A stretch of 64,000 nt of DNA from Porticoccus hydrocarbonoclasticus MCTG13d. GTDB lineage: Bacteria > Pseudomonadota > Gammaproteobacteria > Pseudomonadales > Porticoccaceae. A program made the position numbers and the translations under genes. The first letter of the stretch is position 1; the number at the start of each line of letters is the position of its first letter. The notes under the pieces were generated by a model that was given only the letters and a program-made list of their open reading frames with translations, searched no databases and was not told where the DNA came from. The DNA lies in contig NZ_JQMM01000001.1 in NCBI RefSeq assembly GCF_000744735.1, positions 1,240,001-1,304,000 of the forward strand, read 5' to 3'. This document shows, piece after piece, positions 1-64,000 of the stretch.

Positions 1-1836
1 CTCCAGGTCGTGGAGCCCCCGGTGATTGGCGGAGAAACTGCCCACTGGGGCGGAGACGGCAAAACCGTCGTTGTAACCGGTCAGGACTTGGTCAACCATT
101 CTCGAAGCGCTGCTGTCGGCAAAATTTCCGGCACCGTCGGCCGGTGGAAATTGCTGTCCCCAGCCAAAGCGTTTTGCGTCGCCGGAGGTGGCCCGTGCCG
201 CCCATGCCCATTCCGCTTCAGTGGGCAGGCGGTAGCCGTTTGCAGCGGGGTTGGTGCCGGTGATCTTGCCGCCGGACTCTCTGTAGAAAGGCGGCAGATT
301 TTCTCTGGCGCTCAGCCAGTTACAATAACGGGCAGCCTGATCCCAGCTGACATTGACCACCGGTTGTTCTGGTTGATCCAGCGTTGTGCCGCGCACATGT
401 GATGAGCTGTGCTGACGGGCAAACTGCTTGAATTGCCGATTGGTCACTTCTTTGGTGGCGAGGTAAAATGGACGTGTCAGTTGCACATCGCGCAACACCT
501 CATTGGCCCGCCGACCGCTTTCACGGCGCGGTGCGCCCATCTTGAAAGCGCCCTCGGGTCGGAAAAGTGTCAATGCCTGCCCCGCTTTGCTGGTAATGCT
601 GGTGGGTGTGTTGGCCCACCTGGCCGCCTGCTCAGTGAGCAGCTTTACCTGTACCAGTTGATCGAGTCCGGGTTTTGGTGTGATGGTGCGTGTTTCAGTG
701 GCGTAGCCGGGCTTGCGAATTTCTATCCGGTGGGGGCGGGCGGGCAGGCTGAAGGTCTGCCCCGGTTTGCCCCTTGCTACCCCGTCGATCCAGACAGTCG
801 CATCTGCCGGACTGGCGGACACCCGGATTTTCCCCATGCTCGCATTGAGGGTGATCGACAGTTGCCTTTTCTCACCAGCAGACAGCGTCAGGGCCTGTTT
901 ACTGGTGACATAGCCGTTGGCAAAAAAGGACAGCTGGTGTGACTGGTCTGGCGGCAATTCGAGATCCAGTGGTGTGACGCCCCGATAGGCACCGTTTACC
1001 GTTACGGTGGCACCGTTCGGTGAACTGGTCACTGAGAGGGTCGCATCGGCGGGCTCGAAAATGATCTCTGGCAGTGTCAGGGTTTCACCCACGTCGACGC
1101 GCAGTTTTTGCTGCCAGGTCTTGAACCCCTCTAGCTGCACACGGACATTCTCACCCTTGGCAAGGAGTTCTGTGATCAGGGGGGTGCGGCCTCGCGACTC
1201 GCCCTCGATAATGACCTCCGCGCCGCTGGGTTTGGAGCTTAACTGAACCTGACCCCAGGCCTGTGCGAGGGTCACGGCCAGTGATTGGGTGCGATCCAGT
1301 CCGACGATGGTCACGGTGTCTTTTGCGGGGGAATAGCGCGGGGCCTGGACGACCAGTTGGTGATCGCCCGGTGGCAGGTCACGAACCGTCAGGGGTGTTG
1401 TTCCCGCATGTTCGCCGTTTACCAGTACCTCTGCACCGGCGGGGGTGCTGGAAAGCTCCAGATGGCCCGGTTTTTTAGCCATCGCCAGTTCCAGCAACTG
1501 ATGCTTGTCGGGACCGACTGAAAAGGCCTGTTGCAAGGGGAGGTAGCCCTCAGCCATGGCACTTATCCGATAATCTCCCGGACGAATCAGATAGTGGTCA
1601 GCCAGCTTGAACGTGATGCCACCGCTGATCGAGAGGTCGGCGCTGGCGGGGCTGACTTGTACGACCACCGATTTGGCAGTGAACAAAAATCCCAGAACCA
1701 GGCCGCTCACCAGCAGTGCCGCGGCGATAATGCCCGTCAGGGGTTTGACAGTGAAACGTCTGCTGGCAACGGTCTCGCCCAGGGGGACAAAGGTTGCCGG
1801 CTCGATAGTCTGAGGCTGTTGTCGATGTTCGGTCAC
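1..1836 (-). CDS. PEGA-repeat / formylglycine-generating-enzyme-like (SUMF1) membrane protein, partial
   Basis: The gene runs off the left edge, so the C-terminus is missing; 612 residues are visible. The start is GTG at 1836, inside a 4-bp GTGA overlap with the stop of the upstream TPR gene, which implies translational coupling. Residues 34-53 form one membrane segment, so the rest should face the periplasm. From about 125 to 400 there are four PEGA repeats, each with a P-x-G/D-A-x-V core and most with a G-x-TPL turn. From about 418 the SUMF1/FGE fold begins (FKMGAPRRE, ATKEVTNRQFK, VVNVSWDQAARYCNWLS, YRLPTEAEWAWAAR). FGE-fold proteins either oxidise sulfatase cysteines or act as non-catalytic, often lectin-like, domains. 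The C-terminal cysteines that would decide this lie outside the window. The PEGA plus membrane-anchor context favours a structural envelope role (inference). Confidence 0.88.
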   Translation of the reverse strand, partial: MTEHRQQPQTIEPATFVPLGETVASRRFTVKPLTGIIAAALLVSGLVLGFLFTAKSVVVQVSPASADLSISGGITFKLADHYLIRPGDYRISAMAEGYLPLQQAFSVGPDKHQLLELAMAKKPGHLELSSTPAGAEVLVNGEHAGTTPLTVRDLPPGDHQLVVQAPRYSPAKDTVTIVGLDRTQSLAVTLAQAWGQVQLSSKPSGAEVIIEGESRGRTPLITELLAKGENVRVQLEGFKTWQQKLRVDVGETLTLPEIIFEPADATLSVTSSPNGATVTVNGAYRGVTPLDLELPPDQSHQLSFFANGYVTSKQALTLSAGEKRQLSITLNASMGKIRVSASPADATVWIDGVARGKPGQTFSLPARPHRIEIRKPGYATETRTITPKPGLDQLVQVKLLTEQAARWANTPTSITSKAGQALTLFRPEGAFKMGAPRRESGRRANEVLRDVQLTRPFYLATKEVTNRQFKQFARQHSSSHVRGTTLDQPEQPVVNVSWDQAARYCNWLSARENLPPFYRESGGKITGTNPAANGYRLPTEAEWAWAARATSGDAKRFGWGQQFPPADGAGNFADSSASRMVDQVLTGYNDGFAVSAPVGSFSANHRGLHDLE

Positions 1837-3332
1837 GAAATCGGGTCCTTGCAGATCACTACCACCGGTTGACTGAGCCCTTCCGGGCCAAGCTGGAACT
1901 CCACCCGTACATCCCGATAGCCGCGACGGGTTCCCACTGCGACGTATTTTCCGGGAATCAGTGAGATCTGCTTGCGTTGAAATTTACCCAGTTCGCCCTG
2001 TCGGTAGAGTGTGACCAGGGTGTCCTGGTCGGACACCAGCTCCACCTGAACCGGGGTGGTCGCTGTTTTCATTGTTTGATCCAGGCGGCTGATCTGTTCC
2101 TTTAATTTGGCGCCGGGAGACTTGATGGCTCGTGCGTCTGCCAGAATCCGTTGAGCCTCTTGTCGTACGTTATCTGATGACAGACGCAGCGGCTGATCGA
2201 GTATGCCGCGAATCTGGTCGTCCAGTTGTGCGCGGGCATTGCTTCGAATCTGTCCCAGCCGGGCTTCCATCACGGAACTGTCGATCGCCATAATTTTGGC
2301 GTAGGTATCCCGGGCCTGATGCCACTGTTCGCGGCTTTCCAGTGCTGTGGCCTGGCTCAGCAGGGATTGAAGGGTTTGCTTGGTGGCGGCACTGGATGCC
2401 TGGGTAAGTCCGCTGCGGGCCGCCGGATCATCTGGCTTGAGTTGCAGGGCCTGTTTGAACGCGGTTTTTGCGCTGTCCAGCTGGTTGCGTTCCAGTGCGG
2501 TGTAACCACGGCTCATGGCCTCATTAAACCGATTGTCCAGGATTTTGGCATTGACGGCTTCCAGTCCGGCAGCGGCGGGCGTGTGGTCAGCGTCCAGCTC
2601 CAGGGCTTTCCGGTAGAGGGTTCTGGCCTGGGGCAGGTCGTTGTTTTGCCGGGCAATGGTAGCCTCTGTCACCAGCTCGGTGACCTGGTCCAGTACCTCG
2701 GCTCTGGACAAGCCGCGGGCCGCCTCGGCATTATCCGACGCGATGGCCTGCACCTGTTCAAACTGCCGGGTTGCTTCTTCGGCATCACCGTTATTGAGTG
2801 CGGTTTGTCCCGCCGTCAGTGCGTCGCTGACTCGTTGAGGGATAGACGTTTCCAGTGTGGTGAGTTGATTCAGGGCTGACTGGTAGGCGTCCTGTGCCTG
2901 ATCAAAGGCGCGCTGGCGATAGTGGGTATCGCCGGTTGCAGCAACCGCAAGTGCCCTGTCAAAGGCTTCCCTGTCCCAGAGTTCTACATTTTTGCTCTCA
3001 AGAAAGGCCTGCTTTTCAAGAATCTTGCTCAATACATCCTGTGCCGCACGTCTCGCTGTGGCTAACTGTGCGTCTCGGAACGGTGATTCTGCCGTCGGGG
3101 CCGCCGTGCGGTCAGATACAATTGGCACGGGGGGGGTGTCCGGCGGTTGAATCAGTGCCGGGAGTACAAAGATCACCACCAACGCCAGCAGCACACAGAG
3201 AGCCAGTGCTACCCAGCTGGCGGGTCGTTGTTGCCAGGGCAGGTTATCCGCTTTGCGGCTGTCTTCGGGGGTGACAGGAGTAAATGCTATGTCGCTCGGC
3301 CTGATCGGGTCCTGGTCGTTACTTCCGCTCAT
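1833..3332 (-). CDS. TPR-repeat bitopic membrane protein
   Basis: A 499-residue protein of unknown specific function. I chose ATG 3332 (MSGSNDQD), 5 bp after the upstream lipoprotein stop; an earlier in-frame start would overlap that gene by about 50 bp. A cytoplasmic N-terminus of about 40 residues is followed by one hydrophobic segment (about 40-60) and a proline-rich linker. The rest is helical with repeated TPR-like A-x-x-x-Y/F-x-x-A-L patterns, for example YRKALELDADHTPA and FKQALQLKPDDPAA. The C-terminal about 70 residues look like a beta-rich PEGA-like domain (LIPGKYVAVGTRRGYRDV). It overlaps the next gene by 4 bp. The TPRs probably make it a protein-protein scaffold in the periplasm for the SUMF1/PEGA protein and the two lipoproteins (inference from context). 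Confidence 0.85.
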   Translation of the reverse strand: MSGSNDQDPIRPSDIAFTPVTPEDSRKADNLPWQQRPASWVALALCVLLALVVIFVLPALIQPPDTPPVPIVSDRTAAPTAESPFRDAQLATARRAAQDVLSKILEKQAFLESKNVELWDREAFDRALAVAATGDTHYRQRAFDQAQDAYQSALNQLTTLETSIPQRVSDALTAGQTALNNGDAEEATRQFEQVQAIASDNAEAARGLSRAEVLDQVTELVTEATIARQNNDLPQARTLYRKALELDADHTPAAAGLEAVNAKILDNRFNEAMSRGYTALERNQLDSAKTAFKQALQLKPDDPAARSGLTQASSAATKQTLQSLLSQATALESREQWHQARDTYAKIMAIDSSVMEARLGQIRSNARAQLDDQIRGILDQPLRLSSDNVRQEAQRILADARAIKSPGAKLKEQISRLDQTMKTATTPVQVELVSDQDTLVTLYRQGELGKFQRKQISLIPGKYVAVGTRRGYRDVRVEFQLGPEGLSQPVVVICKDPIS

Positions 3333-3337
3333 GGGGC

Positions 3338-4519
3338 TTAAATTCCACCGCGTTCGGCCTGATAAATCTCCCGCAGCAGGGTTTTCCACTGTGCATATTG
3401 GGCGGCAGCATTGCCGGTCAGAGTGATTGTGCGATCTTCCAGCTCAATGACTCTCGGTTCTATCTCGGCTTCAAGTGATTGGGCGAGCTCGGCGAGTGTG
3501 TCCTCATGAATCTGCAGTTCGGCTCTTTTTGACAGACCGCTTTTTACCAGCAGGGCCCCGCTACCGATAGCCACTGCCCCGGCAGCGCGTCCGGAACCGC
3601 TGTTGCTGCCGGAGGCCAGAATGCCACCAATAATCGCGGCTACTCCACCGATGGTGCGATTGCGGGACTGGCGTTTCAGTTCTCTGAGGGCCACGAGCTC
3701 GTTGTAACTGGCGGCTCGCCATTCCTGATAGGGGCTGTCCATGCGGCGGGTAAAGGCGTCGTAATGTTCCTGCATGGTATCAATGAAAAGGTAGTCGCGC
3801 TGGCGAATCTGCCGGATGCGTTGCAGGATAGGGTCATTCTCTGCCGGCAAACGGCTGATTTCCAGCTGGCCACCCGGTGTCTCCCTGATATGGTCGCTGA
3901 ACGCCTCCGGGGAAAAGTCCCGCGCAAATCGCAGTTCCGCTATGGTGCGCAGTTTATTGACATTTTCTGCACTCATCTGCTGACGGTATTCCAGGAGGTC
4001 GTTGGCAATCCGGTTATAAAGGCCCTGAAACGGATCTCGCTGTAGCTGGTTTTGCCGGTTGTAGGCATAGTTGCCCACCGTTTCGGTGTAGGACTTGGTA
4101 TACCAGTGGCGATTGCTGGAATCGGTGACGGTGATATCCAGTGCCAGTGTTTCGCCGTTGGAGGCGACGATTTTCCCGGCCACATAGACCTCTGTGACCG
4201 TTTCCCTACCGGGTACCAGTCGCACTGCGCCCCAGGCGCCGGTTTTCTGAATGGTCGCGGCCAGCTGGTTTGGCAGGTACTGTGCTTCGGCTGTGCGCAC
4301 GGTTGGCGAGACACTGGTATCGTCCGATTCGATGTTTTCCAGACCGGGCTCGAAAGGCAGCACTGCCAAGTCGAGTAGCTGTGACTCAACCACTGGCGCA
4401 GTCTGCTGCTCCAGCGGTGTCACGACTGTACTGGTGACCCGGTTGGTGCTGCAGGCCGCCAATAACAGCAGCGCAGACAATACGAATACCCGTTGTAGTA
4501 GATACTTCCAGTTGACCAA
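3338..4519 (-). CDS. Hypothetical lipoprotein with glycine-rich segment
   Basis: A 393-residue protein. The start appears to be TTG at 4519, preceded by GAGGGG about 10 bases upstream, directly after the stop of the preceding gene at 4524. A signal peptide ends in the lipobox LLAAC (Cys23), so the protein should be a lipoprotein. Residues about 45-170 look like a mixed alpha/beta domain. The middle is charged and helical, with repeated R and E. Residues about 293-325 are small and glycine-rich (GGVAAIIGGILASG and following), like a glycine-zipper membrane-insertion segment. The tail is helical. I do not recognise a named family. Its place between a TPR membrane protein and a second lipoprotein suggests it belongs to the same envelope assembly. 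Confidence 0.82.
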   Translation of the reverse strand: MVNWKYLLQRVFVLSALLLLAACSTNRVTSTVVTPLEQQTAPVVESQLLDLAVLPFEPGLENIESDDTSVSPTVRTAEAQYLPNQLAATIQKTGAWGAVRLVPGRETVTEVYVAGKIVASNGETLALDITVTDSSNRHWYTKSYTETVGNYAYNRQNQLQRDPFQGLYNRIANDLLEYRQQMSAENVNKLRTIAELRFARDFSPEAFSDHIRETPGGQLEISRLPAENDPILQRIRQIRQRDYLFIDTMQEHYDAFTRRMDSPYQEWRAASYNELVALRELKRQSRNRTIGGVAAIIGGILASGSNSGSGRAAGAVAIGSGALLVKSGLSKRAELQIHEDTLAELAQSLEAEIEPRVIELEDRTITLTGNAAAQYAQWKTLLREIYQAERGGI

Positions 4520-4523
4520 CCTG

Positions 4524-5267
4524 TTATCGCCCCTCTTTATATTTGCGGTACTCGTCCCAGAGTTTTTCTCTCAATACCGGGTCCTGTTCTTTCATGGCTG
4601 CCTCACGGATCTGGCGAGCCACAATATCGTCATCGTGGCCATCGGGAATATTTGCTGGAACCGTACTGCCTCCACTGCGACCGATGATTGCACCGTCTCC
4701 ACCGTAGGTGGTGGCTTGTCCCGATGGTGGTTCGCTGGCGCCGTCCGGGCCGCTGGCTTCTTCATCGCCGGGTCTTCCTGATGGACCGCCCCCGAGTTCC
4801 TCGGTGATATCTGCCTCTTCAAACAGGGGGCCTCCCGTGTCGGCGGGTGCCCCTTCACCGTCGCTGTCCTGTTCCCTCTCGGTAGCGGCGGCCCGTGCAT
4901 CCATAATCATACCGTCAAATTCGGCCATGGAGGCATCCAGCCGTTGATCGAGAACCGCAATTTCCTCATCTGCGCTGAGTGCGCCACCCGGTGGGGGCGA
5001 TGGCTGGTTTGCCGGACTACCCTGATCCGGGTTGGCTTCAGGCATTTCGCTGGGCTCACTGACGTCACTGGACTGGCTCTCGCCTGTCGTCGAAGCCGTT
5101 TCCGGAGGACTGTCCTGCTCGTTGGCCTCCTCTGTTGCCGGTGACTGGGCTTGCGGTTGTGGAGGCTGCTGGGACTGCGCCGTGGGGGACTGGGTCGGAC
5201 TCTGACATCCCGGCGCACTGAGCAGGCCAACACTGAGTAACATTATGAGAAATGATCGATTCATCAT
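4524..5267 (-). CDS. Low-complexity hypothetical lipoprotein
   Basis: A 247-residue protein with a signal peptide and lipobox-like LSAPGC (Cys21). Residues about 22-190 are low-complexity and rich in Q, P, E, S and G, with no obvious fold. A short helix containing DEEIAVLDQRLDASMAEFDG sits at about 100-120. The C-terminal about 50 residues look ordered and amphipathic, with DDDIVARQIREAA and LREKLWDEYRKYK. Such a layout suits a flexible periplasmic or outer-membrane tether ending in a docking helix (inference). The start is one of two adjacent ATGs (5267 or 5264), and the upstream gene stops at 5275, so the two are closely coupled. The family is not recognised. Confidence 0.75.
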   Translation of the reverse strand: MMNRSFLIMLLSVGLLSAPGCQSPTQSPTAQSQQPPQPQAQSPATEEANEQDSPPETASTTGESQSSDVSEPSEMPEANPDQGSPANQPSPPPGGALSADEEIAVLDQRLDASMAEFDGMIMDARAAATEREQDSDGEGAPADTGGPLFEEADITEELGGGPSGRPGDEEASGPDGASEPPSGQATTYGGDGAIIGRSGGSTVPANIPDGHDDDIVARQIREAAMKEQDPVLREKLWDEYRKYKEGR

Positions 5268-5274
5268 TGGGAGA

Positions 5275-6768
5275 CTACTGTATCAGGACCTTGACCGGCA
5301 ATGCTTCGGTTGGCACAGGCTGGCCATTGTCAAAGCGCGGTCTGAATTTGGTATCAATAATGGTTTTCCTTGCCCGGCGTTCCAGCCCATCGCCCCCTTC
5401 CGGGGAAACACTCAATGTTGTGATTTTGCGGGGTTGCCCTTTTTCGGAGATATTAACGGCAAGCATCACATAGGCCGCGGGTATTGACGGGCTGGTCACA
5501 ATTTCTGTGATGTCGGGCATTGGGGTTTCCTGTTGTTCTGATGAGCGTTCGGTGGAGGTGGTTTGGGCCGTGAGCACGGATTCGGTCTCCATAATGGCCG
5601 AATCGATCGGCCTGGGCAGCATTTTCGGCTCACCCAGCAACGCGGCAATCAGTGCTGTGTCATTCGTCTGTTGCAAGACGCGGTAGGCTTTTTGATAGTT
5701 GTCAATGGCCGGGCCGGTTAGATTGAATAGCATAAACCAATCACCGGTTTTGATATAACCGGTAGCTTTGTCGGCCGCGGATGCCGAGGGGTCCTGTTCC
5801 AGAATATCAATCATCCTGGCATTAGCCCGGCGACCGTTCTGAAAATAGTTTTTGCTGAGGAATGGGTCGTCGGCCACCCAGCGCGCCTGCTGAAATCGCT
5901 CAGACAGGAGGTCTGTATTCTCCCAACTGTTGGCGTATTTTTTCTGATGCCTGTCGAGGTAGTAGTCTGTCATTGCCGAGTTGTACAACAGCCCGGTCAT
6001 GCTGCGATGATCCTCGCCATGTTGCTGCGCGGTGATGGCCAGTGCCCGATTGTAGACGCCATGGGCAACATTCAGATGGTAAATATCATCTCTGTGTCCC
6101 CGGGCATTGTAGGCCCGCAGGTGCCATTGACCGATTTCGTCCAGTAGCGGGAGTATGCGGGGATCATCGGTACCATAGGTTTTGCGGTGCAGCCAGAGTA
6201 GTTTCTGGTAGGCTTCGGCGGCCTCACTGATGAGTCCGAGCTGGATGTGGGTGTTGATAATACCGCGCAACATCGGTTCCTGGGACAGGCTGTAAACGCC
6301 GTTGTTAACACGATTCACGTACATGGCATGACGGAAGGCCTGAATAGCCTCTTTCAGGCGGTTCTGGCGCTGCAGGGTTTTGCCCAGCGCAAAGGTCAAC
6401 TCGGATAACTCCGGATCAAAAGGACCGGCTAGTGCTTCGCGCCGGTCAATAGCCGACTGGTAATCGGCAATAATCTTCGCGGCTTCGGCGGCTTCGGCGG
6501 CTTCGGCGGCTTCGGCGGCTTCGGCGGCTTCGGCGGCTTCGGCGGCTTCGGCGGCTTGGAGGTCGGACTTTTCTGCCTGAGCAGTGGTTTCGCCGTGAGC
6601 CGGGTCACTCTCGATAGTTTGGCGGGCGGATTCGTGTTGCCCGGAGCCCTGTTCAACCGTGCCCGTTTCCGGTAGGTCAGCCGGGGTGTCAGCTTGAGCA
6701 GCGGGCAGACTGCCAAAGGTAAGCAGTAGCATCAACGCGCCGGTAGTATATTTTAGTGAATACCCCAT
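5275..6768 (-). CDS. TPR protein with (EAA)n linker and TonB-like C-terminal domain
   Basis: A 497-residue protein, first gene of the five-gene minus-strand cluster. A signal peptide is predicted over about residues 1-26 (LLLTFGSLPAAQA), followed by an acidic low-complexity stretch that holds eight tandem Glu-Ala-Ala triplets. Residues about 105-360 are helical TPR-like repeats (LGKTLQRQNRLKEAIQAFRHA, EAYQKLLWLHRKTYG). The C-terminal about 75 residues resemble a TonB C-terminal domain (YVMLAVNISEKGQP, followed by RPRFDNGQPVP). The usual TonB N-terminal membrane anchor is replaced by a signal peptide, so this is probably not a classical energy transducer. A peptidoglycan- or partner-binding role is more likely (inference). 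Confidence 0.83.
   Translation of the reverse strand: MGYSLKYTTGALMLLLTFGSLPAAQADTPADLPETGTVEQGSGQHESARQTIESDPAHGETTAQAEKSDLQAAEAAEAAEAAEAAEAAEAAEAAEAAKIIADYQSAIDRREALAGPFDPELSELTFALGKTLQRQNRLKEAIQAFRHAMYVNRVNNGVYSLSQEPMLRGIINTHIQLGLISEAAEAYQKLLWLHRKTYGTDDPRILPLLDEIGQWHLRAYNARGHRDDIYHLNVAHGVYNRALAITAQQHGEDHRSMTGLLYNSAMTDYYLDRHQKKYANSWENTDLLSERFQQARWVADDPFLSKNYFQNGRRANARMIDILEQDPSASAADKATGYIKTGDWFMLFNLTGPAIDNYQKAYRVLQQTNDTALIAALLGEPKMLPRPIDSAIMETESVLTAQTTSTERSSEQQETPMPDITEIVTSPSIPAAYVMLAVNISEKGQPRKITTLSVSPEGGDGLERRARKTIIDTKFRPRFDNGQPVPTEALPVKVLIQ
6478..6558 (-). repeat. Tandem 9-bp repeat, eight Glu-Ala-Ala units
   Basis: On the coding (minus) strand the unit GAAGCCGCC is repeated eight times, preceded by one CAAGCCGCC variant; the last unit ends in a GCG alanine codon. 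The unit is a multiple of three, so copy-number change would lengthen or shorten an alpha-helical or coiled-coil linker in the TPR/TonB-like protein without breaking its frame. The near-perfect DNA-level identity of the units suggests recent slippage. Confidence 0.95.
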
Positions 6769-6848
6769 AGTGAAAGCCCAGTAATGCTAGCGGTCTTAGA
6801 GATGGCTGGCAGGTGAAAGTTCCTTGCGGTATGTTGCACTTTCACGCG

Positions 6849-6868
6849 CTGCACAGGTGCAGTATAAC
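6849..6868 (+). promoter_or_regulatory. Palindromic operator candidate next to a -10-like element upstream of the AEC gene
   Basis: CTGCAC-AG-GTGCAG at 6849-6862 is a perfect 6-bp inverted repeat with a 2-bp centre. It is directly followed by TATAAC at 6863-6868, a good -10 match. No convincing -35 box is present (TTTCAC lies 17 bases upstream), so an activator or a repressor bound at the palindrome could control the AEC / CoA-transferase / C26 hydrolase operon. It also lies in the divergent region shared with the minus-strand envelope cluster. Confidence 0.35.
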
Positions 6869-6904
6869 GCCGCGAACAGATGAATTATCGGGGTTCAACA
6901 AATA

Positions 6905-7795
6905 ATGTTTCTGGCTCTCTGGAATGTGATGGCGCCGGTATTGATCGCCATCACCATTGGTTATTGCTGGGGCCGCTCCCGGGTGCCCTACACCGCGGAA
7001 TTCGTCACCCGTGCCGTGATGAATATCGGTGCACCCTGTCTGGTGGTCTCCGCGATCAGTCGATCGGAGATTTCAGGGTCGGAGTTTGCCGAGGTTGCCG
7101 GTGCCGCTGCGTTTGTTCTGGCCGGCTCAGCACTGCTGGGCTGGGGGGGCATTCGTGCCTCCGGCGGCGATCTCCGGGCGCTGCTGCCATCGGTGACGTT
7201 TCCCAACAATGGCAATATGGGGTTGCCGCTTTGCCTGTTTGCCTTTGGCCAGGAAGGGTTGGCCCTGGCGGTGGGCTTTTTCATCGTACAGATGACTGCC
7301 ATGATGGTATTTGGCATCCCGCTACTCGACAGGCAATCCGGCAATATCTGGTCAATATTGAAAGGCTTTGCCTTTCAACCGTTAATACTTGCGGTCATTA
7401 TTGGACTCGTTCTTCTGGTGGGGAATATCGACCTGCCGCAATGGCTTGACCGGTCTGTTGAACTGCTGGCCGGGTTCACCATTCCACTGATGCTGATCAC
7501 GCTGGGTGTTTCCCTCTCCACGCTGAGTACGTCGGGATGGTGGCGGAGTCTGGGTTACTCGGTGCTGCGAATTGGCGGTGGCCTGGTGATGGCCTGGTTG
7601 GTGGTTGAGTGTCTGGAGATTACCGGCACTGCCCGGGGTGTGGTGCTGCTGCAGGCCATTATGCCTGCGGCAGTATTCAATTATCTACTGGCTCTGAAGT
7701 ATGACCAGGAGCCGACCGCAGTGGCGGGTATTGTGGTGGCCTCCACCGTCATGGCGCTGGTTGCCGTACCAGTATTGTTGGCCGTGTTGTTATAA
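6905..7795 (+). CDS. AEC-family (auxin efflux carrier-like) transporter
   Basis: A 296-residue, highly hydrophobic protein with about ten predicted membrane helices in two halves, the usual AEC/BART-superfamily size and layout. The conserved N-terminal-half motif PNNGNMGLPLCLF is at about residues 100-112. The C-terminal half has small-residue helices (LITLGVSLS, LQAIMPAAVFNYLLALKY). Bacterial members move small carboxylates such as malate or malonate, but the substrate cannot be read from sequence. A class III CoA-transferase starts 13 bp downstream, consistent with uptake of an organic acid followed by CoA activation (inference). Confidence 0.88.
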   Translation: MFLALWNVMAPVLIAITIGYCWGRSRVPYTAEFVTRAVMNIGAPCLVVSAISRSEISGSEFAEVAGAAAFVLAGSALLGWGGIRASGGDLRALLPSVTFPNNGNMGLPLCLFAFGQEGLALAVGFFIVQMTAMMVFGIPLLDRQSGNIWSILKGFAFQPLILAVIIGLVLLVGNIDLPQWLDRSVELLAGFTIPLMLITLGVSLSTLSTSGWWRSLGYSVLRIGGGLVMAWLVVECLEITGTARGVVLLQAIMPAAVFNYLLALKYDQEPTAVAGIVVASTVMALVAVPVLLAVLL

Positions 7796-7808
7796 CCGGG
7801 AGAAAGTT

Positions 7809-9002
7809 GTGACAGAAATGAAGCCCTTGTCGGGATACCGGGTGATCGAACTCGGCCAATTATTGGCCGGCCCCTTCGCCGGGGCACTGCTGGCCTATTT
7901 CGGGGCTGAAGTGATCAAGATTGAACCGCCTGGGAAAGGCGATCCGCTGCGCAACTGGCGGGTGGTCAGGGACGGCACATCACTGTGGTGGCGAAGTCTA
8001 GGACGCAACAAGAAATGCATTACCCTGGACTTGAAGACGGCGCGGGGGCGGCAGTTGGCAAAGCAGCTGATCGACGGGGCCGACGTGGTGATCGAGAATT
8101 TCCGGCCTGGGGTCATGGAAGCTTGGGAGCTGGGGCCAGAGCAATTCAAACAGTCCAATCCCGGCTTGGTCTACACCCGTATTTCCGGCTACGGCCAGAC
8201 CGGTCCCTATGCAAACAGACCCGGTTTTGCCTCGGTGTGTGAAGGGATCAGTGGCTTTCGTTATTTGAATGGGTTTCCCGGCGAGGCCCCGGTGCGACCC
8301 AATCTCAGCATTGGCGACAGTATTGCCGGGTTGCATGCAGCATTCGGTGTGGCGCTGGCGCTGCTGTCCAGACAGTCCAGCGGCGTGGGGCAGGTGGTGG
8401 ATGTGGCGCTCTACGAGGCGATGTTCAATCTGCTGGAGGCGGTGGTGCCGGAATACGATGGCGCTGGTATTATCCGTGAACCCTCCGGTACCACAGTGAC
8501 CGGTATCGTACCTACCAACACCTATCGCTGCGCCGATGGAAAGTACGTGGTGATCGGCGGCAATGGCGACTCCATCTTCAAACGCTTGATGTTGGCGGCG
8601 GGCAGGCCGGATCTGGCAGAGGACCCCCGCTGTGCCGATAATGCCGGCAGGGTGCAGTGCGAGCAGGAGATCGATAGCGCCTTGTCGGCCTGGTGCAGCG
8701 AACTTCCCAGTGCAGAACTGTTGACGTTGCTGGCCGAGCAGCGGGTACCCGCAGGACCGATTTATCACGCGGGCGATATGCTGACGGACCCTCACTTCAA
8801 TGCACGGGGCCTGTTCGAGCAGGTGGAGATCAATGGTGAACCGCTGAAAATTCCGGCGATGATCCCCCGACTCAGCGAGACCCCCGGTAACACCAGTTGG
8901 CCCGGCTCCGAGGTGGGCAGTCACAATGCCGAGGTGTTGGGCGGGCTGTTGGGACTGGATGAAGCTGCCCTGCAGCAGCTAAAGGCAGAGGGTGTTATTT
9001 GA
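7809..9002 (+). CDS. Class III (CaiB/BaiF) CoA-transferase
   Basis: A 397-residue protein that transfers CoA between an acyl-CoA donor and a carboxylic acid. I chose GTG 7809 because GGGAG lies 6 bases upstream and the family N-terminus (LSGYRVIELGQLLAGPFAG) follows; ATG 7818 is the alternative. The catalytic Asp is in the GDSIAGLHAAFG motif (Asp170 from GTG), and the family motif VVIENFRPGVM is at about 93-103. The length is typical. The acid substrate is unknown; candidates include carnitine-, oxalate-, succinyl- or mesaconyl-type acids. It forms an operon with the AEC carrier. Confidence 0.92.
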   Translation: MTEMKPLSGYRVIELGQLLAGPFAGALLAYFGAEVIKIEPPGKGDPLRNWRVVRDGTSLWWRSLGRNKKCITLDLKTARGRQLAKQLIDGADVVIENFRPGVMEAWELGPEQFKQSNPGLVYTRISGYGQTGPYANRPGFASVCEGISGFRYLNGFPGEAPVRPNLSIGDSIAGLHAAFGVALALLSRQSSGVGQVVDVALYEAMFNLLEAVVPEYDGAGIIREPSGTTVTGIVPTNTYRCADGKYVVIGGNGDSIFKRLMLAAGRPDLAEDPRCADNAGRVQCEQEIDSALSAWCSELPSAELLTLLAEQRVPAGPIYHAGDMLTDPHFNARGLFEQVEINGEPLKIPAMIPRLSETPGNTSWPGSEVGSHNAEVLGGLLGLDEAALQQLKAEGVI

Positions 9003-9094
9003 CAGTGCAAACAGGAGATCTAAAAAGGAATACAAACCAGAAGTGCAAACCCGGTGTGGTGGGTTGTCCACACGCAATTCAGGAGTAGGTGAGC

Positions 9095-9877
9095 ATGGCT
9101 GGACACTGGCCGGTGGTGGGCATTCCCTGTGATGTGGTGACGCAGGGACTGCATCCCTTTCATGGCAGCGGTGAAAAATATATCAACGCACTGGCCCATG
9201 GTGCCGGTGTTAGACCGGTTATGCTACCTGCGGTGGGTACCGGCCGGGATCTGCATTCCCTTGCGGACATCTGTTCCCCGGATGAGGTGCTGGACTCGCT
9301 GGATGGACTGTTTCTAACGGGCAATATTTCTAACGTTAACCCGCAGTACTATGGTCAGCCAAGTCGTTCCGGTAACCTGCTGGACCCCCAGCGCGACACC
9401 ACCGTCCTGCCGTTGATTCGCCGCGCCATCGAACGAAACATCCCGTTCTTTGCGGTCTGTCGCGGCATGCAGGAACTGAATGTGGCTCTTGGCGGTTCGC
9501 TCTATCAGTATGTGCATGAAGTGCCGGGGATGCTCGATCACCGGGAAGACCGGAGCCTCCCCAGAGAAGGCCAGTACGATTATGCCCACAACATTACCCT
9601 GACGCCGGGCGGGTTGTTGGCCACCCTCGCCGGATCCCGGCAAGTGCGGGTCAACTCTGTTCACGGCCAGGGTGTTCATCGGTTGGCGGCGAGCCTGCAA
9701 GTAGAAGCTGTCGCTCCCGATGGGCTGGTGGAAGCTGTGCGGCTGGCCGATTACAGCCGCTACGCCGTCGGTGTGCAATTCCATCCCGAGTGGCAATATC
9801 CTGAGGATATTTTCTATGCAGCGTTGTTCAGGGCCTTTGGCGATGCAATCCGCGAGAGACGGGCTGTTTGTAAATAG
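9095..9877 (+). CDS. Peptidase C26 / gamma-glutamyl-GABA hydrolase-like class I glutamine amidotransferase
   Basis: A 260-residue cytoplasmic hydrolase of the PuuD family, which cleaves gamma-glutamyl amides. AGGAG at 9081-9085 is 9 bases before ATG 9095, which favours it over the GTG at 9089. The nucleophile is Cys122 in FFAVCRGMQELN, and the His-Glu pair is H230/E232 in VGVQFHPEW. The oxyanion-strand motif DGLFLTGNISNVNP carries TGN where most homologues have TGGxDV. The gene is 92 bp downstream of the CoA-transferase on the same strand and may share its operon. Without other puu genes here, a polyamine role is only one possibility. Confidence 0.88.
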   Translation: MAGHWPVVGIPCDVVTQGLHPFHGSGEKYINALAHGAGVRPVMLPAVGTGRDLHSLADICSPDEVLDSLDGLFLTGNISNVNPQYYGQPSRSGNLLDPQRDTTVLPLIRRAIERNIPFFAVCRGMQELNVALGGSLYQYVHEVPGMLDHREDRSLPREGQYDYAHNITLTPGGLLATLAGSRQVRVNSVHGQGVHRLAASLQVEAVAPDGLVEAVRLADYSRYAVGVQFHPEWQYPEDIFYAALFRAFGDAIRERRAVCK

Positions 9878-10071
9878 CCGAAGGGTTGAAAGGTCATGGC
9901 TGCCTGAACCTTCTGAAATATCGATTGCCGGGTTGGTTTCTCGGTGGACTGACCGGGGTTTTGTATGCCTCGCTGACTATTCTGAGACGGTTTCCTTCAA
10001 CGGTGACCGTGGCTTCAGATACCTGGATCTCTGAGAGTGGTTTTAGTCTCTGCCTCTTTAGGTTAGAGGAT

Positions 10072-11157
10072 TTACAGTAACCGCCGCTGTTCAAATACCG
10101 CTTGCCAGTGCGCCCCTTCCTTGACGGCCACTTCGGATTCAAAATAGTGTTTCATGCGCCGCCGGTCGTCTTTGTTATCTTTCAGGGCCGCTCCGATCAG
10201 GAAATGCACCAGGTCGCCCATCTCCATCTTGCCGTTGCGATAGTAGTAGGCGTGCACGCCCATGGCGTGGGCCACAGACACGGCCTCTGCGGTGGACATC
10301 ACGGTGGCTGCAAGTCGGTCGGTACTGCGTCCATCCAGCGTCTGCCCGTTGCGCAGCTCGTGGAAAATCGTTGTCAGTACCTCGATGATCTGGGCATCGG
10401 GCTTCACATCGACACCGGACAGACGAATCAGTTTTTCCGATTCGCTGGCGACCACCTCGATTTCGTCCTGCAGTTCCCGAATCGGCGGTATGGTTTCGAA
10501 GTTCATGCGACGTTTGAGGGCTGCACTCATGGCATTGACGCCCTGGTCCAGGGAGTTGGACGTGGCAATGATATTGAAGCCCTCTCGGGCGAAGAGAACG
10601 CCGTTTTCGCGGCCTAGCTCAGGCACCAGGATCTGCCTCTCTGACATGATCGACAGCATGGCATCCTGAATGTGCTGGGGGCAGCGGGCAATTTCTTCGA
10701 AACGCACCAGCTGGCCCTCCATCATGCCCTGATAAACCGGGCTTGGAATCAGCGCCTCGGGCGTTGGCCCCGCACTCTTCAATAAGGCTTCGTTCCAGCT
10801 GTAGAGCAGTTGGCTGACATTGGTGATGGCTCCGCCCTGAATGGTGAGGGTGGATTGGCCGGAGATAGCGCTGGCCAATAATTCCGACAACCAGGATTTG
10901 GCCGTACCCGGTTCGCCGATCAGCATGGCTCCCCGGTTGGTGGCGAGACTGATGATAATCCGGGTAACCAGCTCCCTTTGGGCGACAAATTTTCGCTGAA
11001 TGCCCAGCTCGTCATCACCGAGGATGAATTTTTCCACGGCGAATGGAGACATCTTCCAGCCCGGTGGTGCCGGGCCTGGGTCCCAGTCAATCAGTCGTTC
11101 CAGCTCGTCCCGGTAGAGGTTCTCGGCGCTGGGTCTCTGTATGGCTTTGTCATTCAT
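10072..11157 (-). CDS. MoxR-type AAA+ ATPase
   Basis: A 361-residue ATPase. ATG 11157 is preferred; TTG 11163 is an alternative two codons earlier. Walker A is GEPGTAKS (81-88). The Walker B strand reads LVRFEEIARCP, with EE in place of DE. A sensor-1-like segment (NIIATSNSLDQG) and an arginine-finger region (SAALKRRMNFE) follow, then a lid with DGRSTDRLAATVMSTAEAV. MoxR proteins usually act as chaperone-like ATPases with a VWA partner protein, but no VWA gene is visible here. It starts 10 bp after the stop of the PCMT-GspE fusion, so the two are probably cotranscribed and may work together. Confidence 0.88.
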   Translation of the reverse strand: MNDKAIQRPSAENLYRDELERLIDWDPGPAPPGWKMSPFAVEKFILGDDELGIQRKFVAQRELVTRIIISLATNRGAMLIGEPGTAKSWLSELLASAISGQSTLTIQGGAITNVSQLLYSWNEALLKSAGPTPEALIPSPVYQGMMEGQLVRFEEIARCPQHIQDAMLSIMSERQILVPELGRENGVLFAREGFNIIATSNSLDQGVNAMSAALKRRMNFETIPPIRELQDEIEVVASESEKLIRLSGVDVKPDAQIIEVLTTIFHELRNGQTLDGRSTDRLAATVMSTAEAVSVAHAMGVHAYYYRNGKMEMGDLVHFLIGAALKDNKDDRRRMKHYFESEVAVKEGAHWQAVFEQRRLL

Positions 11158-11167
11158 GATCAATGTC

Positions 11168-13465
11168 TCAGGAGGGTTTTTCCCACTGCCAGCGGGCTTC
11201 GGGTGCCATCCGCTCGGCCGGGAGAATACGGGGCAATTCGGAGAGAGGAATGTTGCCCTGGATAACGTGGTCCAGAGCGCTGTCGCGCATGGTTATCAGT
11301 CCGCAGTCCAGTGCCAGTTTGCGCAGCTCTCCCACCGGAATCTGGCGGGCGATGGCATTGCGCAACTCCGGGTCGATGTGCAGGTATTCCACAACCCCCA
11401 TGCGGCCGTGGGTGCCGCTGTCATTACACTGCTCACAACCCTTGCCGATAAAGGAGCGGAAACTGTGGGGGGTGCCATCGGGAAACACCTCCCGAAGAAT
11501 GGCCTCATCCGGCTCTGCCGGAACCCGGCAGTTGAGGCAAATACGTTTTGCCAGCCGCTGGGCGATTACCGCCAGCAGTTCACTGGCCAGTGAGTTCGGG
11601 TGAACACCCAGGTCATAGAGCCGTTGCATGGCGTCGACAGCATCGTTGCAGTGGAGCGTGGAGAGCACCACATGACCGGTCTGAGAGGCCCGCATGGCTT
11701 CGACAGCGGTTTCGTTGTCACGGATTTCACCCACCAGGATCACATCCGGATCCTGACGGACAAAGGAGCGCATGGCATCAGCAAAGCTGAAGCCGATCTC
11801 CGGCCTGACCCGGGTTTGCTGGATGTTGGTAATGGAGTATTCGATCGGGTCTTCCACGGTAATCACTTTTCGGGCGCCATCATCGGCCAGTAACTGCAGG
11901 CCGGCATACAGTGTGGTGCTTTTGCCCGATCCGGTGGGGCCAACCACCAGTACCAGACCCGCAGGGTTGCGCAGTAGCCGCCGGTAGTTGTCGGCAATGG
12001 CACTGGACAGCCCTAGCTTGTCAATGCTGATCAGCTCCGAATTCTGCGGTAACAGGCGGATCACCACATGCTCGGCGTGCAATGAGGGCTGTACCTGAAT
12101 CCGCAAATCGAACAGCGCGTCTCCCACCCGCAGTCGCGAACGGCCACCCTGGGGCAAACGGCGTTCGGCGATATTCAGGTCGGCGCGGAGTTTGATCACG
12201 TTGATCAGACCGCGCAGTTCGCCGGGAGTGATCTCGTAGTGCGGCAGGTCACGCAGTTCACCATCCACCCGCAGGCGGATTCGCACGGTGCGATGATACT
12301 GCTCAATGTGCAGGTCGCTGGCGCGCTCGGCCACGGCATCGAGCAACATGGCTTCAAACAGCGAAATCAGGTGGGCACCCACTTCCGGCCTGGCCTTGCC
12401 CAGCAGGTCCTGATCTTTTTCTGCAAGGACCTTTTCCTCATAGTCGGGCAGGGGGGTGGTGTGAGCCTGAACCGATAGGTCGGTGGCGGACCAGAGGCGT
12501 CTGAAATCCGTTGGTGTGACCAGAATTTTTACTAGCCTGTGCCGGGGGAAAACCTGCTGGATTTCATCCATCGACGCATCCGGATCACTGGTGGCAACCC
12601 GGAGGGTGTCGTGATCAGTGAACAGAGGGATCAGGCGGTGATGATCGAGAAAGGCCTGGGAAAACCGGTTGAAAATGGCGGGGTCCAGTCGCCTGAGCAA
12701 AATATCGACATTACCCAGCTCCAGGTTGTAGCGCTTGGCCAGGGAGCGGTATAACGCCAGATCATCCACATTTATCAGTTGTCGGACTTCATCGATAATC
12801 AGAGTGTTGTTGGTTTTTGCGCGGATTTTCGCCTCGTTGAGAATTTCCCGGTTGACGATGCCGAGTTCAATCAGGGTCTGGTCACTTTTGTTGTCGAAGC
12901 TCACCAGCCCCTGTTCAATGCGATGGATTTTCTGCTGTTCGTCCTGAACGTACTTGACCAGTTTCAACAGTGTCGATTCCGTTCGTTCAACAGATACCAG
13001 CTGACCACCCGGGGCCAATTGGTGGAGCAGGGTCGAGAGCGTCTTGAGGCCGGGCGTGGTGACCATGATGATGTCAAAGGGCGAAAACTGTGCCGAGCCC
13101 TCTTCGCCTTCGCCGTGCAGTACAATGACATTTTTCAGTTGCAGCTGGCTGAGCTTGTCCATTGCGGCATCGGCCAGGGTGGCGACCTTTTCGATACCGA
13201 CGACCTTGCTGGCGATTTTGGCCAGCACCGCACAGGGGTAGCCCAGCCCTGCACCCACATGCAGGACCCTGGGGTAGTTCGGCAAAGTCAACACACTGAA
13301 TATCTGTTTCAGTACTTCTGTGGTGGGAATACTTTCCCCCGCCACCAGCGATCCATTTTCGCAATTGATAAAGTGCTGTCGGTCAATTGTCTCTAGGGCC
13401 GCCTCGAAACGTGGATCAATTTTGCGATTGGCAGGATTGCCCTGTTGGGTGGTGGATATTTTCAT
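11168..13465 (-). CDS. GspE/PilB-type secretion ATPase with N-terminal PCMT-like methyltransferase domain
   Basis: A 765-residue multidomain protein. ATG 13465 (MKISTTQQ) is chosen over GTG 13483. Residues about 15-175 match the protein-L-isoaspartate O-methyltransferase fold, with SAM motif I VLHVGAGLGYPCAVLA (67-82), VVGIEKVATLADAA and VIVLHGEGEEG. Residues about 195-330 resemble the MshEN/T2SSE N-terminal domain. The ATPase follows: Walker A GPTGSGKS (509-516), Asp box ITVEDP, Walker B VILVGEIRD (575-583), His box TGHVVLSTLHCND, and a four-Cys zinc site (C643, C646, C677, C680). Secretion ATPases power pilus or type II secretion assembly at the inner membrane. No pilin or GspF/PilC gene is next to it. 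The fusion is unusual. Confidence 0.93.
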   Translation of the reverse strand: MKISTTQQGNPANRKIDPRFEAALETIDRQHFINCENGSLVAGESIPTTEVLKQIFSVLTLPNYPRVLHVGAGLGYPCAVLAKIASKVVGIEKVATLADAAMDKLSQLQLKNVIVLHGEGEEGSAQFSPFDIIMVTTPGLKTLSTLLHQLAPGGQLVSVERTESTLLKLVKYVQDEQQKIHRIEQGLVSFDNKSDQTLIELGIVNREILNEAKIRAKTNNTLIIDEVRQLINVDDLALYRSLAKRYNLELGNVDILLRRLDPAIFNRFSQAFLDHHRLIPLFTDHDTLRVATSDPDASMDEIQQVFPRHRLVKILVTPTDFRRLWSATDLSVQAHTTPLPDYEEKVLAEKDQDLLGKARPEVGAHLISLFEAMLLDAVAERASDLHIEQYHRTVRIRLRVDGELRDLPHYEITPGELRGLINVIKLRADLNIAERRLPQGGRSRLRVGDALFDLRIQVQPSLHAEHVVIRLLPQNSELISIDKLGLSSAIADNYRRLLRNPAGLVLVVGPTGSGKSTTLYAGLQLLADDGARKVITVEDPIEYSITNIQQTRVRPEIGFSFADAMRSFVRQDPDVILVGEIRDNETAVEAMRASQTGHVVLSTLHCNDAVDAMQRLYDLGVHPNSLASELLAVIAQRLAKRICLNCRVPAEPDEAILREVFPDGTPHSFRSFIGKGCEQCNDSGTHGRMGVVEYLHIDPELRNAIARQIPVGELRKLALDCGLITMRDSALDHVIQGNIPLSELPRILPAERMAPEARWQWEKPS

Positions 13466-13626
13466 AATGTCTGCTCTAACCACGACAGTGACAGAACCGG
13501 AGGGCTTTCCCGGTGAATTATTATTCGGCTATTAAACGTAGCACTTTGCAGCGGTTGATAACAGTGCCTGGCACTTCGTGAATCGAAAGGTTTACCGGTG
13601 ATCGGGTCTGGTTTAGTCTGCTGTTC

Positions 13627-14262
13627 ATGCGTTTCGACAAGAAGTATAAAATTCAGCTGACCGACAGCACTTTCCGGCGCATGGACGAGGCCCCGGATGA
13701 CCAGTTCTACCGGATTCCGCGCTTTGTCAGCCATATTGATCCCGATGCGATTGACCGGGTGACTGAACTGTACCGCGAATACCTGTCTGCCGACACGGCG
13801 GTGCTGGATTTGATGAGCAGCTGGCTCAGCCATCTGCCCGAGGAGCTGGCGCTTGGTCGCGTGGTCGGTCTGGGCATGAATGACCGGGAGATGGCGCGGA
13901 ATCCACAGCTCGACCAGTGGGTGGTGCATGATCTGAACCGTGAACCTTCACTGCCGTTTATTGACGGGGAATTTGATGCCGTATTGATCTGTGTCTCGAT
14001 TGATTATCTGACGGATCCTGTCGCGGTGCTGCGGGATGCGGGTCGGGTGCTCAAGCCAGATGCCCCGTTGATTATCACCTATTCAAATCGCTACTTTGAG
14101 TCGAAGGCGACTGCTGCCTGGTTGTATCTTAATGATGAGCAGCGCGCCTATCTGATCAAGACCTTTCTTGAGGAGGCCGGTTGCTACCGGCAGATTGAGC
14201 TGATGGACCGGAGTCCTCCGTGCGGCGACCCGTTGTTTGCCGTTGTTGCCAGGGTGGCCTGA
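13627..14262 (+). CDS. Class I SAM-dependent methyltransferase-like protein
   Basis: A 211-residue protein. Motif I is divergent (TAVLDLMSSWLSHLP), but the later strands are typical: the Asp-containing WVVHDLNREPSLPFIDGEFDAVL segment reads as the post-II/motif-IV region, and VAVLRDAGRVLKPDAPLIITYSN is the conserved GRVLKP motif. The substrate is unknown. It is divergent from the PCMT-GspE gene across about 160 bp and converges with the PRPP-synthetase paralogue with only 5 bp between stops. The lack of a canonical glycine-rich loop in motif I leaves open weak SAM binding. Confidence 0.82.
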   Translation: MRFDKKYKIQLTDSTFRRMDEAPDDQFYRIPRFVSHIDPDAIDRVTELYREYLSADTAVLDLMSSWLSHLPEELALGRVVGLGMNDREMARNPQLDQWVVHDLNREPSLPFIDGEFDAVLICVSIDYLTDPVAVLRDAGRVLKPDAPLIITYSNRYFESKATAAWLYLNDEQRAYLIKTFLEEAGCYRQIELMDRSPPCGDPLFAVVARVA

Positions 14263-14267
14263 ACCCT

Positions 14268-15197
14268 TTACCTGTTGCCAGAACCCTGATTGCCCCCGAT
14301 TCCCGAGCATCGCTGAATGGCGGGAACCAGCAGGGGAGTCACATCAATACAGTTGGTGGCATGGGGGATGGTGTTGCAGGTGGCCAGTTCCGTCAGGCCG
14401 GACTGCAACAGCAGCTCATCGACACGGTCGGCAAAAATACCGTGGATCGCCGCGCATTTAACCCGGCTTATACCCTGTTGCCGGACTGCCTGTAGACACT
14501 TCAGGATGGTTTGGCCACTGGAGATGACATCATCGATGATTACTGCTGTTCGATCCTGATAGCCTGCAAGGTCGGGAAGTGTGACTACCACATCCCGGTC
14601 GCCGTGCCGCTGCTTTTCGCCGATCACATAGGGATGGCCACTGGCCAGGGCAACCCGCGAGACCCACTGTTCACTCTCGCTGTCCGGCCCGATCAGTAAC
14701 AGGGAGGATTGATTGGTCAGCCAGTCAGTGAGAGCTGTTGTGCCTTCAACCCTGACACTGGGTACGGTGTAGATATCGGCCAGTGAATGGTAGCGATGAA
14801 GGTGTGGGTCCACTGTCACCAGCCAGTCGATATGGGTCGACAGCAGGCGGGCAAACAATCGTGAGGTGACTGCCTCGCCATTATGAAAACGGCAGTCCTG
14901 ACGCATGTAACACAGGTAGGGGGCGACCAGGCCCACCGAACTTGCTCCCAATTCCCGCAGGGTTTCCAACAGAAATATCAGCGGAAGCAATTTATCATTC
15001 GGGTTGGCCAGGTTTGCCACCACAATGCAGTGGTGGCCGGCCACCGGTATGGCAACCTTGAGATAGGTTTCCCCATCCGGAAACAGGCGGGTCTCGAGCG
15101 TTCCCAAGGTCGCTGCCAGTTCGCGGCAGAGGGGTACCAGCAGGGGATGGTCATCAAGGGAGAACAACAGGGGTGGATGTTGGTCGGCAGGGTTCAT
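14268..15197 (-). CDS. Ribose-phosphate pyrophosphokinase (PRPP synthetase) paralogue
   Basis: A 309-residue protein of the PRPP synthetase family, which makes PRPP from ribose 5-phosphate and ATP. Visible motifs are LFPDGETYLKV (N-terminal half), YMRQDCRFHNGEAV, the Mg/flexible-loop region VDPHLHRYHSL, and the PRPP-binding loop VIIDDVISSGQTI. The catalytic KR dipeptide of the flexible loop reads EKQRHGDRDV here (KQR in place of KxR), so the loop is only partly canonical. Its ATG overlaps the stop of the phosphorylase gene by 4 bp (ATGA), a coupled pair. It is likely a specialised catabolic paralogue, not the main prs gene. Confidence 0.9.
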   Translation of the reverse strand: MNPADQHPPLLFSLDDHPLLVPLCRELAATLGTLETRLFPDGETYLKVAIPVAGHHCIVVANLANPNDKLLPLIFLLETLRELGASSVGLVAPYLCYMRQDCRFHNGEAVTSRLFARLLSTHIDWLVTVDPHLHRYHSLADIYTVPSVRVEGTTALTDWLTNQSSLLLIGPDSESEQWVSRVALASGHPYVIGEKQRHGDRDVVVTLPDLAGYQDRTAVIIDDVISSGQTILKCLQAVRQQGISRVKCAAIHGIFADRVDELLLQSGLTELATCNTIPHATNCIDVTPLLVPAIQRCSGIGGNQGSGNR

Positions 15198-16705
15198 GAC
15201 GACTCCCCAATCGTAAACACAGGGCCATTATCCCGGTAAAAAGCCAGCGCATAATCCTGTTCTCCCTGACTCTCTGAAAAGAGGGTAAAGAGTGCCTGTC
15301 CTTTTGTGACAGGCTCCCCCAGTGAGGCCGCCAGACGAAGCCCCGCTGCCGGATCGGTCGGCGCTCCAGCCAGTTTCGCCACTCTGGCGAGCCTGCGATT
15401 GTCGATTGCCGTGACCACGCCGTCCCGATCGGCCACCTCAATATGCCGGAAACGGGCCGTGGGCAGGGTTTTCAGCCCGCCCTGGGCCTTGGCGATACGT
15501 TGAAACTGTCGCCATGCCTGCCCGCTGTCCAGTATTTCCGTGGCCTGATCGATGCAGGTTGCAACGCCGTTAGCCTGGGCCATATCCAGCAGGTTGGCGG
15601 CAAGAAACAGCGAACGTTGCCGCAAATCCTGAGGTGCGTCGGTCTGGCATTGCAGTACGGATAAAATATCCCGGGCCTCCTCAACCGGGCCGATGCCATA
15701 GCCGATTGGTGCACTGCCATCCGTAATCAAACAGCGCAGCTGAATGCCACAGGCCGCGCCCACCAGGGTGAACATGGATGCCAGCTTTTCGGCTTCGTCC
15801 TGGGTTCTGATTTTTGCTGTTGCGCCAACGGGGATATCGATTACCGCGTGGGTTGAGCCAGCCGCTATTTTTTTGGATAACACTGACGCGATCATCTGGC
15901 CTTCGCCATCCAGGTCCAGTGCCCGCTCTACCCGGATCAGCAGATCATCAACCGGACTCAGGCTAACTCCGCCGCCCCACACCAGACAGGCATCGGTGGC
16001 ACCGACCACATGGCGGATTTCCTCCAGCTTGAGGTTGACGTTGGTCAGAGTATCCATGGTGTCTGCGGTGCCCGATGGCGAGGTGATCGCCCGCGAGGAC
16101 GTCTTCGGGATAATCAATCCCGCTGAACTGACAATGGAAACAAGGATCGGTGTGGTGCGATTGCCCGGTAAGCCACCGATGCAATGCTTGTCGAAAATAC
16201 GAAGGTGGCCCGGCCACTCGAGCCGTTTGCCGCATTCCACCATCGCCTTGGTGAGGCTGATAATTTCGTCTACGTCCAGCCTGTTGCCTGCACAGGCGCT
16301 GAGAAAACTGGCGATGGCAACGTCGGTGTAGTGGTGGCCGCTGATGTCCGTGATGATACTTTTGATTTCGGATTCGCTGAGCTTGTGACCGTAAATTTTC
16401 TTGCGGACCAGACTCAGTGAGTTCAGCAATGGCGCGTTATGTATCTTCACCGTGTCGCCACTTTTGATCTGTAAGTCATGCATGGCGACCTTTGACAGGC
16501 CTGCATAACCCTCAGGAAGAATGTGATTGTCCACCACATTCAAGGTGGCAATCAGCGAATGACCATTGCTTTTCAGTGTCAGGCGACTGCTCGCAGAGAA
16601 CCCTTCCGACTGACAAACCGGCGAATCCTTGCGCATGTACACCACGGATTCCTGGTGGGTATCGATACCCATATCGACCACTTTGACAACATGGTCCACC
16701 TCCAT
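15194..16705 (-). CDS. AMP phosphorylase / thymidine phosphorylase family protein (archaeal-type)
   Basis: A 503-residue phosphorylase. AGGAG 9 bases before ATG 16705 sets the start (MEVDHVVKV). It has the extra N-terminal domain of archaeal AMP phosphorylases (about 1-85), the helical domain (KIYGHKLSESEIKSIITDI), and the phosphate-binding signature DKHCIGGLPGNRTTPI, with Cys where most members have Ser. TSSRAITSPSGTADTMDTL and VWGGGVSLSPVDD follow. The family phosphorolyses AMP/CMP/UMP to ribose 1,5-bisphosphate, or thymidine to deoxyribose 1-phosphate; sequence alone cannot separate these. Coupling to a PRPP synthetase points to pentose-phosphate salvage of nucleotides. Confidence 0.9.
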   Translation of the reverse strand: MEVDHVVKVVDMGIDTHQESVVYMRKDSPVCQSEGFSASSRLTLKSNGHSLIATLNVVDNHILPEGYAGLSKVAMHDLQIKSGDTVKIHNAPLLNSLSLVRKKIYGHKLSESEIKSIITDISGHHYTDVAIASFLSACAGNRLDVDEIISLTKAMVECGKRLEWPGHLRIFDKHCIGGLPGNRTTPILVSIVSSAGLIIPKTSSRAITSPSGTADTMDTLTNVNLKLEEIRHVVGATDACLVWGGGVSLSPVDDLLIRVERALDLDGEGQMIASVLSKKIAAGSTHAVIDIPVGATAKIRTQDEAEKLASMFTLVGAACGIQLRCLITDGSAPIGYGIGPVEEARDILSVLQCQTDAPQDLRQRSLFLAANLLDMAQANGVATCIDQATEILDSGQAWRQFQRIAKAQGGLKTLPTARFRHIEVADRDGVVTAIDNRRLARVAKLAGAPTDPAAGLRLAASLGEPVTKGQALFTLFSESQGEQDYALAFYRDNGPVFTIGESS

Positions 16706-16857
16706 ACACGACTTCTCCTGAACAGCGATCATCAACGTCTGATACCGGCACTATTCTAGGGTAATTTTATCGCCAATCGGATATTTTCCTGTTTCGGAGT
16801 GGTGAGGGAGGCTGTGCTGGCCAACCATTGAGCAGCATAAGGGGTAAACGCCGGTCG

Positions 16858-17514
16858 TCAGTCCCTGTTATTGAGCCACCGGCGACCTATCCAGTAGTCT
16901 GCACTGCAGTAGCGGCCGCCGCCCGTAAAAAACAGTGACAGCAGCATGATAAAGTAGGTGGCTGCGAATTCGATGCCATTGTTCAGAATGACAATGTTGC
17001 CCTTGCCTGTAAGCCATGAGTAATTGCCGTGTTCCCGAAGAATCTGTCGGGCAGCTGATAATCGTTCACCCACTGCCTCGCTGTTTTCGAGACTCTGTTC
17101 CGCCGTCGGAATGCCGATGGCGGCCAGGGGGCGGGCCATACTGGTTGACGGGTCCGAGGGGGCAATCGCGAACCAGCCGTTGTGCCAGTGAACCGCAAAG
17201 GCGGCCACCAGCATGGTTGCCATCAGCGGGATGGCAATTAGCCGTGTCCCCAACCCGAACAACAGCAGCCATCCGCCAACCAGCTCTGTGGCGGTAGCCA
17301 GAACCGCCATCAGCCAGGGAAGAGGCAATCCCAGCCCCCAATCCGGGTTGCCCATCCAGCTGACTGTGCTCTCGAAGGCGAGCAGTTTGGTCAGGCCCGC
17401 CGTGATGAAAACCGGTGCCAGAAAAAGTCGCAGCAGCAGTGGGGCGAGAAAGTCTGCATGTCGCGCGACATTGAGTCCCCTGTTAAGCCGTTGAGTAATT
17501 GCCATTGTGGTCAT
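16858..17514 (-). CDS. DoxX family membrane protein (HvfX-like)
   Basis: A 218-residue membrane protein with four likely helices (about 25-45, 68-88, 92-112, 180-200) and the DoxX features LLLRLFLAPVFITAGLTKL and ATATELVGGWLLLFGLGTRL. DoxX proteins commonly form the last gene of Hvf/bufferin operons. Here it lies 98 bp downstream of the EGKCG-repeat peptide gene and probably shares its transcript, with a hairpin between them. Its function is not established; a membrane step in redox or copper handling is the family-based expectation. Confidence 0.86.
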   Translation of the reverse strand: MTTMAITQRLNRGLNVARHADFLAPLLLRLFLAPVFITAGLTKLLAFESTVSWMGNPDWGLGLPLPWLMAVLATATELVGGWLLLFGLGTRLIAIPLMATMLVAAFAVHWHNGWFAIAPSDPSTSMARPLAAIGIPTAEQSLENSEAVGERLSAARQILREHGNYSWLTGKGNIVILNNGIEFAATYFIMLLSLFFTGGGRYCSADYWIGRRWLNNRD

Positions 17515-17557
17515 GATGGTTTACCGGATTGATTGAATATCAGGAATTAAGGATGAA

Positions 17558-17577
17558 GGGCGACCACTTGGCCGCCC
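17558..17577 (-). terminator. Intercistronic hairpin between the EGKCG peptide and doxX genes
   Basis: On the minus-strand transcript GGGCGGCC-AAGT-GGTCGCCC forms an 8-bp stem with one G-U pair and a 4-base loop. No T-tract follows, so it is unlikely to be a full intrinsic terminator. It is better read as an mRNA-stabilising or attenuating hairpin that lets the small peptide be made in excess over DoxX (inference). Confidence 0.4.
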
Positions 17578-17612
17578 CCCCTGAAGCGTGAAATCAGCAG
17601 TAACCGGAAAAA

Positions 17613-17945
17613 TTACTGTCCGCCACATTTTCCTTCACCACACTTTCCTTCACCGCGTTTGCCTTCTTCGGATTTCGGTGCAGGTTTTTCTTCACCGCAC
17701 TTGCCTTCTCCACATTTGCCCTCTTCAGACTTTGGGGCAGCGTTTGCTTCACCGCATTTGCCCTCGCCGCATTTGCCTTCCCCGGGCTTGTCAGCGGCAT
17801 GTTTGCCGGCGAGCTGATAGCCATTGCCGAGATCGGTCGCAGCGAAGGGATTGTCGGCCATACTGGCCATGGGGAGTATCAGGCTGGTGGAAATAAAGGC
17901 CATACCAATGGTTGATTTGAAGGTGTTTTTTGTTGGTTGTTTCAT
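17613..17945 (-). CDS. EGKCG-repeat secreted peptide (HvfA / bufferin-like precursor)
   Basis: A 110-residue protein. The signal peptide covers about residues 1-30 (cleavage near ASMA/DNPF), followed by GNGYQLAGK, a motif shared by Hvf-type peptides. The C-terminal half has six EGKCG motifs in pairs plus one degenerate EGKRG (Cys to Arg), separated by KSEE/PAPKSEE spacers. In known HvfA/bufferin systems an MNIO (DUF692) enzyme with a DUF2063 partner modifies such cysteines into copper-binding groups. Neither partner gene is next to this one. It is preceded by an ECF sigma/anti-sigma pair and followed by doxX. Probably a metal-buffering periplasmic peptide. Confidence 0.85.
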   Translation of the reverse strand: MKQPTKNTFKSTIGMAFISTSLILPMASMADNPFAATDLGNGYQLAGKHAADKPGEGKCGEGKCGEANAAPKSEEGKCGEGKCGEEKPAPKSEEGKRGEGKCGEGKCGGQ

Positions 17946-17983
17946 AGTCAGTTCCTTGTTTCGTTAATGTAAGGTGTCCGCAA

Positions 17984-18012
17984 TGAGATGCCGTCGGATG
18001 TTTTTTGTTACA
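17984..18012 (-). promoter_or_regulatory. Candidate ECF-sigma promoter for the EGKCG peptide gene
   Basis: On the minus strand TGTAAC (18007-18012) is followed by an A-rich spacer and then CATCTCA about 16 bases on, roughly 40 bases before the ATG at 17945. TGTAAC-type -35 elements with A-tracts are common for ECF sigma factors. The sigma gene next door is the obvious candidate regulator. The -10 part is the weaker half of the call. Confidence 0.35.
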
Positions 18013-18221
18013 GCGCATAACGGGTTTTGATGACATTTCTTTAACCGTTAATAGGATGTGATTGCCGGCTGCGTCTGCTCCGGCAACGTTTTCACGGTGA
18101 GGAAACACACAACAAATATTGTCGGCAATCTGCCTAACTGATGCCGTTAAAAGGAATTTGTTACGGCTGCAGGCAGCGTTTGTGTTTCTTTTGCCGGAGC
18201 AGGGGGCTTTTGTTGCGGGGA

Positions 18222-18452
18222 CTACAGGTTGTTGTGGGAATGAATACAGTCCATTACTTTGTGCACTTCCTCTTCCGTGGCTTTGTTGTGCATAAAAGGG
18301 ATGGCTTCGACAAGTCTGTGCAGCTGTTTGAGATAGCGGCGACAGTGCCGACAGAGCAACAGGTGAATCTGCAGGGAGATACGTGTGGAAACACGCAAAT
18401 CGCGATTCAGTAATTGATCCGCATTGTTCACAAAGTCGCGGCAGCTCAGCAC
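18222..18452 (-). CDS. Small zinc-finger anti-sigma factor
   Basis: A 76-residue protein with a GTG start at 18452 inside the end of the sigma gene (7-bp overlap); GAGGAG lies 8 bases upstream. It contains an H-x3-C-x2-C zinc motif (IHLLLCRHC, about residues 30-37) typical of ZAS-type anti-sigma domains, and CRDFV near the N-terminus. No membrane segment is visible, so it should be cytoplasmic. It would bind the ECF sigma factor and release it on a metal or redox signal, in line with the downstream peptide gene. Confidence 0.8.
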   Translation of the reverse strand: MLSCRDFVNNADQLLNRDLRVSTRISLQIHLLLCRHCRRYLKQLHRLVEAIPFMHNKATEEEVHKVMDCIHSHNNL

Positions 18453-19054
18453 TCGCCAGTCTCCTCATAATGGTCAACAAGTTTGAACAATTGAGTTCTC
18501 GCACGGTGCAGGAGCACTCGCGCATTGGATGCAGAAACCGTCAGTGCGTTACAGATTTCCTCAAAAGACAGTCCGCTGGCATCCCGCATTTCGAGAATAC
18601 AACGCTGGTTGTCTGGCATGGCAGCTAGCAGTCGTTCCAGACATTCGGCCAGCTGCTCACCGGTCAGCAGGCTCTCGGGAGAATCTATATGCCAATGGGC
18701 CGGAGGGTGTTGCCAGTGGCCGCGCTCGGTAAACCTTTGTGTCAGGCAATCTTCTGTATTCTGGTTCTCGTCGCCGTGATCGCTGAACAACAATTCCCGT
18801 TTCCTTTGGCGCCGCTGCATTTTTGCTTCATTGATGGCGATACTACCCAGCCAGGTGCGAATCGCCGATTTCCCTGCAAAGCTGCCAATGGCCTGGTAGG
18901 CCTTGAGCCAGGCATTTTGCACCACTTCTTCGGCTTCACTGATACCGACAATGGGAACTGTAAGGGCGATGAGGGCGCGGTGGTGGTCGCGAACCAGTTC
19001 TGCAAAAAGTACCGGGTCGCCGGATCTCAATTGTGCCAGTTTGTCTGTTTCCAC
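18446..19054 (-). CDS. ECF RNA polymerase sigma factor
   Basis: A 202-residue sigma-70 family protein with a GTG start (19054). Region 2 is at about 15-85, with EAEEVVQNAWLKAYQAIGSF (the DNA-melting/core-binding helix region) and IRTWLGSIAINEAKM. Region 4 is at about 135-195, with LLAAMPDNQRCILEMRD and the helix-turn-helix LSFEEICNALTVSASNARVLLHRAR. The linker is long and His-rich (HWQHPPAHWHID), which might sense metal (inference). It overlaps the anti-sigma gene by 7 bp and heads the sigma / anti-sigma / EGKCG peptide / doxX set. Confidence 0.92.
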   Translation of the reverse strand: METDKLAQLRSGDPVLFAELVRDHHRALIALTVPIVGISEAEEVVQNAWLKAYQAIGSFAGKSAIRTWLGSIAINEAKMQRRQRKRELLFSDHGDENQNTEDCLTQRFTERGHWQHPPAHWHIDSPESLLTGEQLAECLERLLAAMPDNQRCILEMRDASGLSFEEICNALTVSASNARVLLHRARTQLFKLVDHYEETGEC

Positions 19055-19255
19055 GCGTTCAAAAAGCCTCGCCGATTGTTCCCCTCTGGCGCAATATGAC
19101 CAGACAGGTTATTACCCCCGTCAAGCCTAAGCCATAGACAGTGACAAAAACCATGGCTTCACGATAAAAAATTCACCCCCCGACGGTGTATCGGGTCAGG
19201 CTGAACCGATCGGGACATCTCAGCGTACACTCACCCATTAACCAAGGACCAACCG

Positions 19256-19417
19256 ATGTCTTTACCTACTGAACAAACCGTTGAAAGGTTGCCCTGCCGG
19301 GGCTGCATGCGGAATTGCCCGTATTTTTACGTATGTGATGGCAAGCTCTGGCGAATGCCGGTTGATCGACAGGGAGCCCAGGCGGGCGATGAGGAAGATG
19401 TCCAGCCGGGTAGTTGA
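19256..19417 (+). CDS. Small cysteine-rich protein, 53 residues
   Basis: A short reading frame with ATG at 19256, AAGGA 6 bases upstream and stop at 19417. The protein has four cysteines in C-x2-C-x3-C-x5-C spacing (C14, C17, C21, C27) within PCRGCMRNCPYFYVC and then DGKLWRMP, which looks like a metal-binding knuckle; the tail is acidic. The next gene begins 33 bp downstream on the same strand. I do not recognise a named family. The good ribosome site, ordered cysteine pattern and position make a real gene more likely than chance. Confidence 0.55.
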   Translation: MSLPTEQTVERLPCRGCMRNCPYFYVCDGKLWRMPVDRQGAQAGDEEDVQPGS

Positions 19418-19450
19418 TGACCGGTCATGTCGGTCACGGGGGTCGCAGCA

Positions 19451-20176
19451 ATGAGTTCAAAAGCCTTGGTGATCGGTGCCTCCAGTGGCATTGCCCGGCA
19501 TTTGATTTGTCGACTAAGCGCTGATCAGCGCATTGAGGGGATTTATGCTGTCAGTCGCAGTCCCGCCGAGGTTGATTTGCCGGCGGGGGTGAGCTGGCTG
19601 ACGTGCGATTATTCAGAGGTGGGTATCGCTGAAACTGTTGCACTGCTCAATGAAGAACCCGGTGAGTTTTCACGGGTGTTTATCTGTAACGGTATGCTCC
19701 ATGAGGGGAACAGGGTTCTTCCCGAAAAGCGGCTTGAAGAGATAGATTTGACCAGTATTGAAACGGTGTTCAGGGCCAATACGTTCACACCCCTGTTGTG
19801 GTTGAAGCATCTCGTGGGCTCCCTGCGCGGTGAACAGGTCTGTACCCTGACACTGTTCAGTGCCCGGGTTGGCAGTATCAGCGACAATAAGCTGGGTGGC
19901 TGGTACAGCTATCGCGCCTCCAAGGCGGCCCTGAATATGCTGGTTCAGACTGCTTCAGTCGAATACGCCAGGCGGGCAAAAAATGTGCAGTTGATGGCCT
20001 TTCATCCAGGCACCACCGACACAGCACTGTCCAGACCGTTCCAGGGGAACGTACCGGAAGGCAAACTGTTTTCTGCCGATTTTGTGGCGGAACGGTTACT
20101 GTCCATTGTTGAAGATATGACACCGGTCGGCCACGCGCTATACCTTGATTGGCAGGGCAGGGAAATCCCCTGGTGA
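19451..20176 (+). CDS. Short-chain dehydrogenase/reductase (SDR)
   Basis: A 241-residue cytoplasmic oxidoreductase. ATG 19451 (MSSKALVIGASSG) follows a GGGGG about 8 bases upstream; ATG 19427 is an alternative. It has the cofactor loop GASSGIA, the NG of FICNGML in place of NAG, the catalytic Ser in LFSARVGS, and YSYRASK carrying Tyr and Lys. The substrate is unknown. It heads a plus-strand group with DUF2256, DUF3429 and a renalase-like flavoprotein, families that in other gammaproteobacteria often travel with photolyase and light-stress genes (general knowledge; no photolyase is in the window). Confidence 0.88.
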   Translation: MSSKALVIGASSGIARHLICRLSADQRIEGIYAVSRSPAEVDLPAGVSWLTCDYSEVGIAETVALLNEEPGEFSRVFICNGMLHEGNRVLPEKRLEEIDLTSIETVFRANTFTPLLWLKHLVGSLRGEQVCTLTLFSARVGSISDNKLGGWYSYRASKAALNMLVQTASVEYARRAKNVQLMAFHPGTTDTALSRPFQGNVPEGKLFSADFVAERLLSIVEDMTPVGHALYLDWQGREIPW

Positions 20177-20206
20177 TTGGAATGGCGAGGCAAACGGGTT
20201 GGCAGC

Positions 20207-20355
20207 GTGCCGGAAAAAGCTGATCTGCCCGGCAAAATCTGTGTGGTCTGTCGTCGGCCTTTCCATTGGCGGAAAAGTGGCGGCGCGTCTGGCAGGATGT
20301 GAAATATTGTTCCGAAAGATGCCGGCGCAGCCGGGGCAACATCTTTGGTGAATAA
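20207..20355 (+). pseudogene. DUF2256 zinc-binding protein gene with single-base frameshift
   Basis: From GTG 20207 the frame reads PEKADLPGKICVVCRRPFHW and then breaks at the A4 run 20273-20276. Reading on one base earlier (as if the run were A5) gives KKWRRVWQDVKYCSERCRR and a stop at 20355. Together these form the DUF2256 signature C-x2-C-x-RPF-x-WRKKW...YCS-x-RC. As written, the protein stops after about 30 residues. A real loss of one A, or a homopolymer sequencing error, would both explain it; a classical slippery site is not obvious. Confidence 0.85.
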
Positions 20356-20388
20356 TCCGCAGCGACAAAATTATCAGAGAGAGCATCC

Positions 20389-20846
20389 TTGAACAGTAGC
20401 ACGACAAGTAAGCGGACCCTGGCCAGCCTATTCACCTACAGTGGTATATTGCCATTCCTGTTTTCCCCCTGTTTTCCCCCTGTTACCGGCTGTTCACAGG
20501 GAGCAGCACATTTCTCGCCTTTGATATCCAAACCCTGCTGATGGCCTACAGTGCGGTGATTGTTTCGTTTGTTGCCGGTATTCATTGGGGCGTTTTTTTG
20601 TTCAGGCAATGCTCGCTGAACCTGTTCCTGCACAGCAATATGATTGCCCTGCTGTCCTGGGTGTCTCTCCTGTCGACCCTGTTATGGGGTGTAGCGATAT
20701 TGCTGTTTTGCTTCGTCTATCTGTTGTGGATTGATACGGTTCTGGTCAGGCAGCAACTGCTCGAACCCTGGTTTTACCGGCTCAGAGTTCACGCCAGTGT
20801 GATGGCCCTGTTATCCCTGGTCAGCTATGCAGTGATTGCACTGTGA
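20389..20846 (+). pseudogene. DUF3429 membrane protein gene broken by an 11-bp tandem duplication
   Basis: The TTG at 20389 (GAGAG upstream) opens a frame with LFTYSGILPFLF, the DUF3429 N-terminus. The C-terminal part (AYSAVIVSFVAGIHWG and three further helices, to the stop at 20846) is two frames away. The shift coincides with TTTTCCCCCTG present twice in a row at 20461-20482. Removing one copy joins the halves in frame as FLFSPCYRLFTG. The intact product would be an inner-membrane protein of about 148 residues with about five helices and unknown function. As written, the first frame ends at about 20538. Confidence 0.85.
20461..20482 (+). repeat. 11-bp perfect tandem duplication
   Basis: TTTTCCCCCTG occurs at 20461-20471 and again at 20472-20482. 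Eleven is not a multiple of three, so the duplication shifts the DUF3429 frame by two. Such direct repeats can revert by slippage. Confidence 0.95.
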
Positions 20847-20865
20847 GGCGGGGAGAAGCCTCGAG

Positions 20866-21900
20866 ATGATACCTCCTGTAACCGGACTCCCCCGTCTGGC
20901 GATTATCGGGGCCGGCCTGTCCGGGTTGACCTTGGCGGGTGAGCTGGATGGTTTTGCCGAAGTGACGGTTTTCGATAAGTCTCCGCGCGTCGGTGGGCGT
21001 ATCACCACACGTACCGGGGAGGACTTCCAGTTTGATTACGGTGCGCAATTCTTCACTGCCCGCTCAGTTGCCTTTCAGAACTACCTGAAACCACTGATTG
21101 CCATAGGCCGGGTGGCCGAATGGCACCCGCGGGTCATCACATTGGGAGATGACCGAAAATCCTACCGGCGCGACTGGTTTGAACCCCACTATGTGGCGGT
21201 TCCCGGCATGAATACCCTGTGCCAGCTCGCTGCCGAGGGCAAAAATCTGATATTGGATACTGCGATTGAGTCACTTGAAAAAACCATCGCCGGTTGGTTG
21301 TTACGGGATCGCAATGATACCTGCCACGGTCCTTTTGACTGGGTCGTCTGTAGCATGCCGGCGCCACAGTCTGCGGCACTGCTGCCGTCATCCTTTACCG
21401 GTTACGAGCAGGTGTGCGGTACTACAATGCTCGGCTGTTACAGTCTGTTGCTGGGCTTTGCCGAACCGCTTCAGAGTCTGTGGCAGGCGGCGGTGGTGAA
21501 GCATTCTCCCATTGGCTGGCTGGCGTTTGAGTCATCCCGCCCCGGTCGCGCTGGTGGTTGTGGACTCCTGGTTCAGTCAACCAATGCCTGGGCCGAACAG
21601 CATCTGGATGACGATTCCCGGCAGGTTCAGCGGGCCCTGTGGCACGAACTGGAACGGCTCATGGCTAAAACGCTGCCGAAGCCAAAGTACTCTCGACTGC
21701 ATCGCTGGCGCTACGCCAATACCGTGCCAACACCCAAAGCAACAGACAGAGCAACACCTGAAGTATCGCCGGAAGCGGAGTGTCTAATGGATGAACAGTT
21801 GCAGTTGGGCGTCTGTGGTGACTGGCTGTTGGGTGGCAGGGTAGAGTCAGCTTACCTGAGCGGATTAGCGCTGGCGACAGAGCTGAAACAACGTTTTTAA
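20866..21900 (+). CDS. Renalase-like FAD-dependent amine oxidase family protein
   Basis: A 344-residue flavoprotein (COG3380-like). ATG 20866 is chosen; a TTG 10 codons earlier would overlap the DUF3429 gene. The Rossmann FAD loop IIGAGLSGLTLAGEL is at about 13-27, followed by VFDKSPRVGGRITTR, the second FAD motif. FQFDYGAQFFTAR is a renalase-family hallmark, and the C-terminal GDWLLGGRVESAYLSG binds FAD. Renalase-type enzymes oxidise aberrant dihydronicotinamide isomers; the actual substrate here is unproven. It ends the plus-strand light-stress-like group and converges with the sensor kinase gene 45 bp away. Confidence 0.88.
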   Translation: MIPPVTGLPRLAIIGAGLSGLTLAGELDGFAEVTVFDKSPRVGGRITTRTGEDFQFDYGAQFFTARSVAFQNYLKPLIAIGRVAEWHPRVITLGDDRKSYRRDWFEPHYVAVPGMNTLCQLAAEGKNLILDTAIESLEKTIAGWLLRDRNDTCHGPFDWVVCSMPAPQSAALLPSSFTGYEQVCGTTMLGCYSLLLGFAEPLQSLWQAAVVKHSPIGWLAFESSRPGRAGGCGLLVQSTNAWAEQHLDDDSRQVQRALWHELERLMAKTLPKPKYSRLHRWRYANTVPTPKATDRATPEVSPEAECLMDEQLQLGVCGDWLLGGRVESAYLSGLALATELKQRF

Positions 21901-21945
21901 TCCCCGCCCATGTTTGAGATCCTTTCTCGGCTGCAGTTGTCAACG

Positions 21946-23292
21946 TCAAGCAGCCAGGCAGGGCAGGCATACGGTTACCAGCAGCCCTCCCATGGGAGAC
22001 GGTTTTAATTGCAATTGCCCGTCATACAGTTGGATCAACTCGCTGACAATGGCGAGCCCAAGGCCCGAGCCAGAGCGCTGCTCATCCAGCCGGCCACCGC
22101 GTTGCAACGCTTCATCCCGGCTCTGGGACGACATCCCCGGCCCGTCGTCCATAATGCTGAGGTGCAGGTTGTCGGCTTCACTGTAGATTGCCATCACCAC
22201 TTTCGATGTGGCCCAGCGCAATGCGTTTTCCAGTAGATTGCCGACAATTTCCTGTAGGTCCTGGGCATCGATTTGCAACTGCAGTGGTGGTACTTCGGGT
22301 TTTTGAAAGGTGATATTCTTTCGTTCGGCCAACCGTGAAATACCGTTGAAGACAGGCTCAAGTGCCACCGATAGGGTCACTCTAGGCCGCAGCACCACTG
22401 GGCCAGCGGCGGAAGCCCGGGCCAGGTGGTGTCGTACAGCCTCGTTCAGTCGTTTCAGTTCGGATGCCATGGTCTCGCGCTGACTGGCAGGCAATTGCTC
22501 TGTTGTCGTCATCATTACACTGACAGGCGTTTTGATGGCATGGGCCAGGTTGCCCGCCGCGGTACGGGCGCGGGACATCAACTGCCGGTCGCGCTCCAGT
22601 ACAGTATTGATGGCAGTTGCCAGATTGTTCAACTCTTCGGGGAGGTCGGTGTCGAGCCGCTCACAGTCACCTCTTTCCACTGCCTGCAGATTGCTTCGGA
22701 TGCGTCTTAACGGTTCAAGTCCCCAGTGCAACTGACACCAGATGCCCAGCAGCAGCAAGATTCCCAGGGACACTAACGAGAGCCAGAGCAGCTGCTCAAA
22801 GCGGGCCAGTGCGGCATCCACTTCGCTGAGATCAGCAGCCACCGCAACGTGCAGAGTGACCGGGAGCCTTGGCAGTCGCACATCCCGCTCCAGCTTGCGC
22901 AGGGTTTCTCCGTTTGGGCCGGAAATTGTGCTGTATTGCAGTTGCGGGCCTGCTGTCAGAGGTAAGCGCTGATCCCATAGGGAACGGGAGGTCAGAACCC
23001 GGGAGGCATTGTCGGAAATCTGCCAATACCAGCCGGAGAATACCTGATCGAAGCGGGCATCGCCGAGTCGCTGGTTGAGCGCCAGTGTGTCTGTTTGCCG
23101 GTCATATTCAATGCCGGCCAAAACCACGTTGAGCAGGGACTCCAGACGTTCATCGAATGCAGTATTGACGGCTTCGCGAAGATTGTAGGAGAGCAACAGA
23201 CCGGCAACCGGGATAACGAGTACCACTAAAATCAGCGAGGTGGCCAGCATGCGGGAAGCAATTGGCAGTGTGCGCAGGAAGTGTCGGTTCAT
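21946..23292 (-). CDS. PhoQ-like sensor histidine kinase
   Basis: A 448-residue membrane kinase with helix 1 at about 14-36 and helix 2 at about 168-186, enclosing a periplasmic sensor domain. HAMP follows (LRRIRSNLQAVERGDCERL). The H-box is NLAHAIKTPVSVM, the N-box EIVGNLLENALRWA, and the ATP-binding G-boxes are SIMDDGPGM and GSGLGLAIV. The H-box and N-box resemble PhoQ. Its ATG overlaps the response-regulator stop by 4 bp. The signal is unknown; PhoQ relatives sense cations, pH or antimicrobial peptides, and the PepSY partner gene fits an envelope signal. Confidence 0.92.
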   Translation of the reverse strand: MNRHFLRTLPIASRMLATSLILVVLVIPVAGLLLSYNLREAVNTAFDERLESLLNVVLAGIEYDRQTDTLALNQRLGDARFDQVFSGWYWQISDNASRVLTSRSLWDQRLPLTAGPQLQYSTISGPNGETLRKLERDVRLPRLPVTLHVAVAADLSEVDAALARFEQLLWLSLVSLGILLLLGIWCQLHWGLEPLRRIRSNLQAVERGDCERLDTDLPEELNNLATAINTVLERDRQLMSRARTAAGNLAHAIKTPVSVMMTTTEQLPASQRETMASELKRLNEAVRHHLARASAAGPVVLRPRVTLSVALEPVFNGISRLAERKNITFQKPEVPPLQLQIDAQDLQEIVGNLLENALRWATSKVVMAIYSEADNLHLSIMDDGPGMSSQSRDEALQRGGRLDEQRSGSGLGLAIVSELIQLYDGQLQLKPSPMGGLLVTVCLPCLAA

Positions 23293-23960
23293 GGGGCGGT
23301 CGGATGGCCCGGTAAACAGTAGCCCTGTCCCCGCACTGTACGGATTGAGTCACTGTCCAGTTTTTTCCGCAACCGGCTTATCTGCACATCAATGACGTTC
23401 GAGTCCGGTTCCTGATCCTGGTCATAAACATGTTCTGAAAGCTCGGTTCGACTCACGATCCGGGGCGCTGCGTGTATCAGATAGGAGAGCAGGCGGAATT
23501 CCTGTGCGGATAACGACACGGGCATACCCAGATAGGTGAATCGGCCCGTGTGGGTGTCCAGTGTCAGGTCGCCCACTGTAATGACCGGGTGGGCATGCCC
23601 GTGGCTACGGCGAACCAGTGCCCGCAGACGGAGTAATACCTCGGCCGTTTCAAATGGCTTGGTCACATAATCATCGGCTCCTGCCGAAAACCCGGCGGCT
23701 TTGTCTGACCAGCGCTCTCTGGCCGTGAGGATGAGGACAGGCAGATCCATACCGCGGGCGCGCCACCCCGAGAGCCACTGCACACCGTTGCCGTCCGGCA
23801 GGCCGAGATCAAGGATGATGGCATCGTAACACTCGACACTCACCTGAAAGTCAGCCGTTTTGCCGTCCGGAGCTATCTCAACCAGTACACCCACATTCCG
23901 CAGGGCTTCGGCGAGCGCCTCCGCAAGAGGCCGGTCATCTTCAACCAGGAGGACTTTCAC
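23289..23960 (-). CDS. OmpR/PhoP-type response regulator
   Basis: A 223-residue transcription factor. The receiver has acidic pocket E8/D9, phosphoacceptor Asp51 (IILDLGLPDG), Thr79 (LILTA) and Lys101 (YVTKPF). The C-terminal winged helix includes SLSAQEFRLLSYLIHAAPRIVSR and VIDVQISRLRKKL with the recognition helix, then IRTVRGQGYCL. It is 4 bp-overlapped with both neighbours (PepSY upstream, kinase downstream), so the three genes form one coupled operon. Direct repeats upstream of the PepSY gene are candidate binding sites. Confidence 0.94.
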   Translation of the reverse strand: MKVLLVEDDRPLAEALAEALRNVGVLVEIAPDGKTADFQVSVECYDAIILDLGLPDGNGVQWLSGWRARGMDLPVLILTARERWSDKAAGFSAGADDYVTKPFETAEVLLRLRALVRRSHGHAHPVITVGDLTLDTHTGRFTYLGMPVSLSAQEFRLLSYLIHAAPRIVSRTELSEHVYDQDQEPDSNVIDVQISRLRKKLDSDSIRTVRGQGYCLPGHPTAP

Positions 23961-24358
23961 TGGCGTGTCATCCCGCGAATATTGGTGCCTTCAATACCAA
24001 TCAGTTCACCCGTGGCGGCATTCACGTCAAACTCGACTACCTGCCCCTGTGGGCCGAGCAGCTCTATTTCGTAGATTATCACGCCGTTCTCATCCTCCAG
24101 ATCCACATCGATAACCTGTCCATCATAGTGCGTGTTCAGGCTTGCCAGAATCTCATTGAGGGGTTTTATTTTACCGGCTTGCACGTCTTCGTGGAGCCGT
24201 CGCCAATCATCATCGTCACTCCAGCCGGGACTGATAAAGCCCAATGTCAGAATGGCTGCCAGTAAATGGTTTCTACTTGGCAGCGACAACTGCCGGCAGT
24301 GATCGGCGAAGGGCAGGCAATGTTGGCGGTAAAAAAGTTGGGTGAAAAGATTTTTCAT
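23957..24358 (-). CDS. PepSY-domain periplasmic protein
   Basis: A 133-residue protein starting at ATG 24358 (MKNLFTQ). A hydrophobic segment at about 32-46 (HLLAAILTLGFISPGWS) should be a signal peptide or anchor. It is followed by a PepSY fold with IKPLNEILASLNTHYDGQVIDVDLE and the typical YEIELLGPQGQVVEFDVNAATGELI. PepSY proteins beside PhoPQ-like systems are thought to modulate the sensor or envelope proteases. It is the first gene of the PepSY / regulator / kinase operon. Confidence 0.87.
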   Translation of the reverse strand: MKNLFTQLFYRQHCLPFADHCRQLSLPSRNHLLAAILTLGFISPGWSDDDDWRRLHEDVQAGKIKPLNEILASLNTHYDGQVIDVDLEDENGVIIYEIELLGPQGQVVEFDVNAATGELIGIEGTNIRGMTRQ

Positions 24359-24379
24359 GGAGGGCATTCTGCCAAAGAG

Positions 24380-24398
24380 AACATGAATGAACTATGAA
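24380..24398. promoter_or_regulatory. Direct-repeat candidate site for the response regulator
   Basis: AACATGAA at 24380-24387 and AACTATGAA at 24390-24398 repeat with a spacing of about one helical turn, in the divergent region between the two PepSY genes. OmpR/PhoP-type regulators bind such tandem half-sites. The site is 22 bp from the minus-strand start and about 125 bp from the plus-strand start, so it could serve autoregulation and the second PepSY gene. Confidence 0.3.
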
Positions 24399-24522
24399 CA
24401 GATTGCTCAGGGTGCTGTAAGGATGGCTTTGTTACTGTGCCTATCAAGCGGGTCAGCTCATGTTCGGGATTTCCCCGGTGCTTTATCTGGCCCTGTTTTG
24501 ATCAATCAATCCGGAGATTTAT

Positions 24523-24984
24523 ATGAAACTGTTACTTACAACACTGACGATTGCGACACTGGCTGTGACCCCTTTTGCCTATACAGCTGACCCTGCGGGC
24601 AATATCAGTGAGGCGATTAAAGTCGGCTCGGATTATGGCATCACACATTTCACCAGTATTGAGTTTGAAGGCTCCGGACGTATGGAAATTGAGGGCTGGA
24701 TAGATCAGGACTGGCATGTGGAACTTGAAACCCGTGCCGGTAGTCCAGACCTCGTTCATGAAGAACGTGAAAAACGTCTCAATGGTGCCTGGGGTATGAC
24801 AGCTGACGATGTGTTGCTGTATACAAAAGCAGCTGCTGAGGCCGGTATTGTTGACATCGAAGAAGTTAAAATCAATCGAAGAGATAGGATCGAGGTTGAA
24901 GGTGACGATGTGCGCGGTCGCGATCTCGAGGTCTATTTTGAAAGAGGCAACCAGGAGCCCATGAAAGTTAGTCGTGACGACTGA
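24523..24984 (+). CDS. Secreted PepSY-like protein
   Basis: A 153-residue protein with GGAG 8 bases before the ATG and a signal peptide of about 21 residues (MKLLLTTLTIATLAVTPFAYTA). The mature part has two related halves: VGSDYGITHFTSIEFEGSGRMEIEGW and AEAGIVDIEEVKINRRDRIEVEG, each with a helix and beta-hairpin like PepSY. It is divergent from the PepSY / regulator / kinase operon and is a likely target of that regulator (inference). A strong terminator follows. Confidence 0.82.
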   Translation: MKLLLTTLTIATLAVTPFAYTADPAGNISEAIKVGSDYGITHFTSIEFEGSGRMEIEGWIDQDWHVELETRAGSPDLVHEEREKRLNGAWGMTADDVLLYTKAAAEAGIVDIEEVKINRRDRIEVEGDDVRGRDLEVYFERGNQEPMKVSRDD

Positions 24985-25028
24985 TCTGGATTGGGGCTTC
25001 CGTCTGAAATGACGAGAGCCTGAGCCGT

Positions 25029-25057
25029 GCCCGCCATGCCAGTGGCGGGCCTTTTTT
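25029..25057 (+). terminator. Rho-independent terminator
   Basis: GCCCGCC (25029-25035), an 8-base loop, GGCGGGC (25044-25050) and a T6 tract at 25052-25057 form a strong intrinsic terminator for the PepSY-like gene. It abuts the stop of the convergent MscS gene. Confidence 0.9.
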
Positions 25058-25946
25058 ATTTCTCGCGGACAGTTTTTTGCTCGGAGGACTTGCTGGAAAA
25101 GTCGTTGTTGGTGAACACCTCCGAAAGAATGAGTTGTTCAAGATAGCTTCGTTGACCGGCTTTCGTCGGGATTCGGATCACCAGATGGATCTCTTCGGCT
25201 GCCGGCACCTGAATCGTGACCCGAGGATCCACCGACGGCATTTCCAGTCCCCGTCGTTCGCCAATTTTGTTCATGTGGCGGCGCACGGATTCCAGGTAGG
25301 GCTGGCAATGTCGGTTGGCCGCTGCGAGAAAGGCTTCCTGTGCAGCACGCCAGTTATCCTCGCGCATGAAAGGCACGGTAAACACATGGAAGTCGTAGCG
25401 CTCGGAAAAGGTTTCGTTGACTACCGGCTCAGAGAGAAATATCGCGTTGGGTATCACAATCACGTGGCCGGTGCGTTGGTGGACGCCGGATCCGGGGCCC
25501 ACTTCAAGAATGGTCGTGGTCAACAGGCTCTGGTCGATGACATCTCCGCGAAAATCCTTGATCTGAATCCGGTCGCCAATGTTAAAGGACCCCGAGCCAC
25601 CTTTCAGTAGAGAGCCGGTGATACACGAGATCAGCTCTTTGGTGGCGACTACAAAGGCCACAGCAATAGCCAGAATCGATAATGCCAGAGTGCGCAGCTG
25701 GTCCCCCCAGATAATTGCCAGCCCCAGCAGTATCAACAACAGAAAGCCGTTGCGCGTATTGGCCAGCAGGCGACCTTTCAGCTCCGGAGCCTTCACTTTG
25801 TGCCGAATAAAGCGCGCGGTGAGCGTCCTGAGAATAATGATTGCCGCCAGCAAAAAACCGGTATTCACCAGCAGACCCGTCACCGAGTCTGAAAGGGTAA
25901 AGTTTTCGGCTAGAAGTGTTAGCTGATCGAACATACTTTTGCCCAA
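25056..25946 (-). CDS. Small-conductance mechanosensitive channel (MscS family)
   Basis: A 296-residue protein. AAGGAGG at 25957-25963 lies 10 bases before an in-frame TTG at 25946, which I take as the start; ATG 25934 is 22 bases away from that site. Three hydrophobic helices lie at about 25-45, 65-85 and 90-112, followed by the pore/beta-domain region ITGSLLKGGSGSFNIGDRIQIKDFRGDVID. The pore helix lacks the usual regular Gly-Ala pattern. The C-terminal domain contains VIVIPNAIFLSEPVVN. Family members release solutes under hypo-osmotic shock. Confidence 0.88.
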   Translation of the reverse strand: MGKSMFDQLTLLAENFTLSDSVTGLLVNTGFLLAAIIILRTLTARFIRHKVKAPELKGRLLANTRNGFLLLILLGLAIIWGDQLRTLALSILAIAVAFVVATKELISCITGSLLKGGSGSFNIGDRIQIKDFRGDVIDQSLLTTTILEVGPGSGVHQRTGHVIVIPNAIFLSEPVVNETFSERYDFHVFTVPFMREDNWRAAQEAFLAAANRHCQPYLESVRRHMNKIGERRGLEMPSVDPRVTIQVPAAEEIHLVIRIPTKAGQRSYLEQLILSEVFTNNDFSSKSSEQKTVREK

Positions 25947-26156
25947 TGGGTTCGAGCCTCCTTGCAAAAAAGGGGCTGATTAAAATAAAAATGGATGATG
26001 ATTCGTCGCCGATAACCGGGGGCTTTCTGCCCGGCTGTTACCGGTCCAATGTCAGCCAGAATATAGTATGAATCCCTGTGTGTATGCCAGATTCTGATAC
26101 CCTGGGCCAATGTTGAAGGGCGTTATGGTGGGGAAGATCAGGTTGCTTGCCAATTG

Positions 26157-26621
26157 CTATTTTCCGATGTTGGAACAATCCCTCTGGATAGAGTAACTGT
26201 GGATAATCGAGCCTGAACAAATGTCACCGTCTTGATGTCCTTTTAACCACTCTTTCAGAAACTCAACGCGGGCCAGTACAAGCCTCGATTCAAACCCGCT
26301 GGCACACATTGGGTAAACACTGCCGTATTGTAGGCGTTTATCCTCGAGCGGATATTTCATCTCCATATCTGCTTCTAGACTTTCTTCCCATGCCTTTTGG
26401 GAAACATCGAGCTTTGTCAAAAATTCAGGACTTGCTGATTTGTAAGCGTGCCTGATTTTTTCAAGCACGTTCACAAGCTTGCGTTTCGCCGCTAGCAAAT
26501 TGATGCCTGCACACTGATTTATTTCTAGCTGCGTTTGCGCGTTTTCCATGCATGAAGGTAGCTCATCACTGTAAGTGTGAAATGCTATTAACAAAGCGGT
26601 AAGGCTAAATAAGAACCTCAT
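26157..26621 (-). CDS. LprI-family (DUF1311) secreted protein
   Basis: A 154-residue protein with ATG 26621 and AGGAG about 12 bases upstream. The signal peptide is about 18 residues (MRFLFSLTALLIAFHTYS). The LprI/DUF1311 core begins with CMENAQTQLEINQCAGINLLAAKRKL (two cysteines) and continues with QKAWEESLEADMEMKYP. The C-terminal part has two more cysteines (YPMCASGF, GDICSGS) likely in disulfides. Family members include lysozyme inhibitors. It lies in the AT-rich segment. Confidence 0.82.
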   Translation of the reverse strand: MRFLFSLTALLIAFHTYSDELPSCMENAQTQLEINQCAGINLLAAKRKLVNVLEKIRHAYKSASPEFLTKLDVSQKAWEESLEADMEMKYPLEDKRLQYGSVYPMCASGFESRLVLARVEFLKEWLKGHQDGDICSGSIIHSYSIQRDCSNIGK

Positions 26622-26746
26622 GGCCCGGTTCTTCTCCTGAATATCATGTCGCCAAGCAGCCATACATATAGCGGGGGAACTACAATTTGTTTTGTTAGGG
26701 GTGGCTCACCTGAAACTGTTTGGGTCAACATCCTGTTGGTGAAGTT

Positions 26747-27259
26747 CTATTTCTTTAGGTAAGAAATCATTGTGTCAACATCACTACACTCGAATGGGTC
26801 ATCCGGGCAATCATCCATCATCCCGGTTTCAGCAAAGAGTTGTTTTATTTCCCCATCAATTACGTGAGCGGAATAACGCCATGACACTTCACCCGGCCCT
26901 TTTTTAACCAGCATCCCCATCAGGCGAGTAAAATTTCCATGTGAATCAGGCAGCATTTTTACATGTTTAAGACCTAAATTTTTCGCCCACTGAAGCATGG
27001 TAAAGGGCGCACTAATGCTCAAGCAGTAGACTTCATCAATACCCAGTGATTTCAGTTCCTCATACTTGGCATCATAGTCAGGCAGGTGAGTTCTAGAGCT
27101 CGTCTCGGTAAATACAGCCGCCAGTGAAAATATAACGACATTTTTACCCGAAAATACCTCTTCTGTTGAAATATCCTTCCAGATAAATGGACTTCTCCCG
27201 CCAACGCTTTCACCACGGACACGCGTTTTAAATATCACACTGGGTACTTTATTGCTCAT
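26747..27259 (-). CDS. Peroxiredoxin-5-like protein lacking the peroxidatic cysteine
   Basis: A 170-residue protein of the Prx5/AhpE-like fold: TEEVFSGKNVVIFSL, THLPDYDAKYEELKSLGIDEVYCLSI, and the C-terminal DDPFECSDVDTMISYL. The active-site loop, normally PGAFTPTCSxxHLP, reads AAVFTETSSRTHLP, so Ser54 (AGC codon) replaces the peroxidatic Cys and the PG is lost. It is therefore unlikely to reduce peroxides by the normal mechanism. Cysteines remain at 78, 152 and about 158 and could be used differently. No partner gene is evident. Confidence 0.82.
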   Translation of the reverse strand: MSNKVPSVIFKTRVRGESVGGRSPFIWKDISTEEVFSGKNVVIFSLAAVFTETSSRTHLPDYDAKYEELKSLGIDEVYCLSISAPFTMLQWAKNLGLKHVKMLPDSHGNFTRLMGMLVKKGPGEVSWRYSAHVIDGEIKQLFAETGMMDDCPDDPFECSDVDTMISYLKK

Positions 27260-27771
27260 GATTTGCTACTTTTCCTAGGATTTACGATTGGAATAGGAAA
27301 GTCATTATCACGCTTACCGTGAGTTGTTTCCACCAATCTGAAAAAGTCACCCGAATGAAGGTTTAGTCGCACTCCGTGGAAATCAAGTGAGAGTGATCCT
27401 CGGTTGTCACCGGCCCCTTTAATTCTCCGGACGCTACGATTGCACTACAAGCGCTCCTCAGCTTAGGTGTGGGGTGCCGAGGCTTTAATCGGGATGGACG
27501 TAATGTCAGGATATTTTAAATTATGAAAAGTCGCACGTGGGTAGCACAAGAAAGCTAATCGGCAATTTACAGAACATTCTAGTTTTGACCGATAGCTCTG
27601 CTAGTTTGATGTGAGGGTTTCTGAAAAGAAAATAGAAGATTGACAAGGGTTATATAATATTGCCAAAAGAATGATAATCTTTGCTGCGAGTGATGTTAGC
27701 CTGCCTGTCTGTAAAAGCAGTTTGAGGCAAGTTTTTCAATAATCAAACCACTATTTGCCTGATGATATAAG
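27260..27771. other. 512-bp AT-rich intergenic region, no gene seen
   Basis: No supported reading frame, tRNA-like fold or clear terminator is visible. TTGACA (27640-27645) and TATAAT (27653-27658) occur but only 7 bases apart, so they do not form one promoter. The region probably holds the promoter of the GMC oxidoreductase gene at its right end and the shared upstream region of the peroxiredoxin-like gene at its left end. Confidence 0.5.
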
Positions 27772-29379
27772 ATGCTTTCTGACTTCAATCATATTAAATC
27801 TCCCGCAGCTTTCGAGGTCGACATATGCATCTTAGGTGGTGGTGCAGCTGGAATTACCATAGCTCTAGAACTTATTGACTCAGGGCTCAGCATATTGCTA
27901 GTGGAAAGTGGTGGGCTCGAATACGACCAAGCGACCCAGGATCTGTATAAGGGGGAGAATGTCAGTTTCAAGGATTTCCCACTTGAAACAACACGGCTGA
28001 GGTTTTTAGGAGGAACTACAAATCATTGGGGCGGTATGTCCCGTCCCCTAGACTCTTATGATTTCCATAGAGAATATGACTCAAACCACTCTAGCTGGCC
28101 ATTAACAAAAGCCGACCTTGCCCCGTATTACGTTAAGGCCCATAAACTTTGTGAGCTTGGCAGTTACATTTACGATGATTACCTTTCTGAGCTAAATTTG
28201 GCGGACGATTTCCCATTACTTGATAAAGAACAATTGCTACGCCCGGTTTTTTTCCAAAGAAGTCCGCCAACCCGTTTTGGAGCCACTTACTTAGATAAAC
28301 TAAAAAAAGCTCAAAATGTAGATGTTCTATTAAATGCCAATGTAAAAGAACTTGTAGACTCAGCTGACCGAAAAAAAATCATTTCTGCATCACTCGTAGC
28401 GCTATCTGGAACCCGAGCCTCAGTGAAAGCCAAGCAATTTGTATTAGCTGCTGGCGGGCTAGAAAATCCACGTATACTGCTTTTATCCAGAACAAACAGT
28501 GAAAAAGGGATCGGCAACTCACATGACTTGGTGGGGCGCACTTACATGGATCACTTTGGGGCATATATTGGAAAAGCTCTTTTTCATAAGCCTATTAATG
28601 CAGACTCAATTTTTTTTAGGGAAAAGAAATTTATGGGCGCTCAGCTAGGGGCATGCCTGGCGCCATCCCCAAAGCGTGCAGAGAAACAAGGAGTAGGTAA
28701 CTATATTTTGTTATTCAGCCCTGGTACTGAATCAGATTTGTCAATTGAAATGCTAAAGAGCATTAAAAATGATATTGCTAATTTAAAGTGGCCAGAAAAT
28801 GCAATCTCCAAATTATCGAAAATAATTGCCAATGCTGATACGTTTGCCAACCTCAGTTATAAAAATGTATTCGATACTAACGATTCATTATTTGATGTAA
28901 GCACCAAGAGTTCCGGTCAGTTGTGTAATGTTGCAATAAATATGGAACAGACACCAAATGACGACAGTAGAGTTACCCTTTCCGCCGAAACTGACAGTCT
29001 TGGGTTACAAAAAATCAAGCTTGACTGGCAACTAAATGACAAAGACAGACAAACCTTAAGGACAGCGGTAAAGGAACTTGCATCGATGTTAGGTCGATCA
29101 GGGACAGGCAGGCTGAGAACTACTTCGAACTTAGAAAGCAATGAGTCAAACTACACCATAAGTTGCCACCATTCAGGTACGACTAGGATGGCATCGGACA
29201 GGACAAAAGGCGTCGTAAACAGTGATTGTAGAGTTCACGGCATTGCGAACCTTTATATTGCCGGAAGCTCGGTTTTTCCCTCGATTGGTTGGGCCAACCC
29301 TACACTCACTATTGTTGCACTGTCTGTTAGACTGGCTGAAACCCTAAAGCTCACTTTTACAGCAAATGAAAATGCATAA
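27772..29379 (+). CDS. GMC-family FAD-dependent oxidoreductase
   Basis: A 535-residue flavoprotein. The FAD-binding loop is ILGGGAAGITIALEL (20-34), followed by LVESGG. TTNHWGGMSRPLD is the GMC substrate/FAD motif. FVLAAGGLENPRILL is the second FAD motif. The C-terminal domain has the active-site histidine region SCHHSGTTRMA and GWANPTLTIVALS. This subfamily usually pairs with a small Tat-exported subunit and oxidises alcohols or sugars. The next gene, overlapping by 14 bp, is just such a subunit. The gene is distinctly AT-rich compared with the core genome around it. Confidence 0.9.
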   Translation: MLSDFNHIKSPAAFEVDICILGGGAAGITIALELIDSGLSILLVESGGLEYDQATQDLYKGENVSFKDFPLETTRLRFLGGTTNHWGGMSRPLDSYDFHREYDSNHSSWPLTKADLAPYYVKAHKLCELGSYIYDDYLSELNLADDFPLLDKEQLLRPVFFQRSPPTRFGATYLDKLKKAQNVDVLLNANVKELVDSADRKKIISASLVALSGTRASVKAKQFVLAAGGLENPRILLLSRTNSEKGIGNSHDLVGRTYMDHFGAYIGKALFHKPINADSIFFREKKFMGAQLGACLAPSPKRAEKQGVGNYILLFSPGTESDLSIEMLKSIKNDIANLKWPENAISKLSKIIANADTFANLSYKNVFDTNDSLFDVSTKSSGQLCNVAINMEQTPNDDSRVTLSAETDSLGLQKIKLDWQLNDKDRQTLRTAVKELASMLGRSGTGRLRTTSNLESNESNYTISCHHSGTTRMASDRTKGVVNSDCRVHGIANLYIAGSSVFPSIGWANPTLTIVALSVRLAETLKLTFTANENA

Positions 29380-29797
29380 TTCATCTTTAAGTAGGCGAAC
29401 ATTCTTTCGAGGTATGGCCACATTAATGGCCGGATTCTTTGGATATGGATATTCCTTTGGAAGTGCAGGAGATCCCATTGCACAACAGGAATTTGCCAAG
29501 AACTTAAGGCATACATTAAACAAAAATGGGTATGTCTTCTCGCCTATTTCTAAATGTTTTTTAGACCTGCATAGTAGCGTTTTTGAATTACAGGAAAAAT
29601 TATGGCTAACAATACATTCAGATCAGGGCTGTAGCCATAGTAAGGAAAACAAAGAAACCAATCTAACCGTCGATCAGGATAAATTATTCTCTGTCATTTC
29701 ATCTGATTTTAGAGATGGGCAGATAGTTAACATAAACGGCTGGTATATATCTAACACCGAATATTTAATGCTGTCTTATCTATCCAGAGTGGCATAG
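29366..29797 (+). CDS. Tat-signal small subunit of a GMC dehydrogenase
   Basis: A 143-residue protein with a twin-arginine signal (SLSRRTFFRGMATLMAGFFG) at residues 7-26. The remainder is helical with no heme motif, matching gluconate-2-dehydrogenase subunit-3/sorbosone-type small subunits that carry their catalytic partner through the Tat pathway. It overlaps the GMC gene by 14 bp. A cytochrome c third subunit, often present, is not found nearby, so the electron acceptor is unclear. The ribosome site is weak; expression may depend on coupling. Confidence 0.75.
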   Translation: MKMHNSSLSRRTFFRGMATLMAGFFGYGYSFGSAGDPIAQQEFAKNLRHTLNKNGYVFSPISKCFLDLHSSVFELQEKLWLTIHSDQGCSHSKENKETNLTVDQDKLFSVISSDFRDGQIVNINGWYISNTEYLMLSYLSRVA

Positions 29798-30063
29798 CAA
29801 ATAGTCGCGACTAGAGCAGTGATGAGCGCTACAAAGCCCAAATCTGGTTAGTAGAGAACATATAAGTCTGAATAAGTGGTTCAGGTGGGCTAAGTGCTTG
29901 TTTCTTTCGGTATTGATTGCGCCATTTAAGTGGCTGCAAGCAATATGTAAGTATATTAAATCGCTGTGGATATCTAGAGCTGAGCTTTGCACGCTATTAC
30001 TCTAGTTCTTATGAGTCTCTTAAATTTACGCGCAAATAGCTTATCATTCTAAAAGTTATGGCT

Positions 30064-30255
30064 TTATGCCATAAGGAACTCTTGTAAAGCTCTTTTGGCG
30101 CCTTCAGTTGTTTTTCGAGCTTCTTCTTCTTGTTTATCGATTGTGTTCGTTTTCGCACAAGTCTTTTTAGGGAAGAACTCTTTTTCAAAGTTCATTACTT
30201 TGATCTTCGACTTAGTGACCGTTTTGCCTTTGCTTTGTATGTTATTTGTATTCAT
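30064..30255 (-). CDS. Small charged protein downstream of the proteasome-like gene
   Basis: A 63-residue protein starting 9 bp after the stop of the proteasome-like gene, so probably co-translated. It is rich in Lys, Glu and Thr, and its C-terminal half is predicted helical (DKQEEEARKTTEGAKRALQEFL), with one cysteine. No family is recognised. Possible roles include a substrate, cap or inhibitor of the upstream protein (speculative). It could also be a chance frame; the tight spacing argues for a gene. Confidence 0.5.
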   Translation of the reverse strand: MNTNNIQSKGKTVTKSKIKVMNFEKEFFPKKTCAKTNTIDKQEEEARKTTEGAKRALQEFLMA

Positions 30256-30264
30256 GTCAGGATC

Positions 30265-31581
30265 TCACTTTTTGCCGTTATAGTAGTTAGCAAAGAAATG
30301 CTGGTTATACTTCGGTTCAAAATAGTGCTTCCGCTTAAACCATACAAACCCGTCGCCTTTGGATAGTATAGCTACATCTATGGGGCCGCCCACTGATTCG
30401 GGCGAATTAGACATCTTTCTTTTGAATGCCGTTAAGTTTACAAGAGTTTCCGCCATCTCTGCTAGCTCATCTTTCGGTAAATATTCGAGCATTTCAAGAA
30501 TCGGTTTCAAAACTGTGGTCTTTTTAATATTATCAAGACTTTCATTAAGGTCATTCATGAAGCTATCAATATGTGTCTTCACTGCACTCCTAGCGTCTTC
30601 CTGTGACATGCTTTCATTAAATAAGTTGTCTGGAAGATGATCTGCAATGTACGAAGATAGTCCATTCTTTAGCATTTCAAAGATGTTATTGAATGCAGGA
30701 TCCATGCCTGTTAGAAAGGTTCTTACAACTTCATCTTGGGCAAAGGGTATAATGGAGGGAGTAAAACTTTCTGTCTGGGTGGTGCTGGATCCAGGTTGGA
30801 ACATGCTTCTTGGTTTTCCGTTGAGTATAATTCCTACTTGGTATGAGGCTATTCTGGGGTATATCTCATTGCACCCATATCCGGCAAAAACTATACCGCT
30901 CGACTGATCAAAATCTCTTTTTACTAGAGATAATGCAAGAACTTTATGTATTTTATCTTTTAGATTCTCGTCAATTGACTGGTAGAAGTTTTCGAAAATG
31001 CTCTGTAGCTCGGTGTCAATTTGAAGTGAATAATCAGAAATGAATTTTGATTCGTCATGCCCGTCAAAGTTATCTAGATTTTCTAGTGTCTCTAAATGCT
31101 TCTTCTCGGATTCAAGGATCTCTTCTAGAGAGCTAATGTAGGAGTCCGAAAAATCTTCTTCGGTAATATTGTCTTTAACATCAGCATACTTAGCTCGCAC
31201 TGACTCGAGGCACCTCTCTCTTATATTGACCAGTCTTGTTACGATCTTTTCTTGGACGTGTTTTTGTTCTTCGTGAATGGAGAATATGTTTCTGTTGTTT
31301 GTGGTGAACCTCCAGAAGTCTTCGGCGTACTCTAACAGAGTGCCGAATGAGCTATCTCCAAGTTGCGCCCGATATTCCTTAAGTAGTATTTCCCATGGGA
31401 CACCTACGAAGCTTCCTCCGCCATAAACCATAAATGCTACTGGTTGATATTTAGAGAGCATGAAAAGCTTGTTGACAGAGTTGTATATTTTTCGAGTGTC
31501 TTGAGGTGAGCCAATGGAGACAGCACTATCCGCCGCTAAAGCAATACCGTTTTTATTGAGGATAGCAATCTCGGCTGTCAT
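30265..31581 (-). CDS. Proteasome-beta-like Ntn-hydrolase candidate
   Basis: A 438-residue protein whose first 60 residues fit the proteasome/HslV fold. After Met removal, Thr2 would be the N-terminal nucleophile. LNKNGIALAADSAVSIG puts Asp18 at mature position 17, the conserved Asp17. Lys31 in RKIY matches Lys33 of the beta subunit, which also precedes I/V-Y/R. FMVYGGGSFVG matches the S2-H1 turn. A helical, acidic insert of roughly 120 residues follows, then SGIVFAGYGCNEIYPRIASYQVGI, like a second sandwich strand pair, and a C-terminal extension. It is larger than any standard beta subunit. No ATPase partner is adjacent. It sits 3' of tRNA-Ile2 in an AT-rich segment. Confidence 0.72.
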   Translation of the reverse strand: MTAEIAILNKNGIALAADSAVSIGSPQDTRKIYNSVNKLFMLSKYQPVAFMVYGGGSFVGVPWEILLKEYRAQLGDSSFGTLLEYAEDFWRFTTNNRNIFSIHEEQKHVQEKIVTRLVNIRERCLESVRAKYADVKDNITEEDFSDSYISSLEEILESEKKHLETLENLDNFDGHDESKFISDYSLQIDTELQSIFENFYQSIDENLKDKIHKVLALSLVKRDFDQSSGIVFAGYGCNEIYPRIASYQVGIILNGKPRSMFQPGSSTTQTESFTPSIIPFAQDEVVRTFLTGMDPAFNNIFEMLKNGLSSYIADHLPDNLFNESMSQEDARSAVKTHIDSFMNDLNESLDNIKKTTVLKPILEMLEYLPKDELAEMAETLVNLTAFKRKMSNSPESVGGPIDVAILSKGDGFVWFKRKHYFEPKYNQHFFANYYNGKK

Positions 31582-31635
31582 AGGGCTGTCCGTATTGTTT
31601 ATATCGGTGAGCAGCCTCGCTAGAGGAGCTGTAAA

Positions 31636-31712
31636 TGGTGGGCCTTGCTGGACTTGAACCAGCGACCAATCGATTATGAGTCGACTGCTCTAACCAACTG
31701 AGCTAAAGGCCC
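31636..31712 (-). tRNA. tRNA-Ile2 (CAU anticodon)
   Basis: A 77-nt cloverleaf on the minus strand. The acceptor stem GGGCCTT/AAGGCCC pairs fully, the D-loop is AGCTCAGTTGGTTAGAGC, the anticodon loop is CTCATAA and the T-arm GCTGG-TTCAAGT-CCAGC; CCA is encoded. The CAU anticodon could be Met, but the body closely follows E. coli tRNA-Ile2 (TTGGTCGCTGGTTCAAGTCC) and not elongator tRNA-Met. The wobble C is expected to become lysidine through TilS, so the tRNA reads AUA. It lies 125 bp downstream of rpoD on the same strand. Confidence 0.93.
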
Positions 31713-31836
31713 TTTGAGAGGCAAGGATAGCAGTATATATGTCATTGCTGTCCAGGGTATTCGTTCGCGTCTTGCCTTGCGCTGCCGGAGCGGGGGGTTC
31801 TGTAACCGTCCCGGCAGGGGTTATATCAGCAACGGG

Positions 31837-33654
31837 TTATTCGTCCAGGAAGCTGCGCAAGTGATCAGAGCGGGTGGGGTGCCGCAGTTTTCGCAGCGCT
31901 TTGGCTTCGATCTGTCGGATCCGCTCACGGGTCACATCAAATTGTTTGCCCACTTCTTCGAGGGTGTGGTCGGTATTCATGTCGATACCAAACCGCATCC
32001 GCAAGACTTTGGCTTCCCGGGCTGTCAGATTGTTGAGGACGTCACGGGTGGATTCGGTGAGACTTTCCGTGGTGGCGGAATCCACCGGGGACATGATGTT
32101 GGTGTCCTCGATAAAGTCGCCCAGGTGGGAGTCTTCGTCGTCGCCAATGGGTGTCTCCATGGAGATCGGTTCTTTGGCGATTTTCAGTACCTTGCGGATT
32201 TTGTCCTCGGGCATTTCCATTCTTTCGCCGAGTTCTTCCGGCGTGGGTTCGCGGCCCATTTCCTGCAGCATCTGCCGGGAGATACGATTGAGTTTGTTGA
32301 TGGTTTCAATCATATGCACCGGAATACGGATGGTGCGCGCCTGGTCGGCGATGGATCGGGTGATGGCCTGACGGATCCACCAGGTGGCATAGGTCGAGAA
32401 TTTGTAGCCGCGGCGGTATTCAAACTTGTCCACCGCCTTCATCAGGCCGATGTTGCCTTCCTGAATCAGGTCGAGGAATTGCAGGCCGCGGTTGGTGTAT
32501 TTCTTGGCAATCGAAATTACCAGACGCAGGTTGGCTTCCACCATTTCTTTTTTGGCGCGACGAGCCTTGGCCTCGCCGATTGACATGCGGCGATTGATAT
32601 CCTTGATCTGGCTGATGGTCAGGCCGGTTTTTTCTTCCAGCTGCATCAGTCGGCGCTGGGACCGCTGAATGTCCGGTTCTACCACGGCGATTGCAGCGGC
32701 ATAGGGTTCCTTGCCTTTGGCCAGTCCAGTGGCCCAGCTTTCATCGGTTTCGTGGCCGGGAAACAGGCCGATAAAGTCGGTGCGCGGCATTTTTGCCTGG
32801 CGAATACAGAGCGCCATAACGGTGCGCTCTTCCGCACGAATAAGACTCAGGGCTTCGCGAACTGCCTCTGCCATGGGTTCGAACTGGCGGGGTGCCAGTT
32901 TCAGGAACTTAAAGTGCTCGCCCAGTGCAGACAGGTGCTGCTGGGTGCTTTTATGGGCCACACCATAACGACTGATGGCCTTTTTGGCCTTGTTGTTCAA
33001 CTGCCGCAGGGTGTCAAAACGCTCTTTGGCTTCGATGGGGTCGAGACCCGTGTCTTCTGCCTCGTCTTCGTCTTCGTCTTCCTCTTCCTTGTTTTTGGCC
33101 GCTTCGGCCTGGGCGAGGGCGGAGGGAACGTGGTCCATCGGGTTCAGATAACCGATTAACACATCGCTGAGTTTGCGTTCCTCGGTTTCAATCAGGTCGT
33201 ATTCAGCGAGGAGGTGATCCACAGCGGCGGGCCATTCGGCAAGGGCTGCCATGAGTTCCCGGACGCCTTCCTCGATGCGCTTGGCGATTTCTATTTCGCC
33301 TTCGCGAGTGAGCAGCTCCACCGAACCCATTTCACGCATGTACATACGAACCGGGTCAGTAGTGCGGTGTTGTTCTGTCTCGACAGCCGCCAGCGCTGCT
33401 GCGGCTTCAGCAGCAGCGATTTCATCGGTGGTGGAGTCGCCGGAGGCGATCAGGAGCTGTTCGGCATCGGGGGCGGTTTCGTAAACGCTGATCCCCATGT
33501 CGTTGATCATCTGAATGATATCTTCTACCTGATCTGGATCAGAAATATCCTCAGGTAAATGGTCGTTGACTTCGGCATAGGTCAAATAACCCTGTTCGCG
33601 TCCGCGGGCAATTAGTTCCTTGATCCGGGATTGATGCTGTGCGTTACCACTCAT
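31837..33654 (-). CDS. rpoD: RNA polymerase sigma factor RpoD (sigma-70)
   Basis: A 605-residue housekeeping sigma factor. The start is set at ATG 33654, where homology to E. coli RpoD begins ([27 protein letters not shown] region); a longer frame adds 31 unrelated residues. Region 1.2 is [22 protein letters not shown]. The acidic non-conserved region has a DEDEDEAED run. Region 2 has [20 protein letters not shown]-type sequence (here [20 protein letters not shown]), region 3 [10 protein letters not shown], and region 4 [23 protein letters not shown]. It is the last protein gene of the rpsU-yqeY-dnaG-rpoD group. Confidence 0.98.
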
Positions 33655-33762
33655 ATACGATCTGCTGTCACGTTGGGGCAAAATAGGACGCCGGATTATA
33701 CGGCAATAATCCGGCGCTGTCTTACCTGATTTTCGGTATAGCTGCAATTAGCCAGCTGTCGG

Positions 33763-35685
33763 TTATCTTGGCTTCGATTTTGCAAGGACTTGATTAAAAA
33801 GCGCTTTTACCTCGTCTGTCCGTTGATCCGATGGCAGTTTCGACCAGGCATTATTCAGCTGCTTGAGGTCGTGGTCATCGACGGTTTCTCTGGTCGCCAG
33901 GAACTGAATCACCTGCAGTGGTTCAAGTTTCAGAATCGACTGGCGAAGTAGCTGATTCTGAATCTCCTGAAACTCTTTTTCATTGTCCCTGAGGCTGTTT
34001 GCCACGGGCCTGAGCAGATCGGTGGCGGCAATTTTGGCCAGTCGATCCGCTTGGGTGGGGTCATGCATTCCCCGCCAGTAACCCAGTATATGATTGAGGC
34101 TGTATCCCGGGTTTTCAAGGATGAGTTCGACCAGTGGCACTAAAATATCCAATCCTTCGATATCAAGTTTGCGCAGCGTGTCCAGTTCTGTGACCAATTT
34201 CGCCAATTCCGGATGGTTGGCCAGCAGGGCGATCAGCGTGTGCACAGGCGGCATTTTGATTCGTTTCTGGTGGCCGGCCTGAACCGGCTGGTCGCAATCG
34301 CCCCGGGATACAGGTTCTTCCTCGGGGTAAACGGGGTAGTCCCAATCCGGTTGTGGCGGCTGGTACACCGGTTTGCCTTGGGGTTCATCCGGCTCCATGT
34401 AATCGCCCAGTGTGGTGATATCCAGACCAATTTTGTCGGCGACTGCTCTCAGCATCAGTTCGCGGAAAACGCCGCGCGGCATGCGTTTGATCATCGGTGC
34501 GGCCTGTTTCCACATCCTTGCCCGATTATCGGGGCTATCGGTGTTGAGGCCCAGCGCCATGGTCTCCATAAGGAACTCGGAGATAGGGGTGGCCGACTGC
34601 ACGGTTTCAAGGAATTTATCCGGACCAATCTTTCGCACCGTAGAATCGGGGTCTTCGCCACTCTCCAGGAACATGAACCGTGCCGAGCGCCCGTCGATCA
34701 TCAATGGCAGGCAGGTATCCAGTGCCCGGCTGGCCGCACCGTTGCCAGCCGCGTCACCGTCAAAACAGAACACCACTTCGGGTGTGTAGCGGAACAATTT
34801 TTCCAGGTGGTCGGTGGACGCTGAAGTGCCGAGTGTGGCGACCACATTGAAGATGCCGTGCTCAAAAAGCATGACCACGTCCATATACCCTTCTACCACG
34901 AGCATAAAGGGGATCTCACGCAGTTCCTTATTCGCCTCGTAGAGACCGTAAAGCTCCCGGCCCTTGTGAAACAATGGTGTTTCGGGTGTGTTCAAATACT
35001 TGGGTTTTTCTTCTGTCAGGACGCGGCCACCAAAACCGATAGTACGACCGCGGATATCCCGGATAGGAAACATGATGCGGTGGCGGAAACGGTCGTAAAC
35101 CTTGTGCTTCTCTATCTGATCGATGACCATACCGCTCTCTTTCAGCAGTTTGATATCGTGATCAGTGTGACCCATGTGGTTGAGCATGTTGTCCCAGCCG
35201 GGCGGCGCAAAGCCGATGCCGAACTTGCGGGCGGTCTCTCCGGAAACGCCGCGGGTCTTCAGATAATAAACGGCTTCAAAAGCGAAGTGATGGTGTCGCA
35301 GGGCGTTGCGGAAAAAGCGGTCAGCCTGCTCAAGGGTCTGATAGAGCGCCTTGCGTCGTTCGGTCGCCGCATCGCTGGGCCCGGCTTCGCGGGGAACGTC
35401 CAGACCAGTCTGTTTGGCGAGGGTTTCAACGGCTTCCGGAAATGTAACTCTGTCAAAATCCATGACAAAGCCAATGGCATTGCCACCGGCGCCACAACCA
35501 AAACAGTAATAGAACTGTTTGTCCTGGCTTACAGTAAACGAAGGGGTTTTTTCATCGTGAAATGGGCAGCGGGCTGAGTGGTTTTTTCCGGATTTTCGCA
35601 GGTCAACCCGACTGCCGACGACATCTACAATATCGACGCGATCGAGCAGGTCGTCGATAAAGGTTTGTGGAATCTTGCCGGCCAT
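33763..35685 (-). CDS. dnaG: DNA primase DnaG
   Basis: A 640-residue primase that makes RNA primers at the replication fork. The N-terminal CHC2 zinc site is C40, H43, C61 and C64 (CPFHDEKTPSF and YCFGCGAGGNA). The catalytic core has RFRHRIMFPIRDIRGRTIGFGGR, and the TOPRIM motifs are LVVEGYMDVVML and FCFDGDAAGNGAASRAL. A proline-rich linker at about 440-480 precedes the C-terminal DnaB-binding helical domain (about 510-640). It is 114 bp downstream of yqeY and 108 bp upstream of rpoD in the classic order. There is no strong Shine-Dalgarno before its ATG, in line with the low DnaG levels known in other bacteria. Confidence 0.97.
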   Translation of the reverse strand: MAGKIPQTFIDDLLDRVDIVDVVGSRVDLRKSGKNHSARCPFHDEKTPSFTVSQDKQFYYCFGCGAGGNAIGFVMDFDRVTFPEAVETLAKQTGLDVPREAGPSDAATERRKALYQTLEQADRFFRNALRHHHFAFEAVYYLKTRGVSGETARKFGIGFAPPGWDNMLNHMGHTDHDIKLLKESGMVIDQIEKHKVYDRFRHRIMFPIRDIRGRTIGFGGRVLTEEKPKYLNTPETPLFHKGRELYGLYEANKELREIPFMLVVEGYMDVVMLFEHGIFNVVATLGTSASTDHLEKLFRYTPEVVFCFDGDAAGNGAASRALDTCLPLMIDGRSARFMFLESGEDPDSTVRKIGPDKFLETVQSATPISEFLMETMALGLNTDSPDNRARMWKQAAPMIKRMPRGVFRELMLRAVADKIGLDITTLGDYMEPDEPQGKPVYQPPQPDWDYPVYPEEEPVSRGDCDQPVQAGHQKRIKMPPVHTLIALLANHPELAKLVTELDTLRKLDIEGLDILVPLVELILENPGYSLNHILGYWRGMHDPTQADRLAKIAATDLLRPVANSLRDNEKEFQEIQNQLLRQSILKLEPLQVIQFLATRETVDDHDLKQLNNAWSKLPSDQRTDEVKALFNQVLAKSKPR

Positions 35686-35798
35686 AGAAAAATATCAGTG
35701 GTCAGTTAATAAACACTGGCCTGGCCGAAATACATGCATTTTTATCCGTTGGCCGACCAGAATGAGCTTTACAGCTTAGCGGCAATATTGATCCCTAT

Positions 35799-36248
35799 CT
35801 AGCCTAATTTTGCCTTTACCAGGCTGCTTACGGCACCGACATCCGCTCTGCCCTGGATCTGGGGTTTGAGTATGGCCATGACTTTTCCCATATCACGCAT
35901 GGACTCAGCTCCGCTTTCTGCAATCGCGGCAGTGACCATGTCGGCCAGCTCTGCGTCGCTGAGCGGGGCGGGAAGAAATGCCTGAATGACCTCAATTTCT
36001 GCCTGTTCCTTTTCGGCCAGTTCAGGACGGTCGGCGTTTTCATACTGGGCGATGGAATCGCGGCGCTGTTTTACCATTTTGTCGAGTACCGCCAAAACTC
36101 TGGCGTCGTCCAGCTCGATACGTTCGTCCACTTCAATGCGTTTCAGCTCCGACAGAATCAACCGGATTGCGCCCAGCCTTTCCTTGGCCTTGGCGCGCAT
36201 GGCCTCTTTCATTGCCTCGGTTATCTGCTTTTTCAGGGTATGGCTCAT
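35799..36248 (-). CDS. yqeY: GatB/YqeY domain protein
   Basis: A 149-residue protein with GAGG 8 bases before ATG 36248. It has the YqeY hallmarks: RLGAIRLILSELKRIEVDE in the N-terminal helical domain, VKQRRDSIAQYENADRPELAEKE, and the C-terminal QAFLPAPLSDAEL and MRDMGKVMAILKPQIQGRADV. The C-terminal half resembles the tRNA-binding tail of GatB, but the protein has no amidotransferase partner here. It lies between rpsU and dnaG as in many Pseudomonadota, just downstream of an attenuator-like terminator. Confidence 0.95.
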   Translation of the reverse strand: MSHTLKKQITEAMKEAMRAKAKERLGAIRLILSELKRIEVDERIELDDARVLAVLDKMVKQRRDSIAQYENADRPELAEKEQAEIEVIQAFLPAPLSDAELADMVTAAIAESGAESMRDMGKVMAILKPQIQGRADVGAVSSLVKAKLG

Positions 36249-36266
36249 GATCTGTTCCTCAAACGC

Positions 36267-36291
36267 AAAAAGCGCCGACATTGCGGCGCTT
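36267..36291 (-). terminator. Attenuator-type terminator between rpsU and yqeY/dnaG
   Basis: On the minus strand AAGCGCCG, a 6-base loop and CGGCGCTT form a perfect 8-bp stem followed by a T run (positions 36267-36271 read as T5). It is 39 bp downstream of the rpsU stop and 19 bp upstream of the yqeY start. E. coli has a partial terminator at the same place, letting rpsU be expressed far above dnaG and rpoD. Confidence 0.88.
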
Positions 36292-36329
36292 GATGGATAG
36301 CTATTCAGTTCTGACTAATCGGAATCAGA

Positions 36330-36545
36330 TCAGTACAGACGCTGGAATTTCTTTGTTTCGCGAGACTGCTTCTTGGCGTGGCGTTTTACTGCGGCAGCTG
36401 CCTTGCGCTTGCGCTCCCAAGTGGGCTTTTCAAAAAATTCACGGCGGCGCACTTCTGCCAGCACACCGGCTTTTTCACATGAGCGTTTGAAACGGCGCAG
36501 AGCCACATCAAAGGGTTCGTTTTCTTTAATTCGAACGAAGGGCAT
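36330..36545 (-). CDS. rpsU: 30S ribosomal protein S21
   Basis: A 71-residue, very basic protein: [20 protein letters not shown], followed by [20 protein letters not shown] and a Lys/Arg-rich tail, almost the textbook gammaproteobacterial S21. GAGG lies 6 bases before the ATG. S21 acts in 30S initiation near the anti-Shine-Dalgarno. It is the first gene of the macromolecular-synthesis operon, divergent from tsaD. Confidence 0.98.
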
Positions 36546-36616
36546 GTAACCTCTATCCTGTTCTGTTCATTGGTCGTGTTGTACCCGATAAAAAGGTGCA
36601 ACGTTCAAGGGCGCGT

Positions 36617-36645
36617 ATTCTATACACTTCCAGCAATGGTTGCAA
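36617..36645 (-). promoter_or_regulatory. Sigma-70 promoter of the rpsU operon
   Basis: TTGCAA (36640-36645) and TAGAAT (36617-36622) are 17 bases apart on the minus strand, about 70 bases upstream of the rpsU ATG. The -10 matches five of six consensus positions and the -35 four of six. Confidence 0.7.
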
Positions 36646-36740
36646 AACTTTATCTGGCCGCTGGTCGGATGGGCTAACTGCATGAATTGGCAAATTTTTT
36701 GGCGTATGATTGCGCGTTTCCGAACAGGGGATAAGCGGCG

Positions 36741-37778
36741 GTGCGAGTACTGGGAATAGAAACATCCTGTGATGAGACCGGTGTGGCTGTTTACGACAGT
36801 GAACGCGGCCTGCTGACCCACGTTCTATACAGTCAGGTGGCCGTTCACGCAGAGTATGGCGGTGTCGTTCCCGAACTGGCTTCTCGAGACCATGTGCGAA
36901 AGCTGTTGCCGTTGATCAGACAGGTGATGGCTGAATCCAACCTGTCGGCCAACGACATCGACGGTGTAGCCTACACGGCTGGCCCCGGACTGATCGGCGC
37001 ACTGATGGTGGGTGCCAGTCTGGGACGCGCGCTGGCGTATGCCTGGCAGATACCAGCCATCGGTGTGCATCACATGGAAGGCCATTTGCTGGCCCCGATG
37101 CTGGAAGCAGATCCTCCCGACTTTCCTTTTGTAGCACTGCTGGTGTCCGGTGGCCATACTCAATTGATTGAGGTGCAGGCTATTGGCCAATACCGGATTC
37201 TCGGCGAGTCTGTGGATGATGCGGCAGGCGAGGCCTTTGACAAGGCGGCCAAAATGCTCGACCTGGATTACCCGGGTGGACCTGAAATCGCCAGGCTTGC
37301 CCTGGAGGGTGATGTGACACGGTTTCACTTTCCCCGCCCTATGACGGATCGCCCCGGGCTGGACTTCAGTTTCTCCGGACTGAAAACCTATACCCTGAAC
37401 ACCATTGCCGAACATAGAGGTGAGGATGTGCTGCCGGATCAGCAGACCATGGCTGATATCGCCTGTGCTTTTCAGGAGGCGGTGGTGGATACACTGGCGA
37501 TCAAATGCCGCAGGGCGCTGGAGCAGACCGGTTTGACTACATTGGTGATAGCCGGGGGTGTCTCGGCCAATAGCCGTTTGCGTGAAAAACTGGGTGCAAG
37601 CCTTGCCAGGGTCAATGGCCGGGTTTTCTACGCCCGCCACGAATTTTGCACCGATAACGGTGCCATGATTGCCTATGCCGGGTGTTGCCGGCTGATGGCG
37701 GGGCAACAGGAGGACCTGGCTATTCGCGCGTTGCCGCGCTGGCCAATGGATACCCTGCCCGCGCTGGCTGTGGAGTGA
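36741..37778 (+). CDS. tsaD: tRNA threonylcarbamoyladenosine transferase TsaD
   Basis: A 345-residue ASKHA-fold protein with a GTG start, using threonylcarbamoyl-AMP to make t6A37 on ANN-decoding tRNAs together with TsaB and TsaE. It begins with [17 protein letters not shown]. The metal-binding HMEGH motif is at 111-115, the nucleotide-binding [11 protein letters not shown] at about 134-144 and [13 protein letters not shown] near the C-terminus. Divergent from rpsU, as in many gammaproteobacteria, and followed by folB 5 bp downstream. Confidence 0.97.
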
Positions 37779-37783
37779 TATTG

Positions 37784-38140
37784 ATGGACATTGTCTATAT
37801 CCGGAACCTGCGCGTTGCCACCATTATCGGTGTTTATGACTGGGAGCGGCAGGTGCGCCAGATCGTCAGTCTCGATCTGGAAATGGGTGCGGATATCAGC
37901 AGGGCGGCGGATACTGACGATATACAGCATACCCTCGATTACAAGGCCGTGGCAGACCGGTTGGCTGCGTTTATCGGCGGCAGTGAATTTCTGCTGCTGG
38001 AAACCATGGCAGAGCAAGTGGCGACGATTGTGCTGACGGAGTTTTCGGTGCCCTGGCTGCGTTTGCGTATCGGCAAGCCAGACGCCATTGCCGAGGCAGA
38101 CGACGTGGGCATTTTGATTGAGCGGGGTGTACGCTGCTGA
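37784..38140 (+). CDS. folB: Dihydroneopterin aldolase FolB
   Basis: A 118-residue folate-pathway enzyme converting dihydroneopterin to 6-hydroxymethyl-dihydropterin and glycolaldehyde. GGAG 9 bases before ATG 37784 (MDIVYIRNLRV) sets the start. Motifs include TIIGVYDWERQVRQIVSLDLEM, DYKAVADRL and the conserved LLETMAEQVA with the pterin-binding Glu. It is 5 bp downstream of tsaD and overlaps folK by one base (TGATG). Confidence 0.96.
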   Translation: MDIVYIRNLRVATIIGVYDWERQVRQIVSLDLEMGADISRAADTDDIQHTLDYKAVADRLAAFIGGSEFLLLETMAEQVATIVLTEFSVPWLRLRIGKPDAIAEADDVGILIERGVRC

Positions 38141-38691
38141 TGCAGGCACAGGTCTATCTCAGTCTTGGCAGCAATATCGACCGGGATCACTACATTGTGG
38201 CGGCGCTGGATGCCCTGGCGGACCAGTTTGGTGAGCTGAAGATCTCATCTGTCTACGAAAGTGAGTCCGTGGGCTTTGTCGGCGATAATTTTTACAATCT
38301 GGTGGTGGGGCTTTGCACGGAACTGTCTGTCGGTGAGCTGTCCGGGTATCTGAAAGCGCTGGAGTATCGCCACGGACGTCAACCCCATTGTGCCCGCTTC
38401 AGCAGCCGAACGCTGGATATCGATATCCTGACCTATGCAGATCTCACCGGCAGTGTGGACGGGGTCACACTGCCACGCGGTGAAATTCTGGAAAACGCTT
38501 TTGTCCTCTGGCCATTGGCAGAATTGGCCCCGGGTGCCCAGCATCCGTTGCTGGGTACCTGTTATGAAACGCTTTGGCGGGACTATTCTGACCAGTATGA
38601 CCAGTGTCGTCAGTCACTCTGGCCGGTATCCTTTTGCTGGCGGGGCGATGAGTTGTCGCGGTTGATGGGTGACGGCGCCGGAGTCTCCTGA
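38140..38691 (+). CDS. folK: 2-amino-4-hydroxy-6-hydroxymethyldihydropteridine pyrophosphokinase FolK
   Basis: A 183-residue kinase acting directly after FolB. It begins with VYLSLGSNIDRDHYIVAALDAL, has SSVYESESVGF and FYNLVVGL, and the signature R-x-SSRTLDIDIL-type segment (RFSSRTLDIDILTY). The HPxL loop is QHPLLG. The C-terminus is about 25 residues longer than E. coli FolK. It converges with the DksA-type gene 22 bp away. Confidence 0.96.
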   Translation: MQAQVYLSLGSNIDRDHYIVAALDALADQFGELKISSVYESESVGFVGDNFYNLVVGLCTELSVGELSGYLKALEYRHGRQPHCARFSSRTLDIDILTYADLTGSVDGVTLPRGEILENAFVLWPLAELAPGAQHPLLGTCYETLWRDYSDQYDQCRQSLWPVSFCWRGDELSRLMGDGAGVS

Positions 38692-38713
38692 TTGGCGCCG
38701 CCGATTTGCCGGT

Positions 38714-39034
38714 TCAGGTGGCACAGGCGATGCAGAGATTGGTATAGGGAACCGCCCGGAGTCGTTCCAGTGCGATTTCCCCACCGCACTGGCTGCAAAG
38801 GTTATAGGTGCCGGATTGGATGCGTTCAAGCGCCCGGTTGACCAGGGAAAGTTCCTGCCGTGCTTCATTGCCGAGGGCTTCAACGACTTCATCGTTCTCG
38901 CGCTCCTGAGCCTGTTCTTCCCAATCCCTGGAGTGAGCCTGGGAAATATCGGCTTTGAGGTTGGATAAGCGGTCTGTGAGCTCGGTCTGACGGGTGTGCA
39001 ATCGTTGCTTGATGGCTTGAAGTTCAGGGGTCAT
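38714..39034 (-). CDS. DksA/TraR-type zinc-finger protein
   Basis: A 106-residue protein. ATG 39034 (MTPELQ) has AAGG 6 bases upstream; ATG 39049 is an alternative. A long N-terminal helical pair (LTDRLSNLKADISQAHSRDWEEQAQERENDE) is followed by a C4 zinc finger: C-x2-C (CSQCGG) and C-x2-C (CIAC). It is shorter than DksA and lacks the DxxDxA tip motif of DksA coiled coils (here SRDWEEQ), so it is more likely one of the short TraR/YbiI-like relatives. Confidence 0.87.
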   Translation of the reverse strand: MTPELQAIKQRLHTRQTELTDRLSNLKADISQAHSRDWEEQAQERENDEVVEALGNEARQELSLVNRALERIQSGTYNLCSQCGGEIALERLRAVPYTNLCIACAT

Positions 39035-39120
39035 GGATGGCCTTGTCATAAAAAGTGACCGAACCTTGATTCTCATTAATTGAGGGTTCGGCCACAGGGT
39101 TGAAAGTAAGACAGTATGTT

Positions 39121-39558
39121 CTATTTGATCTTGATGCGCTTTTGCTCCGGTTCTGCCTTGGCAACTTTCGGTGCCGTCAGTTTCAGTACCCCGTCCTTGA
39201 AGGAGGCCTTGATATCTTCCTCGTGGACCTCGCCGCCCAGATCAAAGCTTCGCACATACCTGCCATAGCGGCGTTCCTGGCGAATGACCTTGCCCTCTTT
39301 TTCTTCCTTTTGTTCCTGAGTGGTTTCTGCCTCCAGACGTAGCACACCGTTTTCCAGGGTGATCTTGATATCCTCTTTCTTGATACCGGGCATTTCTGCC
39401 GTGATTTCGTAGTGATCGCTCTTGTCCAGGATATCTACCCGGGGTGAAAAGAATGAGCCGGGTGTATCCACTTCACTGCTGCGTGCCGGTGCCCAGAAGT
39501 CGTCAAAAAAACGATCCATGTCGAAGAAACTCCCTCTCGTTCTTGGTATTAGTGACAT
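39121..39558 (-). CDS. Hsp20/alpha-crystallin small heat-shock protein
   Basis: A 145-residue class A-type small heat-shock protein. The N-terminus (RGSFFDMDRFFDDFWAPA) is typical; the alpha-crystallin domain covers about 38-130 (PRVDILDKSDHYEITAEMPG, LRLEAETTQEQKEEKEGKV, YVRSFDLGGEV, FKDGVLKLTAPK). The C-terminal anchor motif reads KRIKIK. It has a good upstream GGAGGTG ribosome site. A sigma-32-like promoter lies about 90 bp upstream, fitting heat induction. Confidence 0.95.
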   Translation of the reverse strand: MSLIPRTRGSFFDMDRFFDDFWAPARSSEVDTPGSFFSPRVDILDKSDHYEITAEMPGIKKEDIKITLENGVLRLEAETTQEQKEEKEGKVIRQERRYGRYVRSFDLGGEVHEEDIKASFKDGVLKLTAPKVAKAEPEQKRIKIK

Positions 39559-39648
39559 GATGCACCTCCATTAATGATGCGTTTTTTAAGGTTCGAACAG
39601 CGCCCGGAAAGCATAGTTCATATTTGTGCTTTCAAGCATCTGTTAGAC

Positions 39649-39678
39649 AAGTTGGGATCTGTATTCAGCGTTTTCAAG
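39649..39678 (-). promoter_or_regulatory. Candidate sigma-32 (heat-shock) promoter of hsp20
   Basis: CTTGAAA (39672-39678) and CCCAACTT (39649-39656) are 15 bases apart on the minus strand, close to the RpoH consensus CTTGAAA / CCCCATNT. It lies about 90 bases before the hsp20 start. Confidence 0.45.
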
Positions 39679-39724
39679 ACGTAAAAGGGCTATGGGTTGA
39701 TGTTTGTTTGATCTGTATCAAGGG

Positions 39725-40462
39725 TTAGATGTTGAGGTGGCTACCGCCGTCTACTGCAATAATCTGTCCGGTGATATAGCTGGCGCCAGTGGCCAGAAAG
39801 AGGGCCATGTCTGCAATATCACGGGGGTGGCCAATCCGTTGTAAAGGCACACTCTGGGTGACCTGCTGTTTGACTGTTTCGCTCATCTGTTCATCGTGGT
39901 TTGGCCAGAGAATGACTCCGGGGGCAATCCCGTTGACACGCATCTCGGGTGCCAAATCCCGGGCCAATGCCTTGGTCATCATGGCGTTGCCGGCCTTGGC
40001 AATGCAGTAGATGCTATAACCCGCCAGCGGGCTGCGAGCATAAATATCGGCAATATTGATAATGCTGCCGCGCTGTTTACGAAGTGACTTGACGAGGCTT
40101 TGGCAGAGGAAAAAAGCCCCCTTCAGGTTGCTGTCCATCAACTGGTGCCACTGCTGTTCAGACGCCTCTTCAAATGGTGTCGGAAAAAACCCGGAGGCAT
40201 TATTCACCAGCACATCGACGCGATCCTGCCAGGCCATCACCTCGGCTGCCAGTTTGTGAATGGCATTGCTGTCACCCAGGGCCGCCGAAAAAACGGCGGC
40301 CGAGTTCCTGCGCTGGGCGTTTAACCTGTCGGCCAGAGTCTGGGCCTCCCCGGTTGAGCGGTGGCAGTGAAGCGCCACGTCAAATCCTGCACGGTGAAAA
40401 GTGCATGCGATTTCAGCACCAATGCGCCGTGCTGCGCCGGTTACCAGAACAACCCGGTTCAT
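39725..40462 (-). CDS. Pteridine reductase (FolM/PTR1-type SDR)
   Basis: A 245-residue SDR. The cofactor motif is TGAARRIG, the T-G-x3-R-x-G pattern of pteridine reductases (NADPH). NNASGFFPTP follows. The active site is NIADIYARSPLAGYSIYCIAK with catalytic Asp, Tyr and Lys as in PTR1. Such enzymes reduce dihydromonapterin or dihydrofolate. The folate genes folB/folK are 1.6 kb away. It overlaps cca by 4 bp, so the two are translationally coupled. Confidence 0.92.
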   Translation of the reverse strand: MNRVVLVTGAARRIGAEIACTFHRAGFDVALHCHRSTGEAQTLADRLNAQRRNSAAVFSAALGDSNAIHKLAAEVMAWQDRVDVLVNNASGFFPTPFEEASEQQWHQLMDSNLKGAFFLCQSLVKSLRKQRGSIINIADIYARSPLAGYSIYCIAKAGNAMMTKALARDLAPEMRVNGIAPGVILWPNHDEQMSETVKQQVTQSVPLQRIGHPRDIADMALFLATGASYITGQIIAVDGGSHLNI

Positions 40463-41688
40463 CTGTGACAGGGCTCCCGCAGGTTGTTGAGAATAGCCAG
40501 TCTACGCTTCTCAATAGCCTGACCGAGCTGTTTGCCGCTCAATCCCTGCTGCAGAAATTCACCGGCACTGACCTCCCGAACCGCATCGCAGGCACGGCGC
40601 AACCACTCGCCGGGTGTGTAGGGCTGTTGTTCAAATCCCAGGCGGCCCCTGGCGTCGGCTTCACAGCATTGAACGAAGCAGCTCAGCTTGACAGGATCGC
40701 GCAAAGCGCCAATTTCTTGCAGTAGTCGCAGGGTGGTGGCAGCTTTCAGGTGAGGTGCCTTGTGGCAGTTGAGGTGATGCCGCGTCACGGCCACTGCCAG
40801 CTCGCGGAACCGGTTGGGAACCCGCATTCGATCGCAAAGTTGATTGACCAGTTTGACACCGCTGGCTTCGTGACCAATATGGCGGGGCAGCACCTCTGCC
40901 GGGGTTATGGCTTTGCCGAGATCATGTACCAGTACGGCGAAGTGGACAACCGGGTCGTTGCTCAATATGGCTGCCTGATCCAGTGCCATCAGGACATGCA
41001 GCCCTGTATCAATTTCGGGGTGATAATCCGCCCGCTGCGGTACACCGAACAGGGCGTCAACTTCCGGAAACAGCGCCTTGAGCGCACCGCACTGACGGAG
41101 CACGTCAATGTAGGTTCGAGACGATCGCTCAGCCAGTGCGCGCTCCGTTTCCATCCAGACCCGCTCGGCGGAGAGATACTGCAATTCGCCGCTGTGGGTG
41201 ATGTTCGTCATCAATGTCAGGGTTTCCGGAGCAACGGTAAAACCAAGGTGTGCGTACCGTGCGGCAAAACGCGCTACCCGCAGGACGCGCAGGGGATCTT
41301 CCGCAAAGGCTGGCGAGACATGCCGCAACACCCGTTGCTGCAAATCCCGCTGGCCGCCATAGGGGTCAATCAGATTGTCATTGCCATCCATCGCCATGGC
41401 ATTGATGGTGAGATCCCGGCGGCTGAGGTCTTCTTCCAGAGTAATATCGGGGTCTGTGCAGAACTGAAATCCCTGATAGCCCCTGCCGGATTTTCGCTCG
41501 GTGCGGGCGAGGGCGTATTCCTCGTTGCTCTGCGGGTGCAGGAATACCGGGAAATCCTTGCCCACCGGGCGGTAGCCCTGGGCCGTCAGTATTTCCGGTG
41601 TACCACCGACCACGACCCAGTCCCGTTCATGAACCGGGTAGTCGAGCAGTTTGTCGCGGACGGCACCGCCGACCAGATAGACTTCCAT
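40459..41688 (-). CDS. cca: CCA-adding tRNA nucleotidyltransferase
   Basis: A 409-residue class II nucleotidyltransferase that adds or repairs 3'-CCA on tRNAs. It begins with YLVGGAVRDKLLDYPVHERDWVVV, has RRDLTINAMAMD with catalytic acidic residues and EDPLRVLRVARFAARY in the neck. The HD-type phosphohydrolase domain (VHDLGK, HEASG) at about 225-330 marks the E. coli-like multifunctional form. Overlaps the pteridine reductase gene. Confidence 0.97.
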   Translation of the reverse strand: MEVYLVGGAVRDKLLDYPVHERDWVVVGGTPEILTAQGYRPVGKDFPVFLHPQSNEEYALARTERKSGRGYQGFQFCTDPDITLEEDLSRRDLTINAMAMDGNDNLIDPYGGQRDLQQRVLRHVSPAFAEDPLRVLRVARFAARYAHLGFTVAPETLTLMTNITHSGELQYLSAERVWMETERALAERSSRTYIDVLRQCGALKALFPEVDALFGVPQRADYHPEIDTGLHVLMALDQAAILSNDPVVHFAVLVHDLGKAITPAEVLPRHIGHEASGVKLVNQLCDRMRVPNRFRELAVAVTRHHLNCHKAPHLKAATTLRLLQEIGALRDPVKLSCFVQCCEADARGRLGFEQQPYTPGEWLRRACDAVREVSAGEFLQQGLSGKQLGQAIEKRRLAILNNLREPCHR

Positions 41689-41811
41689 AGGTGATTTCCA
41701 GTGTGAATGGCTATGTTAACAGTCGCGCCACCTGGCAGGTATCATTGACCAATAATTTTCAGGTTAAAGAATACCTGTCATATACTCGAAAAAATCAAGC
41801 GGGAGCGGGAT

Positions 41812-42783
41812 ATGTTGCGTACCACATTGCTGGATGACAGTGGCCAGCTGCAACAGGGTGGTGTCGAACTGATTGATCAGTGGCGTCAGTCCGACAAAAG
41901 TTTTTTATGGCTGGACCTGTACGGTGAAGCCGAGAGCGAAGAAGCAGCCCTGTTTGGCCAGTTTGGCATTCATCCCCTGGCGATTGCGGACGCGAGAAGG
42001 CAACGCCATCCGCCCAAGCTGGAGGTGTTTGACGATCACCTGTTCATTATCTTGCAGGGGCTTGATGCGGAGAGTCAGACCCTAGATTTTGGCAGGATAC
42101 AGATAGCGATGTTTGCCGGGGAGCGGTTCCTGGTGACCCGGCGGGATGGTCTGTCGGTCAGTATCAATCACTGGTGGGGGGCAGACCAGTTGTCCAGAAC
42201 CATGGCAGCTGGCGGTATCCATCTGGCGCTGGCCGTTTCCAAAACCGTGGCCCAGCGCTATCTCGACCTGCTGTTGGCGTTTGAACCGACCCTGTCGGAG
42301 CTCGAGGATGGTCTGCAGGAGCATCCCGACGACCAGACCATGCGTGAGCTGACCACCCATCGCACTCGGCTGCGCAAACTGCGCCGGGTGTTCAGGTATC
42401 TGGCGGGCGTCTTTGAGGCGTTGCGCGAGGTGGATACTCCACTGTTCGACGCTGAGTCCCGGGAGTACCGCCATCAGTTGCTGGATGTCTACGAGAAATA
42501 CGAACGTTTGTTCTCGCTGTCCACCATGTATTACGAGGTGGCCAGTGATCTGGTGGATGGCTACATTTCCCTGACGTCTCACAATCTCAACAGCACAGTA
42601 CAGATTCTCACGGTGCTCACCGCGATTTTTGTACCGTTGACTTTCCTGGCAGGTATTTACGGTATGAATTTTGAGAACATGCCGGAGCTGGGCACCGAAA
42701 ATGGTTATTTTGTGTTGCTCGGGGCAATGGCCCTGATCGCCATCGTTCTGCTGGTAGTATTCAAACGCAAACACTGGCTATAG
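41812..42783 (+). CDS. CorA/ZntB-type divalent cation transporter
   Basis: A 323-residue protein with a large cytoplasmic N-terminal domain, a long helical stalk and two C-terminal membrane helices (about 262-282 and 298-318). The pore signature YGMNFENMPEL follows helix 1. The family moves Mg, Co, Ni or Zn; the N-terminal WLDLYGEAESEE and FGIHPLAIADARRQRHPPKLE favour ZntB-like members, but the ion cannot be fixed by sequence. The mscS gene follows within 10 bp, so they are likely cotranscribed. Confidence 0.92.
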   Translation: MLRTTLLDDSGQLQQGGVELIDQWRQSDKSFLWLDLYGEAESEEAALFGQFGIHPLAIADARRQRHPPKLEVFDDHLFIILQGLDAESQTLDFGRIQIAMFAGERFLVTRRDGLSVSINHWWGADQLSRTMAAGGIHLALAVSKTVAQRYLDLLLAFEPTLSELEDGLQEHPDDQTMRELTTHRTRLRKLRRVFRYLAGVFEALREVDTPLFDAESREYRHQLLDVYEKYERLFSLSTMYYEVASDLVDGYISLTSHNLNSTVQILTVLTAIFVPLTFLAGIYGMNFENMPELGTENGYFVLLGAMALIAIVLLVVFKRKHWL

Positions 42784-42791
42784 GGGCTGTG

Positions 42792-43721
42792 ATGAAGGCA
42801 TTAAACGAATGGCTGCAATTCAGGCTGCTGGAAATCGGCGACTACGTGCTCACACTGGCCGATGTGGTTCAGTTTGTCCTTATTATGACCGTGACCCTGG
42901 TGATGGCACGTCGTATCAGCCGTGTTCTCACCCGTCTGGTGGGTGCCCGCAGTCGCATTTCTCCCAGCCAGCTGTACACCTTTACCCAGTTGCTCAGCTA
43001 CATCATCCTGCTGGTAGGTTTTCTGGTGGGCCTGTCCAGCCTCGGTTTCAGTCTTGACAAGATGTTGCTGGTGGCTGGTGCTCTGGGCGTGGGGATTGGT
43101 TTTGGCTTGCAGAACATTGCCAACAATTTTATTTCCGGGATCATCATTCTGTTCGAAAAATCCCTGCGGGTCGGTGACTTTGTGGAACTGGAAGCCGACC
43201 TCTTCGGCGAAGTCAGACAGATCAATATCCGCAGCACACTGATCCGCACTCTGGACAATGCCGATATTCTGGTGCCGAACTCGGAGTTTATTAATGGACG
43301 GGTGAATAACTGGACACTGGAGGACGACGAGCGCCGTTTTAGTATTCCCTTTGGTGTGGCCTACGGCTCAGATACCGACAAGGTTCTGGCGGTGGTGCTG
43401 GCGGCCGCAAAGGCTGTGCCACTGACTTACGAAGGTAATAATCGTCAAACTTTTGTAATTATGAAGGGCTTTGGCGACAGCAGTCTGGATTTTTCTCTGT
43501 CGGTCTGGGTGAGAGGGGAGATGATCAAGCGGGCCGGGTTTGTCAGGTCAGAATACCTGCTGGCAATTCACCGGGCGCTGGTTGACAACCACATCGAGAT
43601 ACCCTTCCCGCAACGGGACTTGCACCTGCGTTCCTCCTCGGTGCCGCTGGCGGCCAGTGTTCCTGACACTGAGGAGGAATCTCTGCCGACTAACCTGCGC
43701 GACAGCGAGTCATCCGCTTAG
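42792..43721 (+). CDS. Mechanosensitive channel, MscS family
   Basis: A 309-residue protein starting at ATG 42792 (AGGGG 5 bases upstream; GTG one codon earlier is possible). Three membrane helices lie at about 17-37, 60-80 and 88-108. The pore helix shows the MscS small-residue pattern GALGVGIGFGLQNIANNFISG, and ILVPNSEFINGRVNNW marks the beta domain. It is clearly closer to canonical MscS than the copy at 25.1 kb. Its stop overlaps the convergent small gene by 3 bp. Confidence 0.93.
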   Translation: MKALNEWLQFRLLEIGDYVLTLADVVQFVLIMTVTLVMARRISRVLTRLVGARSRISPSQLYTFTQLLSYIILLVGFLVGLSSLGFSLDKMLLVAGALGVGIGFGLQNIANNFISGIIILFEKSLRVGDFVELEADLFGEVRQINIRSTLIRTLDNADILVPNSEFINGRVNNWTLEDDERRFSIPFGVAYGSDTDKVLAVVLAAAKAVPLTYEGNNRQTFVIMKGFGDSSLDFSLSVWVRGEMIKRAGFVRSEYLLAIHRALVDNHIEIPFPQRDLHLRSSSVPLAASVPDTEEESLPTNLRDSESSA

Positions 43722-43900
43722 CGGCACTGCTGTCGTTCATTGTTGGCGACAAAGGCAAAAAAGCGACTCAGCTGCTCTGGCCCCAGGGTGACCGGATGGG
43801 CATCACAGCCAAACAGCTTGCGGTTTTTTTGATAGTGACTGGCATACTTTGCCAGTCGAATCCGTGAGCGGAATTGGTAGACAAGTCTTGATGAAAACAT
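43718..43900 (-). CDS. Small SOS-regulated protein candidate, 60 residues
   Basis: A 60-residue basic protein with ATG at 43900 and GGAAGA 6 bases upstream. The N-terminal half is strongly basic (FRSRIRLAKYASHYQKNRKLFGC); the C-terminal half reads TLGPEQLSRFFAFVANNERQQC. There is no membrane segment. A perfect LexA-type box lies 15-31 bases upstream of the start. It lies downstream of uvrA on the same strand (123 bp between them), but apparently has its own promoter. The family is not recognised; DNA binding or modulation of a repair enzyme is a guess from charge and context. Confidence 0.65.
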   Translation of the reverse strand: MFSSRLVYQFRSRIRLAKYASHYQKNRKLFGCDAHPVTLGPEQLSRFFAFVANNERQQCR

Positions 43901-43915
43901 GGGTATTCTTCCAGG

Positions 43916-43931
43916 CTGTATATTTATACAG
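43916..43931 (-). promoter_or_regulatory. LexA (SOS) box
   Basis: CTGTATAAATATACAG on the minus strand (CTGT-N8-ACAG with an AT-rich centre) matches the gammaproteobacterial LexA operator. It sits between a -10 element and the ribosome site of the 60-residue gene, an ideal repressing position. Confidence 0.85.
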
Positions 43932-43932
43932 T

Positions 43933-43960
43933 ATCTTAGCGATGTTCGCTGAAATAACAA
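43933..43960 (-). promoter_or_regulatory. Candidate sigma-70 promoter of the small SOS gene
   Basis: TTGTTA (43955-43960) and TAAGAT (43933-43938) lie 16 bases apart on the minus strand directly upstream of the LexA box. Each matches four of six consensus bases. Confidence 0.45.
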
Positions 43961-44023
43961 TACCCCAACAGAAAAAAATGACTGCTAGTGGTGCCTGCAC
44001 GGGGTTGCCCGATGACAGAAAGC

Positions 44024-46849
44024 CTAACTGTCCAACAGTTTGCGCAGGAATTGCCCGGTGTGGGATCGATCGATAGTGGCCACCTGTTCCGGTGTACCGG
44101 TGGCGATAATCTGGCCGCCTCCCGAGCCACCTTCCGGCCCTAAGTCTACTACCCAATCGGCGGTTTTGATCACATCGAGGTTGTGCTCGATCACCACCAC
44201 GGTATTGCCGTGGTCCCGCAGCCGGTGCAGTACGGCCAGCAATTGCTGAATATCGTGAAAATGCAGCCCAGTGGTGGGCTCGTCGAGAATATAGAGGGTG
44301 TTGCCGGTGTCCCGCTTGGACAGCTCGCGCGATAACTTCACCCGCTGGGCTTCGCCGCCGGACAGGGTGGTGGCTGCCTGTCCCAGCCGGATGTAGGACA
44401 GTCCCACGTCGATCAGGGTTTGCAGTTTGCGGGCAATCGCGGGCAGTGCCTCGAAGAAATCCCAGGCATCCTCCACGGTCATGTCCAGCACTTCGTGGAT
44501 ATTTTTGCCTTTGTAGCGAATTTCCAGCGTCTCCCGGTTATAGCGCTGCCCTTTGCAGACATCGCAGGGCACATAGATATCTGGCAGGAAATGCATTTCC
44601 ACTTTGGTGACACCATCGCCCTGGCAGGCCTCGCAACGACCGCCCTTGACATTGAAACTGAAACGGCCCGGTTTGTAGCCCCGTGAGCGGGCTTCCTGAG
44701 TGCCGGCAAACAGCTCCCGGATGGGGGTGAAAATGCCGGTGTAGGTGGCGGGATTGGAGCGAGGGGTGCGGCCAATGGGGCTCTGGTCGATATCCACGCA
44801 TTTGTCCAGCAGGTCCAGTCCCTCCACGTCCCGATGGGCGGCGGCCTTGAGTGTGGTGGCTTTATTGAGCACCGTGGCGGCGAGGGGGTAGAGGGTGCCG
44901 TTGATCAGTGTTGATTTGCCAGAACCAGACACCCCGGTAATGCAGGTAAACAGGCCCAATGGCAGGGACAGATCGACCTGTTGCAGGTTGTTACCGCTCG
45001 CTCCCAGCAATCGCAGCTGCTGCCTGCCGGCTTTGGTGCGGTTGGCCGGAACCGCAATCATCTTGCGCCCGGACAGGTAGTCTCCGGTCAGGGAGTTCGG
45101 TGCATTGATAATGTCCTCGTAGGTGCCGCGGGCGACAATCTCGCCGCCGTGCACCCCGGCGCCGGGACCGATATCGACAATATAGTCGGCCGCCCGAATC
45201 GCCTCTTCGTCGTGTTCGACCACGATCACCGTGTTGCCCAGATCCCGCAGACGGGTAAGTGTGGCCAACAGCCGCTCGTTATCCCGCTGGTGCAGACCGA
45301 TGGACGGTTCATCGAGAATGTACATGACGCCCACCAGACCGGCACCGATCTGGCTGGCCAGGCGAATCCGTTGTGCTTCCCCGCCGGATAGCGTCTCGGC
45401 GCTGCGGTTCAGATTCAGATAATTCAGGCCGACATCCACCAGAAAGCGCAGGCGGTCACGGATTTCCTTGAGAATTTTTTCGGCGATCTGACCACGGCTG
45501 CCGGACAGGCTGAGCTGCTCGTAGTAGTCCGTCAGTTCACCCACCGGTATGTTGCCCACTTCCGGCAAGGTCTTCTCGTCGATAAACACATGTCTTGCCG
45601 ACTTGCGCAAACGGGCACCCTTGCATTCGGGGCAGCCTTGAGTGCTCAGGTATTTTGCCAGGTCTTCCCGCACCATCTGCGACTCGGTTTCCCGGTAGCG
45701 GCGCTCCATGTTGGGGACAATGCCCTCAAAATGATGGGCGCGCTTGAAGACGGTGCCTTTATCATTCACGTAGTTGAATGTGACAACCTCCTCTCCGCTG
45801 CCAAATAGTACCACTTGCTGCTGTTGTGGGCTGAGCTGCTCAAAGGGCGTGTTGATATCGAAACCGTAATGGTCGGCCAGCGAGGTCAGCATGTTGAAAT
45901 AAAACAGGTTCTTGCGGTCCCAGCTGCGAATCGCGCCCTCGGCAATGGACACCTCCGGGTGTTGCACCACCCGGTCGATATCGAAGAATTGCTTGACGCC
46001 AAGGCCGTCGCAACCGGGGCAGGCCCCAGCTGGATTGTTGAAGGAAAACATCCGCGGTTCCAGCTCGTCGATGCTGTAATTGCAGACGGGGCAGGCAAAG
46101 CGGGAGGAAAATACCTGCTCCTTGAGCTGCTCACCCTCCATCCCGGTGATGATGGCCAGGCCTTCCGAGAGATTCAGTGCCGTTTCAAATGATTCCGCCA
46201 GCCGCAGCTGCAGATCGGGTTTGACCTTGAAGCGGTCAACCACCACCTCGATATCGTGTTTCTTGTTCTTTTCCAGAACCGGCACATCATCGAGATCCAC
46301 CACCAGGCCGTCCACCCGTACCCGGATAAACCCCTGGGCCCTGAGGGTTTGAAACACATGAATGTGCTCCCCCTTGCGACCGCGAATAATCGGGGCCAAC
46401 AGCATCAGGCGGCTCTCGTCGGGCAGGGCGAGCACCTGATCCACCATTTGGCTGATAGTCTGCGCTGCCAGCGGTTCGCCGTGCTCGGGGCAGCGGGGTT
46501 CTCCAACCCGTGCAAAGAGCAGGCGCAGGTAATCGTGGATTTCGGTGATCGTGCCCACGGTGGAGCGGGGATTGTGTGAAGTGGACTTCTGTTCGATGGA
46601 GATAGCGGGGGACAGCCCCTCAATGTGCTCTACATCCGGCTTTTCCATCATCGAGAGGAACTGTCGTGCATACGCCGACAGGGATTCCACATAGCGACGC
46701 TGACCTTCTGCATAGAGAGTGTCAAAGGCCAGAGAGGATTTGCCGGATCCTGAAAGGCCGGTCACCACGATCAGCTTGTCGCGGGGCAGATCGAGATCAA
46801 CGGCCTTGAGATTGTGGGTGCGGGCGCCACGGATCGAGATGTTTTGCAT
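44024..46849 (-). CDS. uvrA: Excinuclease ABC subunit A
   Basis: A 941-residue ABC-type ATPase that finds DNA lesions in nucleotide excision repair with UvrB. Both ATP sites are visible: [20 protein letters not shown] near residue 31 and [15 protein letters not shown] in the second half. The ABC signature [13 protein letters not shown] occurs twice. Zinc-finger cysteine pairs are CPVC/CPGC in the first half and CEAC/CDVC in the second. Length and start are typical. No LexA box is seen just upstream of its start, unlike E. coli uvrA. Confidence 0.98.
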
Positions 46850-47063
46850 TCAACAGATATCCAGATAGAAAACCGGAAATCATGGTGAACTCGGAGTGGG
46901 AAAGCAAGCATGCAGCGTGTTTATATCGGGGTCGATAGGCTGGCAGGGTCGGATAGTGGGTTTGGTAGCAGGAAATGTTCCCGAACAGATAGGTGAACGG
47001 GGTCTCAACCTGCTGCCTTTTTATAGAAACCGGTGCATATGCCGCCAAAAGTCTGTTTAAGCT

Positions 47064-47072
47064 TGCTACAAT
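47064..47072 (+). promoter_or_regulatory. Extended -10 promoter element of the polysaccharide cluster
   Basis: TGCTACAAT is a perfect extended -10 (TGn plus TAnAAT). A start of transcription near 47079 would leave a leader of about 30 bases to the wzz ATG at 47108. No good -35 is present, as is usual for extended -10 promoters. Confidence 0.5.
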
Positions 47073-47107
47073 CCAGACCAACGACCAATCAACTGAGAAA
47101 AGGGCAG

Positions 47108-48178
47108 ATGGACGAGGACAAATCAGCGGTGAGTCGACAGCGCAATCCCGAGGGTGGTTCTGAAGAAATTGATCTGCTTGAACTTTGTGCGGGCATCTGG
47201 CGGCGACGACTTTTAATCGTGCTTTGTGCTTTCATCGGGCTCGCTTTTGGGGTGGCTTACGCATTTTTGGCTCCCCAAGTCTATCGCGCAGAAATACGCC
47301 TCTATCCACCTTCAGCATCATCATTGGCCGAATTGACATCGTTTTCTTCTGTTACCTCTGAACGGGCGTTTGCACTGACCAATCAGTATCTCAGGTCAAC
47401 TACGGTCAAACGGAGACTCCTGAATCATCCTGAAGTCGGAGAACTTATTGATGCGCGTTATCCAGACGCCAGCGAGAATACGCGACTTGAACATCTGAGG
47501 GAGGCAATGAAAGCTGTTTTGCCCGATGCGAGAAAGGGCGTGGAATTTACCAATGTGGTGTTTGAATGGTCGGATGGTGATCACGCGGCACAGCTGGCCA
47601 ACACATGGGTGGCACTTGCGCTGAGTCTGTCGCAGGCAGAATTACTGGAGGATGTTCTAGTAGAGCAATCCCGGCAAATTGATAGCATCGACAACCGGAT
47701 TGCAGCCAAAAAATCATTGGCACTGTACCAGATAGGCAATGAGCTTCTGCAGTTGCAGGATGCCTTTATCATCGCTAAAAAAAATAATTTTATTGAACCA
47801 GTGAACCTGACGACGGAAAATCTGGTTGCACATAACGGTACACTTTCTAATGTCATGGTGCTCAGGTCCTTGTACCTGCTTGGAAGTCGGGCGCTGTCGG
47901 CGGAGATCGAGGTGCTGGAGCGGCGAAAGCGAGACCCCGAAGCCTATATTGCAGAACTCGTCTTACTAAAGGAAGAGAAAACAGCGCTGGAAGGAATCGT
48001 TCCCAATCCGGACAAGGTTGTTGCGGCAAATGTGGATGTGGCTGCGACGCCTCCAGAGGAAGCCTTTCGCCCAAGAAAAATGCTTGTGATGGCTGCATCG
48101 CTGATTTTTGGTGGCCTAGCGGGATTACTGTTTGTCATGGTTGGTGCGTTGATCCGGGTCTGTCCGGCCAAACAATAA
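47108..48178 (+). CDS. Wzz-type polysaccharide chain-length regulator
   Basis: A 356-residue inner-membrane protein. ATG 47108 (MDEDKSAV) follows AAGGG and the extended -10 element; longer in-frame starts lie upstream of that promoter. N-terminal helix at about 36-56 (LLIVLCAFIGLAFGVAYAFL) after the Wzz motif EEIDLLELCAGIWRR; a coiled-coil periplasmic domain; a C-terminal helix at about 327-350 preceded by PEEAFRPRK. The proline-glycine motif is replaced by ALIFGGLAGLLFV-like sequence. It opens the plus-strand surface glycan operon. Confidence 0.88.
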   Translation: MDEDKSAVSRQRNPEGGSEEIDLLELCAGIWRRRLLIVLCAFIGLAFGVAYAFLAPQVYRAEIRLYPPSASSLAELTSFSSVTSERAFALTNQYLRSTTVKRRLLNHPEVGELIDARYPDASENTRLEHLREAMKAVLPDARKGVEFTNVVFEWSDGDHAAQLANTWVALALSLSQAELLEDVLVEQSRQIDSIDNRIAAKKSLALYQIGNELLQLQDAFIIAKKNNFIEPVNLTTENLVAHNGTLSNVMVLRSLYLLGSRALSAEIEVLERRKRDPEAYIAELVLLKEEKTALEGIVPNPDKVVAANVDVAATPPEEAFRPRKMLVMAASLIFGGLAGLLFVMVGALIRVCPAKQ

Positions 48179-48241
48179 AGTCCACTAATTATTATTTCCT
48201 TCTGTTCCCAGTAGTATTAAGTAAGTCGTGTCGAGAAAAGA

Positions 48242-49153
48242 ATGACGTTTGAGAAAAGCAAGTTTCTGATTATATGTGGACAGGAAAAAGCGGGGACGAC
48301 CTCGCTTTTTACTTGGTTGTCGGCACACCCGGATGTATGTCCCTCAATGTATAAAGAGGCTCGGTTCTTTCTTGACCAGAATTATCCGCTAGCCAGTGCC
48401 CTGCGTTATAACGGAGACAATCTATCTGATTACCAGAAACTCTTCAATTGCAAGAATGACCGGGTTTTTTTGGAAGCTTCTCCTGCCTATCTATACAACG
48501 AGACGGCATTAAAAATAGCCAACTTGCTGCCCAATGCCAAGGTGGTCGTCGTTTTGCGGGAACCGATTGAGCGCCTGTTCTCAGCTTACCGGTATTTCAA
48601 GCAGATTGGTGAAATACCCGTATCGTTGTCTTTTTATGATTACATCAGCAAACAGATCGACAAAAAAGTGACACCGGAAACACCTGTGTTTTATAGGGTG
48701 CTTCATCAGTGCTTGGTGGATGAATATTTGGTGAAATTTGAAAAGGTGTTCGGTGATCGTTTCAAGGTTATCGACTTTAACGACTTAAAAGACAACCCAA
48801 TGGCTGTGGTAAAAGAAATTTGTAACTTTTCGGGGTTGCGCAGTAACTTTTATGAGGACTTTGAGTTTTCGGCCAACAACAAAACGGCCATTGCCAGATT
48901 TCCTGTGGTCGCCAGGATTTATTATCGGACAAGACGCAGAGTGGCTTTTTGGTTGGTCAACTATCCAAAGCTAAAGACGTGTTTTCGGCCATTGAGTCGA
49001 TTCTTGCGGCGCAGTCTGTTGACAGAGACTTCAGGTGCATCGATGCGACCGGATCAGGCCAGTATAGAACTGGCAACGGCGTACCTTTCCCGGCATAGGA
49101 AAAGTGTTTACCCCACTGTTGCTGTCATGTCAGTAAGCCGACCGTTCAAATGA
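48242..49153 (+). CDS. Sulfotransferase (heparan-sulfotransferase-like)
   Basis: A 303-residue PAPS-dependent sulfotransferase. The 5'-phosphosulfate loop is CGQEKAGTTSLFTWL (12-26), and the 3'-phosphate motif is VVVLREPIERLFSAYRYF. The order of KAGTTSL and RxPxxRxxSxY fits sulfotransferases acting on glycans. It overlaps the second sulfotransferase gene by 4 bp. A likely role is O-sulfation of the repeat unit encoded by this operon. Confidence 0.88.
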   Translation: MTFEKSKFLIICGQEKAGTTSLFTWLSAHPDVCPSMYKEARFFLDQNYPLASALRYNGDNLSDYQKLFNCKNDRVFLEASPAYLYNETALKIANLLPNAKVVVVLREPIERLFSAYRYFKQIGEIPVSLSFYDYISKQIDKKVTPETPVFYRVLHQCLVDEYLVKFEKVFGDRFKVIDFNDLKDNPMAVVKEICNFSGLRSNFYEDFEFSANNKTAIARFPVVARIYYRTRRRVAFWLVNYPKLKTCFRPLSRFLRRSLLTETSGASMRPDQASIELATAYLSRHRKSVYPTVAVMSVSRPFK

Positions 49154-50097
49154 GCACGTTAAAAAATGTATTTGTGGTGGGGTTTCCCCGCTCGGGAACC
49201 ACATTGCTGGCCCGGCTTTTACAGGATGCAACCGGCTACCCTGCAACACCGGAAACCCGCTTTTATCAGGAATATGAACCGTTATTATGGGAGCGTACAC
49301 CTGACAATCTGGTGGCGTATCTGCAGCGTAAAATCCGGTTGATGGATATGGGGCTTCACTACGAGGTATTGTCGTTTCAGGACAGCTCCAGAAAAGCGGT
49401 TTTTTCGGCTATTCTGGAGGCGTACGCCACTGCTTCTGCTGGCACAAATGTGCGCGGGGTAATAGAGAAAAGCCCTGTGCACCTTTATCATTGCCGACAA
49501 ATCAGGAAGGACTTTCCCGATGCCCGCATTGTCCTGATCGTCAGACATCCCGCCAAATGTGTCTCTTCGCTATTGTCAATGCCCTGGAACTTAAAATCCG
49601 GTAGACGACTGTTGCACGAATGGCGAATACTGGCCACGAAGTCCATTGGTTTCCGTGAAGAAGGGCTGGTTGACTACGTTATCCGGTATGAGGATCTGGT
49701 GGCCGATCCATCGGAGCAACTGGAGAAAATGGTGTCGACACTGAACCTGGATCGTTGGGGAAAAAACGCAAGACGGCCATCTAGCGATGTTGTTCCTGAG
49801 TGGGAGATGGTCTGGAAGGCGAGGTCGCTCCACAAGGTTGATAGCAATCTGGCTGCTTGTCGGGTTATCGATCCCCTTATTGCTGAGATGGCCAAGACGG
49901 TTTGTGGCCGCCAGATGGCCCTGTTCGGCTATCAATCCTCGTCAGCTACCAGGCATTTTTATCCGTTAATCACCGCAAAAATCATGGCCGAACAGCTGGC
50001 TAGATCAGTGTTCTATCGAGCGGGGATCAACCGGTTGCTGAGGTTGTCGAACCGCGGAGAAACTTATCCCAGGCTGAAGAAACATGGGTATCAATAA
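49150..50097 (+). CDS. Sulfotransferase family protein
   Basis: A 315-residue PAPS-dependent transferase with 5'-PSB loop GFPRSGTTLLARLL (11-24) and 3'-PB strand RIVLIVRHPAKCVSSLL. It differs clearly from its neighbour upstream (SGTT versus AGTT), so it is not a tandem copy and may modify a different position. Overlaps its upstream neighbour by 4 bp and the polymerase/ligase gene by 14 bp. Confidence 0.87.
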   Translation: MSTLKNVFVVGFPRSGTTLLARLLQDATGYPATPETRFYQEYEPLLWERTPDNLVAYLQRKIRLMDMGLHYEVLSFQDSSRKAVFSAILEAYATASAGTNVRGVIEKSPVHLYHCRQIRKDFPDARIVLIVRHPAKCVSSLLSMPWNLKSGRRLLHEWRILATKSIGFREEGLVDYVIRYEDLVADPSEQLEKMVSTLNLDRWGKNARRPSSDVVPEWEMVWKARSLHKVDSNLAACRVIDPLIAEMAKTVCGRQMALFGYQSSSATRHFYPLITAKIMAEQLARSVFYRAGINRLLRLSNRGETYPRLKKHGYQ

Positions 50098-51328
50098 TCA
50101 AACCCTGTGTGCAGGGTTTATCTTTCTGTTGATTATCCGGCTGTTCACCGAGTACATCGACAGGACTTTTCAGCTTGCATTGACACCGGTTATCAGCGCG
50201 TTGTTTTTACCGCTAGGGTTATTAATTGTATTAGCAGGCAGGGTATTTGACAGGCAGGTATTGGTTCTGGGCATTCTTTGGCTGTGTATTTCAGTCTCTG
50301 CCATCTGCTCGGCGGTTTTTTCCCCATCCCCCTTTGCCTCATCCAGTTGGTCCCAAGTCTATAAATATATGACTTATGCGATTATTCCGTTGGTGGGCTA
50401 TGTGATCGGTGGCCATCAGGCTAGTAAACAAAAGTTGGCTTGGGCGTTGATCTGCTATGCGGTACTGGCCTACGGCTTTGCCATTTACGAGGGAGTGTTT
50501 GAACTGGGAATGACGGCCATTGTCGATGAGACGCTGGTGCGCTCTTTGGCATTTTCCTCCCACCCGGTACTTTTTGGTTTGCAGATATATTTTACTTTGG
50601 GGCTACTTCTTTATCTTGCTTTGGAGCAGACAGGCTTGACGAAAAAACAGGCGAATTTTTTTCTCCTGATGGCGCTCGGTGCGCTGTTCTTTACCTATGC
50701 CAGAACAGCCTGGTTAATGGTTATGCTGGTGCTAACAGCCTACTTCAAAGAAAAACTGTTACGCCTGAAAGTGATTGCACCGTTATTGCTGATCCTGTGC
50801 GCTGTGTTTGTTGGTGGTCTTGGACAGCCGGTCATTGATCGGTTTCAGGATCTGAAATCATTGTATTCGTTTGTTCATGATCGGCAGTATGCCCAACAAC
50901 ATGCCACTTCGTTTGTCGACAGTTCCATGCACTGGCGAGTCTTGCAATGGTATGGGCTGATTCAGGTGGCGAAAGAGCATCTGGTCACAGGTGTGGGGCC
51001 GGGACAGGTAAAATCCTATAATGTATCCAGCCGGTCAGCTCACAGCTCTTTGGTGGAGATGTTTGTTGAACAGGGCTTGCTGGGGTTTCTCCTGATACTG
51101 CTGTTTTATATGCTTTGTCTCAGAATTGCGTTCAAGCCAGCTAACCGGCATCAACGATTCTTGTCTGTGACTGTGGTTCTTGGGTTTATAGCCGCCTCCC
51201 TGTTCAGTGTGTCACTCCACAATCAAACCACCAACATGATGTTGTTTCTTTTGTTTCTCGGTTTGGTAGCAGCTGGGCATTCAGATGCCAAGAAATCCGG
51301 TGTTGTAACGAACGAGGATTTGCAGTGA
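50084..51328 (+). CDS. O-antigen polymerase/ligase family protein (Wzy/WaaL type)
   Basis: A 414-residue membrane protein with about 11 predicted helices. The Wzy_C/O-antigen ligase signature is in a large periplasmic loop between about 285 and 335: HWRVLQWYGLIQVAKEHLVTGVGPGQ, then SAHSSLVEMFVEQGLLGFLL. Whether it polymerises repeat units (Wzy) or attaches chains to an acceptor (WaaL) cannot be separated by sequence. Its place between Wzz and Wzx favours Wzy. It overlaps both neighbours. Confidence 0.83.
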   Translation: MGINNQTLCAGFIFLLIIRLFTEYIDRTFQLALTPVISALFLPLGLLIVLAGRVFDRQVLVLGILWLCISVSAICSAVFSPSPFASSSWSQVYKYMTYAIIPLVGYVIGGHQASKQKLAWALICYAVLAYGFAIYEGVFELGMTAIVDETLVRSLAFSSHPVLFGLQIYFTLGLLLYLALEQTGLTKKQANFFLLMALGALFFTYARTAWLMVMLVLTAYFKEKLLRLKVIAPLLLILCAVFVGGLGQPVIDRFQDLKSLYSFVHDRQYAQQHATSFVDSSMHWRVLQWYGLIQVAKEHLVTGVGPGQVKSYNVSSRSAHSSLVEMFVEQGLLGFLLILLFYMLCLRIAFKPANRHQRFLSVTVVLGFIAASLFSVSLHNQTTNMMLFLLFLGLVAAGHSDAKKSGVVTNEDLQ

Positions 51329-52278
51329 GTGTGGAGATAAAGCCGGTGTTTGTCTGTGGTAATTCGAGAAGTGGAACGACGGTCCTGGCCAAGTCGCTAT
51401 CTATGCTGGATGGCACGTTCATGTTTGATGAGCTGCATTATTACGATGAGCTGGCTTCGAAAAAAAAGCGGTATGACAAACGAAGCATCATGGATTGTCT
51501 TTATAGTCGGTATAAGTCCGGTTATTTTGGATCGAGAACACAGCCTGTTACCTGCCCTTGGGTTGGACTGAACGGTGGTGAAAATCCGCTCAAAGTGATG
51601 TTTGATCAAGTTTCGGCTGAGTTGAATTGCCCTATATTGATCGAGCAAACACCTGCGAATGTCAGGTTCATCCCGGAAATACTAGCGACGTTTCCCGATG
51701 CCAGAATCATTGTGCTGGTACGCGATTACAGAGATGTTCTTTTATCACAAAAATCAAAATGGAAAAGAAAATTCAGGGGCGGTGCGAAAACGCCCTGGCT
51801 CGAGACAATACGAGCGTTCGTGAATTATAACCCGATATTGATTGCGCTAATCTGGAAAAAAAACTACCAGAAAATTCCCAGTTCAGAGAGTGTTTTATGT
51901 CTGAGATATGAGGACTTGATAACAGATCCGAAGAAACAATTGTCATTGGTTTGTACGTTTCTTAATGAGCCATTTGACCCGGTAATACTCGATGTAGCTT
52001 TTGTCGGTTCCTCGTTATCAAATGATAGTTCAAGTCGCGGTTTTAGTTCGACAAATACAGGAAACTGGAAAAAGTCGTTACCCTATCTGGATTGCGTTAT
52101 TGCCGATACACTTTGTGGAAATATTGCAGCTGACTTTGGTTATGATCGTCAAAATCATAGTTTTTTCAGTTGCTTGGTTGCGTTTGTAAGTCGGGCGCTT
52201 GGGGTCCTTCTGAGGTTGCCTTTCCTGGTGTTTTTAAATAGACACAGGTTACGTGCGCAGTTGCGCTATTTACGATGA
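51325..52278 (+). CDS. Sulfotransferase family protein
   Basis: A 317-residue protein with GTG start (GTGA overlap with the polymerase stop; GAGG upstream). The PAPS 5'-loop is CGNSRSGTTVLAKSL (11-25), and the 3'-PB region reads ARIIVLVRDYRDVLLSQKSKW, with a serine-containing helix. RYEDLITDP is the conserved downstream motif. It is the third of four sulfotransferases in the operon, embedded by 4-bp overlaps on both sides. Confidence 0.87.
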   Translation: MSVEIKPVFVCGNSRSGTTVLAKSLSMLDGTFMFDELHYYDELASKKKRYDKRSIMDCLYSRYKSGYFGSRTQPVTCPWVGLNGGENPLKVMFDQVSAELNCPILIEQTPANVRFIPEILATFPDARIIVLVRDYRDVLLSQKSKWKRKFRGGAKTPWLETIRAFVNYNPILIALIWKKNYQKIPSSESVLCLRYEDLITDPKKQLSLVCTFLNEPFDPVILDVAFVGSSLSNDSSSRGFSSTNTGNWKKSLPYLDCVIADTLCGNIAADFGYDRQNHSFFSCLVAFVSRALGVLLRLPFLVFLNRHRLRAQLRYLR

Positions 52279-53492
52279 AGGTATTACTGGTTCATAAATT
52301 TCACCGTCTGACCGGAGGTGCCGAAGTCTTTTACTTTGAGGTTGCCCGTATCCTCAAGGAAAACGGGCATGAAGTGGCGTTCTTTTCCACGGGGGATCCA
52401 GACAATATTATATCCAGTGATGCTCTGTACACTGTTCCTCCTCCAGGGTATGACGCCAATAATATTTTTTCAAAAATCACGTCTGCCAAAGATATTTTTT
52501 ATTCCGGTCGAAACCGCAAAGTCATGGAGAAGGCACTCAATGAGTTCAAGCCTGACATTGTTCATGTGTTTGCCATTCATGTGCATTTGTCACCATCGAT
52601 TCTGGAGGCAGTAAAGGCGCGGGATATTCCAGTGGTCATGTCCTGCAATGACTACAAGCACATCTGTCCAAATTACAAACTTTATGATGGCAAGGCACTT
52701 TGTGAGGCCTGTAAAGGCGGCGCATTCTACCAGGCAGTTCTTAAGAAATGTTGTCAAAACTCATACAGTTACAGTATTGCCTCTGCGATTGAGGCTTATG
52801 TGCATCAATATAAAAATGTCTACAGACGGCTGATTGATCTGTACCTTTTTTCCAGCCATTTCATGCTCGATAAAACCCAGGAATTCTGGCAAGGAAGGGG
52901 CATAAAAACAGGCTTATTGCGCAATCCCTTTGATGTGGGTGCATATGAGCCAAAATACAGTGGCGATTATGCGCTCTACTTTGGTCGACTTGTGAACGAG
53001 AAGGGTGTTCAACTATTGCTGGATGCAGCCAACCATGTCGAGATGCCAATCAAAATTATCGGAGATGGTCCGGACTTAAAATACGTCAGCGCGCAATTGC
53101 AGGAAAATAGGTTAGGCAATGTGGAGCTCCTTGGGCCCCTATGGGGTGATGAGCTAACCCGTGTTTTATACGATGCAGCTTTCGTTGTTGTTCCCTCATT
53201 GTGGCATGAGAATTTCCCCTACGTGATTCTCCAGTCCTTTGCTGCCGGCAAGCCTGTGATCGGCTCAATGCGTGGTGGTATTCCCGAAATGCTCGGTGAC
53301 AACGGGGAAAGAGGCCTGCTTTTTGAGCCTGATGATGTGACAGATCTCCCAAAAAAAATGCGGGCTCTCTGGGATGACAGTCGTCTCGTATACAGGATGG
53401 GCCAATCTGCACGATTATATGTGGAACGTGAGTTTTCAGACGCACGTTTTTATCAATCCATCATGGACAACTATGGGAGAGTGTTAACTTGA
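52275..53492 (+). CDS. GT4-family glycosyltransferase
   Basis: A 405-residue GT-B enzyme. The N-terminal domain starts with VLLVHKFHRLTGGAEVFYFEVARIL. A Cys-rich insert (CPNYKL, LCEACKGG, LKKCCQNS) at about 130-160 is characteristic of a subgroup. The donor domain has LYFGRLVNEKGVQLLLDA and the E-x7-E motif region HENFPYVILQSFAAGKPVI and GGIPEML. It transfers an unknown sugar during repeat-unit assembly. It overlaps genes on both sides by 4 bp. Confidence 0.92.
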   Translation: MKVLLVHKFHRLTGGAEVFYFEVARILKENGHEVAFFSTGDPDNIISSDALYTVPPPGYDANNIFSKITSAKDIFYSGRNRKVMEKALNEFKPDIVHVFAIHVHLSPSILEAVKARDIPVVMSCNDYKHICPNYKLYDGKALCEACKGGAFYQAVLKKCCQNSYSYSIASAIEAYVHQYKNVYRRLIDLYLFSSHFMLDKTQEFWQGRGIKTGLLRNPFDVGAYEPKYSGDYALYFGRLVNEKGVQLLLDAANHVEMPIKIIGDGPDLKYVSAQLQENRLGNVELLGPLWGDELTRVLYDAAFVVVPSLWHENFPYVILQSFAAGKPVIGSMRGGIPEMLGDNGERGLLFEPDDVTDLPKKMRALWDDSRLVYRMGQSARLYVEREFSDARFYQSIMDNYGRVLT

Positions 53493-54421
53493 GGGTTTTG
53501 GTTCTCGGTGGTTGTGGTTTTATTGGTTCCCATATTGTCGATGCTTTGGTGGCAAGTGGCCATCAGGTGTGCGTGTACACAAGAAGTGGCCGAAACACTG
53601 ATGAGTTTCTGTCCTCTGTGATGTATTTTCAGGGGGATTTTTGCCGGGCAGAGGGACTGGATGAGGCGTTGCAGGGGGTTGATGTGGTCATTCACTGCTT
53701 AAGCGCGACGACACCTTCGCGGGGTGATGCTGACTATCTTGTTGATATTAATAGTAATCTGGTTTCAACCCTCCATCTCCTCGCAAAAATGGAAGCGCTG
53801 AATGTTAAAAAGCTGATATATATTTCATCGGGTGGAACTGTCTATGGCAATCCGCTTACTAACCCGGTCACAGAAGAAACGCCAGCCTCACCCATATGCA
53901 GTTACGGCATCATAAAGTTTGCGATTGAAAATTATCTTGGACTTGCATCCAGAAAGTGGGGTCTGAAAGCGACCATACTTCGCCCTTCCAATGTCTATGG
54001 GGAGAGACAGCAGCTAAATACCGGCCAGGGTTTGATTTCGACCGTGATCTATAACGCTCTGTGTGATAAACCGCTGGAGATTTACGGGGAGGGTAATGCC
54101 ATTCGCGACTTTGTGTATGTCAGGGATGTCGCAAACCTGGTTGTAAAGACAGTCGGTTCTGATGAAACCGGTGTCTACAATGTTGGATCAGGGCGTGGAA
54201 TGAAAGTTATTGAAACGGTTAACCTCATCGAGAAACACCTCAGTTTCAATGTTGAAAAAATCTATTGTCCAATGAGATTGTTTGATGTGAAAGCGATAGT
54301 TCTTGGCTCAAAAAAAGCGGAAAATATTTTCGGCTGGTCCGCATCAACGGATATTAATGTCGGAATTGAAAATCAAATTATCTGGGTTAAAGAACAGTTG
54401 GGTTGTTTCCGGAAAAATTAA
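53489..54421 (+). CDS. NAD-dependent epimerase/dehydratase (extended SDR)
   Basis: A 310-residue enzyme with a TTG start at 53489 (TTGA overlap with the upstream stop; GGGAGAG 7-8 bases before). The NAD loop is LVLGGCGFIGSHIVDAL (4-20). The catalytic Ser is in YISSGGTVYG and the Tyr-x3-Lys segment reads YGIIKFAIE (Tyr and Lys spaced correctly). It is close to GalE/UDP-glucose-4-epimerase and related nucleotide-sugar modifying enzymes. The exact sugar is unknown. Confidence 0.88.
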   Translation: MRVLVLGGCGFIGSHIVDALVASGHQVCVYTRSGRNTDEFLSSVMYFQGDFCRAEGLDEALQGVDVVIHCLSATTPSRGDADYLVDINSNLVSTLHLLAKMEALNVKKLIYISSGGTVYGNPLTNPVTEETPASPICSYGIIKFAIENYLGLASRKWGLKATILRPSNVYGERQQLNTGQGLISTVIYNALCDKPLEIYGEGNAIRDFVYVRDVANLVVKTVGSDETGVYNVGSGRGMKVIETVNLIEKHLSFNVEKIYCPMRLFDVKAIVLGSKKAENIFGWSASTDINVGIENQIIWVKEQLGCFRKN

Positions 54422-54511
54422 TTTTTCATGGATATTTGATTAACTTATTATGCTAATAAACTGGAGATTCTCATTTTACCGGATAATACCTCTGACCATA
54501 TTGCCGTAGCA

Positions 54512-55645
54512 ATGCTTGAGCCAGTTGGTGGTCACGGTGGTATGGATTATTACGACTTTGGCCTGTGTCAGGGGCTGTCCGAAGCGGGTATGGATGTTGT
54601 GCTTCATACTTGTGATGAGACAGCTTCTCCAAAGGATGCCGGGTTTTCATGCCGTTTCGATTATCGAAATATCTATGGCAAGGCCCCTGTCTGGGGGCGT
54701 GGTCTTTGTTATCTGAAGGGTACGGTAAAATCAATATTGTCTGCGCTACATGAGAAACGTTTGGTTTGCCATTTTCATCTCTTTCATGTGGGAATTCTTC
54801 AGTTACTAGATGTTCTGCTTGCCCGATTAGCGGGACGTAAAGTCGTTATTACCGTTCATGATGTAGAGTCGTTTGTGCTGAAGTCTAGCTCAGTAAAACT
54901 GAGTTATTGGGTCTATCGCCGTGCACATGGGTTGATCGTTCATAACATTTACTCTAAAGAGGCACTTCTTCAGTATGCGGACTTAAATCCGGATGTTGTT
55001 GATGTGATTCCCCACGGGCATTATTTGCATGCCATTACATCGTTGCCCGAGAAATCCCTGTCTCGATCAAGCCTGGGTTTGCTCGCCGGCTCAAAAGTAA
55101 TTCTGTTCTTTGGTCAGATCAAAGAGGTGAAAGGGCTGGATCTGTTGCTCGACGCCATGCCTGCGGTACTTGCTAATGTTCCTGAGGCCATCTTATTGGT
55201 TGCAGGGCGACCCTGGAAGTGTGAATTCTCGCGTTATCAGCAACAGATCGACAGGTTGGGTATTGAGGCAAACTGTGTCACACATATTCGTTTTATTCCC
55301 GACAATGAGGTTGCGAATTACTATGCGGCAGCGGATATTGTGGTGCTGCCTTACCGGTGTATTTATCAAAGTGGTGTGCTGCTGATGGCGATGAGTTATC
55401 AAAAGCCTGTTCTGGTGTCAGACCTGCCGGGTATGCTTGATATTGTTCAGGACGGCGTGACGGGCTTTGTGTTCAAAAAAAATGATAAAGATAGCCTGGC
55501 TGAAAAATTGTCGACGGTACTTGTTGAAGATGGTACGCGTCACTGTGTGTCTGAGAATGGCTATGAATATGTCGTCAATCATCATGACTGGAATGCCATT
55601 GGCCATCAAACAGCTGCGCTTTACAAAATCCTTCTCGGCCGGTAA
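54512..55645 (+). CDS. GT4-like glycosyltransferase
   Basis: A 377-residue GT-B enzyme from ATG 54512. The donor domain reads ILFFGQIKEVKGLDLLLDAM, FIPDNEVANYYAAADIVVLPY and SGVLLMAMSYQKPVLVSD. The annotated start falls inside the first beta strand (in-frame upstream codons read DHIAVAMLEPVGGHGG), so the true N-terminus is probably about 13-17 codons earlier. The in-frame stretch from 54461 has no ATG/GTG/TTG but has CTGGAG 6 bases before an ATT (54473), a rare start codon. The 90-bp gap to the epimerase gene also suggests this. Confidence 0.87.
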   Translation: MLEPVGGHGGMDYYDFGLCQGLSEAGMDVVLHTCDETASPKDAGFSCRFDYRNIYGKAPVWGRGLCYLKGTVKSILSALHEKRLVCHFHLFHVGILQLLDVLLARLAGRKVVITVHDVESFVLKSSSVKLSYWVYRRAHGLIVHNIYSKEALLQYADLNPDVVDVIPHGHYLHAITSLPEKSLSRSSLGLLAGSKVILFFGQIKEVKGLDLLLDAMPAVLANVPEAILLVAGRPWKCEFSRYQQQIDRLGIEANCVTHIRFIPDNEVANYYAAADIVVLPYRCIYQSGVLLMAMSYQKPVLVSDLPGMLDIVQDGVTGFVFKKNDKDSLAEKLSTVLVEDGTRHCVSENGYEYVVNHHDWNAIGHQTAALYKILLGR

Positions 55646-55730
55646 CGGTCTGTGCCAGCGAGATGTCTCAATTTAAGTAAATTATTGGTTTGTGTGGGAA
55701 TCATCCCCATGGTTTAAGGGAGTAACCCTT

Positions 55731-56726
55731 GTGGTTGCACAGGTTGATTCAAACTTTGTAAAACTCAGCTGTAAGAAAACTTACACTCGTTTTCTCAGTT
55801 ATCTGTTTTTTGAGGGACGTCCATTGACGACCAGAGGGCGGTGGATAAATCCGTTGGTCTTCTTTCTCTACAGGTTGCACCGGTATTTGCCATTTGCCCG
55901 GCAAGTAAAGGCGCCGATTTTTATACTGGGTATTGGTCGAAGTGGTACCACGATACTTGGTGTGACACTGGCTATGCACGATGCGGTTGGCTTCCTCAAC
56001 GAGCCAAAAGCCCTCTGGAGTTATCTTTATCCAGAGGAGGATATTATTGGCAATTACAATTTGAATGATGCGCGCTACAGGCTGAGTGATACCGAGGTCA
56101 ATCTGGAAATGATTCGTAAGGCCCATCGAATTTTGGGAAATTACCTGACTCTTTCGTGTAGTTATCGCGTTGTGGACAAATACCCTGAATTGGTCTTCCG
56201 GTTAGACTTTGTTCGTGCCATTTTTCCAGATGCAAAATTCCTGTTTCTATACAGGAATGGTATCGATACTTGTTGCTCGATCAAAGCATGGTCGCATCGG
56301 CTTGGTGTTAACGTCGATGAAACAAGTCACGATTGGTGGGGGCTAAATGATAGAAAGTGGACACTTCTCTGTGATCAGATCGTAGCCACTGACCTGGTTC
56401 TGGGGCCACATATCGACAAAATCAGGCTGTTCTCTGCCCATGAGCACAGGGCAGCGGTTGAATGGATTGTTACGATGAAGGAAGGAATGCGTCTGGCTAC
56501 TGAATATCCTGATAAGGTTCTTCCCGTTAAATATGAAAACTATACGATGTCGCTGAATGCACGCAAAAAAGTGCTGGATTTCTGCGACTTGCCACCGGAC
56601 AAACGATATGACGAATACTGCTCAAAGGTCTTAAAAAAACCTGTGGAGATGGAATCAAAAATTGCCTTGCCTGAAGAGATAGAGTCTGAGTTCATACGGG
56701 TCATGGGTATGTTGGGCTATGAATAA
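55731..56726 (+). CDS. Sulfotransferase family protein
   Basis: A 331-residue protein. GTG 55731 is chosen because AAGGGAG lies 8 bases upstream; GTG 55692 would add 13 residues. The PAPS 5'-loop is FILGIGRSGTTILGVTL (64-80 region), and the 3'-PB strand is AKFLFLYRNGIDTCCSIKAW. ENYTMSLNARKKVLDFC follows downstream. It is the fourth sulfotransferase in this operon and the most separated from the others in place and sequence. It overlaps the next glycosyltransferase by 8 bp. Confidence 0.85.
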   Translation: MVAQVDSNFVKLSCKKTYTRFLSYLFFEGRPLTTRGRWINPLVFFLYRLHRYLPFARQVKAPIFILGIGRSGTTILGVTLAMHDAVGFLNEPKALWSYLYPEEDIIGNYNLNDARYRLSDTEVNLEMIRKAHRILGNYLTLSCSYRVVDKYPELVFRLDFVRAIFPDAKFLFLYRNGIDTCCSIKAWSHRLGVNVDETSHDWWGLNDRKWTLLCDQIVATDLVLGPHIDKIRLFSAHEHRAAVEWIVTMKEGMRLATEYPDKVLPVKYENYTMSLNARKKVLDFCDLPPDKRYDEYCSKVLKKPVEMESKIALPEEIESEFIRVMGMLGYE

Positions 56727-57846
56727 ACGCTTATTCATACTGGGTATCAGAGGACTGCCTGCCCGGCACGGTGGTTTTGAAACCTTTGCAGAGCGGCTGT
56801 GTCAGTATCTGGTCAATAAAGGTTGGGATGTGACGGTGTATTGCCAGGAGTTGGGCCGTGGACCGGTCTACAGCTCAGTCTGGCACGGTGTGAACCGGGT
56901 TCATATTCCGATCAATCGGGAGGGGCCGTTGAGCACGGTGCTGTTTGATCTGAGAGCTGTTTGGCACGCACTGGGTCAGGATGGACTGTTTCTGACGCTT
57001 GGTTACAACACCGCAGTATTTAATACCCTGCAACGTCTGAAGAGACAGGTGAATATCATCAATATGGATGGTATTGAATGGCGCCGGAGCAAGTGGGGAC
57101 CGTTTGCCAGGGCATGGTTCTGGTTGAATGAGCGTATTGGCTGTTGGGTCGGCAATCATCTGATTGCCGATCATCCTAAAATCAAAGAACACCTCGCCAC
57201 CCGTGTTGGCGCCGATAAAATTACAATGATTCCCTACGGCGGCGATGAAGTGCTCGAAGCAAATGTTAGCGTCCTGGCCACTTACGGTCTGGAGCCAGGG
57301 AAATTTTCGGTCATCATTGCCCGCCCGGAGCCGGAGAACTCGTTCCTAGAAGTGGTGCGGGCATTTAGTTGTAAGCACCGCCATCACAGATTGGTGGTGC
57401 TCGGAAATTTTGACCCGGAGAAGAATCGCTATCACCGTCAGGTAATAGAGGCTGCGAGTGCTGAAGTCCTGTTTCCAGGGGCCATTTATGATGCCCCGGT
57501 GGTGCAGGCCTTGAGGTATTTTAGTCGCTTTTATTTGCACGGCCACCGTGTTGGCGGTACCAACCCCTCGCTGGTTGAAGCGCTGGGTGCAGGCTGTGCA
57601 GTGATTGCTCAGGATAATCCTTACAACCGATGGGTTGCGAGAGAGGGGGCCGTCTATTTTACAGGTGAGCAGGATCTTACTCATCTGCTGGATGATCTGC
57701 TCAGTGACGATAGCAAGGTAGAGGCGATGAAATTATTCAGTAGGGAGTGTTTCAGGACGCGCTTTACCTGGGGGATGGTATTGCAGGAATACGAAGAATT
57801 GCTGGTTCATTGGCTCCCCGATGTACGACGTCATGACTTACCCTGA
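56719..57846 (+). CDS. DUF1972-type glycosyltransferase (rhamnosyltransferase-like)
   Basis: A 375-residue GT-B enzyme. The N-terminus FILGIRGLPARHGGFETFAERL is the DUF1972 hallmark, a domain common in rhamnosyl-transferases. Then VNIINMDGIEWRRSKWG and, in the donor domain, LHGHRVGGTNPSLVEALGAGCAVIAQDNPYN. The rfb genes for dTDP-rhamnose lie 1 kb downstream, which supports rhamnose as donor (inference). Confidence 0.9.
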   Translation: MNKRLFILGIRGLPARHGGFETFAERLCQYLVNKGWDVTVYCQELGRGPVYSSVWHGVNRVHIPINREGPLSTVLFDLRAVWHALGQDGLFLTLGYNTAVFNTLQRLKRQVNIINMDGIEWRRSKWGPFARAWFWLNERIGCWVGNHLIADHPKIKEHLATRVGADKITMIPYGGDEVLEANVSVLATYGLEPGKFSVIIARPEPENSFLEVVRAFSCKHRHHRLVVLGNFDPEKNRYHRQVIEAASAEVLFPGAIYDAPVVQALRYFSRFYLHGHRVGGTNPSLVEALGAGCAVIAQDNPYNRWVAREGAVYFTGEQDLTHLLDDLLSDDSKVEAMKLFSRECFRTRFTWGMVLQEYEELLVHWLPDVRRHDLP

Positions 57847-57908
57847 ATCCGGTCCTCTCCAATAAATCCAGTGCCTGCGAAGCAAGCTATACAACCTTTG
57901 GATGTACA

Positions 57909-58883
57909 ATGAAAAAAATGTTGAAAGACTTGGCAAAGCAATTCAGTGGATCAATTGATATTGTGTTGTCCGTTTTGATTGTTCCGATTGCCTACCTGCT
58001 TTTGGCGTATCGGCGTCTGGGCTCGGCCAAATTGCCACGGACCACAGGGCGTCTCAAGCGCATAGGTTTGTTTCCCCTGCGCAACCATTACTATGAACCC
58101 CTGTTCGACGACCGGCTGCTCTCCACGCCATTGGATAAGCCACGCTCCCTGCCCGGCATTGATCTAAATGAAGCGGGTCAGTTGGCGTTTATCAGGGAAC
58201 TCGCCTTTTCCCATGAATTGATCACCTTCAATTTGACCGCCAATAACGAATCAGTCGATAATTTTTGTATTGAAAATGGCGCATTTGGTAGGGGTGATGC
58301 CGATCTTTTGTATCAGATGCTGCGCTTCCTAAAACCCGGAAAACTGGTGGAAATCGGCAGCGGCAATTCAACAAAAATTGCCCGGTTGGCGATGATCAAA
58401 AACCGTGCTGACACAGCGGGGGATTACAGACATATTTGTATCGAACCCTACGAGCAAACCTGGCTGGAGTCACTTGGCGACATTGAAGTGATTCGCCAGC
58501 GGGTAGAAGATATCGGGTTGGATCTGGCGGCAGAGTTGCAAGCAGGAGATTTATTATTTATTGATTCCTCTCATGTCATAAGACCTCAGGGGGATGTGTT
58601 AAAACTCTATCTGGATATTCTTCCCCGGTTAAAGTCCGGCGTCTATGTCCATGTTCATGATATTTTCACACCGCGGGATTACCTGAAATCCTGGGTGGTG
58701 GATGATGTTCGGTTCTGGAATGAGCAATATCTGCTGGAAGCGCTACTGTCCAACAGCCGTCGCTATGAGGTAGTGGCCGCACTGAATTTTTTAAAGTATG
58801 ACCACTATAAAGCACTGGCACAGGTCTGCCCGTATTTAAAGCCGGATTCAGAACCGGCTTCCTTCTACTTCAGGATCACATAA
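57909..58883 (+). CDS. Membrane-anchored class I methyltransferase
   Basis: A 324-residue protein. An N-terminal hydrophobic helix at about 16-36 (IDIVLSVLIVPIAYLLLAY) anchors it; then SAM motif I KLVEIGSGNSTKIA at about 139-152, CIEPYE as motif II and LLFIDSSHVI, as in the Methyltransferase_24 group. VHVHDIFTPRDYL follows. Placed between a rhamnosyltransferase-like gene and rfbB, it probably O-methylates a glycan residue or lipid-linked intermediate (inference). Confidence 0.85.
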   Translation: MKKMLKDLAKQFSGSIDIVLSVLIVPIAYLLLAYRRLGSAKLPRTTGRLKRIGLFPLRNHYYEPLFDDRLLSTPLDKPRSLPGIDLNEAGQLAFIRELAFSHELITFNLTANNESVDNFCIENGAFGRGDADLLYQMLRFLKPGKLVEIGSGNSTKIARLAMIKNRADTAGDYRHICIEPYEQTWLESLGDIEVIRQRVEDIGLDLAAELQAGDLLFIDSSHVIRPQGDVLKLYLDILPRLKSGVYVHVHDIFTPRDYLKSWVVDDVRFWNEQYLLEALLSNSRRYEVVAALNFLKYDHYKALAQVCPYLKPDSEPASFYFRIT

Positions 58884-58932
58884 TGAGCAACGACAGCTTC
58901 TGTGATCAACAGCTAAAAAAGACCGGGGTGTA

Positions 58933-60009
58933 ATGAGCGTGAGAGTTATTGTCACCGGCGGCGCCGGCTTTATTGGTTCAGCCGTGATACGTGAGCTGTT
59001 GACCCAAACATCCTGTGTTGTGGCGAACGTGGACAAGCTGACCTACGCTGGCAATCTGGAGTCGTTGGCCTCAGTGTCTGATTCGCCCCGCTACCATTTC
59101 TATCAAGTGGATATTTGCGATGCTGCTGCACTGGATTCGGTGTTTGCCGAGTTCAAGCCGACGGCGGTGATGCATTTGGCCGCTGAATCCCACGTCGACC
59201 GTTCCATCGACGGTGCTGCCGATTTCATTCAGACCAATATTGTCGGTACCTATAGTCTGCTGGAAACCTCCCGCCTTTATTGGAGCGGGCTACCGGAAGA
59301 GAAGATGGCGGCTTTCCGTTTCCACCATATCTCCACCGATGAGGTGTATGGTGATCTTGATGGTGCGGAAGACCTGTTCACCGAAACCACATCTTATTCC
59401 CCGAGTTCACCGTATTCCGCATCCAAGGCGAGTGCAGATCACCTGGTTCGGGCATGGTCCCGGACCTACGGTTTGCCCATTCTGGTGACCAATTGCTCCA
59501 ATAATTATGGCCCGTACCACTTCCCGGAAAAACTGATTCCCCATGTGATTCTCAACGCCTTGTCAGGTAAACCGCTGCCAGTCTATGGTGACGGTTCGCA
59601 GGTTCGGGACTGGCTCTATGTGGAAGACCACGCGCGAGCTCTGCTTGAAGTTTTAAACCGCGGCACTGTCGGTGAAACCTATAATATTGGCGGTCACAAT
59701 GAGCAACGGAATATTGAGGTCGTGAAAGCAATCTGTGATCTTCTGGAGGAACTGGCACCCGACAGACCCGAAGGGGTTGATGCCTATGAGGATTTAATAA
59801 CCTATGTGAAAGATCGGCCGGGCCATGACCGGCGTTATGCTATCGATGCGTCAAAAATTCAGCGAGAATTGGGTTGGGTTCCGGTCGAAACGTTCGAGAG
59901 TGGTTTGCGCAAGACAGTTCAATGGTATATCGATCATCCGGAGTGGTGGCAACGGACCCTCTCCGGTGCCTATAAGCTTGACCGTGCCGGCACGGTCAAA
60001 TCGCAATAA
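58933..60009 (+). CDS. rfbB: dTDP-glucose 4,6-dehydratase RfbB
   Basis: A 358-residue extended SDR, the second step of dTDP-L-rhamnose synthesis. The NAD loop is [30 protein letters not shown] is the RmlB signature, STDEVYGDL holds the catalytic Thr-Asp-Glu, and [15 protein letters not shown] holds Tyr and Lys. [19 protein letters not shown] and [11 protein letters not shown] are substrate-binding motifs. The length is typical. It opens the rfbBACD block. Confidence 0.96.
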
Positions 60010-60057
60010 TTATCAAACTGGTTTGTCGCCTGTGGTGATATTGGTTTTGGAAAAGCT

Positions 60058-60939
60058 ATGAACAACTATAAAGGCATTATTCTGGCGGGTGGCTCGGGTA
60101 CACGGTTGCATCCCATTACAATAGGGGTCTCCAAACAACTGCTGCCCGTCTACGATAAGCCCATGATCTATTACCCGCTGTCGGTATTGATGTTGGCAGG
60201 TATCCGTGAGGTTTTGATCATTTCAACCCCGGAGGATTTGCCGGCCTTTCGGCGCTTGTTCGGCAACGGCGAGTCGTTCGGGCTCGAAATCAGCTATGCA
60301 GAGCAACCCTCGCCCGACGGGTTGGCGCAGGCCTTTCTGATCGGTGAAGACTTTATTGGTGACAGCAATGTTTGCCTGATTCTCGGGGACAATGTGTTTC
60401 ACGGTTTTGGCTTCAGCGCCATGCTGCGCGAAGCCGTTCAACGTGAGGAAGGTGCGACTATTTTTGGTTACCACGTCAATGAGCCCGAACGTTTTGGTGT
60501 TGTCTCGTTTGACACTGACGGCAAGGCTGTTTGCATTGAAGAAAAGCCGTCAGAGCCCAAATCAAACCATGCCGTGACAGGTCTGTATTTTTACGACAAC
60601 AGTGTGGTGGATATCGCCAGAAAAATAACCCCGTCAGAACGCGGCGAACTGGAAATCACGGCCGTCAATAATGCGTATCTGCAACGCGGCGACTTGCATG
60701 TCAGTTTGCTGGGTCGGGGCTTTGCTTGGTTGGATACAGGTACCCACGATTCGTTAATGGAAGCCAGCCATTTTGTTCAGACAATTGAGGCGAGGCAGGG
60801 GCTGAAGGTGGCCTGTCTGGAGGAAATTGCCTATCACCAGGGTTGGATCAATGCCGACCAGCTCCGCAATCTGGGTGAGGCACTGGAAAAGACGAACTAC
60901 GGGCGGTATCTGGTACGAGTAGCCGAGGGTTACCAATGA
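60058..60939 (+). CDS. rfbA: Glucose-1-phosphate thymidylyltransferase RfbA
   Basis: A 293-residue nucleotidyltransferase, first step of dTDP-rhamnose synthesis. The signature [31 protein letters not shown] is at 5-35, followed by [12 protein letters not shown] with the metal-binding Asp, and [20 protein letters not shown]. It overlaps rfbC by 4 bp (ATGA). Confidence 0.97.
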
Positions 60940-61478
60940 AGGTCATAGCGACGCCCCTCAATGATTGTGTGATTATCGAGCCCCGGGTTTTCGGGGATGA
61001 TCGCGGGTTTTTTCTGGAAACCTTTCACGTGGCGCGCTACGCAGAATTGGCGAATATAACGCAGCCCTTTGTTCAGGATAATCACTCCCGCTCCGAGAGG
61101 GGCGTCCTGCGCGGCCTGCATTTCCAGATCAACAGGCCGCAGGGGAAGCTGGTCAGGGTCGTTCGGGGTGAGGTATTTGATGTGGCCGTGGATTTGCGCC
61201 GGGACTCGCCCAGTTTCAGTCAGTGGCACGGCGTTGTGTTGAATGAAAATAACAAGCGTCAGTTGTGGGTGCCGCCGGGGTTCGCCCACGGTTTTCTCGT
61301 GTTGAGTGATGTGGCTGATTTTGAGTATAAATGTACGGATTACTACGATCCGGATGACGAGGGCGCCATTCTCTGGAATGATCCCGAACTGGCGATTGAG
61401 TGGCCCGAAGCATCGGCTATCAGGCTGTCGGACAAAGATGCCGGTGCCCCCACCTTTGCGGCTTATTGCCAGTCATGA
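60936..61478 (+). CDS. rfbC: dTDP-4-dehydrorhamnose 3,5-epimerase RfbC
   Basis: A 180-residue cupin-fold epimerase, third step of dTDP-rhamnose synthesis. The catalytic His62 is in VLRGLHFQ, preceded by QDNHSRS; the catalytic Tyr region is [12 protein letters not shown], and [13 protein letters not shown] is conserved. It overlaps rfbA by 4 bp and rfbD by 4 bp. Confidence 0.97.
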
Positions 61479-62338
61479 AAATTCTGGTGACCGGGGCAGA
61501 TGGGCAGCTAGGCCGTTGTTTACAAGACAGGCTCCGCATGACGGCACACGATGGGCTGGCTTTGAACCGGAGTCAGCTGGATATTACCGACCGACAGTCT
61601 GTAGAGGCTGCAGTAGTCAGGTTTCGGCCCGACGTCATTGTCAATGCCGCGGCGTATACGGCAGTTGACCGCGCTGAGAGTGAGCCCGAGGTTGTCCGAC
61701 GGATCAATGCGGAGGCCGTGGGCTATCTGGCTGAAGCGGCCAACAAAGTTGGTGCTCTGCTGGTACAGGTGTCGACAGATTATGTATTTGATGGCAGAAC
61801 CATCAGGCCGTATCGCGAGTCTGATCCGGTAAATCCCCTCAATGTCTACGGCGCCAGCAAGCTGGCGGGGGAGGAGTGTGCTGCCGGGGCAAACCGCTAT
61901 TTTGTTGTTCGCGCAGCCTGGCTGTTCAGCGAGTACGGCAATAATTTCCTCAAATCGATGCTGAAGCTGGCGGATGGCCGCGAGACCTTGCAGGTGGTTG
62001 TAGATCAGATCGGAACGCCCACCTATGCGGGTGATCTGGCTGTCTCGATAATCAGGTTGGCAGAAGCGGAAGCTGCCTCGGGCATTTACAATTATTCCGG
62101 CGGGCGTGCCTGTAGCTGGTTTGAGTTCAGCCAGGCTATCTTTGCTTGTCTGGGTAAACTCAGACCAGAATGGCGGCTGCCCGAAGTCCTGCCCGTGACG
62201 GCCGCTGAATATTCCAGTGTGGCCAGTCGCCCAGCTTATACTGTACTGGATGATGCGAAACTGCGGGCCTGCCTTCCCCAGTCAACCGGTGATTGGGAGC
62301 TGGCCATTGAGTCACTGATGCCGGTGTTGGCAGAATGA
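61475..62338 (+). CDS. rfbD: dTDP-4-dehydrorhamnose reductase RfbD
   Basis: A 287-residue SDR, final step of dTDP-L-rhamnose synthesis. ATG 61475 ([13 protein letters not shown]) overlaps the rfbC stop (ATGA). VNAAAYTAVDRAESE, VSTDYVFDG and YGASKLAGE are the family motifs, the last with catalytic Tyr and Lys. The length is typical. A longer in-frame start upstream lies within rfbC and is unlikely. Confidence 0.97.
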   Translation: MKILVTGADGQLGRCLQDRLRMTAHDGLALNRSQLDITDRQSVEAAVVRFRPDVIVNAAAYTAVDRAESEPEVVRRINAEAVGYLAEAANKVGALLVQVSTDYVFDGRTIRPYRESDPVNPLNVYGASKLAGEECAAGANRYFVVRAAWLFSEYGNNFLKSMLKLADGRETLQVVVDQIGTPTYAGDLAVSIIRLAEAEAASGIYNYSGGRACSWFEFSQAIFACLGKLRPEWRLPEVLPVTAAEYSSVASRPAYTVLDDAKLRACLPQSTGDWELAIESLMPVLAE

Positions 62339-62378
62339 GTCCACAGCAACTCCGCACCTACGTTGCTTCAGGTGTCCC

Positions 62379-63710
62379 ATGGTAAATCGGTTTGGGTGTC
62401 TGAAACGATGGATTGAGGATAACCCTCACTTCCGTGAGGTGTTGTTCGGCAGCTCGCTTGGCCTGTTTGTCAAGGTGCTGACAGCCATTCTCGCTTTCTT
62501 GATGAATATCGTGATTGCCCGAAAACTTGGCCCCGCCGAGGCGGGGCTGTTCTTTCTCGGCTTTACGCTGGTTGTTCTGCTGGCCTCCGTGGGCCGTATG
62601 GGGCTGGACAACAGTGTGATGCGGTTTGTGGCCCGCGCCCGCGTGGCCGGGGATACCGTAAAACTTCATGGACTCTACCGGAAGGCACTCTTGTGGGGTG
62701 GTGGTCTCTGCCTGCTTTTTATGCTGGTATTGTTGGCATCCAATCAGTTGCTGGTCAATTTTGTATTCGAGCAGCCGGGATTTGGCGCTGTATTGCCGAT
62801 CATGGTTATGGCCTTGCCTTTGGTGGGACTATATACCCTGCACGTTTTTGCCCTGTTGGGGCTGAAAAAAATCATTGCCGGTGTGATGGTTTTAACCGGT
62901 ATTGTGCCTTTGACCATGTTGGCTGGCCTGCTCATTTTTCCCGTTACCCGGGCGCAGGAGGTAGCATGGGTCTACCTGGTTGGCTGTGCGCTGGCATTGG
63001 TCATCGGGGTGTTTTTTTGGCACAGGGCGGTGCCCGGTAAAGAACAGGGAGTAAAGCTGCCGGCCTTTCCCAGTGACCTGTTGTACGCTAGTTGTATGCC
63101 CTTGTGGGGCGTTGTAATTCTCGGGCAGGTTATTCAGTGGTCATCCCAACTTCTGATGGGTGTATGGGGTTCGGTCGAGGATGTGGCGCTGTTTGCTGTT
63201 GCCCAACGGACCGCCATGTTGATTGGTTTTGCCCTGTTTGCGGTCAATGCCAGCGCCGGACCGAAATTTGCCGCCCTGTACAGTCAGGGTAATATGGTGG
63301 GTCTGGAGCGAATAGCTCTGTGGTCAGTGCGGTTGATTTTGCTGGTGGCGGTACCGTCGCTGATCTTTATGATGGTTTTCCCTCAGTGGCTTATGGGGCT
63401 GTTCGGGCCGCAGTTCCGAGCAGCGTCTACGGCATTGATGATTCTGGCGGTTGGCCAGTTTATTGGCACTGCTGTGGGTTCTGTGGGTTCTTTGTTGAGT
63501 ATGACCGGCCACGAGCGCCAGCTGCGTTGGAATGTCTTTATCGGTGCCGTGCTAGGCGTTGGCCTGGGGGTCTTGTTGATTCCCGGTTATGGGCTGATCG
63601 GTGCAGCGATTGCGACTTCGGTTGCCGTCGCATCAAAAAACCTGCTGTGTGTTTATCAGGTCAACCAGTTGCTGGGTTTTAACACACTGGCCATCTGGCG
63701 AAAAATCTAG
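62379..63710 (+). CDS. Polysaccharide flippase (Wzx / MATE-like MOP superfamily)
   Basis: A 443-residue membrane protein with about 12-14 helices. The N-terminal region SSLGLFVKVLTAILAFLMNIVIARKLGPAEAGLFFLGF is the polysaccharide-biosynthesis-transporter signature, in which one helix is followed by the charged ARKLGP turn. It is expected to flip the lipid-linked repeat unit across the inner membrane for the polymerase at 50.1 kb. Confidence 0.9.
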   Translation: MVNRFGCLKRWIEDNPHFREVLFGSSLGLFVKVLTAILAFLMNIVIARKLGPAEAGLFFLGFTLVVLLASVGRMGLDNSVMRFVARARVAGDTVKLHGLYRKALLWGGGLCLLFMLVLLASNQLLVNFVFEQPGFGAVLPIMVMALPLVGLYTLHVFALLGLKKIIAGVMVLTGIVPLTMLAGLLIFPVTRAQEVAWVYLVGCALALVIGVFFWHRAVPGKEQGVKLPAFPSDLLYASCMPLWGVVILGQVIQWSSQLLMGVWGSVEDVALFAVAQRTAMLIGFALFAVNASAGPKFAALYSQGNMVGLERIALWSVRLILLVAVPSLIFMMVFPQWLMGLFGPQFRAASTALMILAVGQFIGTAVGSVGSLLSMTGHERQLRWNVFIGAVLGVGLGVLLIPGYGLIGAAIATSVAVASKNLLCVYQVNQLLGFNTLAIWRKI

Positions 63711-63748
63711 CATGGCCCGAGTTTCTTGTTTGAAGGGAGTATAAAGTG

Positions 63749-64000
63749 ATGTCTCTTGTCCCCGTTGTGATGGCTGGTGGTTCAGGAACCCGGTTGTGGC
63801 CTCTGTCCCGGCAGTTGTATCCAAAACAGTTCCTGCCACTGTTGGGGGATGACACTATGCTGCAGGAAACCTACGGTCGTTTGCGAGCGTTAGACACACA
63901 ACCTGCTTTGTTTGTTTGTGGTGAAAGCCACCGGTTTATTGTGGCAGAACAGCTCAGGTCGACAGGTTGTGATCCGGCCATGATTCTGCTTGAGCCAGAG
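63749..64000 (+). CDS. Mannose-1-phosphate guanylyltransferase, N-terminal part
   Basis: Truncated by the window edge; 84 residues are visible. ATG 63749 follows GAAGGGAG about 10 bases upstream. The start [27 protein letters not shown] is the GDP-mannose pyrophosphorylase signature of the ManC/CpsB/RfbM family. It would make GDP-mannose, so a GDP-mannose-derived sugar such as mannose or fucose is probably also part of the glycan. Whether the protein has the C-terminal isomerase domain cannot be seen. Confidence 0.93.

Follow-up and report, generated by a model that had tools for sequence, protein, structure and literature searches.

Some two dozen proteasome-like families without a functional handle were catalogued in 2021 (Fuchs, Alva and Lupas 2021, PMC8665760). 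In that catalogue, PMI-3 and PMI-4 (the latter standing for Proteasome homolog with Multiple Insertions 4) combine insertions after H1/H2 with insertions between H3 and H4, and insertions at both these sites were argued to stand in the way of ring formation. Of the two, PMI-4 is the abundant one, with members spread over bacterial phyla and also present in phages. The authors of the catalogue found no suggestive genomic context (PMC8665760).

The window analyzed here is a stretch of 64,000 nucleotides from Porticoccus hydrocarbonoclasticus MCTG13d. It encodes a 438-residue protein that is a full-length match of phrog_5990 (E 3e-116, PHROGs v4), which PHROGs lists with function unknown and with neither a fold nor a partner gene. 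In the AlphaFold2 model both insertion sites known from PMI-3 and PMI-4 are occupied, and judged by this architecture the protein is most likely PMI-4. The two share a propeptide-less proteasome β fold, both insertion sites, the T/D/K triad and a broad bacterial and phage range. Since the protein is phrog_5990 with PMI-4 architecture, the fold itself is not new and belongs to a family that is already catalogued and uncharacterized. The present analysis adds a small ORF directly behind the enzyme gene and a lysogenic or mobile placement of the family. These two features are not mentioned in PMC8665760 and seem to be new. Literature searches, including those by accession and PHROG number, returned no other papers on the family in the library searched.

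The locus behind rpoD

The relevant features of the window are as follows.

30064..30255, minus strand: small basic putative partner ORF, 63 aa, in the same reading frame as the enzyme gene
30265..31581, minus strand: proteasome-like Ntn-hydrolase gene (phrog_5990; PMI-type architecture), 438 aa from ATG
31636..31712, minus strand: tRNA-CAT (ARAGORN), border of the variable site
31837..33747, minus strand: rpoD, conserved chromosomal flank, assigned by sequence (the L001 orthologue matches sigma-factor phrog_351)

Both ORFs have the coordinates and lengths of the original prediction, and the 63-aa ORF starts 9 bp past the stop of the 438-aa ORF. The AT-rich setting beside a tRNA is also borne out. 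The GC content of positions 30064–31581 is 39.7%, compared with 53.0% for the whole window, and the AT-rich stretch spans about 26 to 32 kb. The tRNA-CAT is located 54 bp upstream of the enzyme gene, behind rpoD. ARAGORN labels this tRNA as Met. Its sequence resembles E. coli ileX (tRNA-Ile2), and in E. coli ileX also follows rpoD. For these two reasons it is probably tRNA-Ile2 despite the Met label, as had been proposed.

The rpoD gene is conserved in 56 of 57 genomes of the order. The stretch downstream of rpoD and the tRNA varies from relative to relative. In relatives (L130–L160) the site that follows the tRNA-CAT (31636–31712 in the window) is filled by AAA-ATPase-like and other unrelated genes. 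This hypervariability with unrelated occupants suggests an insertion hot spot. Among the relatives examined, the module is present behind rpoD and the tRNA only in the genome of the window and in Aestuariicella, in which tblastn found a relative of 77% identity. Homology between these two genomes ends where the module ends. In Aestuariicella the module is followed by a recombinase and a VapE-domain protein, a combination typical of a mobile island. Near the window copy no integrase or att repeat is recognizable, and an att duplication of the tRNA end was rejected, as a second copy is absent from the window. The hypervariable site and the occurrence of homologs in phages, satellites and plasmids support the earlier suggestion that the module is acquired DNA.

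The AT-rich stretch additionally contains, at 27772–29797 on the plus strand, a gene for a GMC-type oxidoreductase in overlap with an ORF of 143 aa, whose start (SLSRRTFFRG) is twin-arginine-like. This pair resembles a two-subunit dehydrogenase.

Fold, inserts and active site of the enzyme

Pfam PF00227 (Proteasome) matches residues 5–39 of the window protein with 14.5 bits (E 0.028), which is under the curated cut-off of 22.4. The case made from this one sequence was therefore borderline; the homologs change the picture. Full-length relatives at about 27–34% identity were found by tblastn in phages and plasmids. When viral contigs were searched, the window protein as single query gave no matches, and 167 matching stretches were found with an alignment as query. 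PF00227 is the commonest Pfam match among 53 homologs (7/53; best E 2.4e-4). The profile built from 53 homologs for the PDB search places Thermoplasma proteasome β first and matches 1pma/3c91 at both ends, with Thr2 on Thr1, KLF on K33-LF and VGGPIDVAVISKGDG on SGGMIDVAVITRKDG.

The AlphaFold2 model (pLDDT 87.8, pTM 0.83) shows the four-layer α-β-β-α sandwich of proteasome β subunits. It aligns to 20S proteasome β and Anbu with a Z-score of 16.2, and every PDB match listed is to a proteasome or Anbu structure, with Z about 16 over 175–200 residues. The top Foldseek match is 1ryp_K (E 3e-4). In the structural alignment, residue 2 of the model sits on chain residue 1 of both proteasome β and Anbu. 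Because profile and model both match proteasome β, the predicted fold stands up to the check for the four-layer sandwich. Together with the conservation described below, this strongly supports the proteasome/HslV-type Ntn-hydrolase fold of the original prediction.

The residues and segments discussed in this section are encoded as follows.

31576..31578, minus strand: codon of Thr2, the nucleophile after Met removal (Thr1 equivalent), invariant in 78/78, structural alignment
31528..31530, minus strand: codon of Asp18 (Asp17 equivalent), invariant in 78/78, profile alignment
31468..31470, minus strand: codon of Lys38 (Lys33 equivalent), invariant in 78/78, K38-L-F on K33-L-F of Thermoplasma β
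30922..31278, minus strand: insert 1, residues 102–220, acidic helical bundle after H1/H2 (AlphaFold2 secondary structure)
30484..30699, minus strand: insert 2, residues 295–366, helical, between H3 and H4 (AlphaFold2 secondary structure)
30373..30393, minus strand: VGGPIDV motif, residues 397–403, equivalent to S169-GG of the proteasome (profile alignment to 1pma/3c91 β)

Conservation was counted in 78 distinct homologs with identities down to 27%. Aligned to 1pma β, all 78 have the N-terminal nucleophile and the equivalents of Asp17 and Lys33. Thr2 and Asp18 thus hold the roles assigned to them at the outset. The third residue had been assigned to Lys31, which is conserved in 77/78 and turned out to be off by one conserved lysine. 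Lys38 fits better as the Lys33 equivalent, since the Thermoplasma β alignment and the strand pattern agree: in the model Lys38 immediately precedes strand 39–41, which pairs toward strand 49–53. Lys31 was accordingly replaced by Lys38 as the catalytic lysine.

In every homolog Thr follows the initiator Met, and no propeptide is present. Methionine aminopeptidase removes a Met that precedes Thr, so trimming by this enzyme would expose the Thr nucleophile, and Asp18 and Lys38 would complete the triad. The position of proteasome Ser169 is occupied by an invariant valine (Val397) in the homologs. As this second-shell serine is replaced throughout, the chemistry may be different from that of the proteasome. 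The same replacement could be expected of a catalytically silent scaffold, which has kept the fold and acts by binding, with the two large inserts as possible binding platforms. Such a scaffold is very improbable, as a Thr directly after Met together with Asp18 and Lys38, invariant in 78 proteins of such low identity, is hard to explain without catalysis.

In the model, helices H1/H2 comprise residues 63–95, H3 residues 283–291 and H4 residues 370–390. Insert 1 has a length of 119 aa and contains 28 Asp/Glu and 14 Lys/Arg residues. The acidic insert of about 120 residues that had been proposed is therefore real, but the second helical insert had been missed. The two inserts decorate the core and probably control both access to the active site and the oligomeric state. 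The hydrolase had also been proposed to be self-compartmentalized or stand-alone; self-compartmentalization would require a ring, the assembly of which inserts at these two sites were argued to hinder (PMC8665760).

The enzyme thus resembles 20S proteasome β and Anbu in its fold and in the equivalents of Thr1, Asp17 and Lys33. It differs from them by helical inserts and other additions that amount to about 240 residues, by the missing propeptide and by the Val at the Ser169 position. Furthermore, neither an α subunit nor an unfoldase adjoins the window gene. With HslV it has the superfamily in common; unlike HslV, it is mobile, has large inserts and is encoded at a locus without an HslU-like AAA+ gene next to it. 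The host's own hslVU sits elsewhere in the genome.

The small partner ORF

Of 70 distinct loci, 65 have an ORF of 40–75 aa directly behind the enzyme gene, whereas only 66 of 540 control ORFs (12%) are followed by one. For this count an ATG start within −35 to +30 bp of the enzyme stop was required, the 70 loci were those with enough downstream sequence, and the controls were ORFs of the same loci. For several of these ORFs, GenBank records carry an annotation of their own. In 17 of 18 close pairs their pN/pS is 0.15–0.52, mostly above that of the enzyme; the 18th pair is too similar to tell. The 63-aa ORF of the window has a pN/pS of 0.35 relative to its L001 orthologue. The small ORF is thus under purifying selection and yet fast-evolving, and the proposal that the 63-aa gene is a partner of the enzyme gains support from both its recurrence and its selection.

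The small proteins have 45–71 residues and are net positive in 54 of 62 cases, whereas 75 of the 78 enzyme homologs are acidic. Typical net charges are about +4 for the small protein and −17 for the enzyme. Adjacent aromatic residues are present in 29 of 62 small proteins, compared with 14.6 in shuffled sequences (0 of 1000 shuffles as high). They are part of short motifs: EKEFFPK in the window, ELREWQKxFNPS in one gammaproteobacterial group and KDFF in another group. Aromatic residues at the C-terminus are not enriched (23/62 versus 20.0 in shuffles), and an activating tail of the HslU or HbYX-like type was rejected. A Pfam search with the small protein gave no match and hence no DNA-binding domain. 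The two ORFs of the window happen to be in one frame, and a read-through fusion was modeled. It shows a disordered tail, a C-terminal helix (residues 39–62) at a pLDDT of about 60 and no confident docking.

Because a tiny, fast-changing gene nearly always follows the enzyme gene, the hydrolase does not seem to act alone, and the system has the look of a switchable enzyme made of two parts. That the two ORFs occur together on the genome does not prove an interaction of their products. The product of the second gene would be a basic protein of 45–70 aa, mostly disordered, that carries a short aromatic motif (EKEFFPK in the window) and has a helix at its C-terminus. Judging from charge, it may bind the acidic enzyme and either hold it off or switch it on.

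A small, disordered protein of the size of Pup might also be a substrate. In that case the enzyme would be a peptide ligase that conjugates the small protein to targets by transpeptidation, combining connectase-like chemistry with Pup-like logic. A ligase is indeed known among proteasome homologs, namely connectase (PMC8665760), which shares with the present family that it is proteasome-like and probably not a bulk protease. Connectase lacks H1/H2 and has a two-helix insertion between S3 and S4, and the window family shows the opposite: in the AlphaFold2 model H1/H2 are present and the loop from S3 (39–41) to S4 (49–53) has 7 residues, leaving the connectase insertion site unused. A GGE or GGQ terminus is absent from all aligned small proteins, and an identity as Pup was rejected.

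The ligase reading finds some encouragement in two rhizobial lineages. In Rhizobium and Mesorhizobium, the module is located within 1.5 kb of a cassette of multiubiquitin-E2, ThiF(-JAB) and DUF6527 genes. The enzymes of the two lineages are about 30% identical and the cassettes 37%. A cassette JAB and a ClpP-like gene are found in Rhizobium. However, the cassette is transcribed as a unit of its own, and the other bacterial loci in the comparison do not have it. For this reason its association is a lead only, and an obligatory partnership was rejected, as the cassette is confined to these two lineages. Taken together, a role in peptide ligation appears improbable.

Multiubiquitin-E2, ThiF and DUF6527 cassettes were located at L020:7671-10177, L022:7699-10187, L023:7687-10174 and L017:2733-4799. 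In L020 a 215-aa protein starting FILGFHGCDEDTAVDLLNG is encoded between the module and the cassette (6396-7043, minus strand). It has no Pfam match and is reminiscent of ADP-ribosyltransferase-like DUF3990 proteins.

Mobile elements and proposed role

Most homologs reside in prophages, in satellites of streptococci, on plasmids and at tRNA hot spots. Thirteen phage or satellite records and 10 plasmids carry a homolog, and the module is present in phages of Providencia, Stenotrophomonas, Porphyromonas and Streptococcus. Its distribution is patchy. It occurs in 22 of 5,426 E. coli genomes, a phylum survey of 398 species gave 10 matches besides the genome of the window (G000), and in one alphaproteobacterial family 12 of 248 genomes matched, five of the 12 with short partial matches only. 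Within one genus of this family (L177–L181 in G791, G763, G887, G848 and G727), a different open frame of 250–310 residues matches the C-terminal GGxxDVA segment only. These frames perhaps belong to another proteasome-like family.

In viral contigs, a phage repressor or regulator is frequently the upstream neighbor (phrog_4 in 12/43, plus others) and the downstream neighbor is antiterminator Q in 12/47, usually in convergent orientation. The E. coli module either lies directly behind an HTH repressor-like gene or forms a unit opposite to late genes, and the latter orientation is also seen in Stenotrophomonas elements. In satellites, the gene preceding the module encodes an HTH protein with a relationship to addiction-module antidotes. 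Positions such as these are where genes that are expressed in the lysogen are placed. The streptococcal satellites L009:3328-3979, L012:3328-3979, L015:2328-2979 and L016:2335-2983 have two small genes directly upstream, the second of which is the antidote-related HTH gene.

An addiction role and a role in the phage cycle are the main rivals to the explanation favored here. In a toxin-antitoxin module, the Ntn hydrolase would act as a toxin by cleaving proteins, the small disordered protein would serve as the antitoxin, and the pair would stabilize prophages, plasmids and islands rather than act against phages. The two-gene organization in 65 of 70 loci, the faster evolution of the small partner, the opposite charges and the carriage on mobile elements all suit such a module. 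Even so, it appears rather unlikely, as no known toxin family was matched and the small protein, lacking a Pfam match, offers no DNA-binding domain for autoregulation of the operon. The enzyme gene copies L023:5001-6250 and L024:5001-6249 are frameshifted or stop-ridden, and L023 keeps an intact small-partner ORF. Loss of the enzyme gene with the small gene intact is compatible with either view.

Alternatively, the enzyme may process a phage or host protein for the benefit of the element itself, in prophage maintenance or host modulation, and not in defense. This is consistent with the proximity to repressors and antiterminator Q. Some phage copies lie outside clear lysogenic operons, and the one among structural genes of a Porphyromonas phage would likewise agree with a phage-cycle function. 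On the other hand, the sites within phages vary, and the module also occurs alone in chromosomes and plasmids outside recognizable prophages, as in the window and in L161–L167. A phage-cycle function is therefore considered unlikely.

The explanation that we tentatively prefer, at somewhat less than an even chance, is a mobile two-gene module in which a propeptide-less Thr hydrolase is controlled by its small partner and probably protects the host or lysogen. The fold, the catalytic residues, the two-gene organization and the mobility are shown by the analysis. Proteolysis, binding and regulation by the small partner, and defense are inferred from what is known of the family, from charge and from location, defense from the last of these. 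The pair would be lysogenic cargo of prophages, satellites, plasmids and tRNA islands. Most likely, a trigger would lead to cleavage of a protein target, by which the lysogen or host is protected from other mobile elements, and this protection would be the reason why mobile elements retain the module. A more far-reaching version, that the module belongs to a previously undescribed class of systems acting against phages or between elements, is possible but less likely than not. In such a system a mobile proteasome-like Thr hydrolase would be held inactive or made specific by a co-encoded partner of 45–70 aa, and in some lineages it would be tied to bacterial ubiquitin-like conjugation.

PADLOC-DB 2.0.0 gave no convincing defense match, only a BrxC match of 19 bits and a weak capH match. 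The BrxC match (E 6e-5, residues 71–195) lies in the helical insert and covers a small part of the 1190-residue model; it was rejected as a coiled-coil chance match.

If the preferred explanation is true, conflicts between mobile elements would be a setting in which the proteasome fold works beyond housekeeping proteolysis. With a conserved partner gene, and with a placement as lysogenic cargo that recurs in phages and satellites, the family gains a function that can be tested.
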